Shown piece by piece: positions 1 to 64,000 of a stretch of 64,000 nucleotides of DNA. A program made the position numbers and the translations under genes. The notes below the pieces were generated by a model. That model made no database searches and was not told where the DNA came from. It saw only the letters and a list, made by a program, of their open reading frames with translations. Numbering within the stretch: the first letter of the stretch is position 1; every line of letters starts with the position of its first letter. This DNA is from Acidovorax sp. SRB_14 (GTDB lineage: Bacteria > Pseudomonadota > Gammaproteobacteria > Burkholderiales > Burkholderiaceae_C), in assembly GCF_012932145.1 (NCBI RefSeq), contig NZ_MWOK01000005.1, positions 34,683 to 98,682 of the forward strand, in the 5' to 3' direction.

Positions 1-752
1 TCATTTTGGTGACCGGGCCCACGGGCTCGGGCAAGACCACCACGCTGTACTCCACGCTCAAGCGCGTGGCAACCGAAGAGGTCAACGTCAGCACCGTCGA
101 AGACCCGATCGAGATGATCGAGCCGAGCTTCAACCAGACGCAGGTGCAGCCGCAGCTCGACTTCAGCTTCTCCGAGGGCGTGCGCGCCCTCATGCGCCAG
201 GACCCCGACATCATCATGGTCGGCGAGATCCGAGACCTGCCGACGGCCGAGATGGCGGTGCAGGCTGCGCTCACCGGCCACCTGGTGTTCTCGACGCTGC
301 ACACCAACGACGCGCCCAGCGCCGTCACGCGGCTGATGGAGCTGGGCGTACCCAACTACCTGATCAACGCGACGCTGCTCGGCGTGCTGGCGCAGCGCCT
401 GGTGCGCACGCTGTGCAAACAGTGCAAGCAGCCCGACCCCGAGGCCTCGGCCCAGGTGCTGGCCGAAGCCGTCAAGCCCTGGAAGCTTTCCGGCGAATAC
501 CGGCCCTTCAAGGCCGTCGGCTGCGTGGACTGCCGCATGACGGGGTTCCGCGGCCGCATGGGGCTGTACGAACTGCTCACGGTGAGCGAGGCGCTCAAGG
601 ACGGCATCACGCGCGAGCCGTCGATCGACGCGCTGCGTCGCCAGGCCGTGCACGATGGCATGCGCCCGCTGCGCATGGCCGGCGCGCTGCGCGTGGCGCA
701 GGGGCTGACCACGCTCGACGAGGTCATTGCGGCCACGCCGCCGCCCCAGTGA
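1..752 (+). CDS. GspE/PulE-family secretion or pilus ATPase, C-terminal part (cut by window start)
   Basis: This is the C-terminal catalytic half of a type II secretion or type IV pilus assembly ATPase, a cytoplasmic hexamer that powers pseudopilus or pilus assembly. The reading frame is open to the left edge. Walker A ([10 protein letters not shown]) lies at the very start, followed by an Asp-rich segment, Walker B (IIMVGEIRD) and the His box ([15 protein letters not shown]). A four-cysteine zinc motif (CKQC then CVDC) follows, and the glycine-rich [14 protein letters not shown] segment is typical of GspE and PilB. No gsp or pil neighbours are visible, so GspE cannot be told from PilB. The gene ends 114 bases before tctB and is probably not functionally linked to it. 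Confidence 0.9.
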
Positions 753-866
753 GAGGTGTTTCCTAGGGTAAACGCTTAGGCCACCTGTAGGTGGAATCCA
801 CATCGAAAGTGCCCCCAATCGAACGCAAAATCGTTCGCTTGTGATTTCCTTCTGGGGGACATTTTT
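753..866 (+). promoter_or_regulatory. tctBA upstream region with two small inverted repeats
   Basis: The 114 bases ahead of tctB hold two short dyads: CCACCT/AGGTGG at 781-794 and CGAACG/CGTTCG at 820-837. Either could be an operator for the citrate-type uptake genes. No tctDE two-component genes are in view, and I could not assign a clear -35/-10 pair. A GGGGGA purine tract at 854-859 is the likely ribosome binding site for the GTG start at 867. Confidence 0.35.
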
Positions 867-1355
867 GTGAAAATCAAGAGTCAAAAAGACTTCTTTTCCG
901 GCCTCATGTTCATGGGCGTCGGAGGGGCTTTTGCCATAGGTGCCACCACCTATAACGTCGGCTCGGGCGCCCGCATGGGACCCGGCTACTTTCCGCTGAT
1001 CCTGGGCATCCTGCTGGCCATCCTGGGGGTGATCATCACCTTCAAGGCGACCGTGGTGGAAACCGAGGACGGCGACAAGGTGGGCAAGTGGGCATGGAAG
1101 CAGATCTTCTTCATCCTGGCCTCCAACTTCGCCTTCGGCATCCTGTTGGCCGGTTTGCCAAGCATCGGTGTTCCCGCCATGGGCCTGATCGTCGCCATCT
1201 ACGGCCTGACGTTCATCGCCAGCCTGGCGGGTGACCAGTTCCATGCCAAGTCGGTGTTCGTTCTCGCCACCGTTTTGGCGATTGGTAGTTACGTGGCTTT
1301 CGTGTGGGCACTGAAATTGCAGTTCCCCGTGTGGCCTAGCTTCATTTCGGGTTAA
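867..1355 (+). CDS. tctB: Tripartite tricarboxylate transporter small membrane subunit TctB
   Basis: TctB is the small integral membrane subunit of tripartite tricarboxylate transporters, secondary carriers that take up citrate-like acids delivered by a periplasmic TctC (Bug) protein. The 162-residue product has four to five hydrophobic segments and the early GARMGPGYFP motif typical of the family (about residues 30-40). The start is GTG. The gene is followed after 15 bases by tctA, giving the usual B-A order. No tctC is adjacent, so the pair must use a binding protein encoded elsewhere. Confidence 0.9.
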   Translation: MKIKSQKDFFSGLMFMGVGGAFAIGATTYNVGSGARMGPGYFPLILGILLAILGVIITFKATVVETEDGDKVGKWAWKQIFFILASNFAFGILLAGLPSIGVPAMGLIVAIYGLTFIASLAGDQFHAKSVFVLATVLAIGSYVAFVWALKLQFPVWPSFISG

Positions 1356-1370
1356 GCGAGAGTACCGACC

Positions 1371-2882
1371 ATGGAATTGTTTGATCACTTGGCGATGGGC
1401 TTCGGCGTCGCCTTCACGTTTCAGAACCTCATCTACTGCTTCATCGGCTGCCTGCTGGGCACGCTGATCGGCGTGCTGCCCGGCATCGGCCCGGTAGCCA
1501 CCATCGCCATGCTGCTGCCCGCGACCTACGCGCTGCCCCCGGTGGCCGCGCTGATCATGCTGGCTGGTATCTACTACGGCGCGCAATACGGTGGCTCGAC
1601 CACCGCCATCCTGGTGAACCTGCCAGGCGAGTCTTCGTCGGTGGTGACCGTGATCGACGGCTACCAGATGGCGCGCAAGGGCCGGGCAGGGCCGGCGCTG
1701 GCGGCAGCGGGCATGGGCTCGTTCTTTGCCGGTTGCGTGGGCACGCTGATCCTGGCCGCATTTGCGCCGCCGCTGACCGAAATCGCCTTCAAGTTCGGCC
1801 CGGCCGAATACTTCTCGCTGATGACCCTGGGCCTGATCGGCGCCGTGGTGCTGGCCTCGGGCTCGCTGCTCAAGGCCGTGGCCATGATCGTGCTCGGCCT
1901 GCTGCTGGGCCTGGTCGGCACCGACGTGAACTCGGGCGTGGCCCGCTACAGCTTCGACATCCCTGAGCTGACCGACGGCCTGAACTTCGTCGTGATCGCC
2001 ATGGGCGTGTTCGGCTACGGCGAAATCATCGCCAACCTGTCCAAGCCCGAAGACGAACGCGAAGTGTTCACCGCCAAGGTGCAGGGCCTGATGCCGACCA
2101 AGGAAGACTTCAAGCGCATGATCCCCGCCGTGCTGCGCGGCACCGCGCTGGGCTCGGCCCTGGGTATCCTGCCCGGTGGCGGTGCGCTGCTGTCGGCTTT
2201 TGCCGCCTACACGATCGAGAAGAAGACCAAGCTGCGTGCCGGCGAGGTGCCGTTCGGCCAGGGCAACATCCGCGGCGTGGCCGCGCCTGAAGCCGCCAAC
2301 AACGCGGGTGCGCAAACCTCCTTCATCCCGCTGCTGACGCTGGGCATTCCGCCCAACGCCGTGATGGCGCTGATGGTGGGCGCGATGACCATCCACAACA
2401 TCCAGCCTGGCCCCCAGGTGATGACCAGCAACCCCGAGCTGTTCTGGGGCCTGATCGCCTCGATGTGGCTCGGCAATGCGATGCTGATCATCCTGAACCT
2501 GCCGCTGATCGGCATCTGGATCAAGCTGCTGACCGTGCCTTACCGCTGGCTGTTCCCGTCCATCGTGCTGTTCTGCGCGGTGGGGGTGTATGGCACCAAC
2601 AACAACACGTTCGACGTGTGGCTGGTGGGCATCTTCGGTCTGGTGGGCTACATCTTCCACAAGCTCGGCACTGAGCCTGCGCCGCTGCTGCTGGGCTTCA
2701 TCCTGGGGCCGATGATGGAAGAGAACCTGCGCCGCGCGCTGCTGCTCTCGCGCGGTGACTGGAGCGTGTTCGTGACGCGTCCGATCTCCGCCGGCATGCT
2801 GGTGGCCGCCGTGATCCTGCTGATCATCGTGCTGCTGCCCGCAGTGAAGAACAAGCGCGAGGAAGCCTTCGTCGAGGACTGA
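1371..2882 (+). CDS. tctA: Tripartite tricarboxylate transporter large permease TctA
   Basis: TctA is the large transport channel of the TTT family. The 503-residue product has about 11-12 membrane helices. It carries the conserved N-terminal GVLPGIGPVATIAMLLP motif and its internal repeat LGILPGGGALLSAFAAY, the two glycine-proline loops expected at the substrate site, and YYGAQYGGSTTAIL. Length matches the family (about 500). It forms an operon with tctB and ends just ahead of a strong terminator, so the transcription unit is tctBA only. The substrate cannot be told from sequence. Confidence 0.93.
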   Translation: MELFDHLAMGFGVAFTFQNLIYCFIGCLLGTLIGVLPGIGPVATIAMLLPATYALPPVAALIMLAGIYYGAQYGGSTTAILVNLPGESSSVVTVIDGYQMARKGRAGPALAAAGMGSFFAGCVGTLILAAFAPPLTEIAFKFGPAEYFSLMTLGLIGAVVLASGSLLKAVAMIVLGLLLGLVGTDVNSGVARYSFDIPELTDGLNFVVIAMGVFGYGEIIANLSKPEDEREVFTAKVQGLMPTKEDFKRMIPAVLRGTALGSALGILPGGGALLSAFAAYTIEKKTKLRAGEVPFGQGNIRGVAAPEAANNAGAQTSFIPLLTLGIPPNAVMALMVGAMTIHNIQPGPQVMTSNPELFWGLIASMWLGNAMLIILNLPLIGIWIKLLTVPYRWLFPSIVLFCAVGVYGTNNNTFDVWLVGIFGLVGYIFHKLGTEPAPLLLGFILGPMMEENLRRALLLSRGDWSVFVTRPISAGMLVAAVILLIIVLLPAVKNKREEAFVED

Positions 2883-2912
2883 CGCAGGCGGGCATGGCCC
2901 GTGCACACACAA

Positions 2913-2939
2913 CGGCACCTTCGGGTGCCGTTTTTTTTT
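2913..2939 (+). terminator. Rho-independent terminator of tctBA
   Basis: A perfect 7-bp stem, CGGCACC (2913-2919) and GGTGCCG (2924-2930), closes a TTCG loop and is followed by nine T residues. It sits 30 bases after tctA. It also argues against starting the next gene at an earlier in-frame codon that would place the terminator inside the coding region. Confidence 0.9.
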
Positions 2940-3016
2940 GCCGCGCCGGGTGCGCTCGGTTCGCCTGCGGGGCCGGAGAACGCCGCCACAATAGCGGGCT
3001 CTACAGGTCTCTGCCC

Positions 3017-4315
3017 ATGCCCCTTGCCCTGACGCCACCGCAGCACCCCCAGCGGGTGCTGTTGCACAACGAAATCCATGCGCGCCCCCCCGAGTCGATG
3101 GCCGCGCCTTTGGCCATCGCGCACATCGTCATGCTGGCCGATGCGGCGGGGCGCGAGGCCAGCCGTGCCCACCTGGCGGCGCTGCTGCGCGAGCGCCACC
3201 TGGCCTTGCCCGATGCGCACACCACGCACCTGCGCATGGACCTGGGCGCTTTCCGCCTGCGCTGGGAACTGCACACCGAGTTCGTGACCTGGACCTTCAT
3301 GGTGCCCACGCAGGCCGAGGGCTTTGGCGAACGCGAGCCCGTGGGCGCCGCCGCCGCCGTGCCGCGCGAATGGCTGGCTGCGCTGCCGGGGCAGTGCCTG
3401 TGCAGCCTGAACCTGTGGGTGCTGTCCACCCAGGCCTTTGGCGCGGGCGCGCTGGTGCCCCAGGTGCTGCACGAGGACACCCTGGTGGCCTCGACCGTGG
3501 CCGACGGCCACGGCGAGGTCTACACCGACTTCGCGCTCCACCCTGACGGCTCTTCGCGCATGGTGCTGCTGGCCGGCCGCATGGCGCCGCGGCGCCTGGG
3601 CCGGCTGGTGCAGCGCCTGCTCGAGGTCGAGACCTACCGCATGGCCGCGCTGCTGGGCCTGCCCGCCGCGCGCGGCGCCGCCGCCGAGCTGGCCAGCGCC
3701 GAGCGCGAGCTGGCCGAGCTGGCCGACGCCATCCGCACCGCCAACCGCCATGCCGAGCCGGCGCTGCTGGACCGGCTCACGCGCCTGGCCGGCCAGGTCG
3801 AGAGCCAGTACGCGGCCACGCATTCGCGCTTTTCGGCCAGCAAGGCGTATTTCGAACTGGTCGACCTGCGCATTGCCGACCTGGCCGAATCGCGCCTGGC
3901 GGGCCTGCAGACCATCCGCGAGTTCATGGACCGGCGCCTGAGCCCCGCGCGCAGCACCTGCGAGTGGGCGGCGCGGCGCCAGGAGGCGCTGTCGCAGCGC
4001 GTCTCGCGCATGAGCAACCTGCTGCGCACGCGCGTCGAGATCGAGCAGCAGCAAAGCAGCCAGGCGCTGCTGGCCACCATGAACCAGCGCCAGGGGCTGC
4101 AGCTGCAGCTGCAGTCCACCGTCGAGGGGCTGTCGGTGGCGGCCATCACCTATTACATCGTCGGGCTGGTGAGCTACTTGGCCAAGGGCGCGCAGCCGCT
4201 GGGCTGGCCGCTGGCGCCGGAGACCACGGCCGCCATCGCCATTCCGGTGGTGGCGCTCGCCGTGTGGGGGTCGCTGCGCCGGCTGCACCAGCGCATGTTC
4301 TCTCCGGGAGCATGA
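3017..4315 (+). CDS. DUF3422 family membrane-anchored protein
   Basis: This is a 432-residue member of the uncharacterised DUF3422 family, recognised by the N-terminal RVLLHNEIHARPPE motif and by length (family about 430). The middle (about residues 220-370) is rich in Glu, Arg and Ala and probably forms long helices. The C terminus has two hydrophobic segments, the first near VAAITYYIVGLVSYLAKGA and a second near ETTAAIAIPVVALAVWG, so a large cytoplasmic domain anchored by a C-terminal hairpin is likely. The start at 3017 was chosen because an upstream in-frame alternative would run through the tctA terminator. No function is known. Confidence 0.8.
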   Translation: MPLALTPPQHPQRVLLHNEIHARPPESMAAPLAIAHIVMLADAAGREASRAHLAALLRERHLALPDAHTTHLRMDLGAFRLRWELHTEFVTWTFMVPTQAEGFGEREPVGAAAAVPREWLAALPGQCLCSLNLWVLSTQAFGAGALVPQVLHEDTLVASTVADGHGEVYTDFALHPDGSSRMVLLAGRMAPRRLGRLVQRLLEVETYRMAALLGLPAARGAAAELASAERELAELADAIRTANRHAEPALLDRLTRLAGQVESQYAATHSRFSASKAYFELVDLRIADLAESRLAGLQTIREFMDRRLSPARSTCEWAARRQEALSQRVSRMSNLLRTRVEIEQQQSSQALLATMNQRQGLQLQLQSTVEGLSVAAITYYIVGLVSYLAKGAQPLGWPLAPETTAAIAIPVVALAVWGSLRRLHQRMFSPGA

Positions 4316-4360
4316 GGCGGCATCGCCCGCCGTTGCCCGCCATCGCCTTTCAGGAATAAG

Positions 4361-4414
4361 TATCAAAAGTGCCTTCAACGCAAGCCAGTCAAGCGCCAGC
4401 AGCTAGCAAAAATG
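4361..4414 (-). repeat. GATAGC/AAGCG short interspersed repeat, copy 1 (covers a start codon)
   Basis: On the minus strand this reads as a copy of the short repeat: TTTGCTAGCTGCTGGCGC, a spacer, then TTGCGTTGAAGGCACTTTTG. It spans the GTG start of the downstream DMT transporter, so the first 15 or so residues of that protein are encoded by the repeat. Confidence 0.6.
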
Positions 4415-5298
4415 TAGTTGTCGGCATCACCCTCGCGGTGCTCGGGGCCATCGCCTTCAGTGGCAAGGCCATCATCGTCAAGCTCGCCTACCGCCACGGC
4501 GTGGACGCGGTCACGCTGATCATGTACCGCATGCTGTTTGCCCTGCCGATCTTTGCGGCCATGGCCTGGTGGGCCAGCCGGGGCAAGCCGCCGCTCTCGA
4601 GCAGGGACTGGTGGGGGGTGCTGGGCCTGGGGGTGTCGGGCTACTACCTGGCGAGCTTTCTCGACTTTGCCGGCCTGGCCTATATCAGCGCCAGCCTCGA
4701 GCGCCTGATTCTGTACCTCAACCCGACCATCGTCATGGGGCTGGGCTGGCTGCTGTACGGCCGCACCATCCGCTGGCAGCAGGTGCTGGGCACGGCCATC
4801 AGCTACTGCGGCGTGGTGCTGGTGTTCGGGCAGGAGTCACAGGGCCAGGGCGCGAACGCCGCCTGGGGCGCACTGCTGGTGTTCCTGAGCGCGGTGAGCT
4901 ACGCGATCTACATGGTCTACAGCGGCGAGATGGTGCAGCGCCTGGGCGCGCTGCGCCTGGTGGGGCTGGCCACCACGGTGGCGTGCCTGTGCTGCCTGCT
5001 GCAGTTCGCATTGCTGCGGCCGCTGTCGGCCGCGCTGGTGGCGCCCGAGGTGGTGTGGCTGTCGGTGCTCAACGCCACACTGTGCACCGCCGCGCCGGTG
5101 CTGATGGTGATGATGGCGATCGAGCGCATCGGGGCCAGCGCCGCCGCGCAGACCGGCATGGTCGGTCCGATGTCGACCATCCTGATGGGCGTGTGGCTGC
5201 TGGGCGAGCCTTTCACCGCCTGGGTGGCGGCCGGCACGGCGCTGGTGATCGCCGGAATTTTTGTCTTCTCGCGCACGGCGCGCCGGCCGCAGGCCTGA
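4369..5298 (+). CDS. DMT-superfamily (EamA) transporter
   Basis: This is an inner-membrane permease of the drug/metabolite transporter superfamily with two EamA halves and about ten helices in 309 residues. The first helix starts near residue 15 (VVVGITLAVLGAIAFSGKAI) and the second EamA repeat near residue 160. Substrate is unknown; relatives export amino acids or metabolites. The called GTG start lies inside a short interspersed repeat, and residues 1-15 (MPSTQASQAPAASKN) are low-complexity and repeat-derived. This suggests the repeat replaced or extended the original N terminus. The SDR gene follows after 65 bases on the same strand. Confidence 0.85.
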   Translation: MPSTQASQAPAASKNVVVGITLAVLGAIAFSGKAIIVKLAYRHGVDAVTLIMYRMLFALPIFAAMAWWASRGKPPLSSRDWWGVLGLGVSGYYLASFLDFAGLAYISASLERLILYLNPTIVMGLGWLLYGRTIRWQQVLGTAISYCGVVLVFGQESQGQGANAAWGALLVFLSAVSYAIYMVYSGEMVQRLGALRLVGLATTVACLCCLLQFALLRPLSAALVAPEVVWLSVLNATLCTAAPVLMVMMAIERIGASAAAQTGMVGPMSTILMGVWLLGEPFTAWVAAGTALVIAGIFVFSRTARRPQA

Positions 5299-5363
5299 GC
5301 GAGCGGCGTGCCGCGAGAGGGGAGTGGAACGCTGGCGCTGCCAGCCTATGAACGGAGGAATGT

Positions 5364-6194
5364 ATGGATCTGGGAATTGCAGGCAAATGGGCGCTGGTCT
5401 GCGGCGCCAGCAAAGGGTTGGGGCTGGGCTGCGCGCAGGCGCTGGTGCGCGAGGGCGTGAACCTGGTCGTCAATGCGCGCCAGGCCGGGGCATTGTCCGC
5501 AGCTGCTTCTGATTTGAGAGCTATGGGCGCAGATGCAGCCAGCGCCAGAGGCCAAAAAGACCCGGCGCCGCTGGTGCTGAGCGTCGCCGCCGACATCACC
5601 ACCGCCGAGGGCCGCGCCGCCGCCTTCAGCGTGCCCGGCGGACCGGGGCAGGGCTTTGACATCGTCGTCACCAACGCCGGCGGTCCGCCGCCGGGCGATT
5701 TCCGCGACTGGGACCGGGCGGCCTGGCTGCGTGCGCTGGACGCCAACATGCTCACGCCCATCGAGCTGATCCGCGCCACGGTGGATGGCATGGCGGCGCG
5801 CGGCTTTGGCCGCATCGTCAACATCACGTCGAGCGCGGTGAAGGCGCCCATCGACATCCTGGGCCTGTCCAACGGCGCGCGCAGCGGCCTGACGGGCTTC
5901 GTGGCGGGTGCGGCGCGCAGCAGCATCGCCGGCAAAGGCGTGACGCTCAACAACCTGCTGCCTGGCAAGTTCGACACCGACCGCCTGGCCGCGACGCTGC
6001 AGGCGGCCGCCGAGCGCTCGGGCCGCGCGGTCGATGCGGTGCGCCAGGCCCAGGAGGCGCAGATCCCGGCCGGCCGCTTTGGCCAGCCGCAGGAATTCGG
6101 CGCCATCTGCGCCTTCCTGTGCAGCGTGCACGCGGGCTACATCACGGGGCAGAACGTGTTGGCCGACGGTGGGGCCTACGCTGGCGCGTTCTGA
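5364..6194 (+). CDS. SDR-family oxidoreductase lacking the usual YxxxK pair
   Basis: This is a 276-residue Rossmann-fold short-chain dehydrogenase/reductase. The nucleotide-binding GASKGLGLG lies at residues 14-22, TNAGG at about 103-107, and the Ser region ITSS at 154-157. At the place where SDRs have YxxxK it reads LSNGAR (168-173), so the catalytic Tyr and Lys are not visible. This LSNxxR variant recurs in a divergent SDR group usually annotated as FabG-like, so reductase activity should not be assumed. Residues 50-66 are encoded by a short interspersed repeat and look like an insertion between beta strands 2 and 3. An AGGAGG-like site (GGAGGAA, 5354-5360) supports the ATG start. Confidence 0.85.
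   Translation: MDLGIAGKWALVCGASKGLGLGCAQALVREGVNLVVNARQAGALSAAASDLRAMGADAASARGQKDPAPLVLSVAADITTAEGRAAAFSVPGGPGQGFDIVVTNAGGPPPGDFRDWDRAAWLRALDANMLTPIELIRATVDGMAARGFGRIVNITSSAVKAPIDILGLSNGARSGLTGFVAGAARSSIAGKGVTLNNLLPGKFDTDRLAATLQAAAERSGRAVDAVRQAQEAQIPAGRFGQPQEFGAICAFLCSVHAGYITGQNVLADGGAYAGAF
5511..5559 (+). repeat. Short interspersed repeat, copy 2 (in frame inside the SDR gene)
   Basis: The copy starts with GATTTGAGAGCTATGGGCGC and ends with CAGCGCCAGAGGCCAAAAAG. It is read in frame and contributes 17 residues to the SDR between its second beta strand and the AADITT strand. Confidence 0.6.
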
Positions 6195-6382
6195 GCCCAG
6201 AGGCGCCGGGCCGGCGCCTGCGCTGGATTCCACGGCGCAGGGGCACCGAGGTGCGGGCTCACCCCCATTCCCGGAGCTTCCACTTTTTTGTTACTCTGCG
6301 GCCCATAACGTCGCAACGTGTTAAACATGTGTCACTTTCGCCGCGGCCTCCGGTGCCGCGGGTGAGCACCCCGGAAACATCC

Positions 6383-7480
6383 ATGCTGCTTCTGCCCCGC
6401 TTGCGAATGTCCTGGCTGCGCCACGCCGCGCTGTGCAGCGCCCTGATGCTGGCAGCGATGGGGGCCCCGGCGCAAGTGCCCGCGCCAGCGCCGGACGCCG
6501 CGGTGCTGCGCCTGCGCGTCGTGGGGGGGCTCGCGGGAGTCAACCAGTTCACGCGCTGGGAGCAGCCCTTCTGGACCCAGGAGCTCGCGCGCCTCAGTGG
6601 CGGGCGCTTCACCGCCGACATCGTGCCGTTCGACCGCGCCGGTGTTCCGGACGTCGAAATGCTGCGCCTGCTGCAGCTGGGCGTGGTGCCCTTTGGCACC
6701 ATGCTCATGAGCGCCATGGCGACGCAGTACCCGCAGTACACCGCGCCCGACCTCGCAGGCCTGAACCCCGACATGGCCAGCCTGCGCGCCAGCGTAGCGG
6801 CCTTTCGCCCCTACCTTGAAAAGACGCTGCGCGAGCGCCATGGCGTGGAAGCGCTGGCCATCTACGTCTATCCCGCACAGGTGCTTTTTTGCAAGCGGCC
6901 GCTGACCGCGCTGGCTGACCTGGCGGGGCGGCGCACGCGCGTGTCGTCCACCACCCAGGCCGACTTCGTGGGCGCCGTGGGCGGTGTGGCGGTGCACACC
7001 AGCTTTGCCCAGATCGCCGGCGCGCTGCAGTCGGGCAACATCGAATGCGCCATCACGGGCACCACTTCGGGCCGCGCGGTGGGCCTGCACACGCTGACCA
7101 GCCACCTGTACGCCATGCCCTTGAACTGGGGCCTGGCCATTTTTGGTGCCAACCGCAACGCCTGGGATGCGCTGCCGCCCGAGCTGCGCGCTGTGCTGCG
7201 GCGCGAACTGCCGCGCCTGGAAGCGCGGATATGGCGCGAGTCCGAGCGTGAGACCACCGAGAGCCTGGCCTGCCACAGCGGCGCGCCCAGCTGCGCCAGC
7301 GCAGCCAAGGGGGCCATGGCGCTGGTGCCGGTGTCGGCCCAGGACGAGCGCCGCCGTGTCGAGATCTTCCGTGCCACCGTGCTGCCGCGCTGGCTGATGC
7401 GCTGCGCCGACGGGTGCGCGGACCTGTGGAAATACACCATCGGGGAGGCGCGGGGCATTGCGCTGCCCGCCACGCCGTGA
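6383..7480 (+). CDS. Orphan TRAP-type (DctP-like) periplasmic solute-binding protein
   Basis: The 365-residue product begins with a Sec signal peptide (hydrophobic core LCSALMLAAMG, likely cleavage after APAQ). It then shows the DctP fold, including RTRVSSTTQADFVGAVGG, SFAQIAGALQSG and the NWG segment that line the ligand cleft in TRAP binding proteins. DctP proteins bind organic acids such as C4-dicarboxylates. No DctQ or DctM genes are beside it. Instead its TGA overlaps the GTG start of a GGDEF-EAL gene by 4 bases, so the two are translationally coupled. This context suggests the protein is a ligand receptor for c-di-GMP signalling rather than for transport. The ATG at 6383 was chosen because it directly precedes the signal peptide. 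Confidence 0.82.
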   Translation: MLLLPRLRMSWLRHAALCSALMLAAMGAPAQVPAPAPDAAVLRLRVVGGLAGVNQFTRWEQPFWTQELARLSGGRFTADIVPFDRAGVPDVEMLRLLQLGVVPFGTMLMSAMATQYPQYTAPDLAGLNPDMASLRASVAAFRPYLEKTLRERHGVEALAIYVYPAQVLFCKRPLTALADLAGRRTRVSSTTQADFVGAVGGVAVHTSFAQIAGALQSGNIECAITGTTSGRAVGLHTLTSHLYAMPLNWGLAIFGANRNAWDALPPELRAVLRRELPRLEARIWRESERETTESLACHSGAPSCASAAKGAMALVPVSAQDERRRVEIFRATVLPRWLMRCADGCADLWKYTIGEARGIALPATP

Positions 7481-10140
7481 CGCCCCCCGCGCCCTCCCGG
7501 ATCGGACCCACGGTGTCGGCCCTGGCCGGTGCCTTCTTGCTGGCGCTGGCGCTGGCGTCGGCGTCGCTGGTGTGGAAGACGCGGCAGGCCGAGCTGGGCG
7601 ACAGCGAGGCGCAAGTCACCCGCTTCGTGGCGGGCGCCGAGGCCGCGCTCAACCGCTCCTTCCTGGCCATCGATGTGATGCTCGCGAGCACCGGCGACCT
7701 GCTGGGGCTGTCCCGCACCCAGGCCGAATGGATCCACTCCGGTGCCACCAGTGCGCTGCTGCGCGCCACCATGCGCCAGAACCTCATGGTGCGTTCGGTG
7801 ACGCTGCTCAATGCGCGCGGCCAGGTGCTGGCCTCGTCGGACGCCGCGGGCGCCCGCCTGTCGCTGCGCCTGCCCGAGGGCTTTGTGGCCGAGGTGCTGG
7901 CGCCGCCCATGCCGACCCTGGTGGTCAGCGCCCCCGCGGTGAGCCTGGCCAGCGCGGAGCGGGTGCTGTATTTCGCCCGCTCCCTGCGCCTGGCCGACGG
8001 CGCCCGCGTGCTGGCGGTGGCCGAGGTGCCGACGGGCATGCTGGTGGCCGTGCTCACCCAGGGCGTGTCGATTGACGGCATGGAGGTGGCGCTCGAGCGC
8101 AGCAGCGGCCAGCTGCTGCTGGGCGTGCCCGATCCCGGCGACGCCCCGGCGCGTGCGCCTCCGCTGGCGCTCGCGGCCCAGGCGCCGCCGGCCTGGGACA
8201 TGGCCGCCCGCCTGAGCGCCGCGCCGGCGCTGGTGGTCGCGCGGCCCCTCCTCTACCCGGACCTGTGGATTTCGGCCAGTCTCCCCGAGCAGGCGGCGCT
8301 GGCCAACTGGCAGACCGAGCGCACCGCCATCATCGCGGTGTCGCTGGCCTTTGGCCTCATGGTGTTGCTGGCCGCGGGCTTTGCGGTGGCCTACCTGCAG
8401 CGCACCACGGGCGCCCGGCTGGCCATCGCACAGTCCAAGGCCACGCTGGACCAGGCGCTCGAATCCATGGTCAGCGGCTTCGTGCTGCTCGATCCGCAGC
8501 ACCGCGTGCTGCAGTGGAACCACCGCTTTGAGGAAATCTTCACCTGGCTGGCCGGCATGATGGCGCCGCAACTGCCGTTCCGCGCGGTGCTCGAGGCCAC
8601 CGTGCGCCACCACCTGCCCGGCGCCAGTGCGGCCGAGCAGCAGCGCTGGGTGGAGCAGCGGCTGGCCGCGCAGCGCGTTCTCTCGGGGCCCCTGGAGCAG
8701 AACCTGCCCAATGGCCGCTGCATCCAGATCACCGAACGCGCCACGCCCGAGGGCGGGCTCGTGATCACCTACCACGATGTCACGGACCTGCGCCGTGCCA
8801 GCGCCGAAATCGAAAGCCTGGCCTTCTACGACCCGCTCACCGGCCTGCCCAACCGGCGCCTGCTGCTCGACCGCCTGGGACAGGCCACGGTGAATGCCGC
8901 GCGCTCGGGGCAGTTGGGCGCGGTGCTGTTCCTCGACCTCGACCATTTCAAGGTGCTCAACGACACCCAGGGCCACGAGGTGGGCGACCAGCTGCTGCTG
9001 CAGGTGGCCATGCGCATCCAGACCGCGCTGCGCGAGTCCGACACCGTGGCGCGGCTGGGCGGCGACGAGTTCGTGGTCATGCTCACCGAGCTGTCGGCCC
9101 ACAGCGGCGAGGCCGCGGCGCAGGCGCAGCGGGTCGGCGAGAAGGTGCTGCTGAGCCTGGGGCGGCCTTACACGCTGGGCACGCATTCGCACCATGGCAC
9201 CTGCAGCATCGGCGCCACGCTGTTTGGCCACGCCGAGCAGTCGGCCGCCGAGCTGCTCAAGCAGGCGGACATCGCGATGTACCAGGTCAAGGCGCAGCGC
9301 GGCAACGGGCTGTGCTTTTTCGACCCGCAGATGCAGACCCTGATCAGCGAGCGCGCCCAGCTCGAGGCCGACCTGCAGCTGGCGATCGAGCGCGACCAGC
9401 TGGCGCTGCACTACCAGCCGCAGTTCACGCTCGACGGCCGCATCGTCGGCGCCGAGGCGCTGCTGCGTTGGCAGCACCCGCGCCGCGGCATGGTCTCGCC
9501 GGCGGAATTCATTCCGGTGGCCGAAGACAGCGACCTGATCGTAGCGCTCGGCGACTGGGTGCTGCGCACCGCCTGCCAGCAGCTGGCGGCGTGGCAGGGC
9601 GATGCACGGCTGTGTCAGGTGCAGGTGGCGGTGAACGTGAGCGCGCGCCAGTTTCGCCAGCCCGGCTTTGCCCAGCAGGTCATCGGCGCGATGCAGAAGG
9701 CCGGCATCCGGCCGCACCTGCTGCAGCTGGAGCTGACCGAATCGCTGGTGCTCGACAACGTGGACGACACCATTGCCAAGATGCACCTGCTGCGCACCAA
9801 AGGCGTGCGCTTCTCGGTCGATGACTTCGGCACTGGGCAGTCGTCGCTCGCCTACCTTACGCGGCTGCCGCTGCACGAACTCAAGATCGACCAGTCGTTC
9901 GTGCGCAACCTGGGCGTGCGCCCCAACGACGATGTCATCGTGCAGACCATCATCGGCATGGCGGGCAACCTGGGGCTGGAGGTCATTGCCGAGGGCGTGG
10001 AGACCACGGCGCAAAAGGACTTCCTGGCGCGCTACGGCTGCAGGCTGTTCCAGGGCTACCTGCTGGGCCGGCCGACGCCGGTACAGGACTTCGAAGCGCT
10101 GCTGCTGGCGCCGCGCCGTGCCGGCGCCGAAAACAACTAA
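7477..10140 (+). CDS. Membrane GGDEF-EAL protein (c-di-GMP synthase/phosphodiesterase) with periplasmic sensor
   Basis: This is an 887-residue inner-membrane signalling enzyme. TM1 is near residues 12-34, a periplasmic Cache-like sensor spans about 35-280, and TM2 is near 282-305. A PAS-like segment (about 325-430), a GGDEF domain (motif 528-532) and an EAL domain (EAL at 660-662) follow. The GGDEF motif is intact and an inhibitory I-site RESD lies five residues upstream. The EAL part keeps ELTES, DDFGTG, KID and EGVET, so both c-di-GMP synthesis and hydrolysis look possible. The GTG start overlaps the stop of the preceding binding-protein gene by 4 bases (GTGA), which implies co-translation. 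The sensor may read the loaded or empty binding protein. A short repeat lies at its stop codon. Confidence 0.9.
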   Translation: MTPPAPSRIGPTVSALAGAFLLALALASASLVWKTRQAELGDSEAQVTRFVAGAEAALNRSFLAIDVMLASTGDLLGLSRTQAEWIHSGATSALLRATMRQNLMVRSVTLLNARGQVLASSDAAGARLSLRLPEGFVAEVLAPPMPTLVVSAPAVSLASAERVLYFARSLRLADGARVLAVAEVPTGMLVAVLTQGVSIDGMEVALERSSGQLLLGVPDPGDAPARAPPLALAAQAPPAWDMAARLSAAPALVVARPLLYPDLWISASLPEQAALANWQTERTAIIAVSLAFGLMVLLAAGFAVAYLQRTTGARLAIAQSKATLDQALESMVSGFVLLDPQHRVLQWNHRFEEIFTWLAGMMAPQLPFRAVLEATVRHHLPGASAAEQQRWVEQRLAAQRVLSGPLEQNLPNGRCIQITERATPEGGLVITYHDVTDLRRASAEIESLAFYDPLTGLPNRRLLLDRLGQATVNAARSGQLGAVLFLDLDHFKVLNDTQGHEVGDQLLLQVAMRIQTALRESDTVARLGGDEFVVMLTELSAHSGEAAAQAQRVGEKVLLSLGRPYTLGTHSHHGTCSIGATLFGHAEQSAAELLKQADIAMYQVKAQRGNGLCFFDPQMQTLISERAQLEADLQLAIERDQLALHYQPQFTLDGRIVGAEALLRWQHPRRGMVSPAEFIPVAEDSDLIVALGDWVLRTACQQLAAWQGDARLCQVQVAVNVSARQFRQPGFAQQVIGAMQKAGIRPHLLQLELTESLVLDNVDDTIAKMHLLRTKGVRFSVDDFGTGQSSLAYLTRLPLHELKIDQSFVRNLGVRPNDDVIVQTIIGMAGNLGLEVIAEGVETTAQKDFLARYGCRLFQGYLLGRPTPVQDFEALLLAPRRAGAENN

Positions 10141-10190
10141 ATTGATAGCTGTCAGCGCTGACGGGGTAAGCGTTTTGGCCGTTTTTGGTG
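10139..10190 (+). repeat. Short interspersed repeat, copy 3 (after GGDEF-EAL gene)
   Basis: This is a clear forward copy in the gap after the GGDEF-EAL stop: ATTGATAGCTGTCAGCGC, a ten-base spacer, TAAGCGTTTTGGCCGTTTTT. It is one of the best matches to the core and is intergenic between convergent genes, where it could also slow transcription. Confidence 0.65.
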
Positions 10191-10219
10191 TGTAAGCAGG
10201 CTGCGTGCGCAGGGTGTCC

Positions 10220-11119
10220 TCAGCGCCGCGAAGACACCACGATCCCGCCGACGATCAGCGCAAAGGCCACGGCATGGTAAGCGTGGGGCAACTCGCCCAG
10301 AAAGGCCGCCGACAGCAGCGCCGCAAACAGCGGCGTGAGGTTGGCAAAAAACCCCGCCACGGCCGGTCCCACGCGCTGCACGCCCATGCCCCAGCAGCGG
10401 TACGCCACGATGGCCGGCCCAACGGCGATGTAGGCCAGTGCCAGCGCCAGCGGCCAGCCCCAGGCGATGTGGTGCGCGCCCAGCGCCCATTCGCCGCCTG
10501 CCATCAGGCCCGACCAGCCCAGGCCGAACACCATTTGCGCCATCAGGAATGCGGCCCAGTCACCGCGCACGCCGGCCGGCCCGACCGTGCGCACCAGCAG
10601 CCAGCTGTAGAGCGACCACGACAGCGTGGCCAGCAGCATGAACAGGTCGCCCGGCACCAGGCGCAGCGCCAGCAGGGCGCTCCACTGGCCGTGGTTGAGC
10701 ACGCACAGCACGCCAGCCATCGACAGCGCAGCGCCCAGCAGCTGGCGCCGCGTCACGGCCACGCCGAAGAACAGGGCGCCCAGCACCAGCATCCACAGCG
10801 GCATGCTGGAGCCGACCAGCGTCACGTTCAGCGGCGATGAGGTCTGCAGCGCCAGGTACTGCAGCGCGTTGTACAGGCCCACGCCGAGCAGGCCCAGCAG
10901 CGCATAGCGGCGCCAGTGCGGCCACAACGGGCTGCCGGCGCGTAGCACGCCATGGGCCAGCGGAAGCAGCAGGGCGAACGCCAGCGCCCAGCGCAGGAAG
11001 TTGAGCGTGATCGGCGGCACCAGCTCGTGCACCAGCCGCCCCACCACGGCGTTGCCTGCCCACAGCAGCGGCGCCAGGGTCAGCAGCGCGGCCGTGCCAG
11101 GTGTGATTTTTTGTGTCAT
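10220..11119 (-). CDS. DMT-superfamily (EamA) transporter
   Basis: This is a 299-residue ten-helix permease with two EamA repeats. The first half opens with LLTLAPLLWAGNAVVGRLV, a common EamA start, and the second half begins near GDWAAFLMAQMVFGLGWSG. Substrate is unknown. It is convergent with the GGDEF-EAL gene and divergent from the quinone reductase gene, with a 93-base shared upstream region, and forms a single-gene unit. Confidence 0.85.
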   Translation of the reverse strand: MTQKITPGTAALLTLAPLLWAGNAVVGRLVHELVPPITLNFLRWALAFALLLPLAHGVLRAGSPLWPHWRRYALLGLLGVGLYNALQYLALQTSSPLNVTLVGSSMPLWMLVLGALFFGVAVTRRQLLGAALSMAGVLCVLNHGQWSALLALRLVPGDLFMLLATLSWSLYSWLLVRTVGPAGVRGDWAAFLMAQMVFGLGWSGLMAGGEWALGAHHIAWGWPLALALAYIAVGPAIVAYRCWGMGVQRVGPAVAGFFANLTPLFAALLSAAFLGELPHAYHAVAFALIVGGIVVSSRR

Positions 11120-11212
11120 CGCATCACTGTAGCGGCGCGCTGCGGGGCAAGGCTTGCAGAAACATGGCAGGATGCAGGCCCGTTTTCACCCGTGTCCTGG
11201 AGACCATTTCCC

Positions 11213-12199
11213 ATGAGCCTTGCCATCCAGATCCGCCAGCACGGCGGCCCCGAAGAACTGCAGATCGTCGATGTGGCCGTGGGCGAGCCCGGCCCCGGCG
11301 AGGTGCGCATCCGCCACCATGCCGTGGGCCTGAACTTCATCGACGTCTACCACCGCACGGGGCTGTACCCGCTGTCCATGCCGGCGACCATCGGCATGGA
11401 AGCTGCGGGTGTGATCGAGGCCGTGGGCGAGGGCGTCACGCACCTGCGCGTGGGCGACCGCGCGGCCTACGCCAGCAACCCGCCCGGCAGCTACTGCGAG
11501 GTGCGCGTGATGCCCGCGCGCTGCGTGTGCCAGCTGCCCGACAGCATCGGCTTCGAGACCGGCGCCGCCATGATGCTCAAGGGCCTGACGGCGCAGTACC
11601 TGCTGCTCAAGGCGCGGCCGGTCGAGGGCCTGGTGCCCGGCGACTTCGTGCTGTTCCATGCGGCCGCCGGCGGTGTCGGCCTGATCGCCTGCCAGTGGGC
11701 GCGGGCGCTGGGCCTGCAGCTGATCGCCACCGCGGGCAGCGAGGCCAAATGCCAGCTGGCGCTGGCCAACGGCGCGGCGCACGCGATCAACTACCGCACC
11801 GAGGACTTTGCCGCGCGCGTCAAGGAGATCACCGCCGGCCAGGGCGTCAAGGTTGTGTACGACTCGGTGGGCAAGGACACTTGGGACAAATCGCTCGACT
11901 GCCTGCGCCCGTTCGGCCTGATGGCCAGTTTTGGCAACGCCTCGGGTCCGGTGCCGCCGTTTGCGCCCGGCATGCTGGGCGCCAAGGGCTCGCTCTATGT
12001 CACGCGCCAGACGCTGTTCACCCACATCGCCACGCGCGAGAGCACGCAGGCCATGGCCGATGCGCTGTTTGCCGTGGTGCAGAGCGGGCAGGTGAAGATC
12101 CACATCGACCAGCGCTACCCGCTGCAAGAGGTGCAGCAGGCGCACCGCGACCTGGAGGCGCGCAAGACCACGGGTTCGACGATCCTGACGCTGTCCTGA
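11213..12199 (+). CDS. qor: NADPH:quinone reductase, zeta-crystallin type (MDR superfamily)
   Basis: This is a 328-residue, zinc-independent medium-chain reductase that transfers hydride from NADPH to quinones in the cytoplasm. It shows the GroES-like N-terminal half (NFIDVYHRTGLYP) and the Rossmann half with AAAGGVGLIACQWA near residue 150. It lacks the zinc-binding cysteines of alcohol dehydrogenases. Length fits Qor (about 325). Start at 11213 (MSLAIQIRQHG) matches the family N terminus. It appears to be monocistronic. Confidence 0.9.
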   Translation: MSLAIQIRQHGGPEELQIVDVAVGEPGPGEVRIRHHAVGLNFIDVYHRTGLYPLSMPATIGMEAAGVIEAVGEGVTHLRVGDRAAYASNPPGSYCEVRVMPARCVCQLPDSIGFETGAAMMLKGLTAQYLLLKARPVEGLVPGDFVLFHAAAGGVGLIACQWARALGLQLIATAGSEAKCQLALANGAAHAINYRTEDFAARVKEITAGQGVKVVYDSVGKDTWDKSLDCLRPFGLMASFGNASGPVPPFAPGMLGAKGSLYVTRQTLFTHIATRESTQAMADALFAVVQSGQVKIHIDQRYPLQEVQQAHRDLEARKTTGSTILTLS

Positions 12200-12263
12200 G
12201 ATGGCCGGTGCGGCACGAGGGCGCTGCACCCCCTTGGGCCGCCGCCTCCGCAGCGGCCCGAGT

Positions 12264-13907
12264 TCAGGCCGATCCGCGCAGGCGGCTGGGCGCCAGCGAG
12301 CCGCTTTGCTCGAGGATGGGGTAAGCGATCGAGCACAACAGCGAGTTGATGCGCTTGAAGTCGCTGATCAGGTCGATGTGCAGCGCGCTGGTCTCGATGC
12401 TGGGCACGGAATTGATCGACAGGCGCGCCAGGTGCGTGGCCGCATAGGCGCGTTCGAGCTCGCGGAAGTGCGTCTTTTCCTCGATCAGGCGCTTGGCGTC
12501 GCGCTCGTTGCTGTTAAGGAAGACGCTCATCGCTAGGCGCAGGTTGTCCAGCAGGCGCGCGTGCAGCTCGTTGATCTCCTGCATGCCGGGCTCCGAGAAC
12601 TTCAGCCCCTTCTTGATCTTCTTGTCCTCGATGTCGATCAGCACGCGCTCGATGATGTCGGCGACCTGCTCCATGTTGATCGTGAAGCCGATGATGTCGG
12701 CCCAGCGCCGTCCCTCGCGCTCGTCCAGCGCCTCGCGCGGGATCTTGGTCATGTAGTACTTGATGGCCGAATACAGGCCGTCAACCTGGTCGTCGAGGCG
12801 GCGCAGGTCTTGCGAGAGCTTGAGGTCGTTGGAGCGGATGACGGTGTGGATGCCCTGCAGCATGGTCTCGACCACGTCCGCCTGGTGCAGTGCCTCCCGC
12901 GCGGCGCACGAAATGGCCAGCGACGGCGTGGCCAGCGCCGAGGGGTCGAGGTGGTGCGGGCGCGTGTCGGTGGCATGGGCCTCGTCGGCGGGCAGCAGGC
13001 GCGCCACCAGGCGTGCCACCGGTCCGGTCAGGCCGATGCAGACCATGGCCATCACGGTGTTGAAGGCCAGGTGGAACAGCACGACCAGCGCGGCATCGTT
13101 GGCCACATGGGGGCGAACGTACTGCATCCAGGGCGTGACCAGCGGCGTCATGATCAGCACCCCCGCGATCTTGAACAAGAGGTTGCCCAGCGGCACCTGG
13201 CGCGTGGCCACGTTGGCGCGCAGCGTGGTCAGCACGGCCAGCAGGCCGCTGCCCAGGTTGGCGCCCAGCACCAGCCCCAGCGCCACCACCACCGGGATGC
13301 CGCCCGAGCCGACCAGCGTCGCCGTCAGCAGTACGGTGGCGAGGCTCGAATACGACACCAGCGCCAGCACGGCGCCCATGGTGATCTCGAGCAGCGGGTC
13401 GCTCGTCAGGGCGCCCAGAATGGCGCGCACCGTCTCCGACTGCGTCAGCACCGTCGTGGCCTCGGTGATCAGGCGCAGCGCCAGCAGCATCAGGCCCAGG
13501 CCGATCAGCACGCGCCCCATGCGCCCCACGGTGGCGTCCTGGCGCGGCACGTAGAGCACCACGCCGACAAAAATGAGCAGCGGCGACAGCCAGGACAGGT
13601 CGAGCGAGAACACCACCGCCATGATGCTGGTGCCCACGTCCGCCCCCAGCATCACGGCCAGCGCCGCCGGCAGCGCCATCAGGCCCTGGCCGACGAACGA
13701 AGAGACGATGAGCGCTGTCGCCGTGGCCGACTGCACGACGGCCGTGACCCCGACCCCCGACAGCGCCGCCGTCAGCGGCGTGCGCACACTGCGTGCAATG
13801 ATCTGGCGAAGGCTCGCACCAAACACCCGCAAGATGCCGGTGCGCACGAGTTGGGTGCCCCACACCAGCAGGGCGATGGCGGCTAAGAGATTGAGTAGGT
13901 GCTTCAT
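12264..13907 (-). CDS. Na/Pi cotransporter family protein with C-terminal PhoU-like domain
   Basis: This is a 547-residue membrane protein of the NptA/YjbB type, which moves phosphate with sodium. Residues about 1-310 form the membrane part with the inverted QSATATALIVSSF and SYSSLATVLLTATL repeats that bind ion and phosphate. About residues 340-540 form a helical, PhoU-like cytoplasmic domain. Family members often export or balance phosphate. It is convergent with qor. A second phosphate system (DUF47-Pit) lies at 44-46 kb. Confidence 0.87.
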   Translation of the reverse strand: MKHLLNLLAAIALLVWGTQLVRTGILRVFGASLRQIIARSVRTPLTAALSGVGVTAVVQSATATALIVSSFVGQGLMALPAALAVMLGADVGTSIMAVVFSLDLSWLSPLLIFVGVVLYVPRQDATVGRMGRVLIGLGLMLLALRLITEATTVLTQSETVRAILGALTSDPLLEITMGAVLALVSYSSLATVLLTATLVGSGGIPVVVALGLVLGANLGSGLLAVLTTLRANVATRQVPLGNLLFKIAGVLIMTPLVTPWMQYVRPHVANDAALVVLFHLAFNTVMAMVCIGLTGPVARLVARLLPADEAHATDTRPHHLDPSALATPSLAISCAAREALHQADVVETMLQGIHTVIRSNDLKLSQDLRRLDDQVDGLYSAIKYYMTKIPREALDEREGRRWADIIGFTINMEQVADIIERVLIDIEDKKIKKGLKFSEPGMQEINELHARLLDNLRLAMSVFLNSNERDAKRLIEEKTHFRELERAYAATHLARLSINSVPSIETSALHIDLISDFKRINSLLCSIAYPILEQSGSLAPSRLRGSA

Positions 13908-13960
13908 GAAGTGAGCCGGACACTATAACGGCGCCACTCCAACTTGTACCAGACTGTATG

Positions 13961-13988
13961 CAATAGCACACTTTGCAGTGCGCTATTG
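13961..13988. repeat. Inverted repeat between lspA and the Na/Pi transporter gene
   Basis: CAATAGCACA (13961-13970) and TGCGCTATTG (13979-13988) form a 10-bp stem with one mismatch around an 8-base loop, 12 bases past the lspA stop. There is no T run on either strand, so it may be an RNA-processing or stabilising hairpin or a degenerate repeat rather than a simple terminator. Confidence 0.4.
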
Positions 13989-14000
13989 GCGTTCAGCGTT

Positions 14001-14504
14001 TCACCGTGTCTGGCGCACGCGCAGCAGCTCGTCGACGATCAGGCAGACCGCGCCCACGGTGATGGCGGCATCGGCGACATTGAAGGCCGGGAAGTGCGAC
14101 GCCGCCCAATGGAAGTCGAGGAAGTCGACCACGTAGCCATGCATCATGCGGTCGACCACGTTGCCGACGGCGCCGCCCAGGATGCTGGAGAGCGCGAACG
14201 CAAACAGCTTCTGGCCCGGGTGCGCGCGCAGCTGCCACAGGATGAACAGCGCCGCCGCCACGCCAAAGCCGGTGAACAGCCACCGCTGCCAGCCGCCGGC
14301 CTGCGCCAGGAACGAGAACGCCGCGCCGGTGTTGTGCGCGCGCACGATGTTGAAGAAGCTGGTCACATAGGTCGCGTCGCCCAGGCGGTAGGCGCCCAGG
14401 ATCAGCGTCTTGGTGAACTGGTCGGCGACCAGGATCAGCAGCGCCCAGCCCAGCCAGGGCCAGAGGCTGCTGTCCGAGCGGCCCGAAGCCGCGGCGCGGG
14501 CCAT
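14001..14504 (-). CDS. lspA: Lipoprotein signal peptidase (signal peptidase II)
   Basis: LspA cleaves signal peptides from prolipoproteins in the inner membrane. The 167-residue product has four membrane helices and both catalytic aspartate motifs: [20 protein letters not shown], and [10 protein letters not shown] near residue 140. Its ATG abuts the ileS stop codon with no gap, the usual ileS-lspA arrangement, so the genes are co-transcribed. Confidence 0.95.
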
Positions 14505-17375
14505 TTAAGCGTGCTCCCGGTGTTCGCCGGCGCCGAAAAGGTTGCTGGTGCAGCGCCCGCACAGCGTGGGGTGCTGCGCATCGTGGCCGACGTCGCTGCG
14601 GTAGTGCCAGCAGCGCTCGCATTTGGTGTCTGAACTGGCTGTAACGCTTGCCTGTAGGGCGTCTCCAGCTACCAATTCAATAGTCGATGTGATGAACACG
14701 AACTTCAGGTCGTCGCCCAGGCTGGCCAGCAGGGCGTGGTCTTCGGGCGCCGCCGTGAGCACCACGTTGGCCTGCAGCGAGGCGCCCACCTGGCCTTCGG
14801 CGCGCAGGGCCTCGATGTCCTTGTTGACCGTGTCGCGGATCTCGCGGATGCGGCCCCACTTGGTCAGCAGGCCGTCGTCGGGCTGGCCCAGGGACTGGAA
14901 TTTCTCGACAAAGATGGAGTCGCGCCCGCCAAAAACCTTCCAGGCCTCTTCGGCGGTGAACGAGAGGAACGGCGCCATCCAGCGCAGCATGGCGTGCGTG
15001 ATCTGGTGCAGCGCGGTCTGGGCGCTGCGCCGTGCCAGGCTGCCCGGCGCGGTGGTGTAGAGCCGGTCCTTCAGGATGTCGAGGTAGAAGCCGCCGAGGT
15101 CTTCCGAGCAGTACAGCTGCAGCTTGGCGACCACGGGGTGGAATTCGTAGACCTTGTAGTGCGCCAGGATGTCCTCCTGGAACTGCGCCGCGCGCACCAG
15201 CGCATAGCGGTCGATCTCCAGCATCTGCGCGAACGGCACGCTGTCGCGGGCCGGGTCGAAGTCGCTGACGTTGGCCAGCAGGAAGCGCAGCGTGTTGCGG
15301 ATGCGGCGGTAGGCGTCGACCACGCGCGCGAGGATCTTGTCGTCGCCCGCGATGTCGCCCGAGTAGTCGGACGCCGCCACCCACAGGCGGATGATTTCGG
15401 CGCCGAGCTTCTTGTTGATCTCCTGCGGATCGATGCCGTTGCCAAGCGACTTGCTCATCTTGCGGCCCTGGCTGTCCACCGTGAAGCCGTGCGTGAGCAG
15501 GCCTCGGTAGGGCGCGCGGCCTTCGAGCGCGCTGGCCAGCAGCAGCGAGCTGTGGAACCAGCCGCGGTGCTGGTCGTGGCCTTCGAGGTAGAGGTCGGCC
15601 TCGGGGCCGCTGTCGTGGTGCACGTTGGGGTGCGTGCCGCGCAGCACGTGGCTGAAGGTCGAGCCCGAGTCGAACCACACTTCGAGGATGTCGGTGCTCT
15701 TGGTGTAGTGCGGCGCGTCTTCTGCGCCGAGGATCTCTTCGGCCGTCACGCGGCTCCAGGCCTCGATGCCGCCCTGCTCGACGATGGCGGCGGCCTGGTC
15801 GAGGATCTCCATGGTGCGCGGGTGCAGCTCGCCCGAATCCTTGTGCAGGAAGAACGGGATCGGCACGCCCCAGCTGCGCTGGCGCGAGATGCACCAGTCG
15901 GGCCGGTTGGCGATCATGTCGTGCAGGCGGGCCTTGCCGTTCTCGGGGTAGAAATGGGTGTGCTCGATGGCCTTGAGGGCGGTTTGGCGCAGGGTTTCGG
16001 GGGCCTTGTCGGTCGTGAACACGCCCTCGCCCTCGTCCATGCGGATGAACCACTGGGCGGCGGCGCGGTAGATCACGGGCGTCTTGTGGCGCCAGCAGTG
16101 CGGGTAGCTGTGCGTGATGTTTTCGGTGGCCATCAGGCGGCCGGCGTTGTCCAGCGCCTGCAAAATGGTCGGCACCGCCTTCCAGATGTGCTCGCCGCCG
16201 AACAGCGAGAGGTCGGTGGCGTAGGCGCCGTTGCCCTGCACCGGGTTCAGGATGTCGTCGTAGGCCACGCCATGGGCGATGCAGGAGTTGAAATCCTCCA
16301 CCCCGTAGGCGGGCGACGAGTGCACGATGCCGGTGCCGTCGTCCGCCGTGGCGTAGTCGGCCAGGTACACGGGCGCGAGGCGGTGATAACCGTAGTTGCC
16401 GGTGCTGTCCTGCACGTCATAGAGCGGGTGCTCGAATTCGAGCCCGCCGAGTTTTTCGCCCACGGTGGTCGCCAGCACCTTGCCTTCGATGCCATAGCGC
16501 AGCAGGCAGCTTTCGACCAGCGACTCGGCCAACACGAGCAGGCCGCGCGGCGTGTCGACCAGCGCGTAGACCAGCCCGGGGTTGAGGTTGAGCGCCTGGT
16601 TGGCGGGAATGGTCCAGGCCGTGGTGGTCCAGATCACCGCGAAAGCGTCCTGGGCCAGGCTGGGCAGGCCGAAGGCGGCCGCCAGCCGGGCCGGGTCGTG
16701 CGCCTTGAACGCCACGTCGAGCGTGCTGCTCTTCTTGTCGGCGTATTCGATCTCGAACTCGGCCAGCGAGCTGCCGCAGTCAAAGCACCAGTACACGGGC
16801 TTCAAGCCGCGGTAGACGAAGCCGCGCTCGATCACGCGCTTGAAGGCGCGGATCTCGCCGGCTTCGTTGGCGAAGTTCATGGTCTTGTACGGGTTGTCCC
16901 ATTCGCCCAGCACGCCCAGGCGCTTGAAGTCCTGCATCTGCTGCGCGATCTGCTCGGTGGCGTACGCCCGGCTCTTGGCCTGCATGTCGTCGCGCGAGAG
17001 CTTGCGGCCGTATTTCTTCTCGATGGCGTTTTCGATCGGCAGGCCGTGGCAGTCCCAGCCGGGCACGTACAGCGCGTCGAAACCTTCGAGCTGGCGCGCC
17101 TTGACGATCATGTCCTTGAGGATCTTGTTGACCGCATGGCCCATGTGGATCTGGCCGTTGGCATAGGGCGGGCCGTCGTGCAGGATGAACTTGGGGGCGC
17201 CGCAGCGGGCGTCGCGCAGGCGCTTGTACAGGCCCTGCTCCTCCCATTCCTTGACCCAGCCCGGCTCGCGCTTGGGCAGGTCGCCGCGCATCGGGAAGGG
17301 CGTGTCGGGCAGGTTCAGGGTGCCGCGGTAATCCGGGGCGGGAGAGGCGGGGCTGGCGGTGTTGGCGTCGGACAT
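14505..17375 (-). CDS. ileS: Isoleucyl-tRNA synthetase
   Basis: This class I aminoacyl-tRNA synthetase charges tRNA-Ile in the cytoplasm. The 956-residue product has HIGH as HMGH (77-80), KMSKS (639-643), an editing domain between them, and a C-terminal zinc finger with two CxxC pairs (CERC and CGRC). Length is typical. Residues about 898-915, just before the zinc finger, are encoded by a short interspersed repeat inserted in frame. It is followed directly by lspA and preceded by ribF on the same strand, so ribF-ileS-lspA is a likely operon. Confidence 0.97.
14631..14683 (-). repeat. Short interspersed repeat, copy 4 (in frame inside ileS)
   Basis: On the minus strand it reads ATTGGTAGCTGGAGACGC, a spacer, then GGCAAGCGTTACAGCCAGTT. 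It encodes 17 residues ([17 protein letters not shown] region) in the linker before the IleS zinc finger, a place that tolerates length change. Confidence 0.6.
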
Positions 17376-17390
17376 GGCGATGTTTGAAAG

Positions 17391-17484
17391 GCTTCGACAA
17401 GCTCAGCCCGAACGTCTGTGCGCCCGGGTGGCGGTGTGGGGGAAGGGGTGCTGGCAGTCCGCCGGCCCGAGCCTGTCGAGAGGC
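17391..17484. repeat. Inverted pair of TTCGACAAGCTCAG-type repeats between ribF and ileS
   Basis: GCTTCGACAAGCTCAGCCCG (17391-17410) and the oppositely oriented GGCCCGAGCCTGTCGAGAGG (17464-17483) face each other across about 50 bases. The motif TTCGACAAGCTCAG is common as an intergenic palindromic repeat in beta- and gammaproteobacterial genomes. The pair could fold into a long hairpin in the ribF-ileS transcript. Confidence 0.65.
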
Positions 17485-17503
17485 AGCAGGCGGCGCCAAC
17501 GCA

Positions 17504-18559
17504 TCAAATTCGGTCGCGCGTGGTCTGGCGGCGGGTTTCGGCGTGGGCGGCAAACCACGCACGCGCGTCGGCACAGTCGCGGGCAATGCCGGCGGTGAGG
17601 GCGCCCAGGCTGTCGTATTTGAGCTCGTCGTGCAGTTTGTGCAGCAGTTCCACGCGGATGATTTTACCGTAGGCCCCCTCGGCCCCCAGGTGCGCCGGCC
17701 ATTCGAGGCAATGGGTCTCCAGCAGCACGCGCCCGCCGTTGACATCCTGCGGGTCGATCGACGGGCGGATGCCCAGGTTGGCCACGCCGGGCAGCGGGGC
17801 CGCGCCCAGCCCATGCACCAGCACGGCGAAGATGCCGCTGGCCGCCGGCTTCCAGTGCGCAAAGCGCAGGTTCAGCGTGCGAAAGCCGTCGCCGGCCGCG
17901 GCGCTGCTGGCGCCGAGCGCGCGCCCGAGTTTGCGCCCATGCACCACGTGGCCCGAAATGGAATACGGCCGGCCCAGCAGGCGCGCAGCGTCGTCCATGC
18001 GGCCGGCGGCCAGGGCCTCGCGCACGGCCGAGCTGGACACGCGCAGGCCGGGCCCGCTGCCGTGGGGGTCGGACACTTCGTAGCTGTTCATGCGCGCGAC
18101 CTCGAAGCCCTGGGCCCGGCCGGCGGCGTCGAGCAGGGCGTAGTCGCCCGCGCGCTGGCGGCCAAAGCGGAAGTCGTCGCCCACCAGCACATAGCGCGCG
18201 CCCAGCCCCTGCAACAGCACCCCGTCGATGAACGCCTGGGGCGACTGTGCCGCCAGGCGCGCATCGAACGGCAGCACCACGGTCTGCTGCACGCCGCAGC
18301 GCGCCAGCTCGGTGAGCTTGTCGCGCAGCGTGCCGATGCGCGCGGGCGCCAGCTCGGGCTTGCGCAGGGCGCCGGCAAAGTAGTCGCGCGGGTGCGGCTC
18401 GAAGGTGAGCACACAGCTGACCACGCCACGGTGCTGGGCCTCGTTGTGCAGCAGGGCCAGCATGGCCTGGTGGCCGCGGTGCACACCGTCGAAGTTGCCA
18501 ATCGTCAGGGCGCAGGCGGGCGCAATGGCGGGGTGGCGGAAGCCGCGGAAGATCTTCAT
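17504..18559 (-). CDS. ribF: Bifunctional riboflavin kinase / FAD synthetase
   Basis: RibF phosphorylates riboflavin to FMN and adenylates it to FAD. The 351-residue product has an N-terminal nucleotidyltransferase domain with GNFDGVHRGHQAML near residue 22. The C-terminal flavokinase domain holds RPYSISGHVVHGRKLGR and the GIRPSIDP segment. The family length is about 310-350. It lies upstream of ileS-lspA on the same strand, as in many proteobacteria, and is divergent from the HNH gene. Confidence 0.95.
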   Translation of the reverse strand: MKIFRGFRHPAIAPACALTIGNFDGVHRGHQAMLALLHNEAQHRGVVSCVLTFEPHPRDYFAGALRKPELAPARIGTLRDKLTELARCGVQQTVVLPFDARLAAQSPQAFIDGVLLQGLGARYVLVGDDFRFGRQRAGDYALLDAAGRAQGFEVARMNSYEVSDPHGSGPGLRVSSSAVREALAAGRMDDAARLLGRPYSISGHVVHGRKLGRALGASSAAAGDGFRTLNLRFAHWKPAASGIFAVLVHGLGAAPLPGVANLGIRPSIDPQDVNGGRVLLETHCLEWPAHLGAEGAYGKIIRVELLHKLHDELKYDSLGALTAGIARDCADARAWFAAHAETRRQTTRDRI

Positions 18560-18570
18560 GGGTTGTTATC

Positions 18571-18624
18571 TTTTTAATAGCGCGTGGCGCAAGGCCACCA
18601 AGCGCCTGGCGCCGGTTTGACTTG
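18571..18624 (+). repeat. Short interspersed repeat, copy 5 (ribF/HNH intergenic)
   Basis: TTTTTAATAGCGCGTGGCGC, a spacer, then CAAGCGCCTGGCGCCGG lies 12 bases upstream of ribF in the divergent gap before the HNH gene. It falls where the promoters of both genes should be, so it may form part of either 5' leader. Confidence 0.55.
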
Positions 18625-18734
18625 AAAAAAGCGTATATTGTGACGCAGCCATGGGCGCTTCTGTCGCGTCTGCGCAGCGCGCAGGCGGGCCGCGCTCCAT
18701 TCCTTGTGTGCATTGTTGTTCCAGGAGGCGCGTT

Positions 18735-19292
18735 GTGAAGGTTTTGAAGCTTTCGGCCCAGGGGGTGCCCCAGTCGTGGATCACGCTGGAGCAGGCGGTG
18801 ATCCACAGCGCAGCGGGCGACGTGCGCTGGGTGGCCGGCAGCGAGGTGGCGGTGTTCCACGGGGGGCACAACGCCGTCACGGGTCTGCAGTCGGTGATTG
18901 CCGTGAACAGCATCATCGGCACGCGCGGCGTCTCCCGCATCAACCCCTTTGAGCTCAAGCCGGGCCTGGCCAACAACAAGCTGTTTGCGCGCGACCGCAA
19001 TGTCTGCGCCTATTGCGGCGGGCATTTTGACGAGCACGACCTGACGCGCGAGCACATCGTGCCGCTCGCGCAAAAGGGCGCCGACCAGTGGATGAACGTC
19101 GTCACCGCCTGCCGCCCCTGCAACCACCGCAAGGGCCCGCGCACGCCCGAGCAGGCGCGCATGCCGTTGCTCTATGCCCCCTATGTGCCCAGCCTGTGGG
19201 AAGACTTCATCCTGCGCAACCGCCGCATCCTGGCCGACCAGATGGAGTTCCTGGCCGCGCACCTGCCGCGCTCCTCCCGGCTGCTGAACTGA
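18735..19292 (+). CDS. HNH endonuclease family protein
   Basis: This 185-residue protein has a zinc-finger type HNH domain (about residues 90-145): CAYCG, then DLTREHIVPLAQKGAD, NVVTACRPCNHRKG. The paired CxxC motifs bind structural zinc and the H-N-H residues bind the catalytic metal. Orphan proteins of this type are widespread in betaproteobacteria with unknown DNA target. The GTG start at 18735 was chosen because AGGAGG lies six bases upstream (18723-18728); an earlier ATG has no such site. Confidence 0.85.
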   Translation: MKVLKLSAQGVPQSWITLEQAVIHSAAGDVRWVAGSEVAVFHGGHNAVTGLQSVIAVNSIIGTRGVSRINPFELKPGLANNKLFARDRNVCAYCGGHFDEHDLTREHIVPLAQKGADQWMNVVTACRPCNHRKGPRTPEQARMPLLYAPYVPSLWEDFILRNRRILADQMEFLAAHLPRSSRLLN

Positions 19293-19422
19293 AGCGCGCG
19301 CACCCGCGCGCAGGTGCAGTGCCGCTCGCCGCCCGGAGCGCCCCGTTCTGCGGAGGTTCTGGCCCGCGCGGGGCTCGGGCTGTGCTCCAATCAGGGTTTT
19401 CCCTTGCCCGCATGCGCTGCCC

Positions 19423-20364
19423 ATGATCGTTCGTGACCGTCCTTCCGGACTGCGTTTGTTTCTCATGCTCCGGGGTTCGATCCTGCAGCGCATCCGCACC
19501 ACCTTGCTGCTCAACATCGTGCTGGCCACCCTGGTCACGCTGGTGCACGGCAACCTGTTCACGCTGAAGATCACGGTCACGCCCATCCCGTTCACGCTGA
19601 TCGGCCTGCCGTTGGCGATCTTTCTGGGCTTTCGCAACAACACGGCCTACGACCGCTACTGGGAGGCGCGCAAGCTCTGGGGCGAGCTGCTGCTGCGCAT
19701 GCGTTCGCTCTCGCGCCAGTGCCAGGGCCTGATCCGCGTGGACCAGCCGCTGGACCCCGCGCGGCGCGACGACGACGTGCGCGTGCGCATGGTGCACCGG
19801 GCCATCGCCTTCGCCCACGCGCTGCGCCTGCAGCTGCGCGACCAGAAGGACGACGCGCTGCTGCAGCGCTGGGTCACGCCGGCGGAATTTGCCCAGGTGC
19901 GCACCACGTCCAATCCCGCCGACGCCCTGATGCTGGCCATGGGGCGCGACCTGGGCGAATGCGTGCGCCGCGGGCAGCTCGAACCCTGCTTGGCGGTGCC
20001 GCTGGACGGCACGCTGACGGCGCTCACGGCCGCCGCGGCCTCGTGCGAGCGCATCAAGAACACGCCGGTGCCGTTTTCCTACACCCTGCTGCTGCACCGC
20101 ACGGCCTACCTGTACTGCTTTCTGCTGCCCTTTGGCCTGGTGGACACCACCGGCTTCATGACGCCCTTCGTCGTGGGCATCGTGGCCTACACCTTCTTCG
20201 GCCTCGACGCGCTGGGTGACGAGATCGAGGAGCCGTTCGGCCTGGAAAGCAACGACCTGCCGCTGGACACCCTGTGCCGGGCCATCGAGATCAACCTGCG
20301 GGAGTCGCTCGGCGAGACCGATCTGCCGCCGCCCCTGCAGCCGGTGAACTACCAGCTCACCTGA
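19423..20364 (+). CDS. Bestrophin-family (YneE-like) channel protein
   Basis: This is a 313-residue membrane protein of the bacterial bestrophin family, pentameric anion or cation channels in the inner membrane. Characteristic features are the early RPSGLRLFLMLRGS, two N-terminal hydrophobic segments, FRNNTAYDRYWEARKLWGEL near residue 67, and EIEEPFGLESNDLPLD near the C terminus (a conserved bestrophin signature). Physiological role in bacteria is unclear. It is monocistronic and followed by a strong GC hairpin. Confidence 0.9.
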   Translation: MIVRDRPSGLRLFLMLRGSILQRIRTTLLLNIVLATLVTLVHGNLFTLKITVTPIPFTLIGLPLAIFLGFRNNTAYDRYWEARKLWGELLLRMRSLSRQCQGLIRVDQPLDPARRDDDVRVRMVHRAIAFAHALRLQLRDQKDDALLQRWVTPAEFAQVRTTSNPADALMLAMGRDLGECVRRGQLEPCLAVPLDGTLTALTAAAASCERIKNTPVPFSYTLLLHRTAYLYCFLLPFGLVDTTGFMTPFVVGIVAYTFFGLDALGDEIEEPFGLESNDLPLDTLCRAIEINLRESLGETDLPPPLQPVNYQLT

Positions 20365-20390
20365 GCGCTGTGCCGGGGCAGTCCAAAAAG

Positions 20391-20424
20391 GCCCGCGCCA
20401 CCGGCCGTGCTGGCCTGCGCGGGC
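20391..20424. other. Strong GC-rich hairpin after the bestrophin gene
   Basis: GCCCGCGC (20391-20398) pairs with GCGCGGGC (20417-20424), with an inner GGCC/GGCC stem. There is no T run on the plus strand; AAAAAGG lies just before it, so a U run follows it only on the minus strand. It may still slow read-through from the bestrophin gene into dctP. Confidence 0.45.
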
Positions 20425-20454
20425 GCGAAGCGCTGTGGATGGGGCTTTAAAAAT

Positions 20455-20460
20455 TACAAT
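20455..20460 (+). promoter_or_regulatory. Probable -10 element of the dctPQM promoter
   Basis: TACAAT lies 44 bases before the dctP ATG. A poor -35 candidate (GCTGTG) lies 17 bases upstream. It is the only good promoter-like sequence in the gap after the bestrophin gene. Confidence 0.4.
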
Positions 20461-20503
20461 AGAGGGTTTTTCCCCTAGCCACCTCTCCAAGGATCCCTTT
20501 CCC

Positions 20504-21493
20504 ATGCGCATTTCCCGCCGTTCCCTCGTTGCCACCTGTGCCACCGCCGCGCTCGCTGTGTCCGCTGGTTCCGTGTTCGCCCAGCAGGCCAAGGAAGTCA
20601 AGCTCGGCTACGCCCTGGCCGTCAATTCGCACTATGGCGCGGCAGCCAACGCGTGGGCGGATTCGGTGGAGAAGACGACGAATCAGGCCTTCAAGTTCAA
20701 GCAGTTCCCCTCCAGCGCTCTCGGCGGCGAACGCGAGCTGATCGAGGGCCTGCAGCTGGGCACTGTCGAGGCCGTGATCGTCTCCACCGGCGCGCTGAGC
20801 AACTTCGTGCCCGACGTGGGCGTGGTGGACATTCCCTTCCTGTTCCGCGACACGCAGCACGCGCGCGCCGTGCTGGACGGCCAGTTCGGCCAGGACCTGC
20901 TGGGCAAATTCAAGGCCCGTGGCCTGATCGCGCTGGCCTGGGGTGAGCAGGGCTTTCGCCACCTGAGCAACAACAAGCATGCGGTGCAGAAGGTCGAGGA
21001 CCTCAAGGGCCTGAAGATCCGCGTGACCGAAAACCCCGTGCACATAACGGCGTTCAAGACCCTGGGCGCCTCGCCCACGCCCATGTCCTGGCCCGAAGTG
21101 ATCGGCGCGCTGCAGCAGGGCACGATCGACGGCCAGGAGAACCCGATCTCCGTGCTGGCCTCGGCCAAGCTGTGGCAGGTGCAGAAGCACCTGACGCTGA
21201 GCTCGCACGTGTACGCGCCCGTGGCGCTGATCGTCTCGCCCAGCTTCTGGAGCGGTCTGAGCGACGCGCAGAAGGCCGCGTTCACACAGGGCGCCAAGGT
21301 GGGGGCGCTCGCATCGCGCGCCTTCGTCGACGCCGTCGAGAAGAAGGGCGTGGAAGAGGCCAAGAGCCAGGGCATGCAGGTCGTGTCCCAGGTGGACCAG
21401 GCGGCCTTCCGCGCCGCGCTGGCGCCGGCCTACAAGCAGTACGCCACCAAGTTCGGCCAGAAGACGCTGGACGCCATTGCCAGCGTGAAGTAA
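20504..21493 (+). CDS. dctP: TRAP transporter substrate-binding protein DctP
   Basis: This is the periplasmic binding protein of a TRAP carrier, which delivers organic acids to DctQM for sodium-driven uptake. The 329-residue product starts with an RR-containing signal peptide (MRISRRSL, then a hydrophobic stretch, cleavage after VFA). It shows the DctP markers GYALAVNSHYG, LKGLKIRVTENPVH with the ligand-binding arginine, and WPEVIGALQQGTIDGQENP. The start at 20504 directly begins the signal peptide. A terminator-like hairpin separates it from dctQ, which would make the binding protein more abundant than the permease. Confidence 0.93.
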   Translation: MRISRRSLVATCATAALAVSAGSVFAQQAKEVKLGYALAVNSHYGAAANAWADSVEKTTNQAFKFKQFPSSALGGERELIEGLQLGTVEAVIVSTGALSNFVPDVGVVDIPFLFRDTQHARAVLDGQFGQDLLGKFKARGLIALAWGEQGFRHLSNNKHAVQKVEDLKGLKIRVTENPVHITAFKTLGASPTPMSWPEVIGALQQGTIDGQENPISVLASAKLWQVQKHLTLSSHVYAPVALIVSPSFWSGLSDAQKAAFTQGAKVGALASRAFVDAVEKKGVEEAKSQGMQVVSQVDQAAFRAALAPAYKQYATKFGQKTLDAIASVK

Positions 21494-21514
21494 CGCGGTT
21501 CTCGGTGCGTTCGC

Positions 21515-21544
21515 AACCGCCCGGCCTGGCCGGGCGGTTTGTTT
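21515..21544 (+). terminator. Hairpin between dctP and dctQ, terminator-like
   Basis: A perfect 12-bp inverted repeat, AACCGCCCGGCC (21515-21526) and GGCCGGGCGGTT (21528-21539), is followed by TGTTTCC. The T tract is interrupted, so termination is probably partial. This fits differential expression of dctP over dctQM. Confidence 0.7.
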
Positions 21545-21586
21545 CCTTCCTTCCAAGACAGGCGCCCTCCGGCGTATCAAACCCTC

Positions 21587-22102
21587 ATGCTCAATCGCGT
21601 GGAACGCGCGCTGGTGGCTTGCAACCGCTGGGTGCTCATCGTGCTGCTGCTGGCCATGGCCTGCATCGTTTTCGCCAACGTGGTGCTGCGCTACACCACG
21701 GGGGACTCCATCGTCTGGGCCGAAGAGGTGGCCCGGCACCTGATGATCTGGTGCACCTTCCTCGGTGCTGGACTGGTGCTGCGCTTTGGTGGCCATGTGG
21801 CCATCGACAACCTGCACGGCGCGGTGGGCAGCCGCGCGGCGCGCGCGATCCGCAGGTTCGTAGTGTTCGGGGTCGGCCTGTTCTGCCTGGTCATGGCCTA
21901 TTTCTCGGTGCTCTATGTCTGGGCCACGCGCTTTCAGACCACGGCGGCCACCGATGTGCCCATGGCCTGGATCTACGTGGCGATGCCGGTGGGCTTCGTG
22001 CTGATGTTCCTGCACCTGCTGTTTATCGCGCGTGCCTACATCGCGGACGGCAGCTATGCCGAGTCCGATGAGATGGACGCCGAAGCGGCGGCCTCGATCT
22101 GA
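21587..22102 (+). CDS. dctQ: TRAP transporter small permease DctQ
   Basis: This 171-residue protein has four membrane helices, the DctQ scaffold of TRAP carriers. It has the typical ANVVLRYTTGDSIVWAEEVA motif (about residues 25-45) and AWIYVAMPVGFVLM in the last helix. The ATG at 21587 matches the family N terminus. It is followed after 19 bases by dctM. Confidence 0.92.
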   Translation: MLNRVERALVACNRWVLIVLLLAMACIVFANVVLRYTTGDSIVWAEEVARHLMIWCTFLGAGLVLRFGGHVAIDNLHGAVGSRAARAIRRFVVFGVGLFCLVMAYFSVLYVWATRFQTTAATDVPMAWIYVAMPVGFVLMFLHLLFIARAYIADGSYAESDEMDAEAAASI

Positions 22103-22121
22103 CCGCAGGGAAAGAAAAACC

Positions 22122-23405
22122 ATGGCTATCACGCTTTTCATTGCCATCGTCGTGTTGCTGGCGCTGGGCTTCCCGGTGGCTTTTGCGCTGGCGATTTCGG
22201 CCGCTCTTGCGGTGTTTGTGGGCGGGCGCTACCCGCAATTGGTGGTGTTCAAGGAGATGTTCACCGGCATCGACAGCTTTCCGCTGATGGCGGTGCCGTT
22301 CTTCATCCTCGCGGCCGAGCTGATGTCGGGCGGTGCGCTCACGGCGGTGCTGCTGCGCTTCGCGGCGCAGTTCGTCGGCCACCTGCGCGGCGGCCTCGGC
22401 TACGCCAACGTGCTGTCGCTGACGCTGTTCTCGGGCATCTCGGGCTCGGCCCTGGCCGATGCGGCCGGACCGGGCTCGATGATGGTCAAGATGATGGACA
22501 AGGCCGGCTATGCGCGCCCCTATGCCGCGGCGCTCACCGCCAGCACGGCCATCGTCGGCCCCATCATTCCGCCGTCGGTGAGCATGATCATCTATGCGCT
22601 GCAGGATGAGAACGTCTCGGTCGGCGGCCTGTTCATCGCCGGCTTCCTGCCGGGGCTGCTGATCGCAGCCGCCATGGCGGCCGTGAACTGGTATGTGTGC
22701 CGCCAGCGCGACTACCGCTCGCGCGAGCCGCGCCCCAGCGGCCGCGAAATGCTGGTGACCAGCATCAAGGCGATTCCGGCGCTGATGCTGATCGTGCTGA
22801 TCGTCGTCGGCATCCGCTTTGGCATCTTCACGCCCACCGAGGCCTCGGTGGTGGCGGTGTTCTATGCGCTGGTGTGCGGCAAGTGGATCTACCGCACGCT
22901 GGAGTGGAAGGCCCTGCCCGGCATTGCCGCGCGCTCGGCCATGCTGACTTCGTCGGTGCTGCTGGTGATGGCGACCTCGGCGGCCTTCGCCTGGGTGCTC
23001 ACGGTGGAGGGCGTTCCGCAGTACCTGTCGGAGCTGATCGTGAGCTGGCAGCTCTCGCCCGTGATGTTCCTGATCGCCGTGAACGTGCTGCTGCTGGTGT
23101 TCGGCATCTTCATGGAGCCGCTGCCGGGCGTGATGATCCTGGTGCCCATCCTGGCGCCGATCGCCGCCGCGCTGGGCATCGACCCGATCCACTTCGCCAT
23201 GGTGGTGATCGTCAACCTGACGCTGGGCATGATCACGCCGCCCGTGGGCGGGCTGCTGTTCGTGACGGCGGTGTCCACGCGCGTATCGATCACCGCGCTC
23301 ACGCGCGAAATGCCGCTGTTCCTTCTGGCGCATTTCGTGGTGCTGGTGATGCTGACCTTCATTCCGGCCATCTCGACCTGGCTGCCGCACGCGCTCGGTT
23401 TCTGA
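22122..23405 (+). CDS. dctM: TRAP transporter large permease DctM
   Basis: DctM is the sodium-coupled transport subunit with about 12 helices. The 427-residue product shows the family motifs GFPVAFALAISA, SGISGSALADAAGPGSMMVK and GPIIPPSVSMIIYA, and the second-half NLTLGMITPPVGGLLF. Length is typical. It is the last gene of the dctPQM operon and is followed within 20 bases by a strong bidirectional terminator. Confidence 0.95.
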   Translation: MAITLFIAIVVLLALGFPVAFALAISAALAVFVGGRYPQLVVFKEMFTGIDSFPLMAVPFFILAAELMSGGALTAVLLRFAAQFVGHLRGGLGYANVLSLTLFSGISGSALADAAGPGSMMVKMMDKAGYARPYAAALTASTAIVGPIIPPSVSMIIYALQDENVSVGGLFIAGFLPGLLIAAAMAAVNWYVCRQRDYRSREPRPSGREMLVTSIKAIPALMLIVLIVVGIRFGIFTPTEASVVAVFYALVCGKWIYRTLEWKALPGIAARSAMLTSSVLLVMATSAAFAWVLTVEGVPQYLSELIVSWQLSPVMFLIAVNVLLLVFGIFMEPLPGVMILVPILAPIAAALGIDPIHFAMVVIVNLTLGMITPPVGGLLFVTAVSTRVSITALTREMPLFLLAHFVVLVMLTFIPAISTWLPHALGF

Positions 23406-23421
23406 CGCCGGCACGCCCATG

Positions 23422-23461
23422 AAAAAAGCCCCGCAGGCCTGGCGCCTGCGGGGCTTTTTTT
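23422..23461. terminator. Bidirectional terminator between dctM and acyl-CoA dehydrogenase gene
   Basis: A perfect 17-bp inverted repeat (AAAAAAGCCCCGCAGGC at 23422-23438, mirrored at 23444-23460) with a CTGGC loop gives a U run on both strands. It serves the two convergent operons. Confidence 0.9.
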
Positions 23462-23472
23462 GCGCGGCACTG

Positions 23473-24588
23473 TCAGGCGAACACGCCGGCCGTCTCCTGC
23501 ATGCGCGCCGACACCTCGCCCAGGTGGTGCAGCGTGTCGCCGAACTGCATCTCCATCTGGCTGAGTTTCTTGAAGTAGTGGCTGCCGATGTATTCATCGG
23601 TCACGCCGATGCCGCCATGCAGCTGCACCGACTGCTGGCCGACGAAGCGCATCGACTGGCCCAGCTGGACCTTGGCGCGGGCCAGGGCCCGGCGACGCTC
23701 GGGCGCCGGGGCGCCGAGCTTGAGGCTGGCGTAGTAGCCCATCGAGCGCGCCAGTTCGAGCTGCATCTTCATGTCGGCCACGCGGTGGCGCAGCGCCTGG
23801 AAGCTGGCGATGGCCACGCCGAACTGCTTGCGCTGGTTCATGTAGTCCACGGTGAGGGCCAGGGTCTGGTCCATCACGCCCACGGCTTCGGCGCACAGGG
23901 CGGCAATGCCGGTATCCACGGCCAGCTCCAGGGCGGCCAGGCCGTCCGCGGTGACGAGCATGGCCGGGGCGTTGTCCAGCTCCAGCTCGGCGGCGCGACT
24001 GCCGTCCTGCGTGCCGTAGCCGCGCGCGGCCACGCCAGCGGCGCCGCGCTCGACGAGGAACAGCGCGATCTGGCCGTCGAGCTGCGCGGGCACAAGGTAG
24101 GCATCCGCCTGGTCGCCGGCCGGTACTATGCTTTTCATAGCTGTCAGAGTATGACCTGTGGGCGTTACAGTCGCTTTTGCCTCGCAAACGTCGAGGCGGT
24201 AGCGGGCCTTGCGCTCCTGCTGCGCCAGCACGACCAGGGCCTCGCCACTGGCAATGCGCGGCAGCCAGGCGGACTGCACGGCGGCGGGGGCGCACTGCGA
24301 CAGCACGGCGCTGGCCATGAAGGCCTGCGCCAGCGGCTCGAGCACCATGCCGCGGCCCAGTTCTTCCATCACCACCATCGCATCGATCGCGCACTGGCCC
24401 AGGCCGCCGTGCTGCTCGGGCACGGTCAGGGCCGTGAGGCCCAGCTCGGCCAGTTCGCCCCAGGCGGCGCGGTCAAAGCCGCCGGCAGCGGCAATGGCGC
24501 GGCGGCGCTCGAAGGAGTAGCCCTTGTCCACCCAGCGGCGCACGGCGTCGCGCAGCTGTTGCTGATCGTCGGAAAAATCGAAGTCCAT
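23473..24588 (-). CDS. Acyl-CoA dehydrogenase, small-partner type
   Basis: This is a 371-residue FAD-dependent acyl-CoA dehydrogenase-fold protein that oxidises acyl-CoA esters at the alpha-beta bond. N-terminal helical domain, middle domain and C-terminal QLHGGIGVTDEYIGSHYFKKL are recognisable. It lies downstream of another acyl-CoA dehydrogenase gene on the same strand. Such unequal pairs (for example PimC/PimD) often form heterotetramers with one active site pair, so this may be the smaller subunit. Residues about 137-153 are encoded by an in-frame short interspersed repeat in a surface region of the middle domain. Confidence 0.88.
   Translation of the reverse strand: MDFDFSDDQQQLRDAVRRWVDKGYSFERRRAIAAAGGFDRAAWGELAELGLTALTVPEQHGGLGQCAIDAMVVMEELGRGMVLEPLAQAFMASAVLSQCAPAAVQSAWLPRIASGEALVVLAQQERKARYRLDVCEAKATVTPTGHTLTAMKSIVPAGDQADAYLVPAQLDGQIALFLVERGAAGVAARGYGTQDGSRAAELELDNAPAMLVTADGLAALELAVDTGIAALCAEAVGVMDQTLALTVDYMNQRKQFGVAIASFQALRHRVADMKMQLELARSMGYYASLKLGAPAPERRRALARAKVQLGQSMRFVGQQSVQLHGGIGVTDEYIGSHYFKKLSQMEMQFGDTLHHLGEVSARMQETAGVFA
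24131..24180 (+). repeat. Short interspersed repeat, copy 6 (in frame inside acyl-CoA dehydrogenase)
   Basis: CTTTTCATAGCTGTCAGAGT, a spacer, then GGGCGTTACAGTCGCTTTTG matches the repeat layout. It encodes 17 residues (KATVTPTGHTLTAMKS) of the antisense-oriented dehydrogenase. Confidence 0.55.
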
Positions 24589-24694
24589 TTTGTTTATTCC
24601 TAGCGAAGCTCTTGCGGGAGCCCCCTCGCAGAGGGGGTGCGGGGGAGCGGTCCTGTTTCGCGAAGCGAAAATCGGCGCCGCTCACGGACATGGT
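24589..24694. other. Intergenic hairpins between the two acyl-CoA dehydrogenase genes
   Basis: The 106-base gap carries two tight palindromes: CCCCCTC/GAGGGGG at 24621-24637 with a GCA loop, and TTTCGC/GCGAAA at 24656-24670 with a GAA loop. Neither has a T run. They may tune read-through or mRNA stability between the two subunit genes. Confidence 0.45.
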
Positions 24695-25876
24695 TCAACC
24701 CAAAACGGTTTGAGCGACGATATTTCGCTGCACTTCATTGCTGCCGCCGTAGATGGTGGTCTTGCGCAGGTTGAAGTAGGTGGAGGCCAGCGGCGCATTG
24801 GCCGCGGCGCCGCCCGGGAAGTCGCCCTGCCAGCCCGCTTCCATGGCTTCCTCGATGAACGGCAGGGCAAACGGCCCGGCCGCCAGCATCATCAGCTCGG
24901 CATAGCGCTGCTGGATCTCGCTGCCTTTGATCTTGAGCAGGCCGGCGATGTCGAGCGAGTTCTTGCCCGATTTTTCGGCCGACAGCACGCGCAGCACCAG
25001 CATCTCGAGCGCCACGATGTCCACTTCGAGCAGCGCGATCTGGTCGCGAAAGCGCAGGTCGTCCCACACGCCCTCCTGCTTGGCGATGCGTTTCAAGCGC
25101 TCGAGCTCGCGCTTGCTGCGGTTCACGTCGGCGATGTTGGTGCGCTCGTGGCTCAGCAGGTGCTTGGCGTAGGTCCAGCCCTTGTTCTCTTCGCCGATCA
25201 GGTTCTCGGCGGGCACCTTCACGTTGTCGAAGAAGACCTCGTTGACCTCGCACTCGCCGTCCAGCAGCTTGATGGGCCGCACGGTGACGCCGGGCGATTT
25301 CATGTCCAGCAGCAGGAACGAAATGCCGGTCTGCGGCTTGCCCTCGTTGCTGGTGCGCACGAGGTTGAACATCCAGTCGCCGTACTGGCCCAGCGTGGTC
25401 CAGGTCTTTTGGCCGTTTACCACGTAATGGTCACCCACCCGTTCGGCGCGTGTCTTGACCGAGGCCAGGTCCGAGCCCGAGCCCGGTTCGCTGTAGCCTT
25501 GGCTCCACCAGACCTCGCCGCTGGCAATGCCGGGCAGAAAGCGCTTTTGCTGCTCGGCATTGCCGAACGCCATGATCACGGGCGCGACCATCACCGGCCC
25601 GAACGGGACGATGCGCGGCGCGCCGGCCAGTGCGCATTCTTCTTCGAACAGGTGCTTTTGCACGGCGGTCCAGCCGGGGCCGCCAAACTCCTTGGGCCAG
25701 CCGAACGCCAGCCAGCCCTTTTTGCCCAGGATCTTGGCCCAGCCCTGCAGGTCTTCGCGGGTCAGGCGCAGCGCGTTGTGCACCTTGTGGGCAATGTCCG
25801 GGGGCAGGTGGCTGCGAACCCAGGCGCGAACTTCGTTGCGAAAAGCCTGCTCGTCGGGGGTGAATGCGAGATCCAT
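24695..25876 (-). CDS. Acyl-CoA dehydrogenase, large-partner type
   Basis: This is a 393-residue acyl-CoA dehydrogenase. Middle-domain flavin contacts YSEPGSGSDLASVKTRA lie near residue 130, and the C-terminal domain ends in TTIYGGSNEVQRNI, the FAD-binding signature. The ATG at 25876 (MDLAFTPDEQAF) was preferred over an ATG eight codons upstream because AGGAGG lies eight bases before it. That ribosome site sits in a hairpin. It is likely co-transcribed with the smaller dehydrogenase downstream and perhaps yceH upstream. Substrate is unknown; long or dicarboxylic acyl-CoA are typical for such pairs. Confidence 0.9.
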   Translation of the reverse strand: MDLAFTPDEQAFRNEVRAWVRSHLPPDIAHKVHNALRLTREDLQGWAKILGKKGWLAFGWPKEFGGPGWTAVQKHLFEEECALAGAPRIVPFGPVMVAPVIMAFGNAEQQKRFLPGIASGEVWWSQGYSEPGSGSDLASVKTRAERVGDHYVVNGQKTWTTLGQYGDWMFNLVRTSNEGKPQTGISFLLLDMKSPGVTVRPIKLLDGECEVNEVFFDNVKVPAENLIGEENKGWTYAKHLLSHERTNIADVNRSKRELERLKRIAKQEGVWDDLRFRDQIALLEVDIVALEMLVLRVLSAEKSGKNSLDIAGLLKIKGSEIQQRYAELMMLAAGPFALPFIEEAMEAGWQGDFPGGAAANAPLASTYFNLRKTTIYGGSNEVQRNIVAQTVLG

Positions 25877-25879
25877 GCG

Positions 25880-25902
25880 ATATGCCTCCTGAGAAGGCAT
25901 AT
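25880..25902 (-). promoter_or_regulatory. Hairpin enclosing the ribosome binding site of the acyl-CoA dehydrogenase mRNA
   Basis: ATATGCCT (25880-25887) and AGGCATAT (25895-25902) form an 8-bp perfect stem with a 7-base loop. On the mRNA the AGGAGG is half in the loop and half in the 3' arm, four bases before the AUG. Folding would hide the ribosome site. A TACAAA box just upstream on the minus strand could be the -10 of a promoter with a very short leader. Confidence 0.45.
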
Positions 25903-25922
25903 TTGTAGCACGGTCGTTCGAT

Positions 25923-26639
25923 TCAGTCCTGTCCGGGGGGCGACATGGGCACGGCGGGTGCCACGGCGTTCAGCCCGAGTTCGGCGCACAGGCGCTGCAG
26001 CGTGGCCTGCAGTGCGGCGACCTGCTGCTCCAGCGCATGCATGCGCGCCTGCAGGGCCGCGGGCGCGGCACCGTGCGGCGCATCGGTGGCGTCGCTGGCG
26101 GGCGGCAGCGCCGTGGTGTCCACCGGGCCGCACAGCAACTGGGCCCAGCGCTGCTCGCGCGCGCCGGGTGCGCGCGGCAGCTGCACGACCAGCGGGCCGC
26201 CCTTGTCGCTGCTGCGTTCCTGCAGCTCGTCGAGGAAGGCCTCGACCGACGAGATGTCGGCAAAGCGGTGCCAGCGCTCGGCGTTGGTGCGCAGTTCGCC
26301 GGCGGTCTGCGGACCGCGCAGCAGCAGCAGGCCCAGCAGTGCGGCCGACTGGTCGGGCACGCCCACGCCGCGCGGGAAATTGTGCTCCCAGCGCGCGACG
26401 CGGCTGCCGCCGCCCTCGCACACCAGTGCCAGGCGCTGCAGTTCGTCGAGCGCTTCCTGCGCCTGGGCGTCGGAGACATGCATCACCGGCTCGCGCGTGG
26501 TTTTCTGGTTGCAGCCCGTGACCACGGCGTTGAGCGTGAGTGGGTAGCTGTCGGGCACGGTGCGGGCCTTTTCCATCAGCGTGCCGAGCACGCGGGCTTC
26601 GATGGCGGTCAGGGGGCGGGTGCGGGGGTCAAAAGGCAT
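25923..26639 (-). CDS. YceH family protein (DUF480)
   Basis: This is a 238-residue YceH-type protein, made of two winged-helix domains. The start [45 protein letters not shown] is the family hallmark (residues about 10-54). The C terminus (about 190-230) holds a short coiled-coil-like [17 protein letters not shown]. Function is unknown. It starts 20 bases from purN, back to back, and lies 46 bases upstream of the dehydrogenase gene. Confidence 0.92.
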
Positions 26640-26659
26640 GGCAGGGATAATTCCAGCAA

Positions 26660-27277
26660 ATGAAAAACATCGTGATTCTGATTTCAGGCGGCGGCTCGAA
26701 CATGGCCGCCATCGTACGGGCTGCGCAGCAGCAGGACTGGGAGCGGCGCCTGGGCGCGCGGGTGGCGGCGGTGGTCAGCAACAAGGCGGACGCGAAGGGG
26801 CTGGAGTGGGCGCGCACCCAGGGCATTGCCACCGAGGTGCTCGACCACAAGGCGTTCGGCAGCCGCGAGGCCTTCGACACCGCGCTGGCCGCGCTGATCG
26901 ACCGGTACGACCCCGCGCTGGTGGTGCTGGCGGGCTTCATGCGCATCCTCTCGCCGGGATTTGTGGCGCACTACGCAGGGCGCCTGACCAACATCCATCC
27001 TTCGCTGCTGCCGGCCTTCACCGGCCTGCACACGCACCAGCGCGCCCTCGATGCGGGCTGCAAGGTGGCCGGCGCCACGGTGCACCTGGTGACGGCCGAG
27101 CTGGACGTGGGGCCCATCCTCGACCAAGCCGTGGTGCCGGTGCTGCCGGGCGACACGGCCGAGACGCTGGCCGCGCGCGTGCTCACGCAGGAACACCTAG
27201 TCTACCCGCGCGCCTTGGCCCAGTGGCTGGAAGCCACAGCGCTGAAAGACCACGTGGCGTCGCCGCCTGGCGTTTAA
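26660..27277 (+). CDS. purN: Phosphoribosylglycinamide formyltransferase
   Basis: PurN transfers a formyl group from 10-formyl-THF to GAR in purine synthesis. The 205-residue product has GGGSNMAAI at residues 10-18 for phosphoribosyl binding, [10 protein letters not shown] near 112 with the catalytic Asn and His, and the later [11 protein letters not shown] segment with the catalytic Asp. Length is standard. It is monocistronic and divergent from yceH. Confidence 0.95.
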
Positions 27278-27340
27278 GGGCCTGGTGCGGTGCAGCGCCG
27301 GTTCACGCGTACCTTAGGCGTCTGCCGGCTGGGACGCAGG

Positions 27341-27898
27341 TCACAGCGTGCTCAGCGTCTCCGCGCTGGTGGCCGTCAGCAGTTCCTTGGCCGCCTGCGT
27401 CTGGTCGGCATCGGTCGGGTGCAGCACCAGGGCCCAGCGCCCGCCGGCCAGCGCACTGCGCACCGAGGTGATCAGCTGGACGTGGTCGGGCCGCAGCGCG
27501 ATGAGGCCCCCCAACAGCAGGCCGAAGGTGATGGCAAACCCCACGATGGAGATGAAGGCCAGCAGCGGACTGCTGGCGATCATGGGCTGGCCACTGCGGT
27601 AGAGCCACAGAAACAGCAACAGACCGAGCACGGCCCCCGCCACGCCGGTGACGGCATGGGCCCGGAAAATCGTTTTGAAAATGCCGCGCTGTTCGGGCTC
27701 CAGGCTGCGGCCAAAGAAGTTGCGGTGCGACACCTTGGCGTCTTGCGGGCCCAACAGGCGCACCTGCCCGGGGGCCATGCCGGGCAGGGCCCGCGCTCTG
27801 GCCGCAGCGGCCTGTGCATCGCTCGGGTTGCTGTAGAGGCCCACGACCTTGGTGAGCGATTGCTCGCCGAACAGGCCTTTTTTGAGAAGGTATTCCAC
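27341..27898 (-). CDS. Conserved membrane protein of unknown function
   Basis: This 185-residue protein has a soluble N-terminal part (VVGLYSNPSDAQAAAARARAL), two hydrophobic helices near residues 83-102 and 112-135 (GVAGAVLGLLLFLWLYRSG and LLAFISIVGFAITFGLLLGGLIAL), and a short soluble tail. The glycine-rich helices and N-terminal segment resemble stress-linked 'general stress' type membrane proteins of Burkholderiales, but I do not recognise a named family. It stands alone between purN and an RNA methyltransferase gene. Confidence 0.7.
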   Translation of the reverse strand: MEYLLKKGLFGEQSLTKVVGLYSNPSDAQAAAARARALPGMAPGQVRLLGPQDAKVSHRNFFGRSLEPEQRGIFKTIFRAHAVTGVAGAVLGLLLFLWLYRSGQPMIASSPLLAFISIVGFAITFGLLLGGLIALRPDHVQLITSVRSALAGGRWALVLHPTDADQTQAAKELLTATSAETLSTL

Positions 27899-28137
27899 GG
27901 TTGACTCCTTTCCACTGCGCTTTTCCTGGGGCGCCGCGGTGCCGCCCGCGCAGCCCGCGTGCCACGTCCCACCTTAGGCCGCTGCTGCCGCTGCCCCTGT
28001 AGGACGCCGGCGTGTGCGCCCGCCGGCCGGCAGCGGCGTGCGGACCTGGCCACGCAGCGTGGCGCAGGGCGGGCGCAACGGGTGTGCAGCGCGCGCTGCG
28101 CCGCCTGCGCAGTTCGGCGGTGGGACAATCGCTGCCT

Positions 28138-29460
28138 ATGCACCCCAATGTCTTGATCAATGCCTGCGCTGAACTCGTCAGGCTCACCCTCACTTTTGAA
28201 CACCCGGCCGACGCGGTGGTGTCGCGCTTTTTCCGCGACCACCGCGGCCTGGGCCAGCGCGAGCGCGCCGCACTCGCAGAAACCGTCTACACGGTGCTGC
28301 GCAAGAAGCTCCTGTTCGACCACATGGCGCCGTCGGGCTCCGGCCCCAAGGAGCGGCGCCTGGCCATCCTGGGCTACGCCCACTGGCAGGACGAGGAAGC
28401 GCGCCGCACGAACCCGCAGGCGGCGCACGGTGCGCGCGAGTTTCTGCACGGCGCTCTGAGCGACCGCGAAAAGCAGTGGCTGGAGCAGTGCGACGCGGTG
28501 CGCGAGGACGAATTGCTCGAACGCCACCGCCACAACCTGCCCGAGTGGCTGGCGCAACCGCTCAAGGAGCAGCTGGGCGACGGCTTCTGGCCGCTGGTGC
28601 AGGCGCTGTCGCGCAGCGCGCCGCTCGACCTGCGCGTCAACGTTTTGAAGGAAAAGCGGCCTGAAGTGCAGAAGGAGCTTGCGCAGGCAGCTATTAAATC
28701 CGTAGCAACGCCGTATTCGCCCTGGGGCCTGCGCGTCGAGGGCAAGCCGGCGCTGGCCAAGCTGCCGGCCTTCGTGCGCGGAGCCATCGAGGTGCAGGAC
28801 GAGGGCTCGCAGCTGCTGGCCCTGCTGCTCGACGCCAAACGCGGCGAGATGGTGGTGGACTTCTGTGCCGGCGCCGGCGGCAAGACGCTGGCCATTGGCG
28901 CCACCATGCGCAGCACCGGACGCCTGTACGCGTTTGACGTGTCGGGCCACCGGCTCGATGCGCTGGGGCCGCGGCTCAAGCGCAGCGGGCTGTCGAACGT
29001 GCACCCGGCCGCCATCGCGCACGAGCGCGACGAGCGCGTCAAGCGCCTGAGCGGCAAGATCGACCGCGTGCTGGTCGATGCCCCGTGCTCGGGTCTGGGC
29101 ACATTGCGCCGCAACCCCGACCTGAAGTGGCGCCAGACGCCCAAGGCGGTGGAGGAACTGGTGGCCAAGCAGACCGCCATCCTGGCCAGTGCGGCGCGGC
29201 TGGTGAAAGACGGCGGGCGCCTGGTCTATGCCACCTGCAGCGTGCTGCCGCAGGAGAACGAGGCCATTGCCGAGGCCTTCGCCGCCGCGCACCCGGACTT
29301 CGTGGCGCTGGACGCGGGCGAGGCGCTGGCGCAGCTGAAGGTGGAAGGCGCGGCGGGCCTGTGCAGCGGGGGCGAAACCGGCGGCCGCTACCTGCGCCTG
29401 TGGCCCCATGTGCACCAGACCGACGGGTTTTTCGCCGCGGTCTGGACCAAAAAGCCCTAA
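28138..29460 (+). CDS. RsmB/NOP-family RNA (cytosine-5) methyltransferase
   Basis: This is a 440-residue SAM-dependent RNA m5C methyltransferase. The N-terminal 130 residues are NusB-like helical, and the catalytic Rossmann domain follows with DFCAGAGGKTLAIGA near residue 240. Both cysteines of the family are present, in APCSGLGTLRRNPDL and YATCSVLPQENE, the second being the nucleophile. It may be a second RsmB-type enzyme rather than true RsmB because no fmt or def genes are near. Residues about 183-191 (AQAAIKSVA) come from a partial short repeat (28685-28708). Confidence 0.88.
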   Translation: MHPNVLINACAELVRLTLTFEHPADAVVSRFFRDHRGLGQRERAALAETVYTVLRKKLLFDHMAPSGSGPKERRLAILGYAHWQDEEARRTNPQAAHGAREFLHGALSDREKQWLEQCDAVREDELLERHRHNLPEWLAQPLKEQLGDGFWPLVQALSRSAPLDLRVNVLKEKRPEVQKELAQAAIKSVATPYSPWGLRVEGKPALAKLPAFVRGAIEVQDEGSQLLALLLDAKRGEMVVDFCAGAGGKTLAIGATMRSTGRLYAFDVSGHRLDALGPRLKRSGLSNVHPAAIAHERDERVKRLSGKIDRVLVDAPCSGLGTLRRNPDLKWRQTPKAVEELVAKQTAILASAARLVKDGGRLVYATCSVLPQENEAIAEAFAAAHPDFVALDAGEALAQLKVEGAAGLCSGGETGGRYLRLWPHVHQTDGFFAAVWTKKP

Positions 29461-29587
29461 GCAGCGGAGAAGTCAGCGTAAACCCAGGGGTAAGTCCACG
29501 CTCCCGCGGAGCGCCGGCCTTCTAAAATTGGGGGTTCGCCCCTGCTGGAAGGGGCGTCCACGATACGGCGAAAAGGGTTGGTGAGAT

Positions 29588-30802
29588 ATGTTGTTGCCCG
29601 ATGGGGTGGTTCTGAATGCGGCCGTGGACTGGCTGGCCCATGGCGCGCTGCGCCTGGCGTGGTGGCAGGTGGTGCTGTACACGCTGCTGCTCACGCACAT
29701 CACCATCGCCGCGGTGACGATCTTTCTGCACCGCTCGCAGGCCCACCGCTCGCTGGACCTGCACCCGATTCCCGCGCATTTCTTCCGCTTCTGGCTCTGG
29801 CTGACGACCTCCATCGTCACCAAGGAGTGGGTTGCGATCCACCGCAAGCACCACGCCAAGTGCGAAAGCCCCGACGATCCGCACAGCCCGCAGACGCGCG
29901 GCCTGCGGGCGGTGCTGTGGCGCGGCGCCGAGCTCTACCGCAGCGAGGCCGAAAATCCTGCCACCCTGGCCAAGTTCGGCCGCGGCACGCCCGACGACTG
30001 GGTGGAGCGGCATCTGTACTCGCGCTTTGTCTCGTGGGGCATTGCACTCATGCTGCTGGTCAACGTGGCGCTGTTCGGCGCGATCGGGCTGACCGTGTGG
30101 GCCGTGCAGATGGCCTGGATACCGTTCTGGGCGGCCGGCGTGGTCAACGGTCTGGGGCATTTCTGGGGCTACCGCAATTTCGAGGCGCAGGACGCGAGCA
30201 CCAACCTCGTGCCCTGGGGCATCCTGATCGGCGGCGAGGAGCTGCACAACAACCACCACACCTACCCGACCTCGGCCAAGCTGTCGGTCAAGCCGTACGA
30301 GTTCGATCTGGGCTGGATGTACATCCGCCTGATGCAGAAGATCGGCTGGGCCAGCGTCAAAAAGGTCGCGCCGCGGCTGCGCCTGGGCGCCGTCAGGCCG
30401 GTGGCCGACGAGAAGACGCTGGAGGCGCTGATCGCGCACCGCTACGAAGTCATGGCCGGCTACGCGCGCAGCTTGCGGCGGGCTTGCCAGGACGAAATGG
30501 CCGCCTTGCAGGCGCGCCAAGCCGATGTCTCGGTGCTCCAGGCCGCGCGGCGCTGGCTGCACCGCGACGCCGAAAAAGTCCCGGCCCAGGTGCTGCCGCA
30601 CCTGGAGCAGGCGCGCGCCGCGCACCCGGTGCTCGACAAGATGGTCACCATGCGCGAAGAACTGCGCCAGCTGTGGCTGAGCACCTCGCACTCGCGTGAG
30701 CAGCTCACCGCCGACCTGCAGGCCTGGTGCCACCGCGCCGAGGAAAGCGGCATCCATGCGCTGCGGGAGTTCTCGATGAAGCTGCGCGCCGCGCACGCCT
30801 GA
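29588..30802 (+). CDS. Membrane fatty acid desaturase (delta-9 type)
   Basis: This 404-residue di-iron integral membrane desaturase puts a cis double bond into acyl chains. It has the three histidine boxes HRSQAHRSLDLHP (about residues 44-56), HRKHHAKC (about 85-92) and the late HNNHHTYPTSAKLS (about 220-233). Two or three hydrophobic helices surround them. The C-terminal 120 residues form a helical extension not needed for the fold. It is preceded by 127 bases after the methyltransferase and ended by a terminator. Confidence 0.92.
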   Translation: MLLPDGVVLNAAVDWLAHGALRLAWWQVVLYTLLLTHITIAAVTIFLHRSQAHRSLDLHPIPAHFFRFWLWLTTSIVTKEWVAIHRKHHAKCESPDDPHSPQTRGLRAVLWRGAELYRSEAENPATLAKFGRGTPDDWVERHLYSRFVSWGIALMLLVNVALFGAIGLTVWAVQMAWIPFWAAGVVNGLGHFWGYRNFEAQDASTNLVPWGILIGGEELHNNHHTYPTSAKLSVKPYEFDLGWMYIRLMQKIGWASVKKVAPRLRLGAVRPVADEKTLEALIAHRYEVMAGYARSLRRACQDEMAALQARQADVSVLQAARRWLHRDAEKVPAQVLPHLEQARAAHPVLDKMVTMREELRQLWLSTSHSREQLTADLQAWCHRAEESGIHALREFSMKLRAAHA

Positions 30803-30824
30803 GCACGGCCTACCGCTGCCCGCT

Positions 30825-30861
30825 GCATGGCCGCCTTGTCAGGGGGCCATGCGGTTTTTTT
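30825..30861 (+). terminator. Rho-independent terminator after the desaturase gene
   Basis: GCATGGCC (30825-30832) and GGCCATGC (30845-30852) form an 8-bp stem followed by GG and seven T residues (30855-30861). It ends the desaturase transcript 23 bases past its stop. Confidence 0.85.
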
Positions 30862-31020
30862 GCGCCCTCGATGTGAACGGGATGCTGCGTGCTGCGATGG
30901 CAGGGATGGGCAACGGCCCGCAATAACCCTGCGGCGGTGTCGGCAGGGGGATCGGATTGCAGTGGATGATTCAATCCGGTATCGATCTCTGCAAACCATG
31001 CCGCTGCTGGCGGCAAAACG

Positions 31021-32280
31021 ATGAGCACCACCCCTTTGCCGCGTCCACGTCCTGGCCTTGCGCGTCTGTTGCCCGTCGGAGTCGACCCCGGCGCCTGGCC
31101 CTTGCTTGCTGCCCGGGGATTGCGCGCCTTTGGCGACGGGTACATGGCGGTGCTGCTGCCGGCCTACCTGCTGTCGATCGGATTGGGCACGCTGGAGGTC
31201 GGCATCGTCAGCACGGCGACGATGCTGGGCTCGGCGCTGGCCACGCTCGCGGTCGGCGCCTGGGGGTACCGCTTCGCGGGCGCACGGCTGCTGCGCTGCG
31301 CCGCCTTGCTGATGGCTGCCACGGGCTTGGGCTTTGCAGGCTTGTCGTCGTTCTGGCCGCTGCTGGTCGTGGCGCTGGTCGGCACGCTCAATCCGAGCTC
31401 GGGCGATGTGAGCGTTTTTCTTCCCCTGGAGCATGCCCGTCTGGCAGCGGCGGCCCAGGGCCATGCGCGGACCGCGCTGTTTGCGCGCTACAGCCTGGTG
31501 GGCGCGCTGTGCGCTGCGCTGGGCGCATTGGCTGCCGCCGTGCCGGACTGGCTGGTTCGACACGGCGGGCTGGCACGCCTCGACGCGCTGCGCGGGATGT
31601 TCGCGGTGTACGCCGCAATCGGGCTCGCCGTTTTTTGGCTTTATCGCAATCTGCCAGCGCACGCGCAGGGCGGCAACGCGGACAGCATGCCCGTCGCGGC
31701 GCCTCTGGGGCCTTCGCGCGGCGTCGTCGTACGGTTGGCGGCGCTCTTCAGCGTCGACGCCTTCGCTGGTGGACTGACGGTCAATGCACTGATGTCGTTG
31801 TGGCTGCTAGAACGGTTCGGCTTTTCGCTGACCCAGGCCGGCGTGTTTTTCTTCTGGACCGGCCTGCTGGGCGCGGCGTCGCAGCTCGCAGCGCCGGTGG
31901 TGGCACAGCGCATCGGCTTGCTCAACACCATGGTCTTCACGCACCTGCCGGCCAACGCCTGCCTGGTGTTGGCTGCGCTGGCGCCGAGCCTGCCGGTCGC
32001 ACTCGGCCTGCTGATGGTTCGCAGTGCACTCTCGTCTATGGATGTGCCGACGCGAACGGCTTACGTGATGGCCGTGGTGACCCCGGCCGAGCGCAGTGCC
32101 GCAGCAAGCTTCACGGCCGTGCCGCGCAGCCTCGCGGCTGCGATCAGCCCGACGCTGAGCGGCGCGCTGTTCGCGGCCGGATGGATCTCGTTGCCGCTCA
32201 TCGCATGCGGCTTGCTCAAGATCACCTACGACCTTGCGCTCTGGCGGGCCATGCGGCGGAATCGGCTCGACGGGCAATAG
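31021..32280 (+). CDS. MFS transporter
   Basis: This is a 419-residue major facilitator permease with 11-12 helices. Helix 1 starts near LLAARGLRAFGDGYMAVLLPAYL, and the loop 2-3 region is degenerate relative to sugar or drug families. The second half begins near residue 240 (LAALFSVDAFAGGLTVNALM). Substrate is unknown. It is convergent with rpmG and is bounded upstream by the desaturase terminator, so it is its own unit. Confidence 0.83.
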   Translation: MSTTPLPRPRPGLARLLPVGVDPGAWPLLAARGLRAFGDGYMAVLLPAYLLSIGLGTLEVGIVSTATMLGSALATLAVGAWGYRFAGARLLRCAALLMAATGLGFAGLSSFWPLLVVALVGTLNPSSGDVSVFLPLEHARLAAAAQGHARTALFARYSLVGALCAALGALAAAVPDWLVRHGGLARLDALRGMFAVYAAIGLAVFWLYRNLPAHAQGGNADSMPVAAPLGPSRGVVVRLAALFSVDAFAGGLTVNALMSLWLLERFGFSLTQAGVFFFWTGLLGAASQLAAPVVAQRIGLLNTMVFTHLPANACLVLAALAPSLPVALGLLMVRSALSSMDVPTRTAYVMAVVTPAERSAAASFTAVPRSLAAAISPTLSGALFAAGWISLPLIACGLLKITYDLALWRAMRRNRLDGQ

Positions 32281-32343
32281 GCATCGTCGTAACGCCCGGT
32301 GGCAGGGAGGTTTCGGAAAGCCCGCCGTGGCGGGCTCCGGCAC

Positions 32344-32380
32344 AAAAAAACCGCCCGGCAGTGACGCGGAGGGCGGTTTT
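32344..32380 (-). terminator. Rho-independent terminator of rpmBG
   Basis: AAAACCGCCC (32347-32356) pairs with GGGCGGTTTT (32371-32380) around a 14-base loop. On the minus strand it is followed by T residues (32350 down to 32344). It probably also works for the convergent MFS gene. Confidence 0.85.
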
Positions 32381-32402
32381 CGCTGGAAAAGCGAAGGCTG
32401 AA

Positions 32403-32573
32403 TTACTTCAGCTTCATTTCCTTGTACTCGACGTGCTTGCGAGCCTTGGGATCAAATTTCATGATCAGCATCTTCTCGGGCATCGTCTTCTTGTTCTTGG
32501 TCGTGGTGTAGAAATGGCCGGTACCCGCAGTGGATTCCAGCTTGATCTTGTCGCGTCCGCCTTTGGTTGCCAT
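32403..32573 (-). CDS. rpmG: 50S ribosomal protein L33
   Basis: This is a 56-residue L33 protein of the large ribosomal subunit, starting [20 protein letters not shown] and ending [11 protein letters not shown]. It lacks the zinc-binding cysteines, so it is the zinc-independent form typical of proteobacteria. It lies 11 bases after rpmB in the usual rpmBG pair. Confidence 0.97.
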
Positions 32574-32584
32574 GGTGGTTCTCC

Positions 32585-32818
32585 TTACGCCTGGCCACGT
32601 GCGCGCAGGTCTGCGAGCACAGAATCAATACCGTTCTTGTCGATCAGACGCAGACCGGCGTTGGAGATGCGCAGGCGCACCCAACGGTTTTCGGTTTCGA
32701 CCCAGAAACGGCGGTATTGCAGGTTCGGCAGGAACCGGCGCTTGGTTTTGTTGTTGGCGTGGGAAACATTGTTTCCGACCATGGGCTTCTTGCCCGTGAC
32801 TTCACATACGCGTGCCAT
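32585..32818 (-). CDS. rpmB: 50S ribosomal protein L28
   Basis: This 77-residue L28 protein begins [20 protein letters not shown] and has the [11 protein letters not shown] rRNA-binding segment, matching proteobacterial L28 in length. It is the first gene of rpmBG, with a leader of about 180 bases that overlaps the end of trxB. Confidence 0.97.
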
Positions 32819-32994
32819 GAGGACACTCCGATATTTTTAACGGCCCTGGATCCAGCCAGGCGCATGCGGGCATGCGCGCGGTGTGCCAAGGGCCTCACCT
32901 CGCCATTACAGGGTGGCGGTAACCCGATTGCCGTGGCCCACAGGGCCCTGGCCGTGCGCAGTCAAGAGCGCAGCCAGTTTTGGCAAAGCCATGG

Positions 32995-33000
32995 ATTATA
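32995..33000 (-). promoter_or_regulatory. Probable -10 box of the rpmBG promoter
   Basis: On the minus strand TATAAT lies about 180 bases before rpmB, just past the trxB stop. The -35 region is not well matched. The long leader leaves room for autogenous regulation. Confidence 0.5.
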
Positions 33001-33008
33001 GCGCGGGC

Positions 33009-33977
<969 letters not shown>

Positions 33978-34114
33978 TCAGGTTCTTGCGCCCGGTGCAA
34001 GGGGGCGAGGGCGCTGAAGGCAGATGGGAGCGAAGCCGCAAGTATCAACCAAGTGCGGCGCCAGACCCGCCAGCCGCGTCGCTGTCACGCTGATTGAAAA
34101 AACCAATGGCACTG

Positions 34115-34147
34115 CCCCGGCGCGGGCCTGCGCGGGCCGCGCCGGGG
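34115..34147. other. Strong GC hairpin upstream of ftsK
   Basis: CCCCGGCGCGG (34115-34125) and CCGCGCCGGGG (34137-34147) form an 11-bp perfect stem 48 bases before the ftsK ATG. With no T run it is more likely a leader structure or protein-binding dyad than a terminator. Confidence 0.5.
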
Positions 34148-34194
34148 CTGCCAGGCCAGGCCATGGGCATCGGGTAAGCTTCGCCCGCACGCTT

Positions 34195-36522
34195 ATGACC
34201 TACTCACTCAATACCCTGAATGCTTCATCTGGCGGCAAGTCTGCGCCGCGCTCCGGGGCCGCGCGCTTTGGCCAGGAGGTGGGGCTGGTTGCAGGCCTTC
34301 TGGCCCTGGTTTTCTGGTTGCTGGCGCTGCTCAGCTATTCGGCCCAGGACCCGGCCTGGTCCACCTCGGGGGCCGTGCCTGCGGGCATGGTGGCCAACTG
34401 GGCCGGGCGCCTGGGGGCCTGGCTGGCCGATGGCAGCTATTTCCTGCTGGGATTTTCCGTCTGGTGGTGCGTGGCGGCCGGCGTGCGTGCCTGGCTGTCG
34501 GCGCTGGCGCACTGGATGCGCGGCGGCGAGGACGCCGGCACGCCGCACCCGCTGGCGCGCCGTGCCCTGTTCTGGGGCGGCCTGGCGCTGCTGATGGCGT
34601 CGAGCACGGCGCTCGAGTGGTCGCGCATGTACCGCTTTGAAGCGCTGCTGCCCGGCCATGCGGGCGGGGTGCTGGGCTACCTGGTGGGACCGGCCGGCAT
34701 GCATTGGCTGGGGTTCACGGGGTCGGGCCTGCTGTGCATCGTGCTGGCCGTGGCGGGCGCGGCGCTGGTATTCCGCTTTTCCTGGGGCCACGTGGCCGAG
34801 GGCCTGGGCGCCCGCATCGATGCCCTCGTGCAGTCGCGCCGGGAGCGGCGCGAGGTGGCCAAGGACCTGGCCGAAGGCAAGCGCGCCGCGCGCCAGCGCG
34901 AAGAGGTGGTGCTGGAGCAGCGCACCGGGACCGAGGAGCACCCGCCCCGGCCGGTGCAGATCATCGAGCCGGTGCTGGTCGAGCCGCAGCCCAGTGTGCG
35001 CGTGGCCAAGGAGCGGCAAAAGCCCCTGTTCACCGAGATGCCCGACAGCCGCCTGCCGCAGGTCGGCCTGCTCGATGGGCCGCAGCCGCACAAGGAAACC
35101 GTTTCGCCCGAAACGCTGGAAATGACCAGCCGACTGATCGAGAAGAAGCTCAAGGACTTTGGCGTCGAGGTGCGTGTGGTGGCGGCCATGCCCGGCCCGG
35201 TCATCACGCGCTACGAGATCGAACCGGCCACGGGTGTCAAGGGCTCGCAGATCGTCGGCCTGGCCAAGGACCTGGCGCGTTCGCTCAGCCTGGTGTCCAT
35301 CCGCGTGGTCGAGACCATTCCGGGCAAGAATTTCATGGCGCTCGAATTGCCCAATGCCAAGCGCCAGACCATCAAGCTCAGCGAGATCCTGGGGTCGCAG
35401 ATCTACCACGACGGCAAGTCGATGCTGACCATGGGCCTGGGCAAGGACATCGTCGGCAACCCCGTGGTCGCCGACCTGGCCAAGATGCCGCACGTGCTGG
35501 TGGCCGGCACCACCGGCTCGGGCAAGTCGGTGGGCATCAACGCGATGATCCTGAGCCTGCTCTACAAGGCCGAGGCCAAGGACGTGCGCCTCTTGATGAT
35601 CGACCCGAAGATGCTCGAGATGTCGGTCTACGAAGGCATTCCGCACCTGCTCGCGCCCGTGGTCACGGACATGAAGCAGGCCGCGCACGGCCTCAACTGG
35701 TGCGTTGGCGAGATGGAGCGGCGCTACAAGCTCATGAGCAAGCTGGGCGTGCGCAACCTGGCCGGCTACAACGCCAAAATCGACGAGGCCAAGGCGCGCG
35801 AGGAGTTCCTCTACAACCCGTTCAGCCTCACGCCCGAAGCGCCCGAGCCGCTGCAGCGCCTGCCGCACATCGTCGTCGTGATCGACGAGCTGGCCGACCT
35901 GATGATGGTCGTGGGCAAGAAGATCGAGGAGCTGATCGCCCGTCTGGCGCAGAAGGCGCGCGCGGCCGGCATCCACCTGATCCTGGCCACGCAGCGTCCC
36001 AGCGTGGACGTGATCACGGGCCTGATCAAGGCCAACATCCCGACGCGCATCGCCTTCCAGGTCAGCAGCAAGATCGACAGCCGCACCATCCTCGACCAGA
36101 TGGGCGCCGAGGCGCTGCTGGGCATGGGCGACATGCTCTACATGGCCAGCGGCACCGGCCTGCCGGTGCGCGTGCACGGCGCGTTCGTCAGTGACGAGGA
36201 GGTGCACCGCGTGGTCAGCTACCTCAAGAGCCAGGGCGAACCCGACTACATCGACGGCGTGCTCGAGGGCGGCACGGTCGACGGCGAGGGCGATATGCCC
36301 GGCGAGGGGGGTGAAGGCGGCGAAAAAGACCCCATGTACGACCAGGCCGTGGAGGTGGTGCTCAAGGACCGCAAGGCCAGCATCTCGTACGTGCAGCGCA
36401 AGCTGCGCATTGGTTACAACCGTTCGGCGCGCCTGCTCGAAGATATGGAAAACGCCGGCCTAGTCAGTGCCCTCACCACCAGCGGCCAGCGCGAGGTGCT
36501 GGTGCCCGCGCGCAGCGAATAG
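34195..36522 (+). CDS. ftsK: DNA translocase FtsK
   Basis: FtsK pumps DNA at the septum and triggers chromosome dimer resolution. The 775-residue product has four N-terminal helices (to about residue 200), a short linker, and the RecA-like motor with Walker [11 protein letters not shown] (438-447), Walker B and [16 protein letters not shown]. The C-terminal winged helix near 705-770 ([20 protein letters not shown]) reads KOPS sites. It is short compared with E. coli FtsK (1329) because the linker is brief, as usual in betaproteobacteria. The ATG at 34195 fits the family. lolA follows 25 bases later. Confidence 0.96.
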
Positions 36523-36547
36523 CCGCCGTCCCCCTTCTGGAGTCCCG

Positions 36548-37180
36548 ATGAAAAAGATAGTCACTGCTGTTTTGATAGCAGCCAGCGCACAGCTGGCAAG
36601 CGCTGACGGCCTCAAAAGCCTTGAATCCTTCATGGCCCGCACCCAGGCCGGGCGCGCCGACTTCACCCAGGTGGTCACCTCGCCCCCCAAGGATGGGCAG
36701 GCCGCGCGCAGCAAGACATCGAGCGGCACCTTCGAATTCCAGCGCCCGGGGCGCTTCAAGTTCGTCTACCTCAAGCCGTTCGAGCAGACCATCGTGGCCG
36801 ACGGCCGCACGCTGTGGCTCTACGACGCCGACCTGAACCAGGTCACGCAGCGCGCCCAGGCGCAGGCACTGGGCTCGACGCCGGCCGCGCTGCTGGCCGC
36901 GGCCCCCGACCTCAAGGCGCTGCGCGCCGATTTCACGCTGGCCTCTGCGCCCGCGCAGGACGGGCTGGAATGGGTGCTGGCCACCCCCAAGGCCAAGGAA
37001 GGGCAGCTGCAGAGCGTGCGCGTGGGCTTTGACGGCGACCAGCTGGCCGCGCTCGACATCCTCGACAGCTTCGGCCAGCGCTCGCTGATCCGCTTCACCG
37101 GCCTGCAGGCCAACCCGGTGCTTCCGGCCTCGGCCTTCGAATTCAAGCCGCCGGCCGGCGCCGACGTACTCCGGCAGTAG
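36548..37180 (+). CDS. lolA: Outer-membrane lipoprotein carrier protein LolA
   Basis: LolA ferries lipoproteins across the periplasm from LolCDE to LolB. The 210-residue product has a signal peptide MKKIVTAVLIAASAQLASA, then ADFTQVVTSPPKDG, SGTFEFQRPGRFKFVYLKPFEQTIVADG and the LYDADLNQVTQRA strand typical of LolA. The ftsK-lolA-rarA neighbourhood is standard in proteobacteria. Residues 8-24, covering the hydrophobic core and cleavage site of the signal peptide, coincide exactly with a short interspersed repeat. Confidence 0.95.
   Translation: MKKIVTAVLIAASAQLASADGLKSLESFMARTQAGRADFTQVVTSPPKDGQAARSKTSSGTFEFQRPGRFKFVYLKPFEQTIVADGRTLWLYDADLNQVTQRAQAQALGSTPAALLAAAPDLKALRADFTLASAPAQDGLEWVLATPKAKEGQLQSVRVGFDGDQLAALDILDSFGQRSLIRFTGLQANPVLPASAFEFKPPAGADVLRQ
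36569..36618 (+). repeat. Short interspersed repeat, copy 7 (encodes the LolA signal peptide)
   Basis: TTTTGATAGCAGCCAGCGCA, then GCTGGCAAGCGCTGACGGCC and TCAAAAG is one of the clearest copies. It lies wholly inside lolA, in frame, and supplies the signal-peptide core and cleavage region. Confidence 0.7.
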
Positions 37181-37194
37181 CGTGCGCGGGTGCG

Positions 37195-37788
37195 CTACCC
37201 CGGAGCAGTGCCGGCCAGCACGGCCGCGACGCGCGCGCGCAAGGCCGGCACCAGCTCTGCCTCGAACCACGGGTTGTGCCTGAGCCAGCCATTGTTTCGC
37301 CCGCTGGGGTGCGGCAGCACCACCACGCCGGGCCAGAGGGCCTGCCACTGCCGCACTGTCACGGTCAGCGGGCCGCGCGCGCCCGGCACATGCCAGGCCC
37401 GTGCGTACTGGCCGATCACCAGCGTGAGCTGCAGGTCCGGCAGGCGCGCGAGCAAGGGCTGGCGCCAGGCGGGCGCGCATTCCGGGCGCGGCGGCAGGTC
37501 GCCCGACGGGCCGGTGCCGGGGTAGCACAGCCCCATGGGCAGGATCGCCACCTGGTGCGGGTCGTAAAAGGTGTCGGGCGACACCCCCATCCAGGCGCGC
37601 AGGCGCTGGCCGCTGGCGTCGTCGAACGGCACGCCCGACAGATGCACCTTCTTGCCCGGCGCCTGGCCGGCGACCAGAATGCGCGCGCGCGGGTGCAGCT
37701 GAAATACCGGGCGCGGACCCAGCGGCAGGCTCTCGGCGCACAGGGTGCAGCGGCGCACCTCGGCGAGCAGGGCGGGCAAGGTGGGCAT
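37195..37788 (-). CDS. Uracil-DNA glycosylase superfamily protein
   Basis: This 197-residue protein has a UDG-like fold. It has CTLCAES near the start, the motif ILVAGQAPGKKVHLSG (about residues 37-52), GVPFDDASGQRL, and the C-terminal HPSGRNNGW. This resembles family 4-type uracil glycosylases, but the four FeS cysteines are not complete and the catalytic acid of other families is not obvious. It may act on modified bases or have lost activity. It is convergent with lolA. Confidence 0.8.
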   Translation of the reverse strand: MPTLPALLAEVRRCTLCAESLPLGPRPVFQLHPRARILVAGQAPGKKVHLSGVPFDDASGQRLRAWMGVSPDTFYDPHQVAILPMGLCYPGTGPSGDLPPRPECAPAWRQPLLARLPDLQLTLVIGQYARAWHVPGARGPLTVTVRQWQALWPGVVVLPHPSGRNNGWLRHNPWFEAELVPALRARVAAVLAGTAPG

Positions 37789-37803
37789 GGGGCGGTGCCG
37801 TGC

Positions 37804-38076
37804 TCAGGCGCCCTGGCGCTGGCGCCCCGGCTTGTTCCAGTAGGTGAATTCGTCCGCGTGGACTTCGATGTCGATCTCCATCACGCGGGCCTGCAGGCGT
37901 TCCTGCACATCGGCCACGGCCTGGTTGTAGACCAGCGGCGCCAGTTCTTCGAGGAAAAAGCCGAGCAGGGCGCCGGCGGCCATGTTGCCGATGGGCCCGT
38001 CCATGTGCTGCGCGAAATAGCGCTCGATCGACACCACGGCGCGTTGCTGCGCGTCTTTGGGGAGGTGGATGTCCAT
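37804..38076 (-). CDS. DUF2164 family protein
   Basis: This small 90-residue protein matches DUF2164: LPKDAQQRAVVSIERYFAQHM, then GNMAAGALLGFFLEELAPLVYNQAVADVQERLQ. The start at 38076 (MDIHLPKD) was chosen by family length. It lies 15 bases upstream of the UDG-like gene on the same strand and is probably co-transcribed. Function is unknown. Confidence 0.8.
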   Translation of the reverse strand: MDIHLPKDAQQRAVVSIERYFAQHMDGPIGNMAAGALLGFFLEELAPLVYNQAVADVQERLQARVMEIDIEVHADEFTYWNKPGRQRQGA

Positions 38077-38177
38077 GGGTGGATTTTCACGCAGCCGCGC
38101 ACCCGCGTCCGCGGCCTGTGTTGGAATCGGGCAGGACGCTGGCCATGCCGCCACCGCAAGAGCACACTGAGAACAGC

Positions 38178-39512
38178 ATGACGGGACCCCATGATTTGAA
38201 ACCGGCCGCAGCCACGCCGCACCAGCCCCTGGCCGAGCGCCTGCGCCCGCGCACGCTGGCCGAAGTGATAGGGCAGCAGCATGTGCTGGGGCCGGGCATG
38301 CCGCTGCGCCTGGCGTTCGAGTCGGGCCGGCCGCACAGCTGCATCCTGTGGGGGCCGCCGGGGGTGGGCAAGACCACCATCGCGCGGCTCATGGCCGATG
38401 CGTTCGACGCCCAGTTCATCAGCATCAGCGCCGTGCTCGGGGGCGTCAAGGACATCCGCGAGGCCGTCGAGCAGGCCACCGCGGCGCGCGATGGCCTGTT
38501 GCAGCAGCGCACCATCGTGTTCGTCGACGAGGTGCACCGTTTCAACAAGAGCCAGCAAGATGCGTTCCTGCCGCACGTGGAAAGCGGCCTGTTCACCTTC
38601 ATCGGCGCCACCACCGAGAACCCGTCGTTCGAGGTCAACTCGGCCCTGCTGTCGCGCGCGGCGGTCTATGTGCTGCAGCCGCTGTCGAGCGACGATTTGA
38701 AGCAAATTGTGGCCCTGGCCCAAGCCCACCAAGCGCTTCCAGCGATTGAAGATATAGCAATAGAGCGGCTGGTGGCCTATGCCGATGGCGATGCGCGCCG
38801 CCTGCTCAACACGCTCGAGACCCTGGCCATGGCGGCTGCGCAGCAGCAGCTGGGTGACATCCGCGACGACTGGCTGCTGCAGGTGCTGGGCGAGCAGATG
38901 CGCCGCTACGACAAAGGCGGCGAGCAGTTCTACGACACCATCAGCGCGCTGCACAAGTCGGTGCGCGGCAGCGACCCCGATGCCGCGCTGTACTGGCTGG
39001 TGCGCATGCTCGACGGCGGCGCCGACCCGCGCTACATGGCGCGCCGCCTGGTGCGCATGGCCAGCGAGGACATTGGCCTGGCCGACCCGCGCGCCCTGCG
39101 CCTGGCGCTGGACGCGACCGAGGTCTACGAGCGCCTGGGCAGCCCCGAAGGGGAGCTGGCATTGGCCGAATGCGTGATCTACCTGGCCGTGGCGCCCAAG
39201 TCCAACGCGGTCTACAAGGCCTACAACGCGGCGCGCGCGCTCGTCAAGAGTGAGGGCACGCGCCCGGTGCCCATGCACCTGCGCAATGCGCCGACCCAAC
39301 TCATGCAGCAGCTCGACTACGGCCGCGGCTACCGCTATGCGCACGACGAGGACGGCGGCTTCGCCGCAGGCGAGCGCTACCTGCCCGACGGCATGGCCGA
39401 ACCCGGCTTCTACCAGCCCGTGCGGCGCGGACTGGAGATCAAGATCGCCGACAAACTCGACCAGCTGCGCGCGCGCAACGCCTCAGTGCGCACGCCCGAC
39501 GGCGAGCGCTGA
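38178..39512 (+). CDS. rarA: Replication-associated recombination protein A (RarA/MgsA)
   Basis: RarA is a tetrameric AAA+ ATPase that acts at stalled replication forks. The 444-residue product has Walker A GPPGVGKTT (59-67), Walker B IVFVDEVHRFNKSQQDAFLPH, sensor 1 GATTENPSFEVN, and the C-terminal RarA domain (DIGLADPRAL, ECVIYLAVAPKSN). The ATG at 38178 gives the family length (E. coli 447). Residues about 176-195 come from a divergent short interspersed repeat. Confidence 0.95.
   Translation: MTGPHDLKPAAATPHQPLAERLRPRTLAEVIGQQHVLGPGMPLRLAFESGRPHSCILWGPPGVGKTTIARLMADAFDAQFISISAVLGGVKDIREAVEQATAARDGLLQQRTIVFVDEVHRFNKSQQDAFLPHVESGLFTFIGATTENPSFEVNSALLSRAAVYVLQPLSSDDLKQIVALAQAHQALPAIEDIAIERLVAYADGDARRLLNTLETLAMAAAQQQLGDIRDDWLLQVLGEQMRRYDKGGEQFYDTISALHKSVRGSDPDAALYWLVRMLDGGADPRYMARRLVRMASEDIGLADPRALRLALDATEVYERLGSPEGELALAECVIYLAVAPKSNAVYKAYNAARALVKSEGTRPVPMHLRNAPTQLMQQLDYGRGYRYAHDEDGGFAAGERYLPDGMAEPGFYQPVRRGLEIKIADKLDQLRARNASVRTPDGER
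38704..38762 (-). repeat. Short interspersed repeat, copy 8 (divergent, in frame inside rarA)
   Basis: On the minus strand it reads TTCAATCGCTGGAAGCGCTT, spacer, GGGCTTGGGCC. The match is weaker than others but the AT-rich flanks (GATATAGCAATAG) and layout agree. It encodes the ALAQAHQALPAIEDIAIE segment. Confidence 0.45.
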
Positions 39513-39839
39513 GCCCGCGGCGCGCGCGGTCGCGCAAAGGCGACCGGGGCGCGGCCCTGAGGGGGTGACAGGGTCCGAAAACCGATAAGTTTGCACATCT
39601 TTTTTGCATACTCGATCAGTATTTCTTATTCGTTGCAAGGCCGTCTGATGGGGTCAAAATCCGAGGGAAAACCCCGCCAAATCGGCTCTGGGCGCGGGTT
39701 TGCAAGGGACTACAATTTTGCACAGAAACCCGCATGGCTGCATTCCTGGCGGGTTTTTTGCTAGATGGATGCCAAGCCCACAAGGCTGTGCCGACCCCAG
39801 CGCCTTTGGCGTATGCCGCTACCAACGAAGGACATTTTT
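39513..39839. other. Intergenic region upstream of livH with an early terminator-like hairpin
   Basis: No gene is supported in these 327 bases. A possible -10 (TACAAT, 39711-39716) is followed almost at once by a hairpin, AAACCCGC (39726-39733) and GCGGGTTT (39749-39756), with six T residues at 39754-39759. This is terminator-shaped and lies 80 bases before livH, so it may be an attenuator or the end of the rarA transcript. The rest shows nothing I can name. Confidence 0.5.
39726..39759 (+). terminator. Terminator-like hairpin in the livHMGF leader
   Basis: An 8-bp stem, AAACCCGC and GCGGGTTT, with a 15-base loop is followed by TTTTTT. If transcription starts at the TACAAT box, this hairpin forms within the first 40 bases of the message. 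Confidence 0.55.
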
Positions 39840-40769
39840 ATGGACATTTTGCTGCAGCAGATCATCAACGGTCTGGTTCTCGGCAGCATGTATGCCTTGA
39901 TAGCCTTGGGCTATACGATGGTGTACGGCATCATTCAATTGATCAATTTTGCCCACGGCGAGGTGCTCATGGTGGGCGCCTTGACGAGTTGGAGCTGCAT
40001 CGGCCTTATGCAGCAGGCCATGCCCGGAACCCCGGGCTGGATCATCCTTTTGCTGGCCACCGTGATCGCCTGCGTGGTGGCCGCCGCGCTGAACTTCACC
40101 ATCGAGAAGGTCGCCTACCGCCCGCTGCGCAACAGCCCCCGTCTGGCCCCCCTGATCACGGCCCTGGGCATGTCCATCCTGCTGCAGACGTTGGCCATGA
40201 TCATCTGGAAGCCCAACTACAAGCCCTATCCCACCCTGTTGCCCACCACGCCGTTCGAGATCGGCGGTGCGGTCATCACCTCCACCCAGGTGCTGATCCT
40301 CGGGGTGACCGCCGTGGCCTTGGCTTCGCTGGTGTACCTGGTGAGCTACACGAAATTGGGCCGCGCGATGCGCGCCACCGCCGAGAACCCGCGCGTGGCG
40401 GGCCTGATGGGCGTCAAGCCCGACATGGTGATCTCGGCCACCTTCATCATCGGCGCCGTGCTAGCCGCGATCGCCGGCATCATGTACGCCTCCAACTACG
40501 GCACGGCCCAGCACACCATGGGCTTTCTGCCGGGCCTCAAGGCCTTCACGGCGGCGGTGTTCGGTGGCATCGGCAACCTGCCTGGCGCCGTGATCGGCGG
40601 CATCCTGCTGGGGTTGATCGAGGCCATCGGCTCGGGCTACATCGGCACGCTCACGGGCGGCGTGCTCGGCAGCCACTACACCGACATCTTCGCTTTCATC
40701 GTGCTGATCATCATCCTGACGCTGCGGCCCTCGGGCCTGATGGGTGAACGCATCGCCGACCGCGCCTGA
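39840..40769 (+). CDS. livH: Branched-chain amino acid ABC transporter permease LivH
   Basis: LivH is one of two membrane subunits of a high-affinity branched-chain amino acid (or related) importer. The 309-residue product has eight or nine helices, the LIALGYTMVYGIIQLINFAHGEV start, and the EAA-like RATAENPRVAGLMGV loop contacting the ATPases. The ATG at 39840 follows an AAGGA site. It is the first gene of livHMGF; no binding-protein gene (livK) is adjacent, although one may be elsewhere. Confidence 0.95.
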   Translation: MDILLQQIINGLVLGSMYALIALGYTMVYGIIQLINFAHGEVLMVGALTSWSCIGLMQQAMPGTPGWIILLLATVIACVVAAALNFTIEKVAYRPLRNSPRLAPLITALGMSILLQTLAMIIWKPNYKPYPTLLPTTPFEIGGAVITSTQVLILGVTAVALASLVYLVSYTKLGRAMRATAENPRVAGLMGVKPDMVISATFIIGAVLAAIAGIMYASNYGTAQHTMGFLPGLKAFTAAVFGGIGNLPGAVIGGILLGLIEAIGSGYIGTLTGGVLGSHYTDIFAFIVLIIILTLRPSGLMGERIADRA

Positions 40770-40779
40770 GGACGCCTCC

Positions 40780-41859
40780 ATGAAGCACAACAAACTCACG
40801 ACCTGGGTCCTCGGCGGCATTGCGCTGTTGGTGCTGCCCTTCATCCTGCAGTACTTCGGCAACGCCTGGGTGCGCATCGCCGACCTGGCCCTGCTCTATG
40901 TGATGCTTGCGCTGGGGCTGAACATCGTGGTGGGCTACGCCGGCCTGCTCGACCTGGGCTATGTGGCCTTCTATGCCGTGGGCGCCTACCTGTTCGCGCT
41001 GATGGCCTCGCCGCACCTGTCGGACACCTTTGCCGCGTTCGCCGCCATGTTCCCCAATGGGCTGCACACTTCGCTGTGGCTGGTCATTCCGCTGGCCTTG
41101 CTGGTGGCCGCCGGCACAGGGGTGTTGCTGGGCATTCCGGTGCTCAAGCTGCGTGGCGATTACCTGGCCATCGTGACCCTGGGCTTTGGCGAGATCATCC
41201 GCATCTTCCTGAACAACCTCGACCACCCCGTCAACCTGACCAATGGCCCCAAGGGCGTGGGCCAGATCGATTCGGTCAAGATCTTCGGGCTCAACCTGGG
41301 CAAGCAGTACGAACTGTTCGGCTTTGACGTCAACTCCGTCACGCTCTACTACTACCTGTTCCTGGCGCTGGTGATCGTCACCATCGTCATCTGCTACCGC
41401 CTGCAGGACTCGCGCATCGGCCGTGCCTGGATGGCCATCCGCGAAGACGAGATCGCCGCCAAGGCCATGGGCATCAACACACGCAACATGAAGCTGCTGG
41501 CGTTCGGCATGGGCGCGTCGTTCGGTGGCGTCTCGGGCGCCATGTTCGCGGCTTTCCAGGGCTTCGTCTCACCCGAATCGTTCAGCCTGATGGAGTCGGT
41601 CATGATCGTCGCCATGGTGGTGCTCGGTGGCATCGGCCACATCCCGGGCGTGATCTTAGGCGCCGTGTTGTTGTCGGCCCTGCCCGAAGTGCTGCGCTAC
41701 GTCGCCGGCCCGCTGCAGGCGATGACCGACGGGCGGCTCGATGCGGCCATCCTGCGCCAGCTGTTGATCGCGCTGGCCATGATCATCGTCATGCTGCTGC
41801 GCCCGCGCGGCCTGTGGCCCTCGCCCGAGCATGGCAAGAGCCTCGAGCAAAAGTCCTGA
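40780..41859 (+). CDS. livM: Branched-chain amino acid ABC transporter permease LivM
   Basis: LivM is the second membrane subunit. The 359-residue product shows LNIVVGYAGLLDLGYVAFYAVGAY and GRAWMAIREDEIAAKAMGINTRNMKLLAFGMGAS, the conserved permease loop. It starts 10 bases after livH and is followed 20 bases later by livG. Confidence 0.95.
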   Translation: MKHNKLTTWVLGGIALLVLPFILQYFGNAWVRIADLALLYVMLALGLNIVVGYAGLLDLGYVAFYAVGAYLFALMASPHLSDTFAAFAAMFPNGLHTSLWLVIPLALLVAAGTGVLLGIPVLKLRGDYLAIVTLGFGEIIRIFLNNLDHPVNLTNGPKGVGQIDSVKIFGLNLGKQYELFGFDVNSVTLYYYLFLALVIVTIVICYRLQDSRIGRAWMAIREDEIAAKAMGINTRNMKLLAFGMGASFGGVSGAMFAAFQGFVSPESFSLMESVMIVAMVVLGGIGHIPGVILGAVLLSALPEVLRYVAGPLQAMTDGRLDAAILRQLLIALAMIIVMLLRPRGLWPSPEHGKSLEQKS

Positions 41860-41879
41860 ACACCACCGAAAGTTAGAAC

Positions 41880-42662
41880 ATGGCAGAGAAATCGAACGAT
41901 GTGGTGCTGCGGGTGGCAGGCATTTCCAAGCGCTTTGGCGGTTTGCAGGCTTTGTCCGACGTCAGCATCACGATTGAGCGCGGGCAGGTGTATGGCCTCA
42001 TCGGCCCCAACGGCGCCGGCAAGACGACCTTCTTCAATGTGATCACCGGCCTCTACACGCCCGATGCGGGCGCCTTCGAGCTGGCCGGCAAGCCCTATGA
42101 ACCCACGGCCGTGCACAAGGTGGCCCAGGCCGGCATTGCGCGCACCTTCCAGAACATCCGGCTGTTTGCTGAAATGACGGCGCTCGAAAACGTCATGGTC
42201 GGCCGCCACATCCGCACCAAGTCGGGGCTGGTGGGCGCGGTGCTGCGCACCAAGGGTTTCAAGCAGGAAGAGGCGGCCATTGCCAAGCGCGCGCAGGAGC
42301 TGCTCGACTATGTGGGCATCGGCAAGTTTGCGGACTACAAGGCGCGCACCCTGAGCTACGGTGACCAGCGCCGCCTGGAGATCGCGCGGGCGCTCGCCAC
42401 CGACCCGCAGCTGATCGCGCTGGATGAGCCCGCCGCCGGCATGAACGCGACCGAAAAAGTCCTGCTGCGCGAGCTGATCGACCGCATCCGCAAAGACGAC
42501 CGCACGATCCTGCTGATTGAGCACGATGTGAAGCTCGTGATGGGCCTGTGCGACCGTGTCACGGTGCTCGATTACGGCAAGCAGATCGCCGAAGGGACGC
42601 CGTTTGACGTGCAGAAGAACGAAAAAGTGATTGAGGCCTACCTGGGCACCGGAGGACACTGA
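41880..42662 (+). CDS. livG: Branched-chain amino acid ABC transporter ATP-binding protein LivG
   Basis: This is a cytoplasmic ATPase subunit of 260 residues. Walker A is GPNGAGKTTFFN (about residues 42-53). The signature is LSYGDQRRLEIARAL, a common LivG variant of LSGGQ, and Walker B is LIALDEPAAGMN. livF follows after 2 bases. Confidence 0.95.
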   Translation: MAEKSNDVVLRVAGISKRFGGLQALSDVSITIERGQVYGLIGPNGAGKTTFFNVITGLYTPDAGAFELAGKPYEPTAVHKVAQAGIARTFQNIRLFAEMTALENVMVGRHIRTKSGLVGAVLRTKGFKQEEAAIAKRAQELLDYVGIGKFADYKARTLSYGDQRRLEIARALATDPQLIALDEPAAGMNATEKVLLRELIDRIRKDDRTILLIEHDVKLVMGLCDRVTVLDYGKQIAEGTPFDVQKNEKVIEAYLGTGGH

Positions 42663-42664
42663 GC

Positions 42665-43396
<732 letters not shown>

Positions 43397-43432
43397 GCTG
43401 CGCGGCTTGGACCCAAACCGCGCCAACGACGC

Positions 43433-43465
43433 AAAGGCACTGCAGTGAGGGCAGTGCCTTTTTTT
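43433..43465 (+). terminator. Rho-independent terminator of livHMGF
   Basis: AAAGGCACTGC (43433-43443) pairs perfectly with GCAGTGCCTTT (43451-43461) around a 7-base loop, followed by a run of T to 43465. Confidence 0.92.
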
Positions 43466-43515
43466 GTGGCATCGCGCTCCCGCGGGCCCATCCGAGGGCG
43501 CCGCCGCCGTGGTGA

Positions 43516-43571
43516 GCTATTGATTCAGGAGCTTGTAACGCCCTATCGGTAAGCGTTACGGCCTGTTTTTG
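43516..43571 (+). repeat. Short interspersed repeat, copy 9 (upstream of DUF486 gene)
   Basis: GAGCTATTGATTCAGGAGC, spacer, TATCGGTAAGCGTTACGGCC, then GTTTTTG lies between the liv terminator and the DUF486 gene. It is 19 bases before that ATG and so forms part of its leader. Confidence 0.6.
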
Positions 43572-43589
43572 TGTTTTTTCTGTGCACCC

Positions 43590-43952
43590 ATGATGTTCCT
43601 GCAAACGCTCCCCATCTCCGTCCAGACCGTGGCCTTGCTGGGGGCGAGCAATGTTTTCATGACCTTCGCGTGGTACGGCCATTTGAAGAACTTGGCGGCC
43701 GCGCCGTGGTACATCGCTGCCCTCGTGAGCTGGGGCATCGCGCTGTTCGAGTACCTGCTGCAGGTGCCGGCCAACCGCATCGGTTTCACGCTTTTCAATG
43801 TGGGCCAGCTGAAAATTCTCCAAGAGGTGATCACGCTGGTGGTGTTCGTTCCGTTTGCTGTGCTGTACCTGGGCCAGCCGTTCAAATGGGACTATCTGTG
43901 GGCAGGCCTGTGCATGCTGGGCGCGGTGTATTTCATTTTTCGCAGCGCCTGA
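43590..43952 (+). CDS. DMT-type small membrane protein (DUF486)
   Basis: This 120-residue protein has four helices and matches DUF486: LGASNVFMTFAWYGHL, ALFEYLLQVPANRIGF, then LQEVITLVVFVPFAVLYLGQPF. It is a half-size relative of the DMT transporters and may dimerise. Function is unknown. The ATG at 43590 was chosen; an adjacent second ATG is also possible. It is downstream of a short repeat. Confidence 0.85.
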   Translation: MMFLQTLPISVQTVALLGASNVFMTFAWYGHLKNLAAAPWYIAALVSWGIALFEYLLQVPANRIGFTLFNVGQLKILQEVITLVVFVPFAVLYLGQPFKWDYLWAGLCMLGAVYFIFRSA

Positions 43953-44098
43953 ACCGGGCCTGGAGTGTCACAAAGGCGTCAGCTTTCTGTGGCAGTGGCG
44001 TCTTGGGGGCACGGTTAAACTCCCCCGGTTCACGCAGAACGCATGGGGTTTTCCATGCTTGCGCCATTTTTGTTTTCCGATTCCCTTGAGGAGTTCTC

Positions 44099-44746
44099 AT
44101 GCTGTTTGGCAAGCTTTTGCCGCGCGAAGGTAATTTTTTCGAGATGTTCAACCAGCATGCGGACCGCATCGTGGATGCCTCGCACGCCTTTTCGCAACTC
44201 GTCGCAAACTACAACGACCCGCACCTGCGGGACAAATACAACCAGGACGTGGACAACGCCGAGCGCGCAGCCGACCGCGTGACGCACGAGGTCAACAAGG
44301 CCGTGCACAAGACCTTCATCACGCCGATTGACCGTGAGCAGATCCACTCGCTGATCAACACCATGGACGATGTGGCCGACCTGATCCAGGACGCCGCCGA
44401 GACCATGGCGTTGTACGACGTGCGCCACATGACCGACGAGATCAAGCGCCTCACCGACCTGAACGTCAGATGCTGCGAACGCGTGCGCGATGCGGTCAAG
44501 CTGCTCGCCAAGCTGGCCGACCCGAGCGCGGCCGAGGCGGCGCTCAAGACCTGCGAGGAAATCGACCGCCTGGAGAGCGATGCCGACCGCGTCATGCGCT
44601 CTGCGATGAGCAAACTGTTCCGCGAGGAGCCCGATGTGCGCGAGCTGATCAAGCTCAAGGCCATCTACGAACTGCTGGAGACGGTCACGGACAAGTGCGA
44701 GGACGTGGCCAACCAGATCGAGGGCATCATCCTCGAGAACTCCTGA
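44099..44746 (+). CDS. DUF47 (PhoU-like) protein, partner of Pit transporter
   Basis: This is a 215-residue all-helical protein of the DUF47/PhoU-like family. It starts MLFGKLLPREGNFFEMFNQHADRIVDA, then LINTMDDVADLIQDAAETM, and ends KCEDVANQIEGIILENS, all typical. These proteins are encoded with Pit phosphate transporters and modulate them. A GAGGAG site precedes the ATG. The Pit gene follows after 20 bases. Confidence 0.92.
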   Translation: MLFGKLLPREGNFFEMFNQHADRIVDASHAFSQLVANYNDPHLRDKYNQDVDNAERAADRVTHEVNKAVHKTFITPIDREQIHSLINTMDDVADLIQDAAETMALYDVRHMTDEIKRLTDLNVRCCERVRDAVKLLAKLADPSAAEAALKTCEEIDRLESDADRVMRSAMSKLFREEPDVRELIKLKAIYELLETVTDKCEDVANQIEGIILENS

Positions 44747-44766
44747 GCGCGGCGCGCTTCACAAGC

Positions 44767-45777
44767 ATGGAAACCGTACAAACCGCCCTGTGGGTCGTCG
44801 TGCTCCTGGTGGCGCTGGCCATCGTGTTTGACTTCATGAATGGCTTCCACGACGCCGCCAACTCGATTGCGACCGTGGTCTCTACCGGGGTGCTCAAGCC
44901 CGGCCAGGCCGTGGTGTTCGCAGCTTTTTTCAATTTCGTCGCCATTTTTGTCTTCCACCTGAGCGTGGCGGCCACGATTGGCAAAGGCATTGTCCAGCCC
45001 GGCGTGGTCGACACCCACGTGGTGTTCGGTGCCCTGGTCGGGGCCATTTCCTGGAACCTCATCACCTGGTATTACGGCATCCCGAGCAGCTCCTCGCATG
45101 CGCTGATCGGCGGCATCGTCGGCGCCGTGATCGCCAAGGCCGGTGCCGGCTCGCTGGTGTCCTCGGGCATCTTGAAGACGGTGGCCTTCATCTTCGTCTC
45201 GCCGCTGCTGGGGTTCTTGCTCGGCTCGCTGATGATGGTGGCGGTGGCCTGGATCTTTCGCCGTACGCGCCCGAGCAAAGTGGACAAATGGTTCCGCCGG
45301 CTGCAGCTGGTCTCGGCCGGCGCGTACAGCCTGGGCCATGGCGGCAACGATGCCCAGAAGACTATCGGCATCATCTGGCTGCTGCTGATCGCCACCGGCT
45401 ATGCCTCGACCAGCGATGCATCGCCGCCGACCTGGACCATCGTGTCGTGCTACGCGGCCATCGGCCTCGGCACCATGTTTGGTGGCTGGCGCATCGTCAA
45501 GACCATGGGCCAGAAGATCACCAAGCTCAAGCCCGTGGGCGGCTTCTGCGCCGAAACGGGCGGCGCCATGACGCTGTTCCTGGCGACCATGCTGGGCATT
45601 CCGGTGTCGACCACGCACACCATCACGGGTGCCATTGTTGGCGTCGGCTCCACGCAGCGTGCCAGTGCCGTGCGCTGGGGCGTGGCGGGCAACATCGTCT
45701 GGGCCTGGATCCTGACCATCCCGGCCAGCGCCTTCGTCGCCTCGGTCGCTTACTGGGCCAGCCTGCAGTTGTACTGA
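44767..45777 (+). CDS. Inorganic phosphate transporter, PiT family
   Basis: This is a 336-residue low-affinity phosphate/metal symporter with about ten helices. The two inverted signature motifs are DFMNGFHDAANSIATVV (about residues 22-38) and GHGGNDAQKTIGIIW (about residues 192-206). The ATG at 44767 was chosen as it matches the family start. It is co-transcribed with the DUF47 gene and ended by a perfect 20-bp hairpin derived from the short repeat. Confidence 0.95.
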   Translation: METVQTALWVVVLLVALAIVFDFMNGFHDAANSIATVVSTGVLKPGQAVVFAAFFNFVAIFVFHLSVAATIGKGIVQPGVVDTHVVFGALVGAISWNLITWYYGIPSSSSHALIGGIVGAVIAKAGAGSLVSSGILKTVAFIFVSPLLGFLLGSLMMVAVAWIFRRTRPSKVDKWFRRLQLVSAGAYSLGHGGNDAQKTIGIIWLLLIATGYASTSDASPPTWTIVSCYAAIGLGTMFGGWRIVKTMGQKITKLKPVGGFCAETGGAMTLFLATMLGIPVSTTHTITGAIVGVGSTQRASAVRWGVAGNIVWAWILTIPASAFVASVAYWASLQLY

Positions 45778-45793
45778 GCCCGCAAGTGCTATT

Positions 45794-45842
45794 AAAAAAA
45801 GAGCTTCCAGCGCTTGCTACATAAGCGCTGGAAGCTCTTTTT
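45794..45842. terminator. Bidirectional terminator formed by short repeat, copy 10
   Basis: AAAAAGAGCTTCCAGCGCTT (45796-45815) is the exact reverse complement of 45823-45842, giving a 20-bp perfect stem with a GCTACAT loop and U runs on both strands. It carries the repeat's AGCGCTT and AAGCGCT cores and flanking GCTATT, so a repeat copy has become the shared terminator of the Pit operon and the convergent TM2-protein gene. Confidence 0.85.
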
Positions 45843-45856
45843 GCTTGAAGTGGGTG

Positions 45857-46312
45857 TTATTGCGAAATCTTGCGCGCTTCCTCGATCTGGTACTCGAAGT
45901 AGCGCTGGAAGCTGAAGGCCAGGCTGGCCATGAGCACGGCAGTGCCCACCAGCAGGGAAAAGGCGATGGCGGCAATCGTGAACCAGTGGGTGCGTCCCGG
46001 GCTGGCCTCCGGGGAGGCGCCGGGGTTGAAGCGGGCATTCCAGCGGTCGGGCGTCATCAGCCCATAAAGGATCGCGCGCAGGGCGCAGGCCGCAATCGTG
46101 AAGCCCAGCAGCGGAATCAGGAACCAGCTGAGCTGGTCGTCCTGGCCGAACTGCTGCACGCGCTCGATGCCGTAAATGCCCAGCGCCGTGGGGATGGGCA
46201 GCAGCCAGCCGATCATGTCGGTCAGGCCATGGAGGTAGAAGCGGTGCAGGCCCAGCGGCCCGCCGAGAAAGGCCAGCCAGGCCGCGACGGTCTTGTTTTT
46301 CATGGGCTGCAT
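45857..46312 (-). CDS. TM2-domain membrane protein
   Basis: This 151-residue protein starts with MKNKTVAAWLAFLGGPLGLHRFYL, the TM2 domain pattern, followed by helices near residues 60-85 and a last one near 115-135. Function is unknown. Its ATG at 46312 overlaps the TAA of an upstream acetyltransferase remnant (TAATG); a second start three codons on is possible. It is convergent with the Pit gene. Confidence 0.8.
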   Translation of the reverse strand: MQPMKNKTVAAWLAFLGGPLGLHRFYLHGLTDMIGWLLPIPTALGIYGIERVQQFGQDDQLSWFLIPLLGFTIAACALRAILYGLMTPDRWNARFNPGASPEASPGRTHWFTIAAIAFSLLVGTAVLMASLAFSFQRYFEYQIEEARKISQ

Positions 46313-46455
46313 TATTCAGGCGAAGTGCGGTCGCCCGCGCCCAAGGGCTTTTCCATCAGCACGATGTCGCGCCAGGCGCCGTGCAGCACATGGTGGGCGT
46401 AGATCGCGGTGATCGGCAGCAAATCGCCGTCGCGGCTGGGGCGGATGGGTGGCAT
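46312..46455 (-). pseudogene. Internally deleted GNAT acetyltransferase (phosphinothricin-acetyltransferase type) remnant
   Basis: A 47-codon frame reads MPPIRPSRDGDLLPITAIYAHHVLHG, shown here in two parts of the same sequence: the first 26 residues match the N terminus of PAT/Bar-like N-acetyltransferases (IRPSRDxDLxxIxAIYxHHVLHG). It then jumps to AWRDIVLMEKPLG, which matches their C terminus (WxDxVLMQRxLG). The roughly 110-130 residues between, with the acetyl-CoA site, are missing. Both ends are still in one frame. The TAA overlaps the TM2 gene start, so the remnant may now act only as a translated leader. Confidence 0.6.
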
Positions 46456-46469
46456 CGGGTAAACAACGA

Positions 46470-46475
46470 TATAAT
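46470..46475 (+). promoter_or_regulatory. -10 box of the rpsP promoter
   Basis: A perfect TATAAT lies 110 bases before rpsP. The -35 is weak. It lies between the divergent acetyltransferase remnant and rpsP and is the best promoter for the rpsP-rimM-trmD-rplS operon. Confidence 0.6.
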
Positions 46476-46584
46476 TTCAGGCTTTGCAGCGTGTCGCTGG
46501 CCGGGTGGCCATGTCGCGTGTCTCAACGTTGCGAACACTGGGCTTGAGGCGCATGGCGTCGGTCCACCACCCGAAGGATAAATC

Positions 46585-46836
46585 ATGGTCGTCATTCGAC
46601 TCTCCCGCGGCGGCTCGAAGGGCCGTCCTTTCTTCAATGTCGTCGTGGCCGACAAGCGCGTGCGCCGTGATGGCCGTTTCATCGAGCGCATCGGTTTCTA
46701 CAACCCCACCGCCAAGGAAAGCGAAGAAGGTCTGCGCATTGCGCAAGACCGCCTGAGCTACTGGGTGGGCGTGGGCGCCCAGTCGTCCCCCACCGTGGAC
46801 CGCCTGATCAAGCAAGCCGCCAAAAAGGCTGCCTGA
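46585..46836 (+). CDS. rpsP: 30S ribosomal protein S16
   Basis: This 83-residue S16 protein begins [20 protein letters not shown] and has [19 protein letters not shown], typical in sequence and length. It is the first gene of the classic rpsP-rimM-trmD-rplS operon. Confidence 0.98.
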
Positions 46837-46851
46837 GTCCGGTTCCCGAAC

Positions 46852-46891
46852 AAGGGCGGGTTCGTCGGTCCCCACTGACGAACCCGCCCTT
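46852..46891 (+). terminator. 15-bp hairpin between rpsP and rimM (attenuator-like)
   Basis: AAGGGCGGGTTCGTC (46852-46866) is perfectly complementary to 46877-46891 around a GGTCCCCACT loop. Only a short T stretch follows, so it should be a partial terminator or an mRNA-end stabiliser that keeps S16 output above RimM and TrmD. Confidence 0.7.
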
Positions 46892-46913
46892 TGCCATTTC
46901 TGCAGACCCCACC

Positions 46914-47483
46914 ATGACCACTGAACTCACTCTCGAGCCCGCCGACCTGCCCGCAGATGCGGTGGAGGTCGGGCGCATCACCGACGCCTGGGGCGTCAAG
47001 GGCTGGCTCAAGGTGCTGTCCCACAACACCGATCCGCAGGCGCTGCTGGCAGCGCGCAGCTGGTACCTGCAGCCCAGCGAACGGGGTGCGCGCATTTTCA
47101 ATGGCACGGTCCAGTTGGCCATCCGCCAGGCGCGCCCGCATTCCGACTCCATCGTGGCGTGGGCGCAAGGCATCGACGACCGCAATGCCGCCGAGCTGCT
47201 GCGCGGCGCGCGCATCTTCGTGCCGCGTTCGGACTTTCCGCAGCCCCAGGCCGACGAGTACTACTGGGTCGATCTGATCGGCCTTGATGTGGTCAATCGC
47301 GAAGGTGTGGTGCTGGGGCAGGTGCGCGAGCTGATGTCCACCGGCCCGCAGACCGTGCTGGTGCTGGAGGCCGAGCAAGAAGGCAAGTCCATCGAGCGCA
47401 TGATCCCCTTCGTCTCGGCCTTCATCGACAAGGTCGAGCTGCCAGAGCGCCGCATCACGGTCGACTGGCAGCCCGACTACTAA
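46914..47483 (+). CDS. rimM: Ribosome maturation factor RimM
   Basis: RimM binds S19 and assists 16S head assembly. The 189-residue product has the N-terminal VGRITDAWGVKGWLKV beta-barrel start and the PRC-barrel region YYWVDLIGLDVVNREGVVLGQV. It lies between rpsP and trmD. Confidence 0.96.
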   Translation: MTTELTLEPADLPADAVEVGRITDAWGVKGWLKVLSHNTDPQALLAARSWYLQPSERGARIFNGTVQLAIRQARPHSDSIVAWAQGIDDRNAAELLRGARIFVPRSDFPQPQADEYYWVDLIGLDVVNREGVVLGQVRELMSTGPQTVLVLEAEQEGKSIERMIPFVSAFIDKVELPERRITVDWQPDY

Positions 47484-47510
47484 GGGCAGGCGCCTGCCTG
47501 ACCGCGCGCC

Positions 47511-48269
47511 ATGCGCTTTGACGTCATCACCCTGTTTCCCGAGCTGTTTGGCCCGTTTCTGGCCAGCGGTGTGACGCGCCGCGCCTACGCCTCGGGGCAG
47601 GTCGATGTGCGCCTGTGGAACCCGCGCGACCATGCCGAAGGCAACTACCGCCGCGTCGACGACCGTCCGTTTGGGGGCGGCCCGGGCATGGTGATGATGG
47701 CGCCGCCCCTGGCGCGCTGCCTGGCGGCAATCCGCGCAGAACGGGCCGAGGGGCCGGGTGGAGAGGCGCCGGTGGTGCTGTTTTCGCCCATTGGCGCGGC
47801 GCTGGACCATGCGGGCGTGGAGCACTGGTCGGCCAGTGGCGGTGCGATTTTGCTGTGCGGTCGCTACGAGGGCATCGATCAGCGCTTCATCGACGCGCAT
47901 GTCAATGTGCAGATCAGCCTGGGCGATTTTGTGCTTTCAGGTGGCGAAATCGCCGCCCTGGCCTTGCTGGACGCCGTGGCGCGCCTGCAGCCCGGGGTGC
48001 TGAACGACGAAGGCAGCCACCAGCTCGACAGCTTCAACCCCGCACTCGACGGCCTGCTCGACTGCCCGCACTACACGCGGCCCGAAGAGTGGGAGGGTCG
48101 CCCCGTGCCGCCCGAGCTGCTGTCGGGCCACCACGCGCACATCGAGCGCTGGCGCCGCGCCCAGCGCCTGGCTCTCACGGCACGGCACCGCCCCGACCTG
48201 ATCGAAGCGGCGCGCGCGGCAGGGCGCTTGGCGCCGGCGGACGAGGCCGAGCTGGCCAAGCGCTGCTGA
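47511..48269 (+). CDS. trmD: tRNA (guanine-37-N1)-methyltransferase
   Basis: TrmD is a knotted SPOUT methyltransferase that makes m1G37. The 252-residue product has [31 protein letters not shown] and the knot segment [23 protein letters not shown]. Start at 47511 gives [13 protein letters not shown], the family N terminus. Confidence 0.97.
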
Positions 48270-48274
48270 GTGGT

Positions 48275-48280
48275 TATAAT
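48275..48280 (+). promoter_or_regulatory. Internal -10 box ahead of rplS
   Basis: A perfect TATAAT lies 6 bases past the trmD stop and 109 bases before rplS. A CAGAGG/CCTCTG hairpin (48281-48301) follows it. It may supply extra L19 independent of rimM-trmD. Confidence 0.5.
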
Positions 48281-48388
48281 CAGAGGCTTTTCGATCCTCT
48301 GGCCGGCCGCCCTGCAACGATGTTGCGGGCCTGAACGTCAATCCCGACGCTGCCACTTATGGCGCGGACACGATCGTTGGATGCAACC

Positions 48389-48784
<396 letters not shown>

Positions 48785-48808
48785 AAGCCCCGCCGCCTTG
48801 AGCGCCCG

Positions 48809-48850
48809 AGCCGCTACAGCCATTGGTCTGTAGCGGCTTTTTCTTTTTTT
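48809..48850 (+). terminator. Rho-independent terminator of the rpsP operon
   Basis: AGCCGCTACAG (48809-48819) pairs with CTGTAGCGGCT (48828-48838) followed by a T-rich run to 48850. Confidence 0.92.
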
Positions 48851-48865
48851 CCAGCCCCGACTGCC

Positions 48866-49582
48866 GTGTCCTTGCCTCCTGTCCCTGTGTCGCCGGTCAT
48901 CACGTCCTTGTCATCGCTGCCCGACTTCGACCCGCGCCTCGTGCCGGTGGTGGGTGTGGACGCGCACCTGCCCGCCGTGCGCGCGCAGGCGCAGACGCCC
49001 GAGGCCCTGCGCCGGCGTTTTGCAGCGCCGCCCGTGTGGCAACCCGAGGTGGTGCAGGAAAAGAGCTTTTCGAACCGCTCGCCGGCCCATGCCGCGGTGC
49101 TGGTTCCCATCGTGTTGCGCGACCAGCCTACGGTGCTGCTGACCGAGCGCACGGCGCACCTGTCCACGCATTCGGGACAGGTGGCGTTTCCGGGGGGGCG
49201 TGCAGACCCTGAAGATGCCGATGCCGCTGCCACTGCCCTGCGCGAGGCCCGCGAAGAGGTCGGGCTCGACGCGCGCTTCGTCGAGGTGCTGGGCGCACTG
49301 CCGACCTACGTGACCGGCTCGTCCTTCCTCATCTCGCCGGTGGTGGCGCTGGTGCAGCCCGGCTGCGTGCTGCACCCCAACCCCTACGAGGTAGCCGAAA
49401 TTTTCGAAGTGCCCCTGGCCTTTTTGCTCGATCCGGCACACCACCAGCGCCATGTGTTCGAGTGGCAGGGCGTGCGCCGCGAGTGGTTTTCCATGCCCTA
49501 CCAAGAGGGCGCCAAGAGCCATTACATCTGGGGCGCCACCGCGGGCATGCTGCGCAATTTCTACCGCTTCATGCAGGCCTGA
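48866..49582 (+). CDS. NUDIX hydrolase, CoA pyrophosphatase (NudL) type
   Basis: This is a 238-residue NUDIX enzyme of the CoA/ADP-ribose pyrophosphatase group. The NUDIX helix region reads GGRADPEDADAAATALREA then REEVGL (about residues 111-135), preceded by the NudL-type TERTAHLSTHSGQVAFP. It probably cleaves CoA or its oxidised forms. The GTG at 48866 lies just after the rplS terminator; a later start would lose little but MSLPPV is in frame. cobD/cbiB-like gene follows 58 bases later. Confidence 0.88.
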   Translation: MSLPPVPVSPVITSLSSLPDFDPRLVPVVGVDAHLPAVRAQAQTPEALRRRFAAPPVWQPEVVQEKSFSNRSPAHAAVLVPIVLRDQPTVLLTERTAHLSTHSGQVAFPGGRADPEDADAAATALREAREEVGLDARFVEVLGALPTYVTGSSFLISPVVALVQPGCVLHPNPYEVAEIFEVPLAFLLDPAHHQRHVFEWQGVRREWFSMPYQEGAKSHYIWGATAGMLRNFYRFMQA

Positions 49583-49640
49583 GCCGCACTGCGCTCCCAC
49601 CCGCCGCCAAAGTGCCGTGGGCTGGGTATCATTCGGCTCC

Positions 49641-50630
49641 ATGAGTTTCTTCGCCATCCTGTTCGCCTTGCTGATCGAGCAGGCCCGGCCGCTGGCTGCG
49701 GGCAATGCCATCCACGCCGGACTGCGTGCCTGGGCACTGGCCATGGGCCGCGACTTCGATGCCGGCAAACCGCACCATGCCTGGCTGGCCTGGACCCTGG
49801 CGGTGCTCGTACCTGCACTGGTGGCGCTGGGCGTGCACTGGTTGCTGATCTGGGGCCTGGGCTGGCCCTTTGCCGTGCTGTGGAATGTGGCGATCCTCTA
49901 TCTCACGCTGGGCTTTCGCCAGTTCAGCCACCATTTCACGGGCCTGCGCGATGCGCTCGAAGAGGGTGACGAAGACCGTGCGCGGGCGTTGCTGGCGCAG
50001 TGGCAGCAGGTGGATGTGGGCGCGCTGCCGCGCAGCGAGATCGTGCGCCACGTGATCGAGTACTCGGTCCTGTCCGCGCACCGCCACGTGTTCGGGGTGT
50101 TGGCCTGGTTTTCGGTGCTGGCGGCGCTGGGCCTGGGTCCGGCGGGCGCAGTGCTGTACCGCATGGCGGAGTTCATGGCGCGCTATTGGAAGCACCCGCG
50201 TGGCACGGCAGCCCAGCACTCCGCCAGCGCTGCATTGCAGCGTGCCTCCACGTTGGCCTGGATGGCGCTGGACTGGCTGCCGGCGCGGCTCACGGCGCTG
50301 TGCTTTGCCGTGGTCGGCAGCTTCGAGGAGGCCATCGAAGGCTGGCGCTTTCACGCGCAGCGCTTTCCCAATGACAACGACGGCGTGGTGCTGGCGGCCA
50401 CGGCCGGAGCACTCAATGTGCGCCTGGGCGGTGAGGCGCTGAAGGCGCGCATCGAACTGCTGGTGCCGCAGGGCTTCGAGGTCGATGCCGACATCGGCGA
50501 CAGCGACAGCACGCCGGGCCGCGAGCCCGAGGTGGGGCACCTGCGCAGCGTGGTGGGGCTGGTCTGGCGCTCGGTGGTGGTGTGGCTGCTGCTGCTGGCG
50601 CTGCTGACGCTGGCGCGCCTGCTCGGTTGA
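49641..50630 (+). CDS. CobD/CbiB-family membrane protein
   Basis: This 329-residue protein has four or more helices, with MSFFAILFALLIEQARPL and GFRQFSHHFTGLRDALEEGDEDRARALL resembling CbiB/CobD cobinamide-phosphate synthases and AmpE. There are no other cobalamin genes here, and in Burkholderiales such genes are often called regulatory modulators, so a role in B12 synthesis is not supported. ATG at 49641. Confidence 0.75.
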   Translation: MSFFAILFALLIEQARPLAAGNAIHAGLRAWALAMGRDFDAGKPHHAWLAWTLAVLVPALVALGVHWLLIWGLGWPFAVLWNVAILYLTLGFRQFSHHFTGLRDALEEGDEDRARALLAQWQQVDVGALPRSEIVRHVIEYSVLSAHRHVFGVLAWFSVLAALGLGPAGAVLYRMAEFMARYWKHPRGTAAQHSASAALQRASTLAWMALDWLPARLTALCFAVVGSFEEAIEGWRFHAQRFPNDNDGVVLAATAGALNVRLGGEALKARIELLVPQGFEVDADIGDSDSTPGREPEVGHLRSVVGLVWRSVVVWLLLLALLTLARLLG

Positions 50631-50652
50631 GGCCGGGTGCCGCGGGCACGGC

Positions 50653-51606
50653 TCAGTAGCGGCTGTGGCTCAGTTCGGCAAATAATTCACTGTAAATTTT
50701 ATAGCGCGTGGCGCTTATGCCGTCTGCGTTAGAGGCGTTTTCGACCGCATCCAGAACGCCGCAGCCCGGTTCGTGCAGGTGCGTGCAGTTGTAGAACCTG
50801 CAGTCTGTCGCGTGGGCCGCGATGTCGGGCATGCAGGCAGCCAGCTGCATGGGCGCAATGTGGTGCAGACCAAATTCCTGAAAACCCGGCGAGTCGATGA
50901 GCGCCGTGGTCCGTCCTTCGTCCACCCAGTACAGGGCCGTGCTGGTGGTCGTGTGCTTGCCCGAGTTCAGTGCCTGCGAGATTTCGCCCGTCAGCACGGT
51001 GGCGCCGGGCACCAGCAGGTTGATCAGGGTGCTCTTGCCCGAGCCCGAGGGGCCGAGCACCAGCGTGGTCTTGCCGCGCAGGTGCTGCAGAAGCAGGTTG
51101 CGGTCCACATCCCCCGAGGCGGTCAGCGACAGCGGCAGAACGCCATAGTGGTGCTGGCCGTCGCTGCCGAGCATGTGGCGGTAGGGCTGCAGGCGCGCCC
51201 AGGCGCGCGCAAAGGGCTCGACCAGGTCGGTCTTGTTGAGTGCGATCAGCGGCGTGATGCGGGCCGCCTCCGCCGCGATGAGCGCGCGCGCCAGCTGGCT
51301 CTCGGAAAACACCGGCTCGGCGGCAATCAGGATCAGCACCTGGTCGAGGTTCGCAGCGAACGACTTGGTGCGGATCTCGTCCTGGCGGTAAAACAGGTTG
51401 CGTCGCTCCTGGACTTTCTCGATCGTGCCCTCGTGGCCCTGGCCAGCCGGAGCGGCTTGCCACAGCACCTGGTCGCCCACGACGGCCTGGCTTTTCTTGC
51501 CGCGCGGGTGGCAGATGCGGCGCTGGCCGTCGGGCGTTTCGACCACGCAGTGGCGCCCGTGGCTGGCCACCACCAAGCCCGACATGAGCGCACTGCGTTC
51601 GCTCAT
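50653..51606 (-). CDS. rsgA: Ribosome small-subunit GTPase RsgA
   Basis: RsgA is a circularly permuted GTPase that checks 30S maturation. The 317-residue product has an OB domain, NKTDL (G4), GPSGSGKSTLINLL (G1) and DSPGFQEFGL (G3) in the permuted order, then a zinc knuckle CRFYNCTHLHEPGC. The ATG at 51606 fits; 14 residues upstream are not conserved-looking. Residues about 289-305, next to the zinc knuckle, are encoded by a short interspersed repeat. Confidence 0.95.
   Translation of the reverse strand: MSERSALMSGLVVASHGRHCVVETPDGQRRICHPRGKKSQAVVGDQVLWQAAPAGQGHEGTIEKVQERRNLFYRQDEIRTKSFAANLDQVLILIAAEPVFSESQLARALIAAEAARITPLIALNKTDLVEPFARAWARLQPYRHMLGSDGQHHYGVLPLSLTASGDVDRNLLLQHLRGKTTLVLGPSGSGKSTLINLLVPGATVLTGEISQALNSGKHTTTSTALYWVDEGRTTALIDSPGFQEFGLHHIAPMQLAACMPDIAAHATDCRFYNCTHLHEPGCGVLDAVENASNADGISATRYKIYSELFAELSHSRY
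50694..50742 (+). repeat. Short interspersed repeat, copy 11 (in frame inside rsgA)
   Basis: AAATTTTATAGCGCGTGGCG, spacer, GTCTGCGTTAGAGGCGTTTT is a close relative of copy 5 at 18571 (both share ATAGCGCGTGGCGC). It encodes 17 residues near the C terminus of RsgA. Confidence 0.6.
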
Positions 51607-51607
51607 G

Positions 51608-51943
51608 TCATGCCTGCAGCAGGGCGTCGATGCGCGCGGCGCAGTCAAAGTCGGTGGCCGAGAGGCCGCCCACGTCGTGGGTGTTCAGGCGCACCACGCA
51701 GCGGTTGTAGTGCACCGACAGGTCGGGGTGGTGGTCCTGCGTGTGCGCGATGAAGGCCAGTGCGTTCACGAAAGCTATGGTCTCGTAGTAGTTGGCAAAG
51801 CGGTAGGTCTTCTCAATGGCCACGTCGGCGCCGTCGCCGCTCAGCGACCAGCCCTCGACCTTCGCCAGGTTTGCTACTACTTCTGTAGCTGTCAGCGCAC
51901 GCCGGGTCTGCGCAGACCAGTCTTTTTTCTTCAATATTGTCAT
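51608..51943 (-). CDS. 4a-hydroxytetrahydrobiopterin (pterin-4a-carbinolamine) dehydratase
   Basis: This 111-residue enzyme dehydrates the carbinolamine formed by aromatic amino acid hydroxylases and may be a regeneration enzyme or a moonlighting factor. The active-site segment is DHHPDLSVHYNRCVVRLNTHD, in the family pattern, here at about residues 68-88. Its ATG overlaps the M48 peptidase stop by 4 bases and its stop is one base before rsgA, so M48-pcd-rsgA is a tight operon. Residues 6-22 come from a short repeat. Confidence 0.93.
   Translation of the reverse strand: MTILKKKDWSAQTRRALTATEVVANLAKVEGWSLSGDGADVAIEKTYRFANYYETIAFVNALAFIAHTQDHHPDLSVHYNRCVVRLNTHDVGGLSATDFDCAARIDALLQA
51880..51927 (+). 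repeat. Short interspersed repeat, copy 12 (in frame inside the dehydratase gene)
   Basis: TTCTGTAGCTGTCAGCGCAC, spacer, TCTGCGCAGACCAGTC, TTTTTTC follows the repeat layout, with the GTAGCTGTCAGCGC block matching copy 3. It encodes residues 6-22 at the N terminus of the dehydratase. Confidence 0.5.
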
Positions 51944-53259
51944 GGTGCCAGGGCGGGGATGGGCATGCGCGCCAGCCGTTCGCTGGCGGGTGGGTGCGAG
52001 TAATAGAACTTCACGTACACCGGATCGGGGGTGAGGGTGGAGGCGTTGTCCTGGTAGAGCTTGAGCAGGGCCGAGGCGAGGTCTGCGCCGCGTGTGTGGG
52101 CCATGGCATAGGCATCGGCCTGGAATTCGTCATGGCGCGAGAGCTGGGCGAACAGCGGCGCGAGGAACACGGTGAACACTGGCACCGTCAGCAGGAACAG
52201 CAGCAAGGCCAGGGCGTCGTTGGGGGCTGCGGAGGCGTTTGGCACCAGCAGCGCCAGACTGGGGCGCACGCCCAGGCCGGTGTAGAACCAGGTCTGCGTG
52301 GACAGCCAGCCCAGCAGCGCAAAGCCGGCCAGGCTCAGGGCAAACAGCGCGGCCATGCGCTTGGCGATGTGGCGGTGGTGGAAGTGCCCCAGCTCATGCG
52401 CCAGCACGGCCTCGACCTCGTCCGGAGCGAGTTGGCGCAACAGCGTGTCATAGAACACCACGCGTTTGGCGGCCCCAAAGCCCGTGAAGTAGGCGTTGGC
52501 GTGCGCACTGCGGCGGCTGCCGTCCATCACGAACAGGCCCTTGGCCGAAAAGCCGCAGCGCTGCATCAGGGCCGTGACGCGCGCCTTGAGCGACGCGTCT
52601 TCGAGCGGCTGGAATTTGTTGAACAGCGGTGCGATCACGGTGGGATAGACCACCATCAGCAGCAGGTTCAAGCCCATCCACAGTCCCCAGGCCCACAGCC
52701 ACCACAGGCTGCCGGCGGCGCCCATGAGCCACAAGATCAGTGCCGCGATGGGCAGGCCGATGAGGGCGCCGACCGCCGTCGACTTGAGCAGGTCGGCGAG
52801 CCACAGGCGCAGCGTGGTCTGGTTGAAGCCAAAGCGCTGCTCGATCACAAAGGTCTGGTAGAGCGTGGCCGGCAGGTCGATCAGCCCGCTAATGAGCGCA
52901 AATGCCGCCAGCAGCGCCAGCTGCTGCGCCATGCCGCCGTCCAGCGCAGCGAGGAGTGCCTGGTTGAGTGCGTCCAGCCCGCCCAGCACCGTCCATCCCA
53001 GCAGCACCGCGGCGCCCAGCGCCATCTCCAGCAGCCCAAACCGCGTCTTAGCGATGGTGTAGTCGGCCGCCTTCTGGTGGGCCTCCAGGGCAATGCGCCC
53101 GGCAAACGCGGGCGGCACGCTGGTGCGGTGGCGCGCCACATGCCGAATCTGGCGCGAGGCCAGCCAGAGCTTGAGCAGCAGACCGAGAACCAGCACGGCG
53201 ACAAAGGCCAGGGTGAGGGCCAGCGAAGGCGGGAAGGAATCGGGCGAAGCGGCAGGCAT
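51940..53259 (-). CDS. M48-family (STE24-like) membrane metalloprotease
   Basis: This is a 439-residue integral membrane zinc protease. The catalytic HELGH lies in VLAHELGHFHHRH, at about residue 280, with a downstream DEFQADAYA zinc ligand. Seven or so helices surround it, and the N-terminal DUF4784-like STE24 segment is present. STE24-type bacterial proteases probably act on membrane proteins. The ATG at 53259 is the best match. It starts about 28 bases from orn, back to back. Confidence 0.93.
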   Translation of the reverse strand: MPAASPDSFPPSLALTLAFVAVLVLGLLLKLWLASRQIRHVARHRTSVPPAFAGRIALEAHQKAADYTIAKTRFGLLEMALGAAVLLGWTVLGGLDALNQALLAALDGGMAQQLALLAAFALISGLIDLPATLYQTFVIEQRFGFNQTTLRLWLADLLKSTAVGALIGLPIAALILWLMGAAGSLWWLWAWGLWMGLNLLLMVVYPTVIAPLFNKFQPLEDASLKARVTALMQRCGFSAKGLFVMDGSRRSAHANAYFTGFGAAKRVVFYDTLLRQLAPDEVEAVLAHELGHFHHRHIAKRMAALFALSLAGFALLGWLSTQTWFYTGLGVRPSLALLVPNASAAPNDALALLLFLLTVPVFTVFLAPLFAQLSRHDEFQADAYAMAHTRGADLASALLKLYQDNASTLTPDPVYVKFYYSHPPASERLARMPIPALAP

Positions 53260-53287
53260 GACGCGCGAGTGTAGGGCATAGGCGACA

Positions 53288-53875
53288 ATGCCGCCCATGC
53301 CAGAAACCTCTCCCACCTCCCCGCCAACCCTCGCCAAATCCGACCAGAACCTGGTCTGGCTCGACTGTGAAATGACCGGCCTGGACCCGCAGGCCGAGCG
53401 CATCATCGAAATCGCCGTGGTCGTCACCGGCCCTGGCCTGGAGCCGCGCATCGAAGGCCCGGTGCTGGTCATCCACCAGTCCGACGAGCTGCTGGGCAAG
53501 ATGGATGCCTGGAACAGGGGCACGCACGGCAGGAGCGGCCTGATCGACAAGGTCAAGGCTTCGACGCTGACCGAAGAGCAGGCGCAGCAGCAGATCATCG
53601 ACTTCTTGGCGCGCTACGTGCCCAAGGGCAAGGTGCCGCTGTGTGGCAACAGCATCGGCCAGGACCGGCGCTTCCTGGCGCTCTATATGCCCAGGCTGGA
53701 AGCCTTCTTCCATTACCGCAACGTCGATGTGAGCACGCTCAAGGAGCTGGCCAAGCGCTGGAAGCCCGAGGCTTACAGCAGTTTCAAGAAGGCACAGAAA
53801 CACACGGCGCTGGCCGATGTGCATGAGTCGATCGAAGAGCTTGCGCACTACCGCACCCACCTGCTGGCGATCTAG
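53288..53875 (+). CDS. orn: Oligoribonuclease
   Basis: Orn degrades 2-5 nt RNA and pGpG, so it ends c-di-GMP breakdown. The 195-residue product is a DEDDh exonuclease with [14 protein letters not shown] (exo I), [12 protein letters not shown] and the final [14 protein letters not shown] (exo III). Start at 53288 adds an ~18-residue N-terminal tail; a second ATG six codons on is possible. Confidence 0.95.
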
Positions 53876-53879
53876 GTGC

Positions 53880-53909
53880 TTGCGGGAAAACCCGTATCTA
53901 TGGCATAAT
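53880..53909 (+). promoter_or_regulatory. Sigma-70 promoter of the DEAD-box helicase gene
   Basis: TTGCGG (53880-53885) and CATAAT (53904-53909) are 18 bases apart. The predicted start near 53916 would leave a leader of about 215 bases. Confidence 0.65.
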
Positions 53910-53915
53910 CGCCCA

Positions 53916-54131
53916 CTGCACCGCATCCGCCGTGCAGATTGCGCATCTCCCTTCACACACCGGGTCTGCGAACTTGCCGGAAGGCCCCAAGCCGCCGCCT
54001 TGAGTCTCGCGTCAAATACCCAACCGCACTGGCCACGCCAGTGCAGGTTTCGTCTGATGGTTGATGTTTTTTAACCATTGACGAAGCCATCGCAGGCTGC
54101 GCTTGCGATCGTATTCGTGTGAGAAAAATAC
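53916..54131 (+). ncRNA. Long 5' leader of the helicase mRNA with hairpins
   Basis: The leader is about 216 bases with no convincing ORF. It contains GCACTGG/CCAGTGC (54026-54044, loop CCACG) and ATGGTT/AACCAT (54057-54078). Long structured leaders are typical of cold-shock DEAD-box mRNAs, which are regulated by temperature or by the helicase itself. Confidence 0.5.
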
Positions 54132-56030
54132 ATGACCGACACTTTTCAAGTGCAGGGCGAATTCGCGCCTGCTGAATCCTTTGCTGCCGAAATTTCCGTG
54201 CAGGACACCATTGAAACCACCGTCGACGCAGCGGTGACCGCTGAGCCGAACGGCTTCATCGAACTGGGCCTGGCCACCGAGCTGGTGCAGGCCGTGGCCG
54301 ACCTGGGCTACACCCAGCCCACCAGCGTACAAGCCAAGGCCATTCCCCTGGCCATGGGCGCCGGCGCCGAAGGCGGCCGTTTCATCGACCTGATGGTCTC
54401 CAGCCAGACCGGCAGCGGCAAGACCGCAGCTTTCCTGCTGCCCGTGCTGCACACGCTGATCCGCCAGCAGGCCGAAGCCGAAGCCGAAGCCCGTGCCGAA
54501 TACGAACGCGCTGCCGCCGAGGCCGTTGCACGCGGCGAAGCGCCGCCCAAGCGCGCCAAGCGCAAGGACCCCACGAACACCCGCAACTTCAAGCCTGCGG
54601 TGCCTGGCGCGCTGATCGTCTGCCCGACGCGTGAGCTGGCCCAGCAGGTCGCGCACGACGCCATCGACCTGGTCAAGCACGCCCGTGGTCTGCGTGTGGC
54701 CAACGTGGTGGGCGGCATGCCCTACCAGTTGCAAATTGCCAAGCTGCAAAACGCCGACCTGGTGGTGGCCACCCCAGGCCGCCTGCTGGACCTGCAGCGC
54801 TCGATGCAGATCAAGCTCGACAAGGTGCAGTTCCTCGTGGTGGACGAAGCCGACCGCATGCTCGACCTGGGCTTTTCGGACGACCTGGCCGAGATCAACC
54901 AGCTCACCAGCCAGCGCAAGCAGACCATGATGTTCAGCGCCACGTTTGCGCCGCGCATTCAGCAGCTGGCCATGCGCGTGATGCACGACGGTGGTTCCTC
55001 GGTCAAGAAGATCCAGATCGATACGCCCCACGAAAAGCATTCGAACATCAAGCAGGTGCTGTACTGGGCCGACAACGCCCAGCACAAGCGCAAGATGCTG
55101 GACCACTGGCTCCGTGACACCACGATCAACCAGGCCATCGTTTTTGCCAGCACCCAGGTGGAGTGCGACGGCCTGGCCGCCGACCTGCAGCAGGAAGGCT
55201 TCAGCGCCGTGGCGCTGCACGGCGCCCTGAGCCAGGGCCTGCGCAACCGCCGCCTGATGGCGCTGCGCCAAGGCCAGGTGCAGATCCTGGTGGCCACCGA
55301 TGTGGCAGCGCGCGGCATTGACGTGCCCACGGTGACCCACGTCTTCAACTACGGCCTGCCCATGAAGGCCGAGGACTACACGCACCGCATTGGCCGCACC
55401 GGCCGTGCCGGCCGCGACGGTCTGGCAATCACTTTTGCCGAGTTCCGCGACCGCCGCAAGATTTTCGACATCGAAGGCTACAGTCACCAGCAGTTCAAGG
55501 CCGAGGTCATTCCGGGTCTGGAGCCGGTGCAGCGCTTCCCGCAGGGCGGCAGCCGCCCGCAAGGCGACTTTGGCGGCGGCCGTGGCGGCCCCTCGCGCGA
55601 CCGCAAGTTCGGTGGCCCCGCACGCGGCGGTGACCGCGATCGCGGCGGCTTTGGTGGTGGCTATGCCGGCAGCAGCGGTTTCAACGACCGCCAGCGCACG
55701 CAGGGCCGTCCGGGCGACGACCGTCCGCATGGCGGCAGCGGCGGTGGTTTTGGTGGCGGCTTCGGCGCGCCGCGCGACGACCGCGGCTTTGCACCGCGCC
55801 GCGACGGCGAAGGCTACGGCCGCAAGCCTGGTTTTGGCGACGGCGCGCGCGCTGGCTTTGGTGCGCGCAACGAGGGTGGCGCACCGCGTGGCGACTTTGC
55901 CCCGCGCAATGAAGGTGGCGCACCCCGCGGCGACTTCGCACCGCGCAAGCCGGCGTTTGCCAAGCCCGGTGCAGGCAAGCCTTTCGTGCCGCACGACGCG
56001 CGCAAGCGTCCTGCCCGTCCCGCCCGCTGA
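54132..56030 (+). CDS. DEAD-box RNA helicase (RhlE-like) with Gly/Arg-rich tail
   Basis: This is a 632-residue ATP-dependent RNA helicase. Motif I SQTGSGKT (91-98), PTRELAQQV, DEADRML (motif II), SAT, and HRIGRTGRAGRDG (motif VI) are all present. A 45-residue N-terminal extension precedes the Q-motif region. The C-terminal about 170 residues are rich in Gly, Arg and Asp and hold a 13-residue tandem repeat (RNEGGAPRGDFAP twice). The RGG-type tail suggests RNA binding or condensation. Usual role is ribosome assembly or mRNA decay at low temperature. Confidence 0.93.
   Translation: MTDTFQVQGEFAPAESFAAEISVQDTIETTVDAAVTAEPNGFIELGLATELVQAVADLGYTQPTSVQAKAIPLAMGAGAEGGRFIDLMVSSQTGSGKTAAFLLPVLHTLIRQQAEAEAEARAEYERAAAEAVARGEAPPKRAKRKDPTNTRNFKPAVPGALIVCPTRELAQQVAHDAIDLVKHARGLRVANVVGGMPYQLQIAKLQNADLVVATPGRLLDLQRSMQIKLDKVQFLVVDEADRMLDLGFSDDLAEINQLTSQRKQTMMFSATFAPRIQQLAMRVMHDGGSSVKKIQIDTPHEKHSNIKQVLYWADNAQHKRKMLDHWLRDTTINQAIVFASTQVECDGLAADLQQEGFSAVALHGALSQGLRNRRLMALRQGQVQILVATDVAARGIDVPTVTHVFNYGLPMKAEDYTHRIGRTGRAGRDGLAITFAEFRDRRKIFDIEGYSHQQFKAEVIPGLEPVQRFPQGGSRPQGDFGGGRGGPSRDRKFGGPARGGDRDRGGFGGGYAGSSGFNDRQRTQGRPGDDRPHGGSGGGFGGGFGAPRDDRGFAPRRDGEGYGRKPGFGDGARAGFGARNEGGAPRGDFAPRNEGGAPRGDFAPRKPAFAKPGAGKPFVPHDARKRPARPAR
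55866..55943 (+). repeat. Tandem 39-base repeat in the helicase tail
   Basis: Two adjacent 39-base units (55866-55904 and 55905-55943) encode RNEGGAPRGDFAP twice, differing only at synonymous sites. The unit continues partially as RK. It is a likely spot for copy-number variation. Confidence 0.8.
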
Positions 56031-56048
56031 TCGCGCGCAATTCCATTG

Positions 56049-56078
56049 AAACCGGCCCTGAAAGGGGCCGGTTTTTTT
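56049..56078 (+). terminator. Rho-independent terminator of the helicase gene
   Basis: AAACCGGCCC (56049-56058) pairs with GGGCCGGTTT (56065-56074), followed by a run of T to 56078. Confidence 0.9.
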
Positions 56079-56096
56079 GTGCCTGTTAGGCTGCAG

Positions 56097-57227
56097 TTAT
56101 GCGTCCAGGGCGTAGCCGTACAAGCGCTCTGGCGGCACGCGCGCGAGCAGGCTGCGGTCGGTCGCAGCCCCGGTCACCGCATAGGCCGGGTCTGAAGTGT
56201 CGCGCTGCAGGGTGCTTGTCACGCTGCGGCCCTGGGCGTCGCTGACGGCGGCGACCAGCGGGGTGCGCGCTTCGGCGCCGCGCCGAAGCACCACGCCCAG
56301 CTCGCCCGAGGCCAGCTGCACCAAGTCGCCGGGCGGATAAATGCCCATTTCCTTGATCACTGCCATGGACAGGGGGCCGCCTTGGTCGTCGCGGAACATC
56401 TGCCGTGCAGCTTCCTGGATCGACAGCGGCGCCCTGAGCGTGCGCGGGCTGATGCGCGCCATGAAGACGTCGGCCATGCGCAGCACCTGTGCGGGTTCAT
56501 CCACCGCAGCAGCCCCCGTGGGGTAGCCACCGCCGCCGACCTGTTCGTGGTGCTGGCGCACGGCGGCAAGCCAGCCGGCGTCGGTGATACCGGCGCGCTC
56601 CAGCAGCGCGGCGCTGTCGTGGGGGTGTTGGCGGATCCGGGCGCGCTGGCGGTCCAGCACAGGATGGTCCTGGTGCGCCATGTGCCCTTGCAACTCGGCA
56701 ATGCTGGCATTCATGGTGAGCGCGGCCTGCGTGAGCTGCAGGATGCGCTCCGGAGTCCAGCCCAGGCGCTGCGCCATCAGCAGAGCCAACAGCGCGGTGT
56801 AGACCGAATGGCTGTAGCCATAGCGCAGGTGGCGCGCCTGATCCTGCCGCACGGCCATGAAGAGGGCGATGTCGGTGTCCAGCGCCGCCAGTTCCAAGAT
56901 CTCTGTCGCCAGGGCGTGGATGCGCGGTGCAAAGCCGGCTTTCTGGTCCGGCAGTGCGGGCAGCAGCAGTTCCAGCGTGTCGATGGCACCGGTCCAGCGC
57001 GCATAAATGCTTTGGATGGTACGCGGCGGGGGGGCCTGGGCCGCAGCCAATGCACGTACCTCCTCGGCGTCCACATACATGCCGCGCTCAAGCAGCATTT
57101 CCAACTGCGATTCGTTGCGAACCACATAGGCCTTTGCCAGCAGCAGGGTGCAGTCGCGGTTGCGCACATTCCAGGGCAGTGGCACGCCGATCTGGATTTG
57201 CGACTCCACCAGTTTCAATAGCTGCAT
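56097..57227 (-). CDS. HD-GYP-like protein with a lost HD dyad
   Basis: This 376-residue protein resembles HD-GYP c-di-GMP phosphodiesterases. The GYP region is intact as HHEQVGGGGYPTG (226-238) and MADVFMARIS (251-260) follows, with H140 and H201 in place. At the HD position it reads MN (172-173), so the metal-binding HD pair is absent. The N-terminal half (about 1-60) resembles the PilZ-like or DUF3391-type leader of such proteins. It is probably a c-di-GMP or partner-binding protein rather than an enzyme. Confidence 0.82.
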   Translation of the reverse strand: MQLLKLVESQIQIGVPLPWNVRNRDCTLLLAKAYVVRNESQLEMLLERGMYVDAEEVRALAAAQAPPPRTIQSIYARWTGAIDTLELLLPALPDQKAGFAPRIHALATEILELAALDTDIALFMAVRQDQARHLRYGYSHSVYTALLALLMAQRLGWTPERILQLTQAALTMNASIAELQGHMAHQDHPVLDRQRARIRQHPHDSAALLERAGITDAGWLAAVRQHHEQVGGGGYPTGAAAVDEPAQVLRMADVFMARISPRTLRAPLSIQEAARQMFRDDQGGPLSMAVIKEMGIYPPGDLVQLASGELGVVLRRGAEARTPLVAAVSDAQGRSVTSTLQRDTSDPAYAVTGAATDRSLLARVPPERLYGYALDA

Positions 57228-57328
57228 TTCAATCCCTCACGCTGGCCGCAGTGGCCTCCTCAGTATTCCGGACTGCTATGCAGCAGGTAATGCATTGTTA
57301 CAGGTAAGCATGGGCAAGGCCATGGGCT

Positions 57329-58561
57329 TCAGGTGGGGTGGGCCGTCCGGCCGATCTCGGGCCAGCGGTGATGCAGGTAGATCCAGGCGGCCAGGCCAAT
57401 CCACATCAATGCCATCGAGGCAAAGGCCAGCAGCACCGTCGAATGCATGACCAGGGGCACGAGCACGCCAGCGACCAGCCCGTTGGCCACCGAGCCCACA
57501 AACGCCTGTAGGGACGATGCCATGCCGCGCCTCTCGGGGTACAGGTCCAGCACCAGCAAGGTCACCACAGGCACCATCAGTGCCCAGCCGAACGAAAAAA
57601 CCGCGATGGGAAACAGCGCCCACGACACGTGCACGGGCAGCAGCAGGTTGGCCGCCAGGTTGAGGAGGGAAACCGTGAGCATGATCACAAAGCCATGGCG
57701 GATCTGGCGCTTGGGGGCGATCCGGCCGGCCAGGCGGCCACTGAGCCAGGCGCCGCTCATGATGCCCGAGATGGTCATCATGAAGAACCAGAAGAACTGC
57801 GTGGGCTGCAACCCCAGGTGCTCTCCCAGAAAGGCCGGGGCCGCCAGCACGTATAAAAACATGCCGTTGAACGGCACGCCGCTGGCCAGCGCGAGCAGCA
57901 CGAAGCGCGGGCTGGACCCCAACTGCCAGTAGCCGCGCATCAGGTGTTTCACACTCAGAGGCTGGCGATGCTCCGCATGCAATGTTTCTGGCAGAAGGCG
58001 AAAGTTGGCGATCCACAGCGCGACCCCGACCAGCGTCAGGAACCAGAAGATGCTGTGCCAACCGGCGTGCATATACAGCCAGCCCCCCACCATCGGCGCG
58101 ATGGCGGGTGCCACGCCGAAGTAAATGGTGACCTGGCTCATGACCTTTTGGGCCTGCGCGGGCGCAAACATATCGCGGATGACGGCGCGTGACACCACAA
58201 TGCCTGCGCCGGTGGACAGTCCCTGCAGCGCGCGGAACACCACCAGCTGGCCCACGGTTTGGGACAGCGCGCAACCGGCCGACGCCAGTGTGAACATGGC
58301 AATGCCCCACAGCACCACAGGCCGGCGACCAAAGCTGTCGGCCAGTGCGCCATGGAACAGGTTCATGAATGCAAAGCCGAACAGGTACGCCGAGAGCGTC
58401 TGTTGCATCTCGATCGGTGAAGCGCCCAGGGTGTGCGCCATGCCCGAGAACGCAGGCAGGTAGGTGTCGATGGAGAACGGACCGAGCATGCCCAGCACCG
58501 CCAGCAGGGCGGCCAGGGCCCAGCGGGGGGCTTTCCAGAGAAGGTGCGCGTCGGGGTTCAT
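57329..58561 (-). CDS. Bcr/CflA-family multidrug efflux MFS transporter
   Basis: This 410-residue, 12-helix MFS pump belongs to the DHA1 drug group. Markers are SIDTYLPAFSGMAHTLGASP in the first loop, GALADSFGRRPVVLWG (motif A), and RALQGLSTGAGIVVSRAVIRDMF (motif B region). Bcr/CflA proteins export drugs or small peptides. It lies about 100 bases from the HD-GYP-like gene on the same strand. Confidence 0.92.
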   Translation of the reverse strand: MNPDAHLLWKAPRWALAALLAVLGMLGPFSIDTYLPAFSGMAHTLGASPIEMQQTLSAYLFGFAFMNLFHGALADSFGRRPVVLWGIAMFTLASAGCALSQTVGQLVVFRALQGLSTGAGIVVSRAVIRDMFAPAQAQKVMSQVTIYFGVAPAIAPMVGGWLYMHAGWHSIFWFLTLVGVALWIANFRLLPETLHAEHRQPLSVKHLMRGYWQLGSSPRFVLLALASGVPFNGMFLYVLAAPAFLGEHLGLQPTQFFWFFMMTISGIMSGAWLSGRLAGRIAPKRQIRHGFVIMLTVSLLNLAANLLLPVHVSWALFPIAVFSFGWALMVPVVTLLVLDLYPERRGMASSLQAFVGSVANGLVAGVLVPLVMHSTVLLAFASMALMWIGLAAWIYLHHRWPEIGRTAHPT

Positions 58562-59125
58562 GAGAGCGGAAGGGAGGGGGCAGGAGCAGGCGGTGAAAGC
58601 GGCTCAAGATACCCGATTTCTGCGCGCCGGAAGGAATGACCGGCTTCCGGCATGCGCCAGGGGCGGCACGAAAAATTCAGGACGCAGGCGCCGGTCCCAT
58701 CCATGGGCACCGAACCTTGAAGGCAGGGTTTCAAGCGCTGCCCCGGTACAGGCAAAACGCCGGCCCCGACCTTTATTCCGTGTACGCAGCCGGCTGCGTG
58801 GTCAATGGCGTGCAGTTGCGTATTGGCACGATCAGCTTCTTGCCGAATGATCCACTTGCAAGGAGGCCGGCCATCCAGCTGGCGTTCGCATACCTGCTGG
58901 TGCAGGCGGTGTGGTACGCATTCGGTGAAAGGTTCAAGAGCCAGTTGCTGGTCATCAGGGCTATGTGGTCGGGTGCTAGGAAGCCTGACCTGCTACCGCA
59001 ACCACGAATCGGCTTTCGGCCATTTCTGACCAAAGCGCATACAGCCGGCACATGCTCCCCTTCGCTTCCACACAATGAGAGGGAGAAAATCCTTGATCGA
59101 GGCATGTCTGGTGCCCCTCCAAAGA
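58562..59125. other. Gap of 564 bases with no confident gene
   Basis: Between the exporter and leuD no recognisable gene exists. A plus-strand open frame from 58636 has its middle part (residues about 50-110: GVQLRIGTISFLPNDPLARR, then AFAYLLVQAVWYAFGERFKS) with GC-rich third positions and a hydrophobic stretch, but no known domain and poor ends. It may be a decayed fragment. No terminator of leuD is obvious. Confidence 0.4.
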
Positions 59126-59803
59126 CTAGGGTTGCGCCAGGGCTGACAGCCGCTCCCGCGTCGCCCGTGCCACGTCCTTCACCCAAGGCTGTGCCGCCCA
59201 GTGCTGTGCCGCAAAGGCGTTGATCTGGTCGGTGTACGAGAGCGACGCACCGATCACGTCCAGCCCCTGCAAGAACATGCGCTGGTGCCGGTCTGACAGC
59301 GTGAAGCTGGCCTGGTGTTGCGCACTGCGCACCACGCGGCGCTGTACATCAATCTCCAGCGCCAAGGGACCGGACAGCGGGGCTGCTTCGTGCATGAAGG
59401 CCTGTACATCGGCTTCGGGCACCATGGCCAGCAGCAGGCGGTTGTTGAGGGCGTTGGAATAAAAGATCTCGCCAAAGCTCGATGCCACGACGGCTTTGAA
59501 GCCATATTGTTGCATGCCCCACACGGCATGCTCGCGACTGGAGCCGCAGCCGTAGTTGGAGCCCGCAATCAGCACATCCACCGCCGCAAAGGCGGACTGG
59601 TTGAGCACAAAGTCCGGGCGCGGCTGTCCTGCGCCGTCAAAGCGCAGGTCGTACAGCAGGCCCGGTGCCAGGCCCGATTTGTCGATGCCGCGCAAAAATT
59701 GCTTGGGCATGATCTGGTCGGTGTCGAGGTTGGGCGTGGCCAGCACGGCGGCGTGGCCACGCAGCACGGCGTGGTCCGTGCGGGTAACGGGGGAGTCGGT
59801 CAT
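59126..59803 (-). CDS. leuD: LeuD-type isopropylmalate isomerase small subunit (paralogue)
   Basis: This is the small swivelling subunit of the aconitase-family isomerase. The 225-residue product has DTDQIMPKQFL near the N terminus, the GSNYGCGSSREHAVWG core, and the EIFYSNALNNRLL helix. Its ATG overlaps the leuC stop by 4 bases. No leuB or leuA lies beside it, and its operon also carries a dehalogenase-like hydrolase, so it may isomerise another 2-hydroxy acid instead of isopropylmalate. The symbol names the family. Confidence 0.88.
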   Translation of the reverse strand: MTDSPVTRTDHAVLRGHAAVLATPNLDTDQIMPKQFLRGIDKSGLAPGLLYDLRFDGAGQPRPDFVLNQSAFAAVDVLIAGSNYGCGSSREHAVWGMQQYGFKAVVASSFGEIFYSNALNNRLLLAMVPEADVQAFMHEAAPLSGPLALEIDVQRRVVRSAQHQASFTLSDRHQRMFLQGLDVIGASLSYTDQINAFAAQHWAAQPWVKDVARATRERLSALAQP

Positions 59804-61233
59804 GCGTGAAAAGTCTCCAGGGTGCGCACATCGGTGATACAGCCGGTGACGGCCGCCGCTGCCGCCATGGCCGGGCTCATGAGGTGCGTGATCGCGCCCC
59901 GCCCCTGGCGGCCTTCGAAGTTGCGGTTGGTGGTCGATGCGCAGCGCTGGCCGGGGGGCAGCACGTCGTCGTTCATGGCCAGGCACATCGAACAACCCGG
60001 CTGGCGCCATTCAAAGCCCGCGGCCTGCAGCAGGCTGGCGATGCCCTCGGCCTCGGCCTGTGCCTTCACGGCGCCCGAGCCGGGCACGACCATGGCGCGC
60101 ACGCCTGGCGCCACATGGCGCGTGCCCACCACCTTGGCCACTTCGCGCAGGTCTTCGATGCGCGCATTGGTGCACGAGCCGATGAACACATGCTGCACCG
60201 CCACGCCCTGCAGCGCCTGCCCGGCGTTGAGCGCGGTGTAGCGCAGGGCCTGCTCGGCACTGCTGCGCTGCACGGCATCGGCCATGCTGGCGGGTTGCGG
60301 CACGGTGGCGTTGATGGCCATGGCCTGGTCGGGACTGGTGCCCCAGGTGACAAAAGGAGCCACCTCACTCGCGTCAAAGCGGTGCTCCACCTCAAACACG
60401 GCATCGGCATCACTGTGCAGGGTGGCCCACTGCGCCAGTGCACGGTCACGCAGATCGCCTGTGATGTCGGGGGTGCGGGCCAGCACGTAGTCGATGGCGG
60501 TGCGGTCCGGCGCAATCAGCGCGCCGCGCGCCCCTGCCTCCACCGCCATGTTGCACAGGGTGAAGCGCGCCTCCACCGACAGCGCGCTGATCGCGCTGCC
60601 GCAGAACTCCACTGAATAGCCGCGCGCGCCCTGGGCGCCGATGCGGCTGATGATCAGGAGGATCAAATCCTTGGCGGTCGTGCCCGTGGGCAGCACGCCG
60701 TCCACGCGGATGCGCATGTCTTGCGCCAGCCGGTACACCAGGGTCTGCGTGGCCAGCACATGTTCCACCTCGGACGTGCCAATGCCAAACCCCAGCGCGC
60801 CCAGCGCACCGTAGGTTGTGGTATGGCTGTCGCCGCAGATGATGACCATGCCCGGGCGCACCATGCCATGCTCGGGCGCGACCACGTGCTCTATGCCTTG
60901 CAGCGGGTCATTGATGTCGAACAGCGGGATGTGGTGCCGTTCGCAGTTGGACTTCAGGTTGCTTGCCTGCAGCGCAGACGGAGGGTCCTGAATGATGCGG
61001 TAGCGCATCGGGTGCGTGGGAATGATGTGGCTCACCACCGCCACGTTCTGGCCCGGAACGGGCACGCCGCGCCCGGCTTCGTGCAGGCCTGCAAAGGCCT
61101 GTGGACTGGTGTATTCGTTCATCAGGTGCAGGTCGCAGAACAGCAGCACGTTCTGCTCGTCCAGCGCCGCGACCGTGTGCGATGCCACCAATTTTTGGTA
61201 AAGGGTTTGGCGGGGTATTGGGGAATGGGTCAT
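59800..61233 (-). CDS. leuC: LeuC-type isopropylmalate isomerase large subunit (paralogue)
   Basis: This is the 477-residue [4Fe-4S] subunit of an aconitase-family dehydratase. Cluster cysteines lie in GSCTNARIEDL and GCSMCLAMN; CGDSHTTTYGALGALGFGIGTSEVEHVLATQTL is the conserved N-terminal block, here given only in part: CGDSHTTTYGALG. The N-terminal segment FCDLHLMNEYTSPQAF differs from standard LeuC (RHLVHEVTSPQAF). ATG at 61233 overlaps the hydrolase stop by 4 bases, so the four genes are tightly coupled. Substrate may be a citraconate or methylmalate type acid; this is inferred from context. Confidence 0.88.
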   Translation of the reverse strand: MTHSPIPRQTLYQKLVASHTVAALDEQNVLLFCDLHLMNEYTSPQAFAGLHEAGRGVPVPGQNVAVVSHIIPTHPMRYRIIQDPPSALQASNLKSNCERHHIPLFDINDPLQGIEHVVAPEHGMVRPGMVIICGDSHTTTYGALGALGFGIGTSEVEHVLATQTLVYRLAQDMRIRVDGVLPTGTTAKDLILLIISRIGAQGARGYSVEFCGSAISALSVEARFTLCNMAVEAGARGALIAPDRTAIDYVLARTPDITGDLRDRALAQWATLHSDADAVFEVEHRFDASEVAPFVTWGTSPDQAMAINATVPQPASMADAVQRSSAEQALRYTALNAGQALQGVAVQHVFIGSCTNARIEDLREVAKVVGTRHVAPGVRAMVVPGSGAVKAQAEAEGIASLLQAAGFEWRQPGCSMCLAMNDDVLPPGQRCASTTNRNFEGRQGRGAITHLMSPAMAAAAAVTGCITDVRTLETFHA

Positions 61234-62135
61234 GCGTTGGTTTCCAGCAAGAAGGGCAAGGCGGCTGCCAGTAGGGCGTCGGGTGCCTCTTCGGCGATGT
61301 AGTGACCGCAGGGCAAGGCATGTCCGCGCACGTCGGCCGCCACGCGTTGCCACTCGGTCAGCGGCGTGAAGCACTGCTGCACCACTCCCTGCTCGCCCCA
61401 CAGGACCAGCAGCGGCATGCCCAGCTGCCGGCCCGCATCGCGATCAGCGCGGTCGTGCAAAAGGTCAATGCCGGCAGCGGCGCGGTAGTCCTCACAGATG
61501 CCATGGGCTGTGCCCGGCAGCGCCAGGCAGCGCGTGTACTCGGCCAGCGCCCGTGGATCGAACGGGGCCAGGCCCGCGCTGCGCCGGCCCATCACGTCGT
61601 GAACATACGCAGCAGGGTCGGCCTCGATCAGGCGCTCGGGCAGCGGTGCGGGCTGGATCAGGAAGAACCAATGCCAGTAGGCGCGGGCAAACGCATTGCC
61701 GGTCTGCTCGTACATGGCCAGCGTGGGCGCAATATCCAAGAGCACCATGCGCTGCACGGCCGCAGGGTGGTCTGCCGCCAACCGGTGCGCCACGCGCGCA
61801 CCCCGGTCGTGTGCCAGCACCGCAAAGCGAGCGTGGCCTAGATGTTGCATCACAGCCCGCATATCGGCGGCCATCGTGCGCTTGCTGTAGTTGGCGTGGT
61901 CCGCATCACCTTCGGGCTTGGCCGAGTCGCCATACCCACGCAGGTCGGCCAGCACCAGCGTGAAATGCCGTGCCAGTGCAGGCGTCACCTTGTGCCAGAG
62001 GGCCGAGGTCTGCGGATGCCCATGCAGCAGCAGCAAGGGCGGGCCGTTGCCACCCACCAGCGCCTGGATGTGCTGGCCGTCCGGCGTGGGTATGCGCTGC
62101 GGGGCAAATCCAGGAAACAGAGATGAGCCGGTCAT
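61230..62135 (-). CDS. Haloacetate (fluoroacetate) dehalogenase-like alpha/beta hydrolase
   Basis: This is a 301-residue alpha/beta hydrolase. Its residues match the characterised fluoroacetate dehalogenases point by point: nucleophile D110 with R111 and R114 (HDRGARVAHR), D134 (LLDIAP), the halide-pocket pair H155-W156 (AYWHWFF), Y217 (EDYRA) and H278 (CGHYI). Only the last two are shifted by about two positions. Oxyanion motif HGHP is at 38-41. This suggests hydrolysis of a C-halogen bond in a small acid to give a hydroxy acid. It could also act on another carboxylate ester. Sits between the Bug protein gene and leuC. Confidence 0.85.
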   Translation of the reverse strand: MTGSSLFPGFAPQRIPTPDGQHIQALVGGNGPPLLLLHGHPQTSALWHKVTPALARHFTLVLADLRGYGDSAKPEGDADHANYSKRTMAADMRAVMQHLGHARFAVLAHDRGARVAHRLAADHPAAVQRMVLLDIAPTLAMYEQTGNAFARAYWHWFFLIQPAPLPERLIEADPAAYVHDVMGRRSAGLAPFDPRALAEYTRCLALPGTAHGICEDYRAAAGIDLLHDRADRDAGRQLGMPLLVLWGEQGVVQQCFTPLTEWQRVAADVRGHALPCGHYIAEEAPDALLAAALPFLLETNA

Positions 62136-62171
62136 TGCAGATAACGTGCTTCAGTCGCGAGGCGAGGCTTA

Positions 62172-63158
62172 TCACTCGGTAGTGATACCGCGCTCCTTGA
62201 TGAGCTTGGCCCACCGGGGCATTTCCTTCTCCAACCGCGCGCGGGCTTGCTCTGGGGTGGAAGGCATGGGGTCGAAGCCGTCCTTGGTCATGCGCTCTTT
62301 CAGCGCCACAGTGCCGAGCGCTTGGTTCAGTGCGGTGTTGAGCTTGTCAATGACGGGTTTGGGCGTGCCCGCTGGAGCGAACACGATGAACCAGGTTTCA
62401 AACGAATAGTTGGGCAGGCCCGCCTCGGCAATGGTGGGCACATCGGGCATCTGGGCCGAGCGCTTGGCGCCTGTCACGCCCAACGCGCGCAATTTGCCCG
62501 CCTGCACATGCGGTTGTGCCGCCGATAGCACGGGAAAACTCAGCGCCACCTGGCCCGACATGGTGTCGAACATCGCCGGGCCGCCGCCCCGGTAGGGGAT
62601 GTGCACGATGGGCACGCCGGCCACTGCCTTGAACAGCTCGGCCGACATGTGGAAGGTGCTGCCCGCCCCGGCCGAGCCGTAGGAATACTTGCCAGGCTCC
62701 GCCTTGAGCAGCGCCACCAGCTCCTTGATGTTCTTTGCCGGCAGACTGTTGTTGACCACCAGCACATGCTGCGAACTGGCCACCAGGCCGATCGGGGCCA
62801 GGTCCTTAAGGGTGTCGTACGGCATCTTGGCCGTGAGCGCGGGGTTGATGGCCAGGGAAACGGTCTGCAAACCAATCGTGTAGCCATCGGGCGCGGCCTT
62901 GGCCACCATGTCCACCCCGATGTTGCCGCCCGCGCCACCCTTGTTCTCAATGAACATCGAGCCACCCAGCGCCTTGCCCCATTCATCACTCACCAGGCGT
63001 GCGGCAATGTCGGCACTGCCACCGGGCGCATAGGGCACCACCAGCTTAATGGCCTTGGTCGGATAAGCCTGCGCCAGGGCGGCGGTGGAAAGCAGCGCAA
63101 GCGCGGCGGTGGCCGCCATGCGACGGGTCAGGGAGGGCCAAACAGGGGTGTGCTTCAT
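62172..63158 (-). CDS. Bug/TctC-family periplasmic binding protein
   Basis: This 328-residue protein has a Sec signal peptide (ALALLSTAALAQAYP) and Bug-family markers: IKLVVPYAPGGSADIAARL, IENKGGAGGNIGVDMVA, HIPYRGGGPAMFDTMSG. Bug proteins bind carboxylic acids for TctAB carriers. No tctAB is in the cluster. It is the first gene of the leuCD-hydrolase operon, 36 bases before the hydrolase, so it probably captures the pathway substrate. Confidence 0.92.
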   Translation of the reverse strand: MKHTPVWPSLTRRMAATAALALLSTAALAQAYPTKAIKLVVPYAPGGSADIAARLVSDEWGKALGGSMFIENKGGAGGNIGVDMVAKAAPDGYTIGLQTVSLAINPALTAKMPYDTLKDLAPIGLVASSQHVLVVNNSLPAKNIKELVALLKAEPGKYSYGSAGAGSTFHMSAELFKAVAGVPIVHIPYRGGGPAMFDTMSGQVALSFPVLSAAQPHVQAGKLRALGVTGAKRSAQMPDVPTIAEAGLPNYSFETWFIVFAPAGTPKPVIDKLNTALNQALGTVALKERMTKDGFDPMPSTPEQARARLEKEMPRWAKLIKERGITTE

Positions 63159-63277
63159 GGGAATTGTCTCCTGGTGAGGGTGCTGCGTTATTTGAAGTCA
63201 TCTTATGGGTGATTGAAAAACGCATAAAGTCATTCAAAATCACTTCATTCATAAATCAAACGCACGAATTGCCCGGC
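63159..63277. promoter_or_regulatory. Divergent promoter region of the Bug operon and LysR gene
   Basis: The 119-base gap contains an imperfect dyad GTGATTGAA (63209-63217) and TTCAAAATCAC (63233-63243), with AT-rich flanks. LysR proteins bind such interrupted palindromes, so this is the likely operator for autoregulation and for activating the divergent operon. Confidence 0.55.
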
Positions 63278-64000
63278 ATGGACGGATTTTCAGACCTGCG
63301 CTTTTTTGCCCTGCTGATGAAAGAAGGCAGCCTGGCCGCTGCCGCTCAGCAGATGGGTATCACGCCTCCGGCCGTCAGTCGGCGCCTGGCGCAACTGGAG
63401 CATCGCCTGGGCGTGCGCCTGCTGCACCGAACCACCCGCCGCATCGGTTTGACACCCGAGGGCGAAACCTATTTGCTGGACGGCGCCCGCATCCTGAGCG
63501 ACCTGGAGGCGCTGGAGCGCACCGTGGCGGGCGCACGCAGTTCCCCGCGCGGACTCATCAAGCTGGCCGCCACGCTGGGCTTTGGTCGCGTGCACATTGC
63601 ACCGGCCCTGTCGGCCTTTGCGCGGGCTTACCCCGAGGTGGAAGTTCAACTGCACCTCACCGACCGGCCGGTGAATCTGGTGGAGCAAGGCTTCGATGCG
63701 GCCGTGCGTTTTGGGGATTTGCCCGACTCGCGCCTCACCGCGCGCCGGCTTCTGGCCAACCAGCGCGTCCTGTGCGCGGCACCCGCCTACCTGGCAGGAG
63801 CGGGCGAGCCAGCCCAGCCGGCGGACCTGCTGGCCCACCAGTGCATCGTGATCCGCGAGAGTGATGAAACCTATGGCACCTGGCACCTGCGCCAGGGGGA
63901 GCGGCAAGAGACGGTGAAGGTGCGCGGGATGCTCAGCACCAACGATGGCAGCGCCGCCACCCACTGGGCCCTGCAAGGCCACGGTGTGCTCATGCGCTCC
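63278..64000 (+). CDS. LysR-family regulator (cut by window end)
   Basis: This is a 241-residue N-terminal part of a LysR-type regulator. The winged helix-turn-helix lies in FFALLMKEGSLAAAAQQMGI then TPPAVSRRLAQLEHRLGVRL, and the ligand-binding domain begins near residue 90. It is divergent from the Bug-hydrolase-leuCD operon and probably controls it in response to the pathway acid. The reading frame runs off the window. Confidence 0.93.
   Translation, partial: MDGFSDLRFFALLMKEGSLAAAAQQMGITPPAVSRRLAQLEHRLGVRLLHRTTRRIGLTPEGETYLLDGARILSDLEALERTVAGARSSPRGLIKLAATLGFGRVHIAPALSAFARAYPEVEVQLHLTDRPVNLVEQGFDAAVRFGDLPDSRLTARRLLANQRVLCAAPAYLAGAGEPAQPADLLAHQCIVIRESDETYGTWHLRQGERQETVKVRGMLSTNDGSAATHWALQGHGVLMRS

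What the first reader, a model, noticed from the sequence alone, without database searches (positions are those of the whole stretch)
59126..64000. LeuCD paralogue, fluoroacetate-dehalogenase-like hydrolase and Bug protein in one LysR-controlled operon
Four genes overlap or nearly touch and face a LysR gene. The hydrolase keeps D110, R111, R114, D134, H155, W156 and the matching Tyr and His of fluoroacetate dehalogenases. An aconitase-family isomerase next to it could process a hydroxy acid product, or relate to the known toxicity of fluorocitrate for aconitase. I know of no described pathway with this set.
Basis: partly seen in the sequence, partly recalled or inferred. Interest (0 to 1): 0.75.

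Follow-up and report, generated by a model that had tools for sequence, protein, structure and literature searches.

The report
Defluorinase-like enzyme in hydroxy-diacid operon
A conserved bacterial operon joins a close relative of fluoroacetate-breaking enzymes to a second, altered copy of a leucine-pathway isomerase, and the hydrolase probably serves a small two-acid compound rather than fluoroacetate, which would give these widespread "defluorinases" a natural job.

Summary
In detail: Bug, hydrolase, LeuC2 and LeuD2 form a tight operon divergent from a LysR gene; the genome has a separate leuC-leuD-leuB set. The hydrolase is a true fluoroacetate-dehalogenase (FAcD) homologue, about 76% identical to Delftia FAcD 9C9F, with all catalytic and halide-site residues. 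But pocket residue 185 is Arg (Trp in three characterised FAcDs) and residue 40 is His. Hydrolase and LeuC2D2 are adjacent in 22 of 25 LeuC2 loci of a 250-genome family sample. Hydrolase relatives lie beside a tartrate-dehydrogenase-family gene in 34 of those genomes. Some other LeuC2D2 loci carry a dicarboxylate symporter or a 2-hydroxycarboxylate transporter. All 49 LeuC2-linked hydrolases have R185; none of 18 W185 relatives is linked to either partner, though this is one clade-level contrast. Best reading: an uptake and catabolism operon for a small dicarboxylate, in which the hydrolase makes a 2-hydroxy-diacid that LeuC2D2 uses. The substrate is unproven, and fluoroacetate activity in vitro remains likely. 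A fluorocitrate role has no support. New variant of a known kind.

The parts
59126..59803 (-). leuD2: small subunit of a LeuCD-type hydro-lyase, 225 aa. The canonical loop Trp of LeuD is Leu53 here (codon 59645-59647).
   Evidence: Leu in 27 of 27 LeuD2 rows against Trp in 7 of 7 canonical LeuD rows.
59800..61233 (-). leuC2: large subunit with intact Fe-S and catalytic motifs (GSCTN, GCSMC, DSHT), 477 aa, with group-specific substitutions such as R35L, H39N, V41Y, H141Y.
   Evidence: 53% identical to the genome's canonical LeuC.
61230..62135 (-). FAcD-type alpha/beta hydrolase, 301 aa; nucleophile D110 (codon 61806-61808), H40 (62016-62018), R185 (61581-61583).
   Evidence: Closest PDB entry 9C9F, 76-78% identity by chain.
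62172..63158 (-). Bug/TctC periplasmic solute-binding protein, 328 aa, first gene of the operon; no TctAB permease in the operon.
   Evidence: An orthologue at 70% identity or more is at the locus in 17 of 25 LeuC2 loci.
63159..63277 (.). Divergent promoter region between LysR and Bug (119 bp), partly conserved in related loci.
63278..64000 (+). LysR-type regulator (241 of 306 aa inside the window), best curated model TtdR, but below its cut-off.

Best explanation
This is a conserved LysR-linked operon whose fluoroacetate-dehalogenase-type hydrolase is predicted to displace a leaving group (a halide, or the oxygen of an epoxide) from a C4-type dicarboxylate and likely hands the resulting 2-hydroxy-dicarboxylate to LeuC2D2, which would dehydrate or isomerise it for central metabolism. 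Shown: gene order, conservation of the linkage, intact catalytic residues in both enzymes, and R185/H40 in place of W185/F40. Inferred: Asp110 attacks the alpha-carbon, R111 and R114 hold the alpha-carboxylate, H155/W156/Y217 take the leaving group, and R185, perhaps with H40, holds a second carboxylate. Inferred: Bug captures the diacid outside the cytoplasm, LysR senses it or its product, and in sister loci a tartrate/D-malate dehydrogenase does the job that LeuC2D2 does here. The exact substrate is not known. My best guesses, weakly held, are epoxysuccinate giving a tartrate (LeuC2D2 would then yield oxaloacetate) or a halosuccinate giving D-malate.
For: (1) Linkage: LysR, hydrolase, LeuC2 and LeuD2 conserved across genera, also at 62-64% identity in other families (L116, L118, L120, L121, unnamed; L282 Paraburkholderia; L286 Caballeronia). 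In the 250-genome family sample 24 of 25 LeuC2 genomes carry a hydrolase of at least 70% identity, against 18 of the other 225 (Fisher p 4.5e-21, genomes treated as independent). (2) Relatives of the hydrolase lie within 300 bp of a TTC-family tartrate dehydrogenase gene in 34 genomes, where about 0.1 is expected by a simple chance estimate (TTC rows, over the curated cut-off). (3) Other LeuC2D2 loci carry an SDF dicarboxylate symporter (L116, L282, L286) or a 2HCT 2-hydroxycarboxylate transporter (L283, and L061 at 63%): 5 of the 63 LeuC2 loci examined. (4) R185 and H40 in 49 of 49 LeuC2-linked hydrolases; R185 in 40 of 46 TTC-linked. W185 is a pocket residue of RPA1163 (PMC11465415, passages). 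PMC12955510 (passages) says the equivalent Trp180 appears critical for defluorination and notes that Arg occurs there in its alignment but was not recovered. (5) LeuC2/LeuD2 carry group-specific changes in conserved motifs, including LeuD W53L.
Against: About half of the hydrolases of at least 70% identity have neither partner adjacent (19 of 44 places; 48 of 80 named loci), so the hydrolase does not need LeuC2D2 nearby. 6 of 46 TTC-linked hydrolases have Gly, not Arg, at 185, and 75 of 99 unlinked ones have Arg. W185 against linkage is one clade-level contrast: only 1 independent pair, which does not differ in linkage. LeuC2D2 occurs without an adjacent hydrolase in L046, L060 (the same record as L284), L283, L285 and L300, and L061 has only a 54% relative, with Gln at 185, 3 kb from LeuC2. 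The transporter evidence covers 5 of 63 loci. A 76%-identical Delftia enzyme with R185 is deposited as a fluoroacetate dehalogenase. If that is DeHa4, its fluoroacetate activity is real (Km about tenfold below 59.8 mM; PMC12184663, passages). No assay or bound ligand supports a dicarboxylate.
Confidence: 0.5

Rival explanations
1. The hydrolase is an ordinary fluoroacetate/haloacetate dehalogenase used for detoxification or growth on haloacetates; LeuC2D2 is a passenger or an accessory.
For: All catalytic and halide-site residues are intact. 9C9F, a fluoroacetate dehalogenase from Delftia acidovorans D4B, is 76-78% identical and also has R185/H40. The D4B enzymes DeHa2 and DeHa4 are reported to defluorinate short-chain compounds (PMC13419579, passage).
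Against: Recurrent adjacent partners are LeuC2D2, Bug and tartrate dehydrogenase; no glycolate-using gene was seen to recur, though I made no dedicated search for one. No fluoride riboswitch at 7 loci; the own CrcB gene is on another contig. W185 is replaced.
Confidence: 0.22
2. LeuC2D2 is a maleate (or citraconate) hydratase, and the hydrolase is a second, parallel source of the same D-malate-type product, which a tartrate/D-malate dehydrogenase elsewhere in the genome oxidises.
For: LeuCD relatives that hydrate maleate to D-malate are known (recalled). A TTC gene over its cut-off exists in the own genome, and 24 of the 25 LeuC2 genomes have a TTC match at E 1e-120 or better (read off the printed table; G223 is not among its positives).
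Against: LeuC2 genomes nearly always hold the hydrolase, whereas the reverse does not hold, which fits a consumer better than a parallel source. TTC is common anyway (200 of 250 genomes over cut-off).
Confidence: 0.18
3. LeuC2D2 is a spare leucine (or citramalate-isoleucine) isomerase that happens to share a promoter with an unrelated esterase-like hydrolase.
For: LeuC2 passes the curated leuC cut-off and LeuD2 the leuD cut-off.
Against: The genome has a complete leuC-leuD-leuB set. The duplicate has group-specific changes at conserved motif positions and a dedicated, conserved LysR context, with a transporter gene in many loci.
Confidence: 0.1

Closest known systems
Fluoroacetate dehalogenase of Delftia acidovorans D4B (PDB 9C9F)
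   Same: 76-78% identity; same catalytic residues, R185 and H40; the near-identical gene of D. tsuruhatensis NBRC 16741 (L171, same sequence region as L098) has a divergent LysR 75% identical to this one.
   Different: The Delftia loci L098, L170 and L171 have no LeuC2D2 in the stretch held; what I saw of its literature treats it as a defluorinase only.
Fluoroacetate dehalogenase RPA1163 (PDB 3R3U series)
   Same: Fold and catalytic and halide-site residues; about 46% identity.
   Different: W185 and F40 where this protein has R185 and H40; no LeuCD partner known to me (context not examined).
3-isopropylmalate dehydratase LeuCD
   Same: Aconitase-superfamily heterodimer; intact Fe-S cysteine motifs.
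   Different: 53% (LeuC) and 42% (LeuD) identity to the genome's own leucine enzymes; LeuD loop Trp replaced by Leu; separate operon and regulator.
Tartrate/D-malate dehydrogenase (TTC family, TIGR02089)
   Same: Alternative operon partner of the same hydrolase family in 34 genomes of the sample.
   Different: Not in this operon; one copy elsewhere in the genome at G000:C10:76156-77217.
trans-Epoxysuccinate hydrolase (EC 3.3.2.4, recalled)
   Same: Would give a tartrate from a diacid by opening an epoxide.
   Different: No sequence tie tested; to my recollection no gene is assigned to that activity.

Membership tests
Fluoroacetate dehalogenase (FAcD) | Asp-His-Asp triad and two Arg for the carboxylate (D110, H280, D134, R111, R114) | tested here: met
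Fluoroacetate dehalogenase (FAcD) | Halide site His155, Trp156, Tyr219 | tested here: met
   H155, W156, Y217 in the window protein.
Fluoroacetate dehalogenase (FAcD) | Trp185 and aromatic residue 40 lining the pocket, as in RPA1163, Daro3835 and Alr0039 | tested here: not met
   R185 and H40. Position 185 is counted without gaps from P174. Not strictly a defining feature, since 9C9F also has R185 and H40.
Fluoroacetate dehalogenase (FAcD) | Defluorination of fluoroacetate in vitro | not testable with these tools
   Only inferred from relatives.
3-Isopropylmalate dehydratase (LeuCD) | Family score over curated cut-offs; Fe-S and catalytic motifs | tested here: met
3-Isopropylmalate dehydratase (LeuCD) | Canonical motif residues of LeuD (W53) and LeuC (R35, H39, V41, H141) | tested here: not met
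   27 clade rows against 7 canonical rows. That these residues set specificity is inferred.
3-Isopropylmalate dehydratase (LeuCD) | Role in leucine synthesis | tested here: inconclusive
   A second complete leuC-leuD-leuB set exists, so this copy is probably not required; activity untested.
Aconitase / fluorocitrate target | Single-chain aconitase | tested here: not met
   Two-subunit LeuCD; AcnA/AcnB/AcnD models score far below their cut-offs.
Tripartite tricarboxylate (TctABC) transporter | TctC with TctA and TctB permeases | tested here: not met
   TctC/Bug alone in the operon.
Epoxide hydrolase | Asp nucleophile and acid residues opening an epoxide | not testable with these tools
   Epoxide hydrolases are among the next-best PDB relatives; activity unknown.

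The most novel reading that the evidence does not exclude
The R185/H40 branch of the 'fluoroacetate dehalogenases', common in Burkholderiales, is a new enzyme type that opens epoxysuccinate-like (or halosuccinate-like) diacids. It would supply the missing gene for trans-epoxysuccinate hydrolase: the tartrate formed goes to tartrate dehydrogenase in some operons and to LeuC2D2, acting as a new aconitase-fold tartrate hydro-lyase, in this one. Fluoroacetate cleavage would be a side activity.
Probability: 0.15. Interest if true: 0.85.

Novelty: new variant of a known kind. Interest (0 to 1): 0.6.

Why it matters
Defluorinases are studied as tools against fluorinated pollutants, yet what they do in soil and water bacteria is unclear. 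A conserved operon tie to hydroxy-diacid enzymes, with a marker residue (R185) already noticed in an alignment but unexplained in the passages I saw, gives a concrete natural-substrate hypothesis that a few assays could settle. It would also assign a function to a LeuCD paralogue that is now annotated as a leucine enzyme.

Tried and rejected
Fluoride theme: Rfam search of 7 cluster loci found no fluoride riboswitch (one tRNA only); in the own genome the CrcB gene is on another contig. Rejected as the main role, not disproved.

Sole leucine copy: rejected.

Other recurrent same-strand neighbours of the hydrolase: in 143 loci only LeuC2/LeuD2, Bug and TTC recur widely; a set of 21 upstream ORFs looks to me like the antisense shadow of LysR, and the other sets have at most 4 members. 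My simple gene caller missed or merged some genes, so adjacency was counted from tblastn or search hits instead. One search labelled L109, L113 and L114 "neither" although one search shows a TTC-cluster gene downstream; the TTC counts are therefore conservative.

Phylogenetic control for W185 against linkage: only 1 independent pair, uninformative.

AlphaFold model of the hydrolase: mean pLDDT 71.8 and weak in the cap, used only to identify 9C9F.

Literature: "fluoroacetate dehalogenase" with "isopropylmalate" and with "tartrate dehydrogenase" gave 0 papers in the held open library; searches for epoxysuccinate/tartrate, maleate hydratase and a broader LeuCD-paralogue set gave no listing that looked on point. 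The D4B enzyme paper (PMC11223199) is not held, so that 9C9F is DeHa4 is my inference. Of the D4B genome note PMC8567785 I saw the whole text; of the other papers cited, passages only.
Full report
What is there. Minus-strand genes Bug (62172-63158), hydrolase (61230-62135), LeuC2 (59800-61233) and LeuD2 (59126-59803) form one tight operon (36-bp gap, then two 4-bp overlaps), divergent from a LysR gene that begins at 63278. Pfam and NCBIfam confirm the families; LeuC2 and LeuD2 pass the curated leuC and leuD cut-offs, while the hydrolase passes no curated NCBIfam cut-off. LysR is 306 aa in the genome; its best model is TtdR at 197 bits, far below the 398-bit cut-off, so this is only a weak hint.

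Not the leucine genes. The genome holds a second LeuC (53% identical) at G000:C38:190377-191786 with LeuD beside it and a leuB-like gene at 188409-189485. The window pair is a paralogue. Against 7 canonical rows, 27 clade rows show group-specific changes (at least 90% of clade rows) in conserved motifs: LeuC IDRHLVHEV becomes CDLHLMNEY in at least 23 of 27, DSHTSTHG becomes DSHTTTYG in 25 of 27, and the LeuD loop Trp (also Trp in the PDB chain 2hcu, alignment) becomes Leu in 27 of 27. Fe-S motifs GSCTN and GCSMC are intact. Rows L040 (counted as canonical), L056, L064, L065 and L111 were dropped from the clade set before this count.

The hydrolase. Its best PDB relative is 9C9F (515 bits), titled a fluoroacetate dehalogenase from Delftia acidovorans D4B, 76-78% identical by chain. 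All catalytic and halide-site residues are present. Two pocket positions differ from RPA1163, Daro3835 and Alr0039: residue 185 is Arg, not Trp, and residue 40 is His, not Phe or Tyr. W185 lies in the RPA1163 pocket (PMC11465415, passages). In Delftia strain B enzyme H1 the equivalent Trp180 is said to appear critical for defluorination, and a Trp180Arg present in the authors' alignment was not recovered in selections (PMC12955510, passages). An Arg there could bind a second carboxylate; that is inference.

Conservation of the linkage. In a 250-genome family sample, LeuC-type matches fall into a clade of at least 75% identity (24 matches, the window's own included, plus one 80% fragment in G062; 25 genomes); among the printed rows the next match is at 60% and the rest at 57% or less. 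Of these 25 loci, the hydrolase is beside LeuC2/LeuD2 in 22. L061 has a 54% relative 3 kb away; L046 and L060 have none in 19 kb. The LysR orthologue is at the locus in 23 of 25 (split in one, same-strand in L060), and a Bug orthologue of at least 70% identity in 17 of 25. In 24 of 25 genomes a hydrolase of at least 70% identity exists (G168 is the exception), against 18 of the other 225 (Fisher p 4.5e-21, treating genomes as independent). The dependence is one-sided: LeuC2D2 rarely occurs without the hydrolase, but the hydrolase often occurs without LeuC2D2. Of 80 named loci of close hydrolase relatives, 28 have LeuC2, 4 have TTC only and 48 have neither within the stretch held, some stretches being short. 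The two same-genus genomes in the sample, G141 and G225, have neither gene at these thresholds, so the locus is accessory.

A second partner. Relatives of the hydrolase sit within 300 bp of a TTC-family tartrate dehydrogenase gene in 34 genomes of the same sample, in 34 of the 127 hydrolase places I entered, where a simple estimate expects about 0.1 by chance. By identity to the window protein: 3 of 44 at 70% or more, 29 of 50 at 60-69%, 2 of 33 at 50-59%. Both lists were cut, so these are lower bounds. Two partner proteins from other families also pass the curated TTC cut-off. G044 and G130 carry both kinds of operon with different hydrolase copies, so 32 of the 34 genomes have the TTC kind alone. 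TTC itself is common (200 of 250 genomes over cut-off), and the own genome has one elsewhere.

Transporters. In L116 (unnamed), L282 (Paraburkholderia) and L286 (Caballeronia) the order is LysR, hydrolase, LeuC2, LeuD2, SDF dicarboxylate symporter. On a Burkholderia cenocepacia plasmid (L283) it is LysR, LeuC2, LeuD2, 2HCT 2-hydroxycarboxylate transporter, with no hydrolase. L061 has a 2HCT-type gene (63% identical to that of L283) between LysR and its distant hydrolase relative. L060 (same record as L284), L285 and L300 have Bug, LeuC2 and LeuD2 without an adjacent hydrolase. In all, 5 of 63 LeuC2 loci checked carry SDF or 2HCT genes (some of the 63 are the same record fetched twice). So LeuC2D2 can stand alone with a diacid or hydroxyacid transporter, and the hydrolase looks like an added entry step.

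Residue 185 and context. Among 194 distinct hydrolases from 205 loci (rows without a match, under 250 aa or duplicate were dropped), residue 185 is Arg in 49 of 49 LeuC2-linked, Arg in 40 and Gly in 6 of 46 TTC-linked, and among 99 unlinked Arg in 75, Trp in 18 and other in 6. No W185 protein is linked (0 of 18). On a FastTree tree of 182 rows (thinned from 198), W185 changes 3 times and is essentially one region; only 1 independent pair exists and it is uninformative, so the association is not phylogenetically independent. The LeuC2 and TTC labels need 14 and 10 changes on that tree (at least 5 each on well-supported branches), so the partnerships were gained or lost repeatedly.

Regulation. 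The LysR-operon spacer is similar among Acidovorax loci and partly in Pandoraea and Delftia loci that carry only LysR and the hydrolase. This fits one LysR regulon but proves no binding site.

How it likely works. Shown: the parts, their conservation, the intact catalytic residues and the changed pocket residues. Inferred: Bug binds a diacid; the hydrolase displaces an alpha leaving group (or opens an epoxide) by Asp110, with R185 and perhaps H40 holding the second carboxylate; the 2-hydroxy-diacid formed is dehydrated or isomerised by LeuC2D2. The tartrate dehydrogenase partner in sister operons suggests a tartrate-, D-malate- or 3-alkylmalate-type product (from recalled knowledge of that enzyme family). 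The substrate itself is unresolved.

Against this. A close relative with R185 and H40 is filed as a fluoroacetate dehalogenase, and the Delftia D4B enzyme DeHa4 does act on fluoroacetate with a Km about tenfold below 59.8 mM (PMC12184663, passages). That these are the same protein is my inference. So in-vitro defluorination by the window enzyme is likely; what is in doubt is whether it is its job. Many R185 hydrolases have neither partner nearby, and the hydrolase beside the 2HCT gene in L061 has Gln, not Arg, at 185. No fluoride riboswitch was found at the 7 loci tested and the own CrcB gene is elsewhere, but such absences are weak evidence.

Novelty. No paper in the held library contains both "fluoroacetate dehalogenase" and "isopropylmalate" or "tartrate dehydrogenase". 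The library is open-access only, so this bounds the claim. I class it as a new variant of a known kind: known enzyme folds, a conserved combination that I found no description of, and a variant pocket.

Noticed in passing
window 58600-59125: About 500 bp between the Bcr/CflA-type MFS gene and LeuD2 without a gene that I recognised; the ORFs there look spurious or like a remnant (no family search was run on them).
   Followed up: no
window 57329-58561 (-): Bcr/CflA family efflux MFS gene downstream of LeuD2, same strand; no relative of it was found in the other LeuC2 loci, so it is not a conserved part of the cluster.
   Followed up: partly
L064 / L199 (record of L199: Roseateles toxinivorans DSM 16998): LeuC2 matches in two pieces and LysR in two pieces while the hydrolase match is whole; the cluster looks as if it is decaying there.
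   Followed up: no
L113:8461-9594 (-): A weak 3-hydroxy-D-aspartate aldolase-like gene (115 bits, cut-off 690) directly upstream of a hydrolase gene that has a TTC-cluster gene downstream; another C4 diacid hint.
   Followed up: partly
L115, L122, L125: A ligase gene that looks like an acyl-CoA synthetase directly upstream of hydrolases with Gly185 that are TTC-linked; possibly a different substrate branch.
   Followed up: no
L111:8900-15822: One locus combines hydrolase, TTC, Bug, a zinc-type dehydrogenase, a flavoprotein and a different LeuCD pair (49% and 35% identical).
   Followed up: partly
L061:8989-14382: LeuC2D2, an opposite-strand LysR, a 2HCT-type transporter and a 54% hydrolase relative with Gln185 lie together; a possible intermediate arrangement.
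   Followed up: partly
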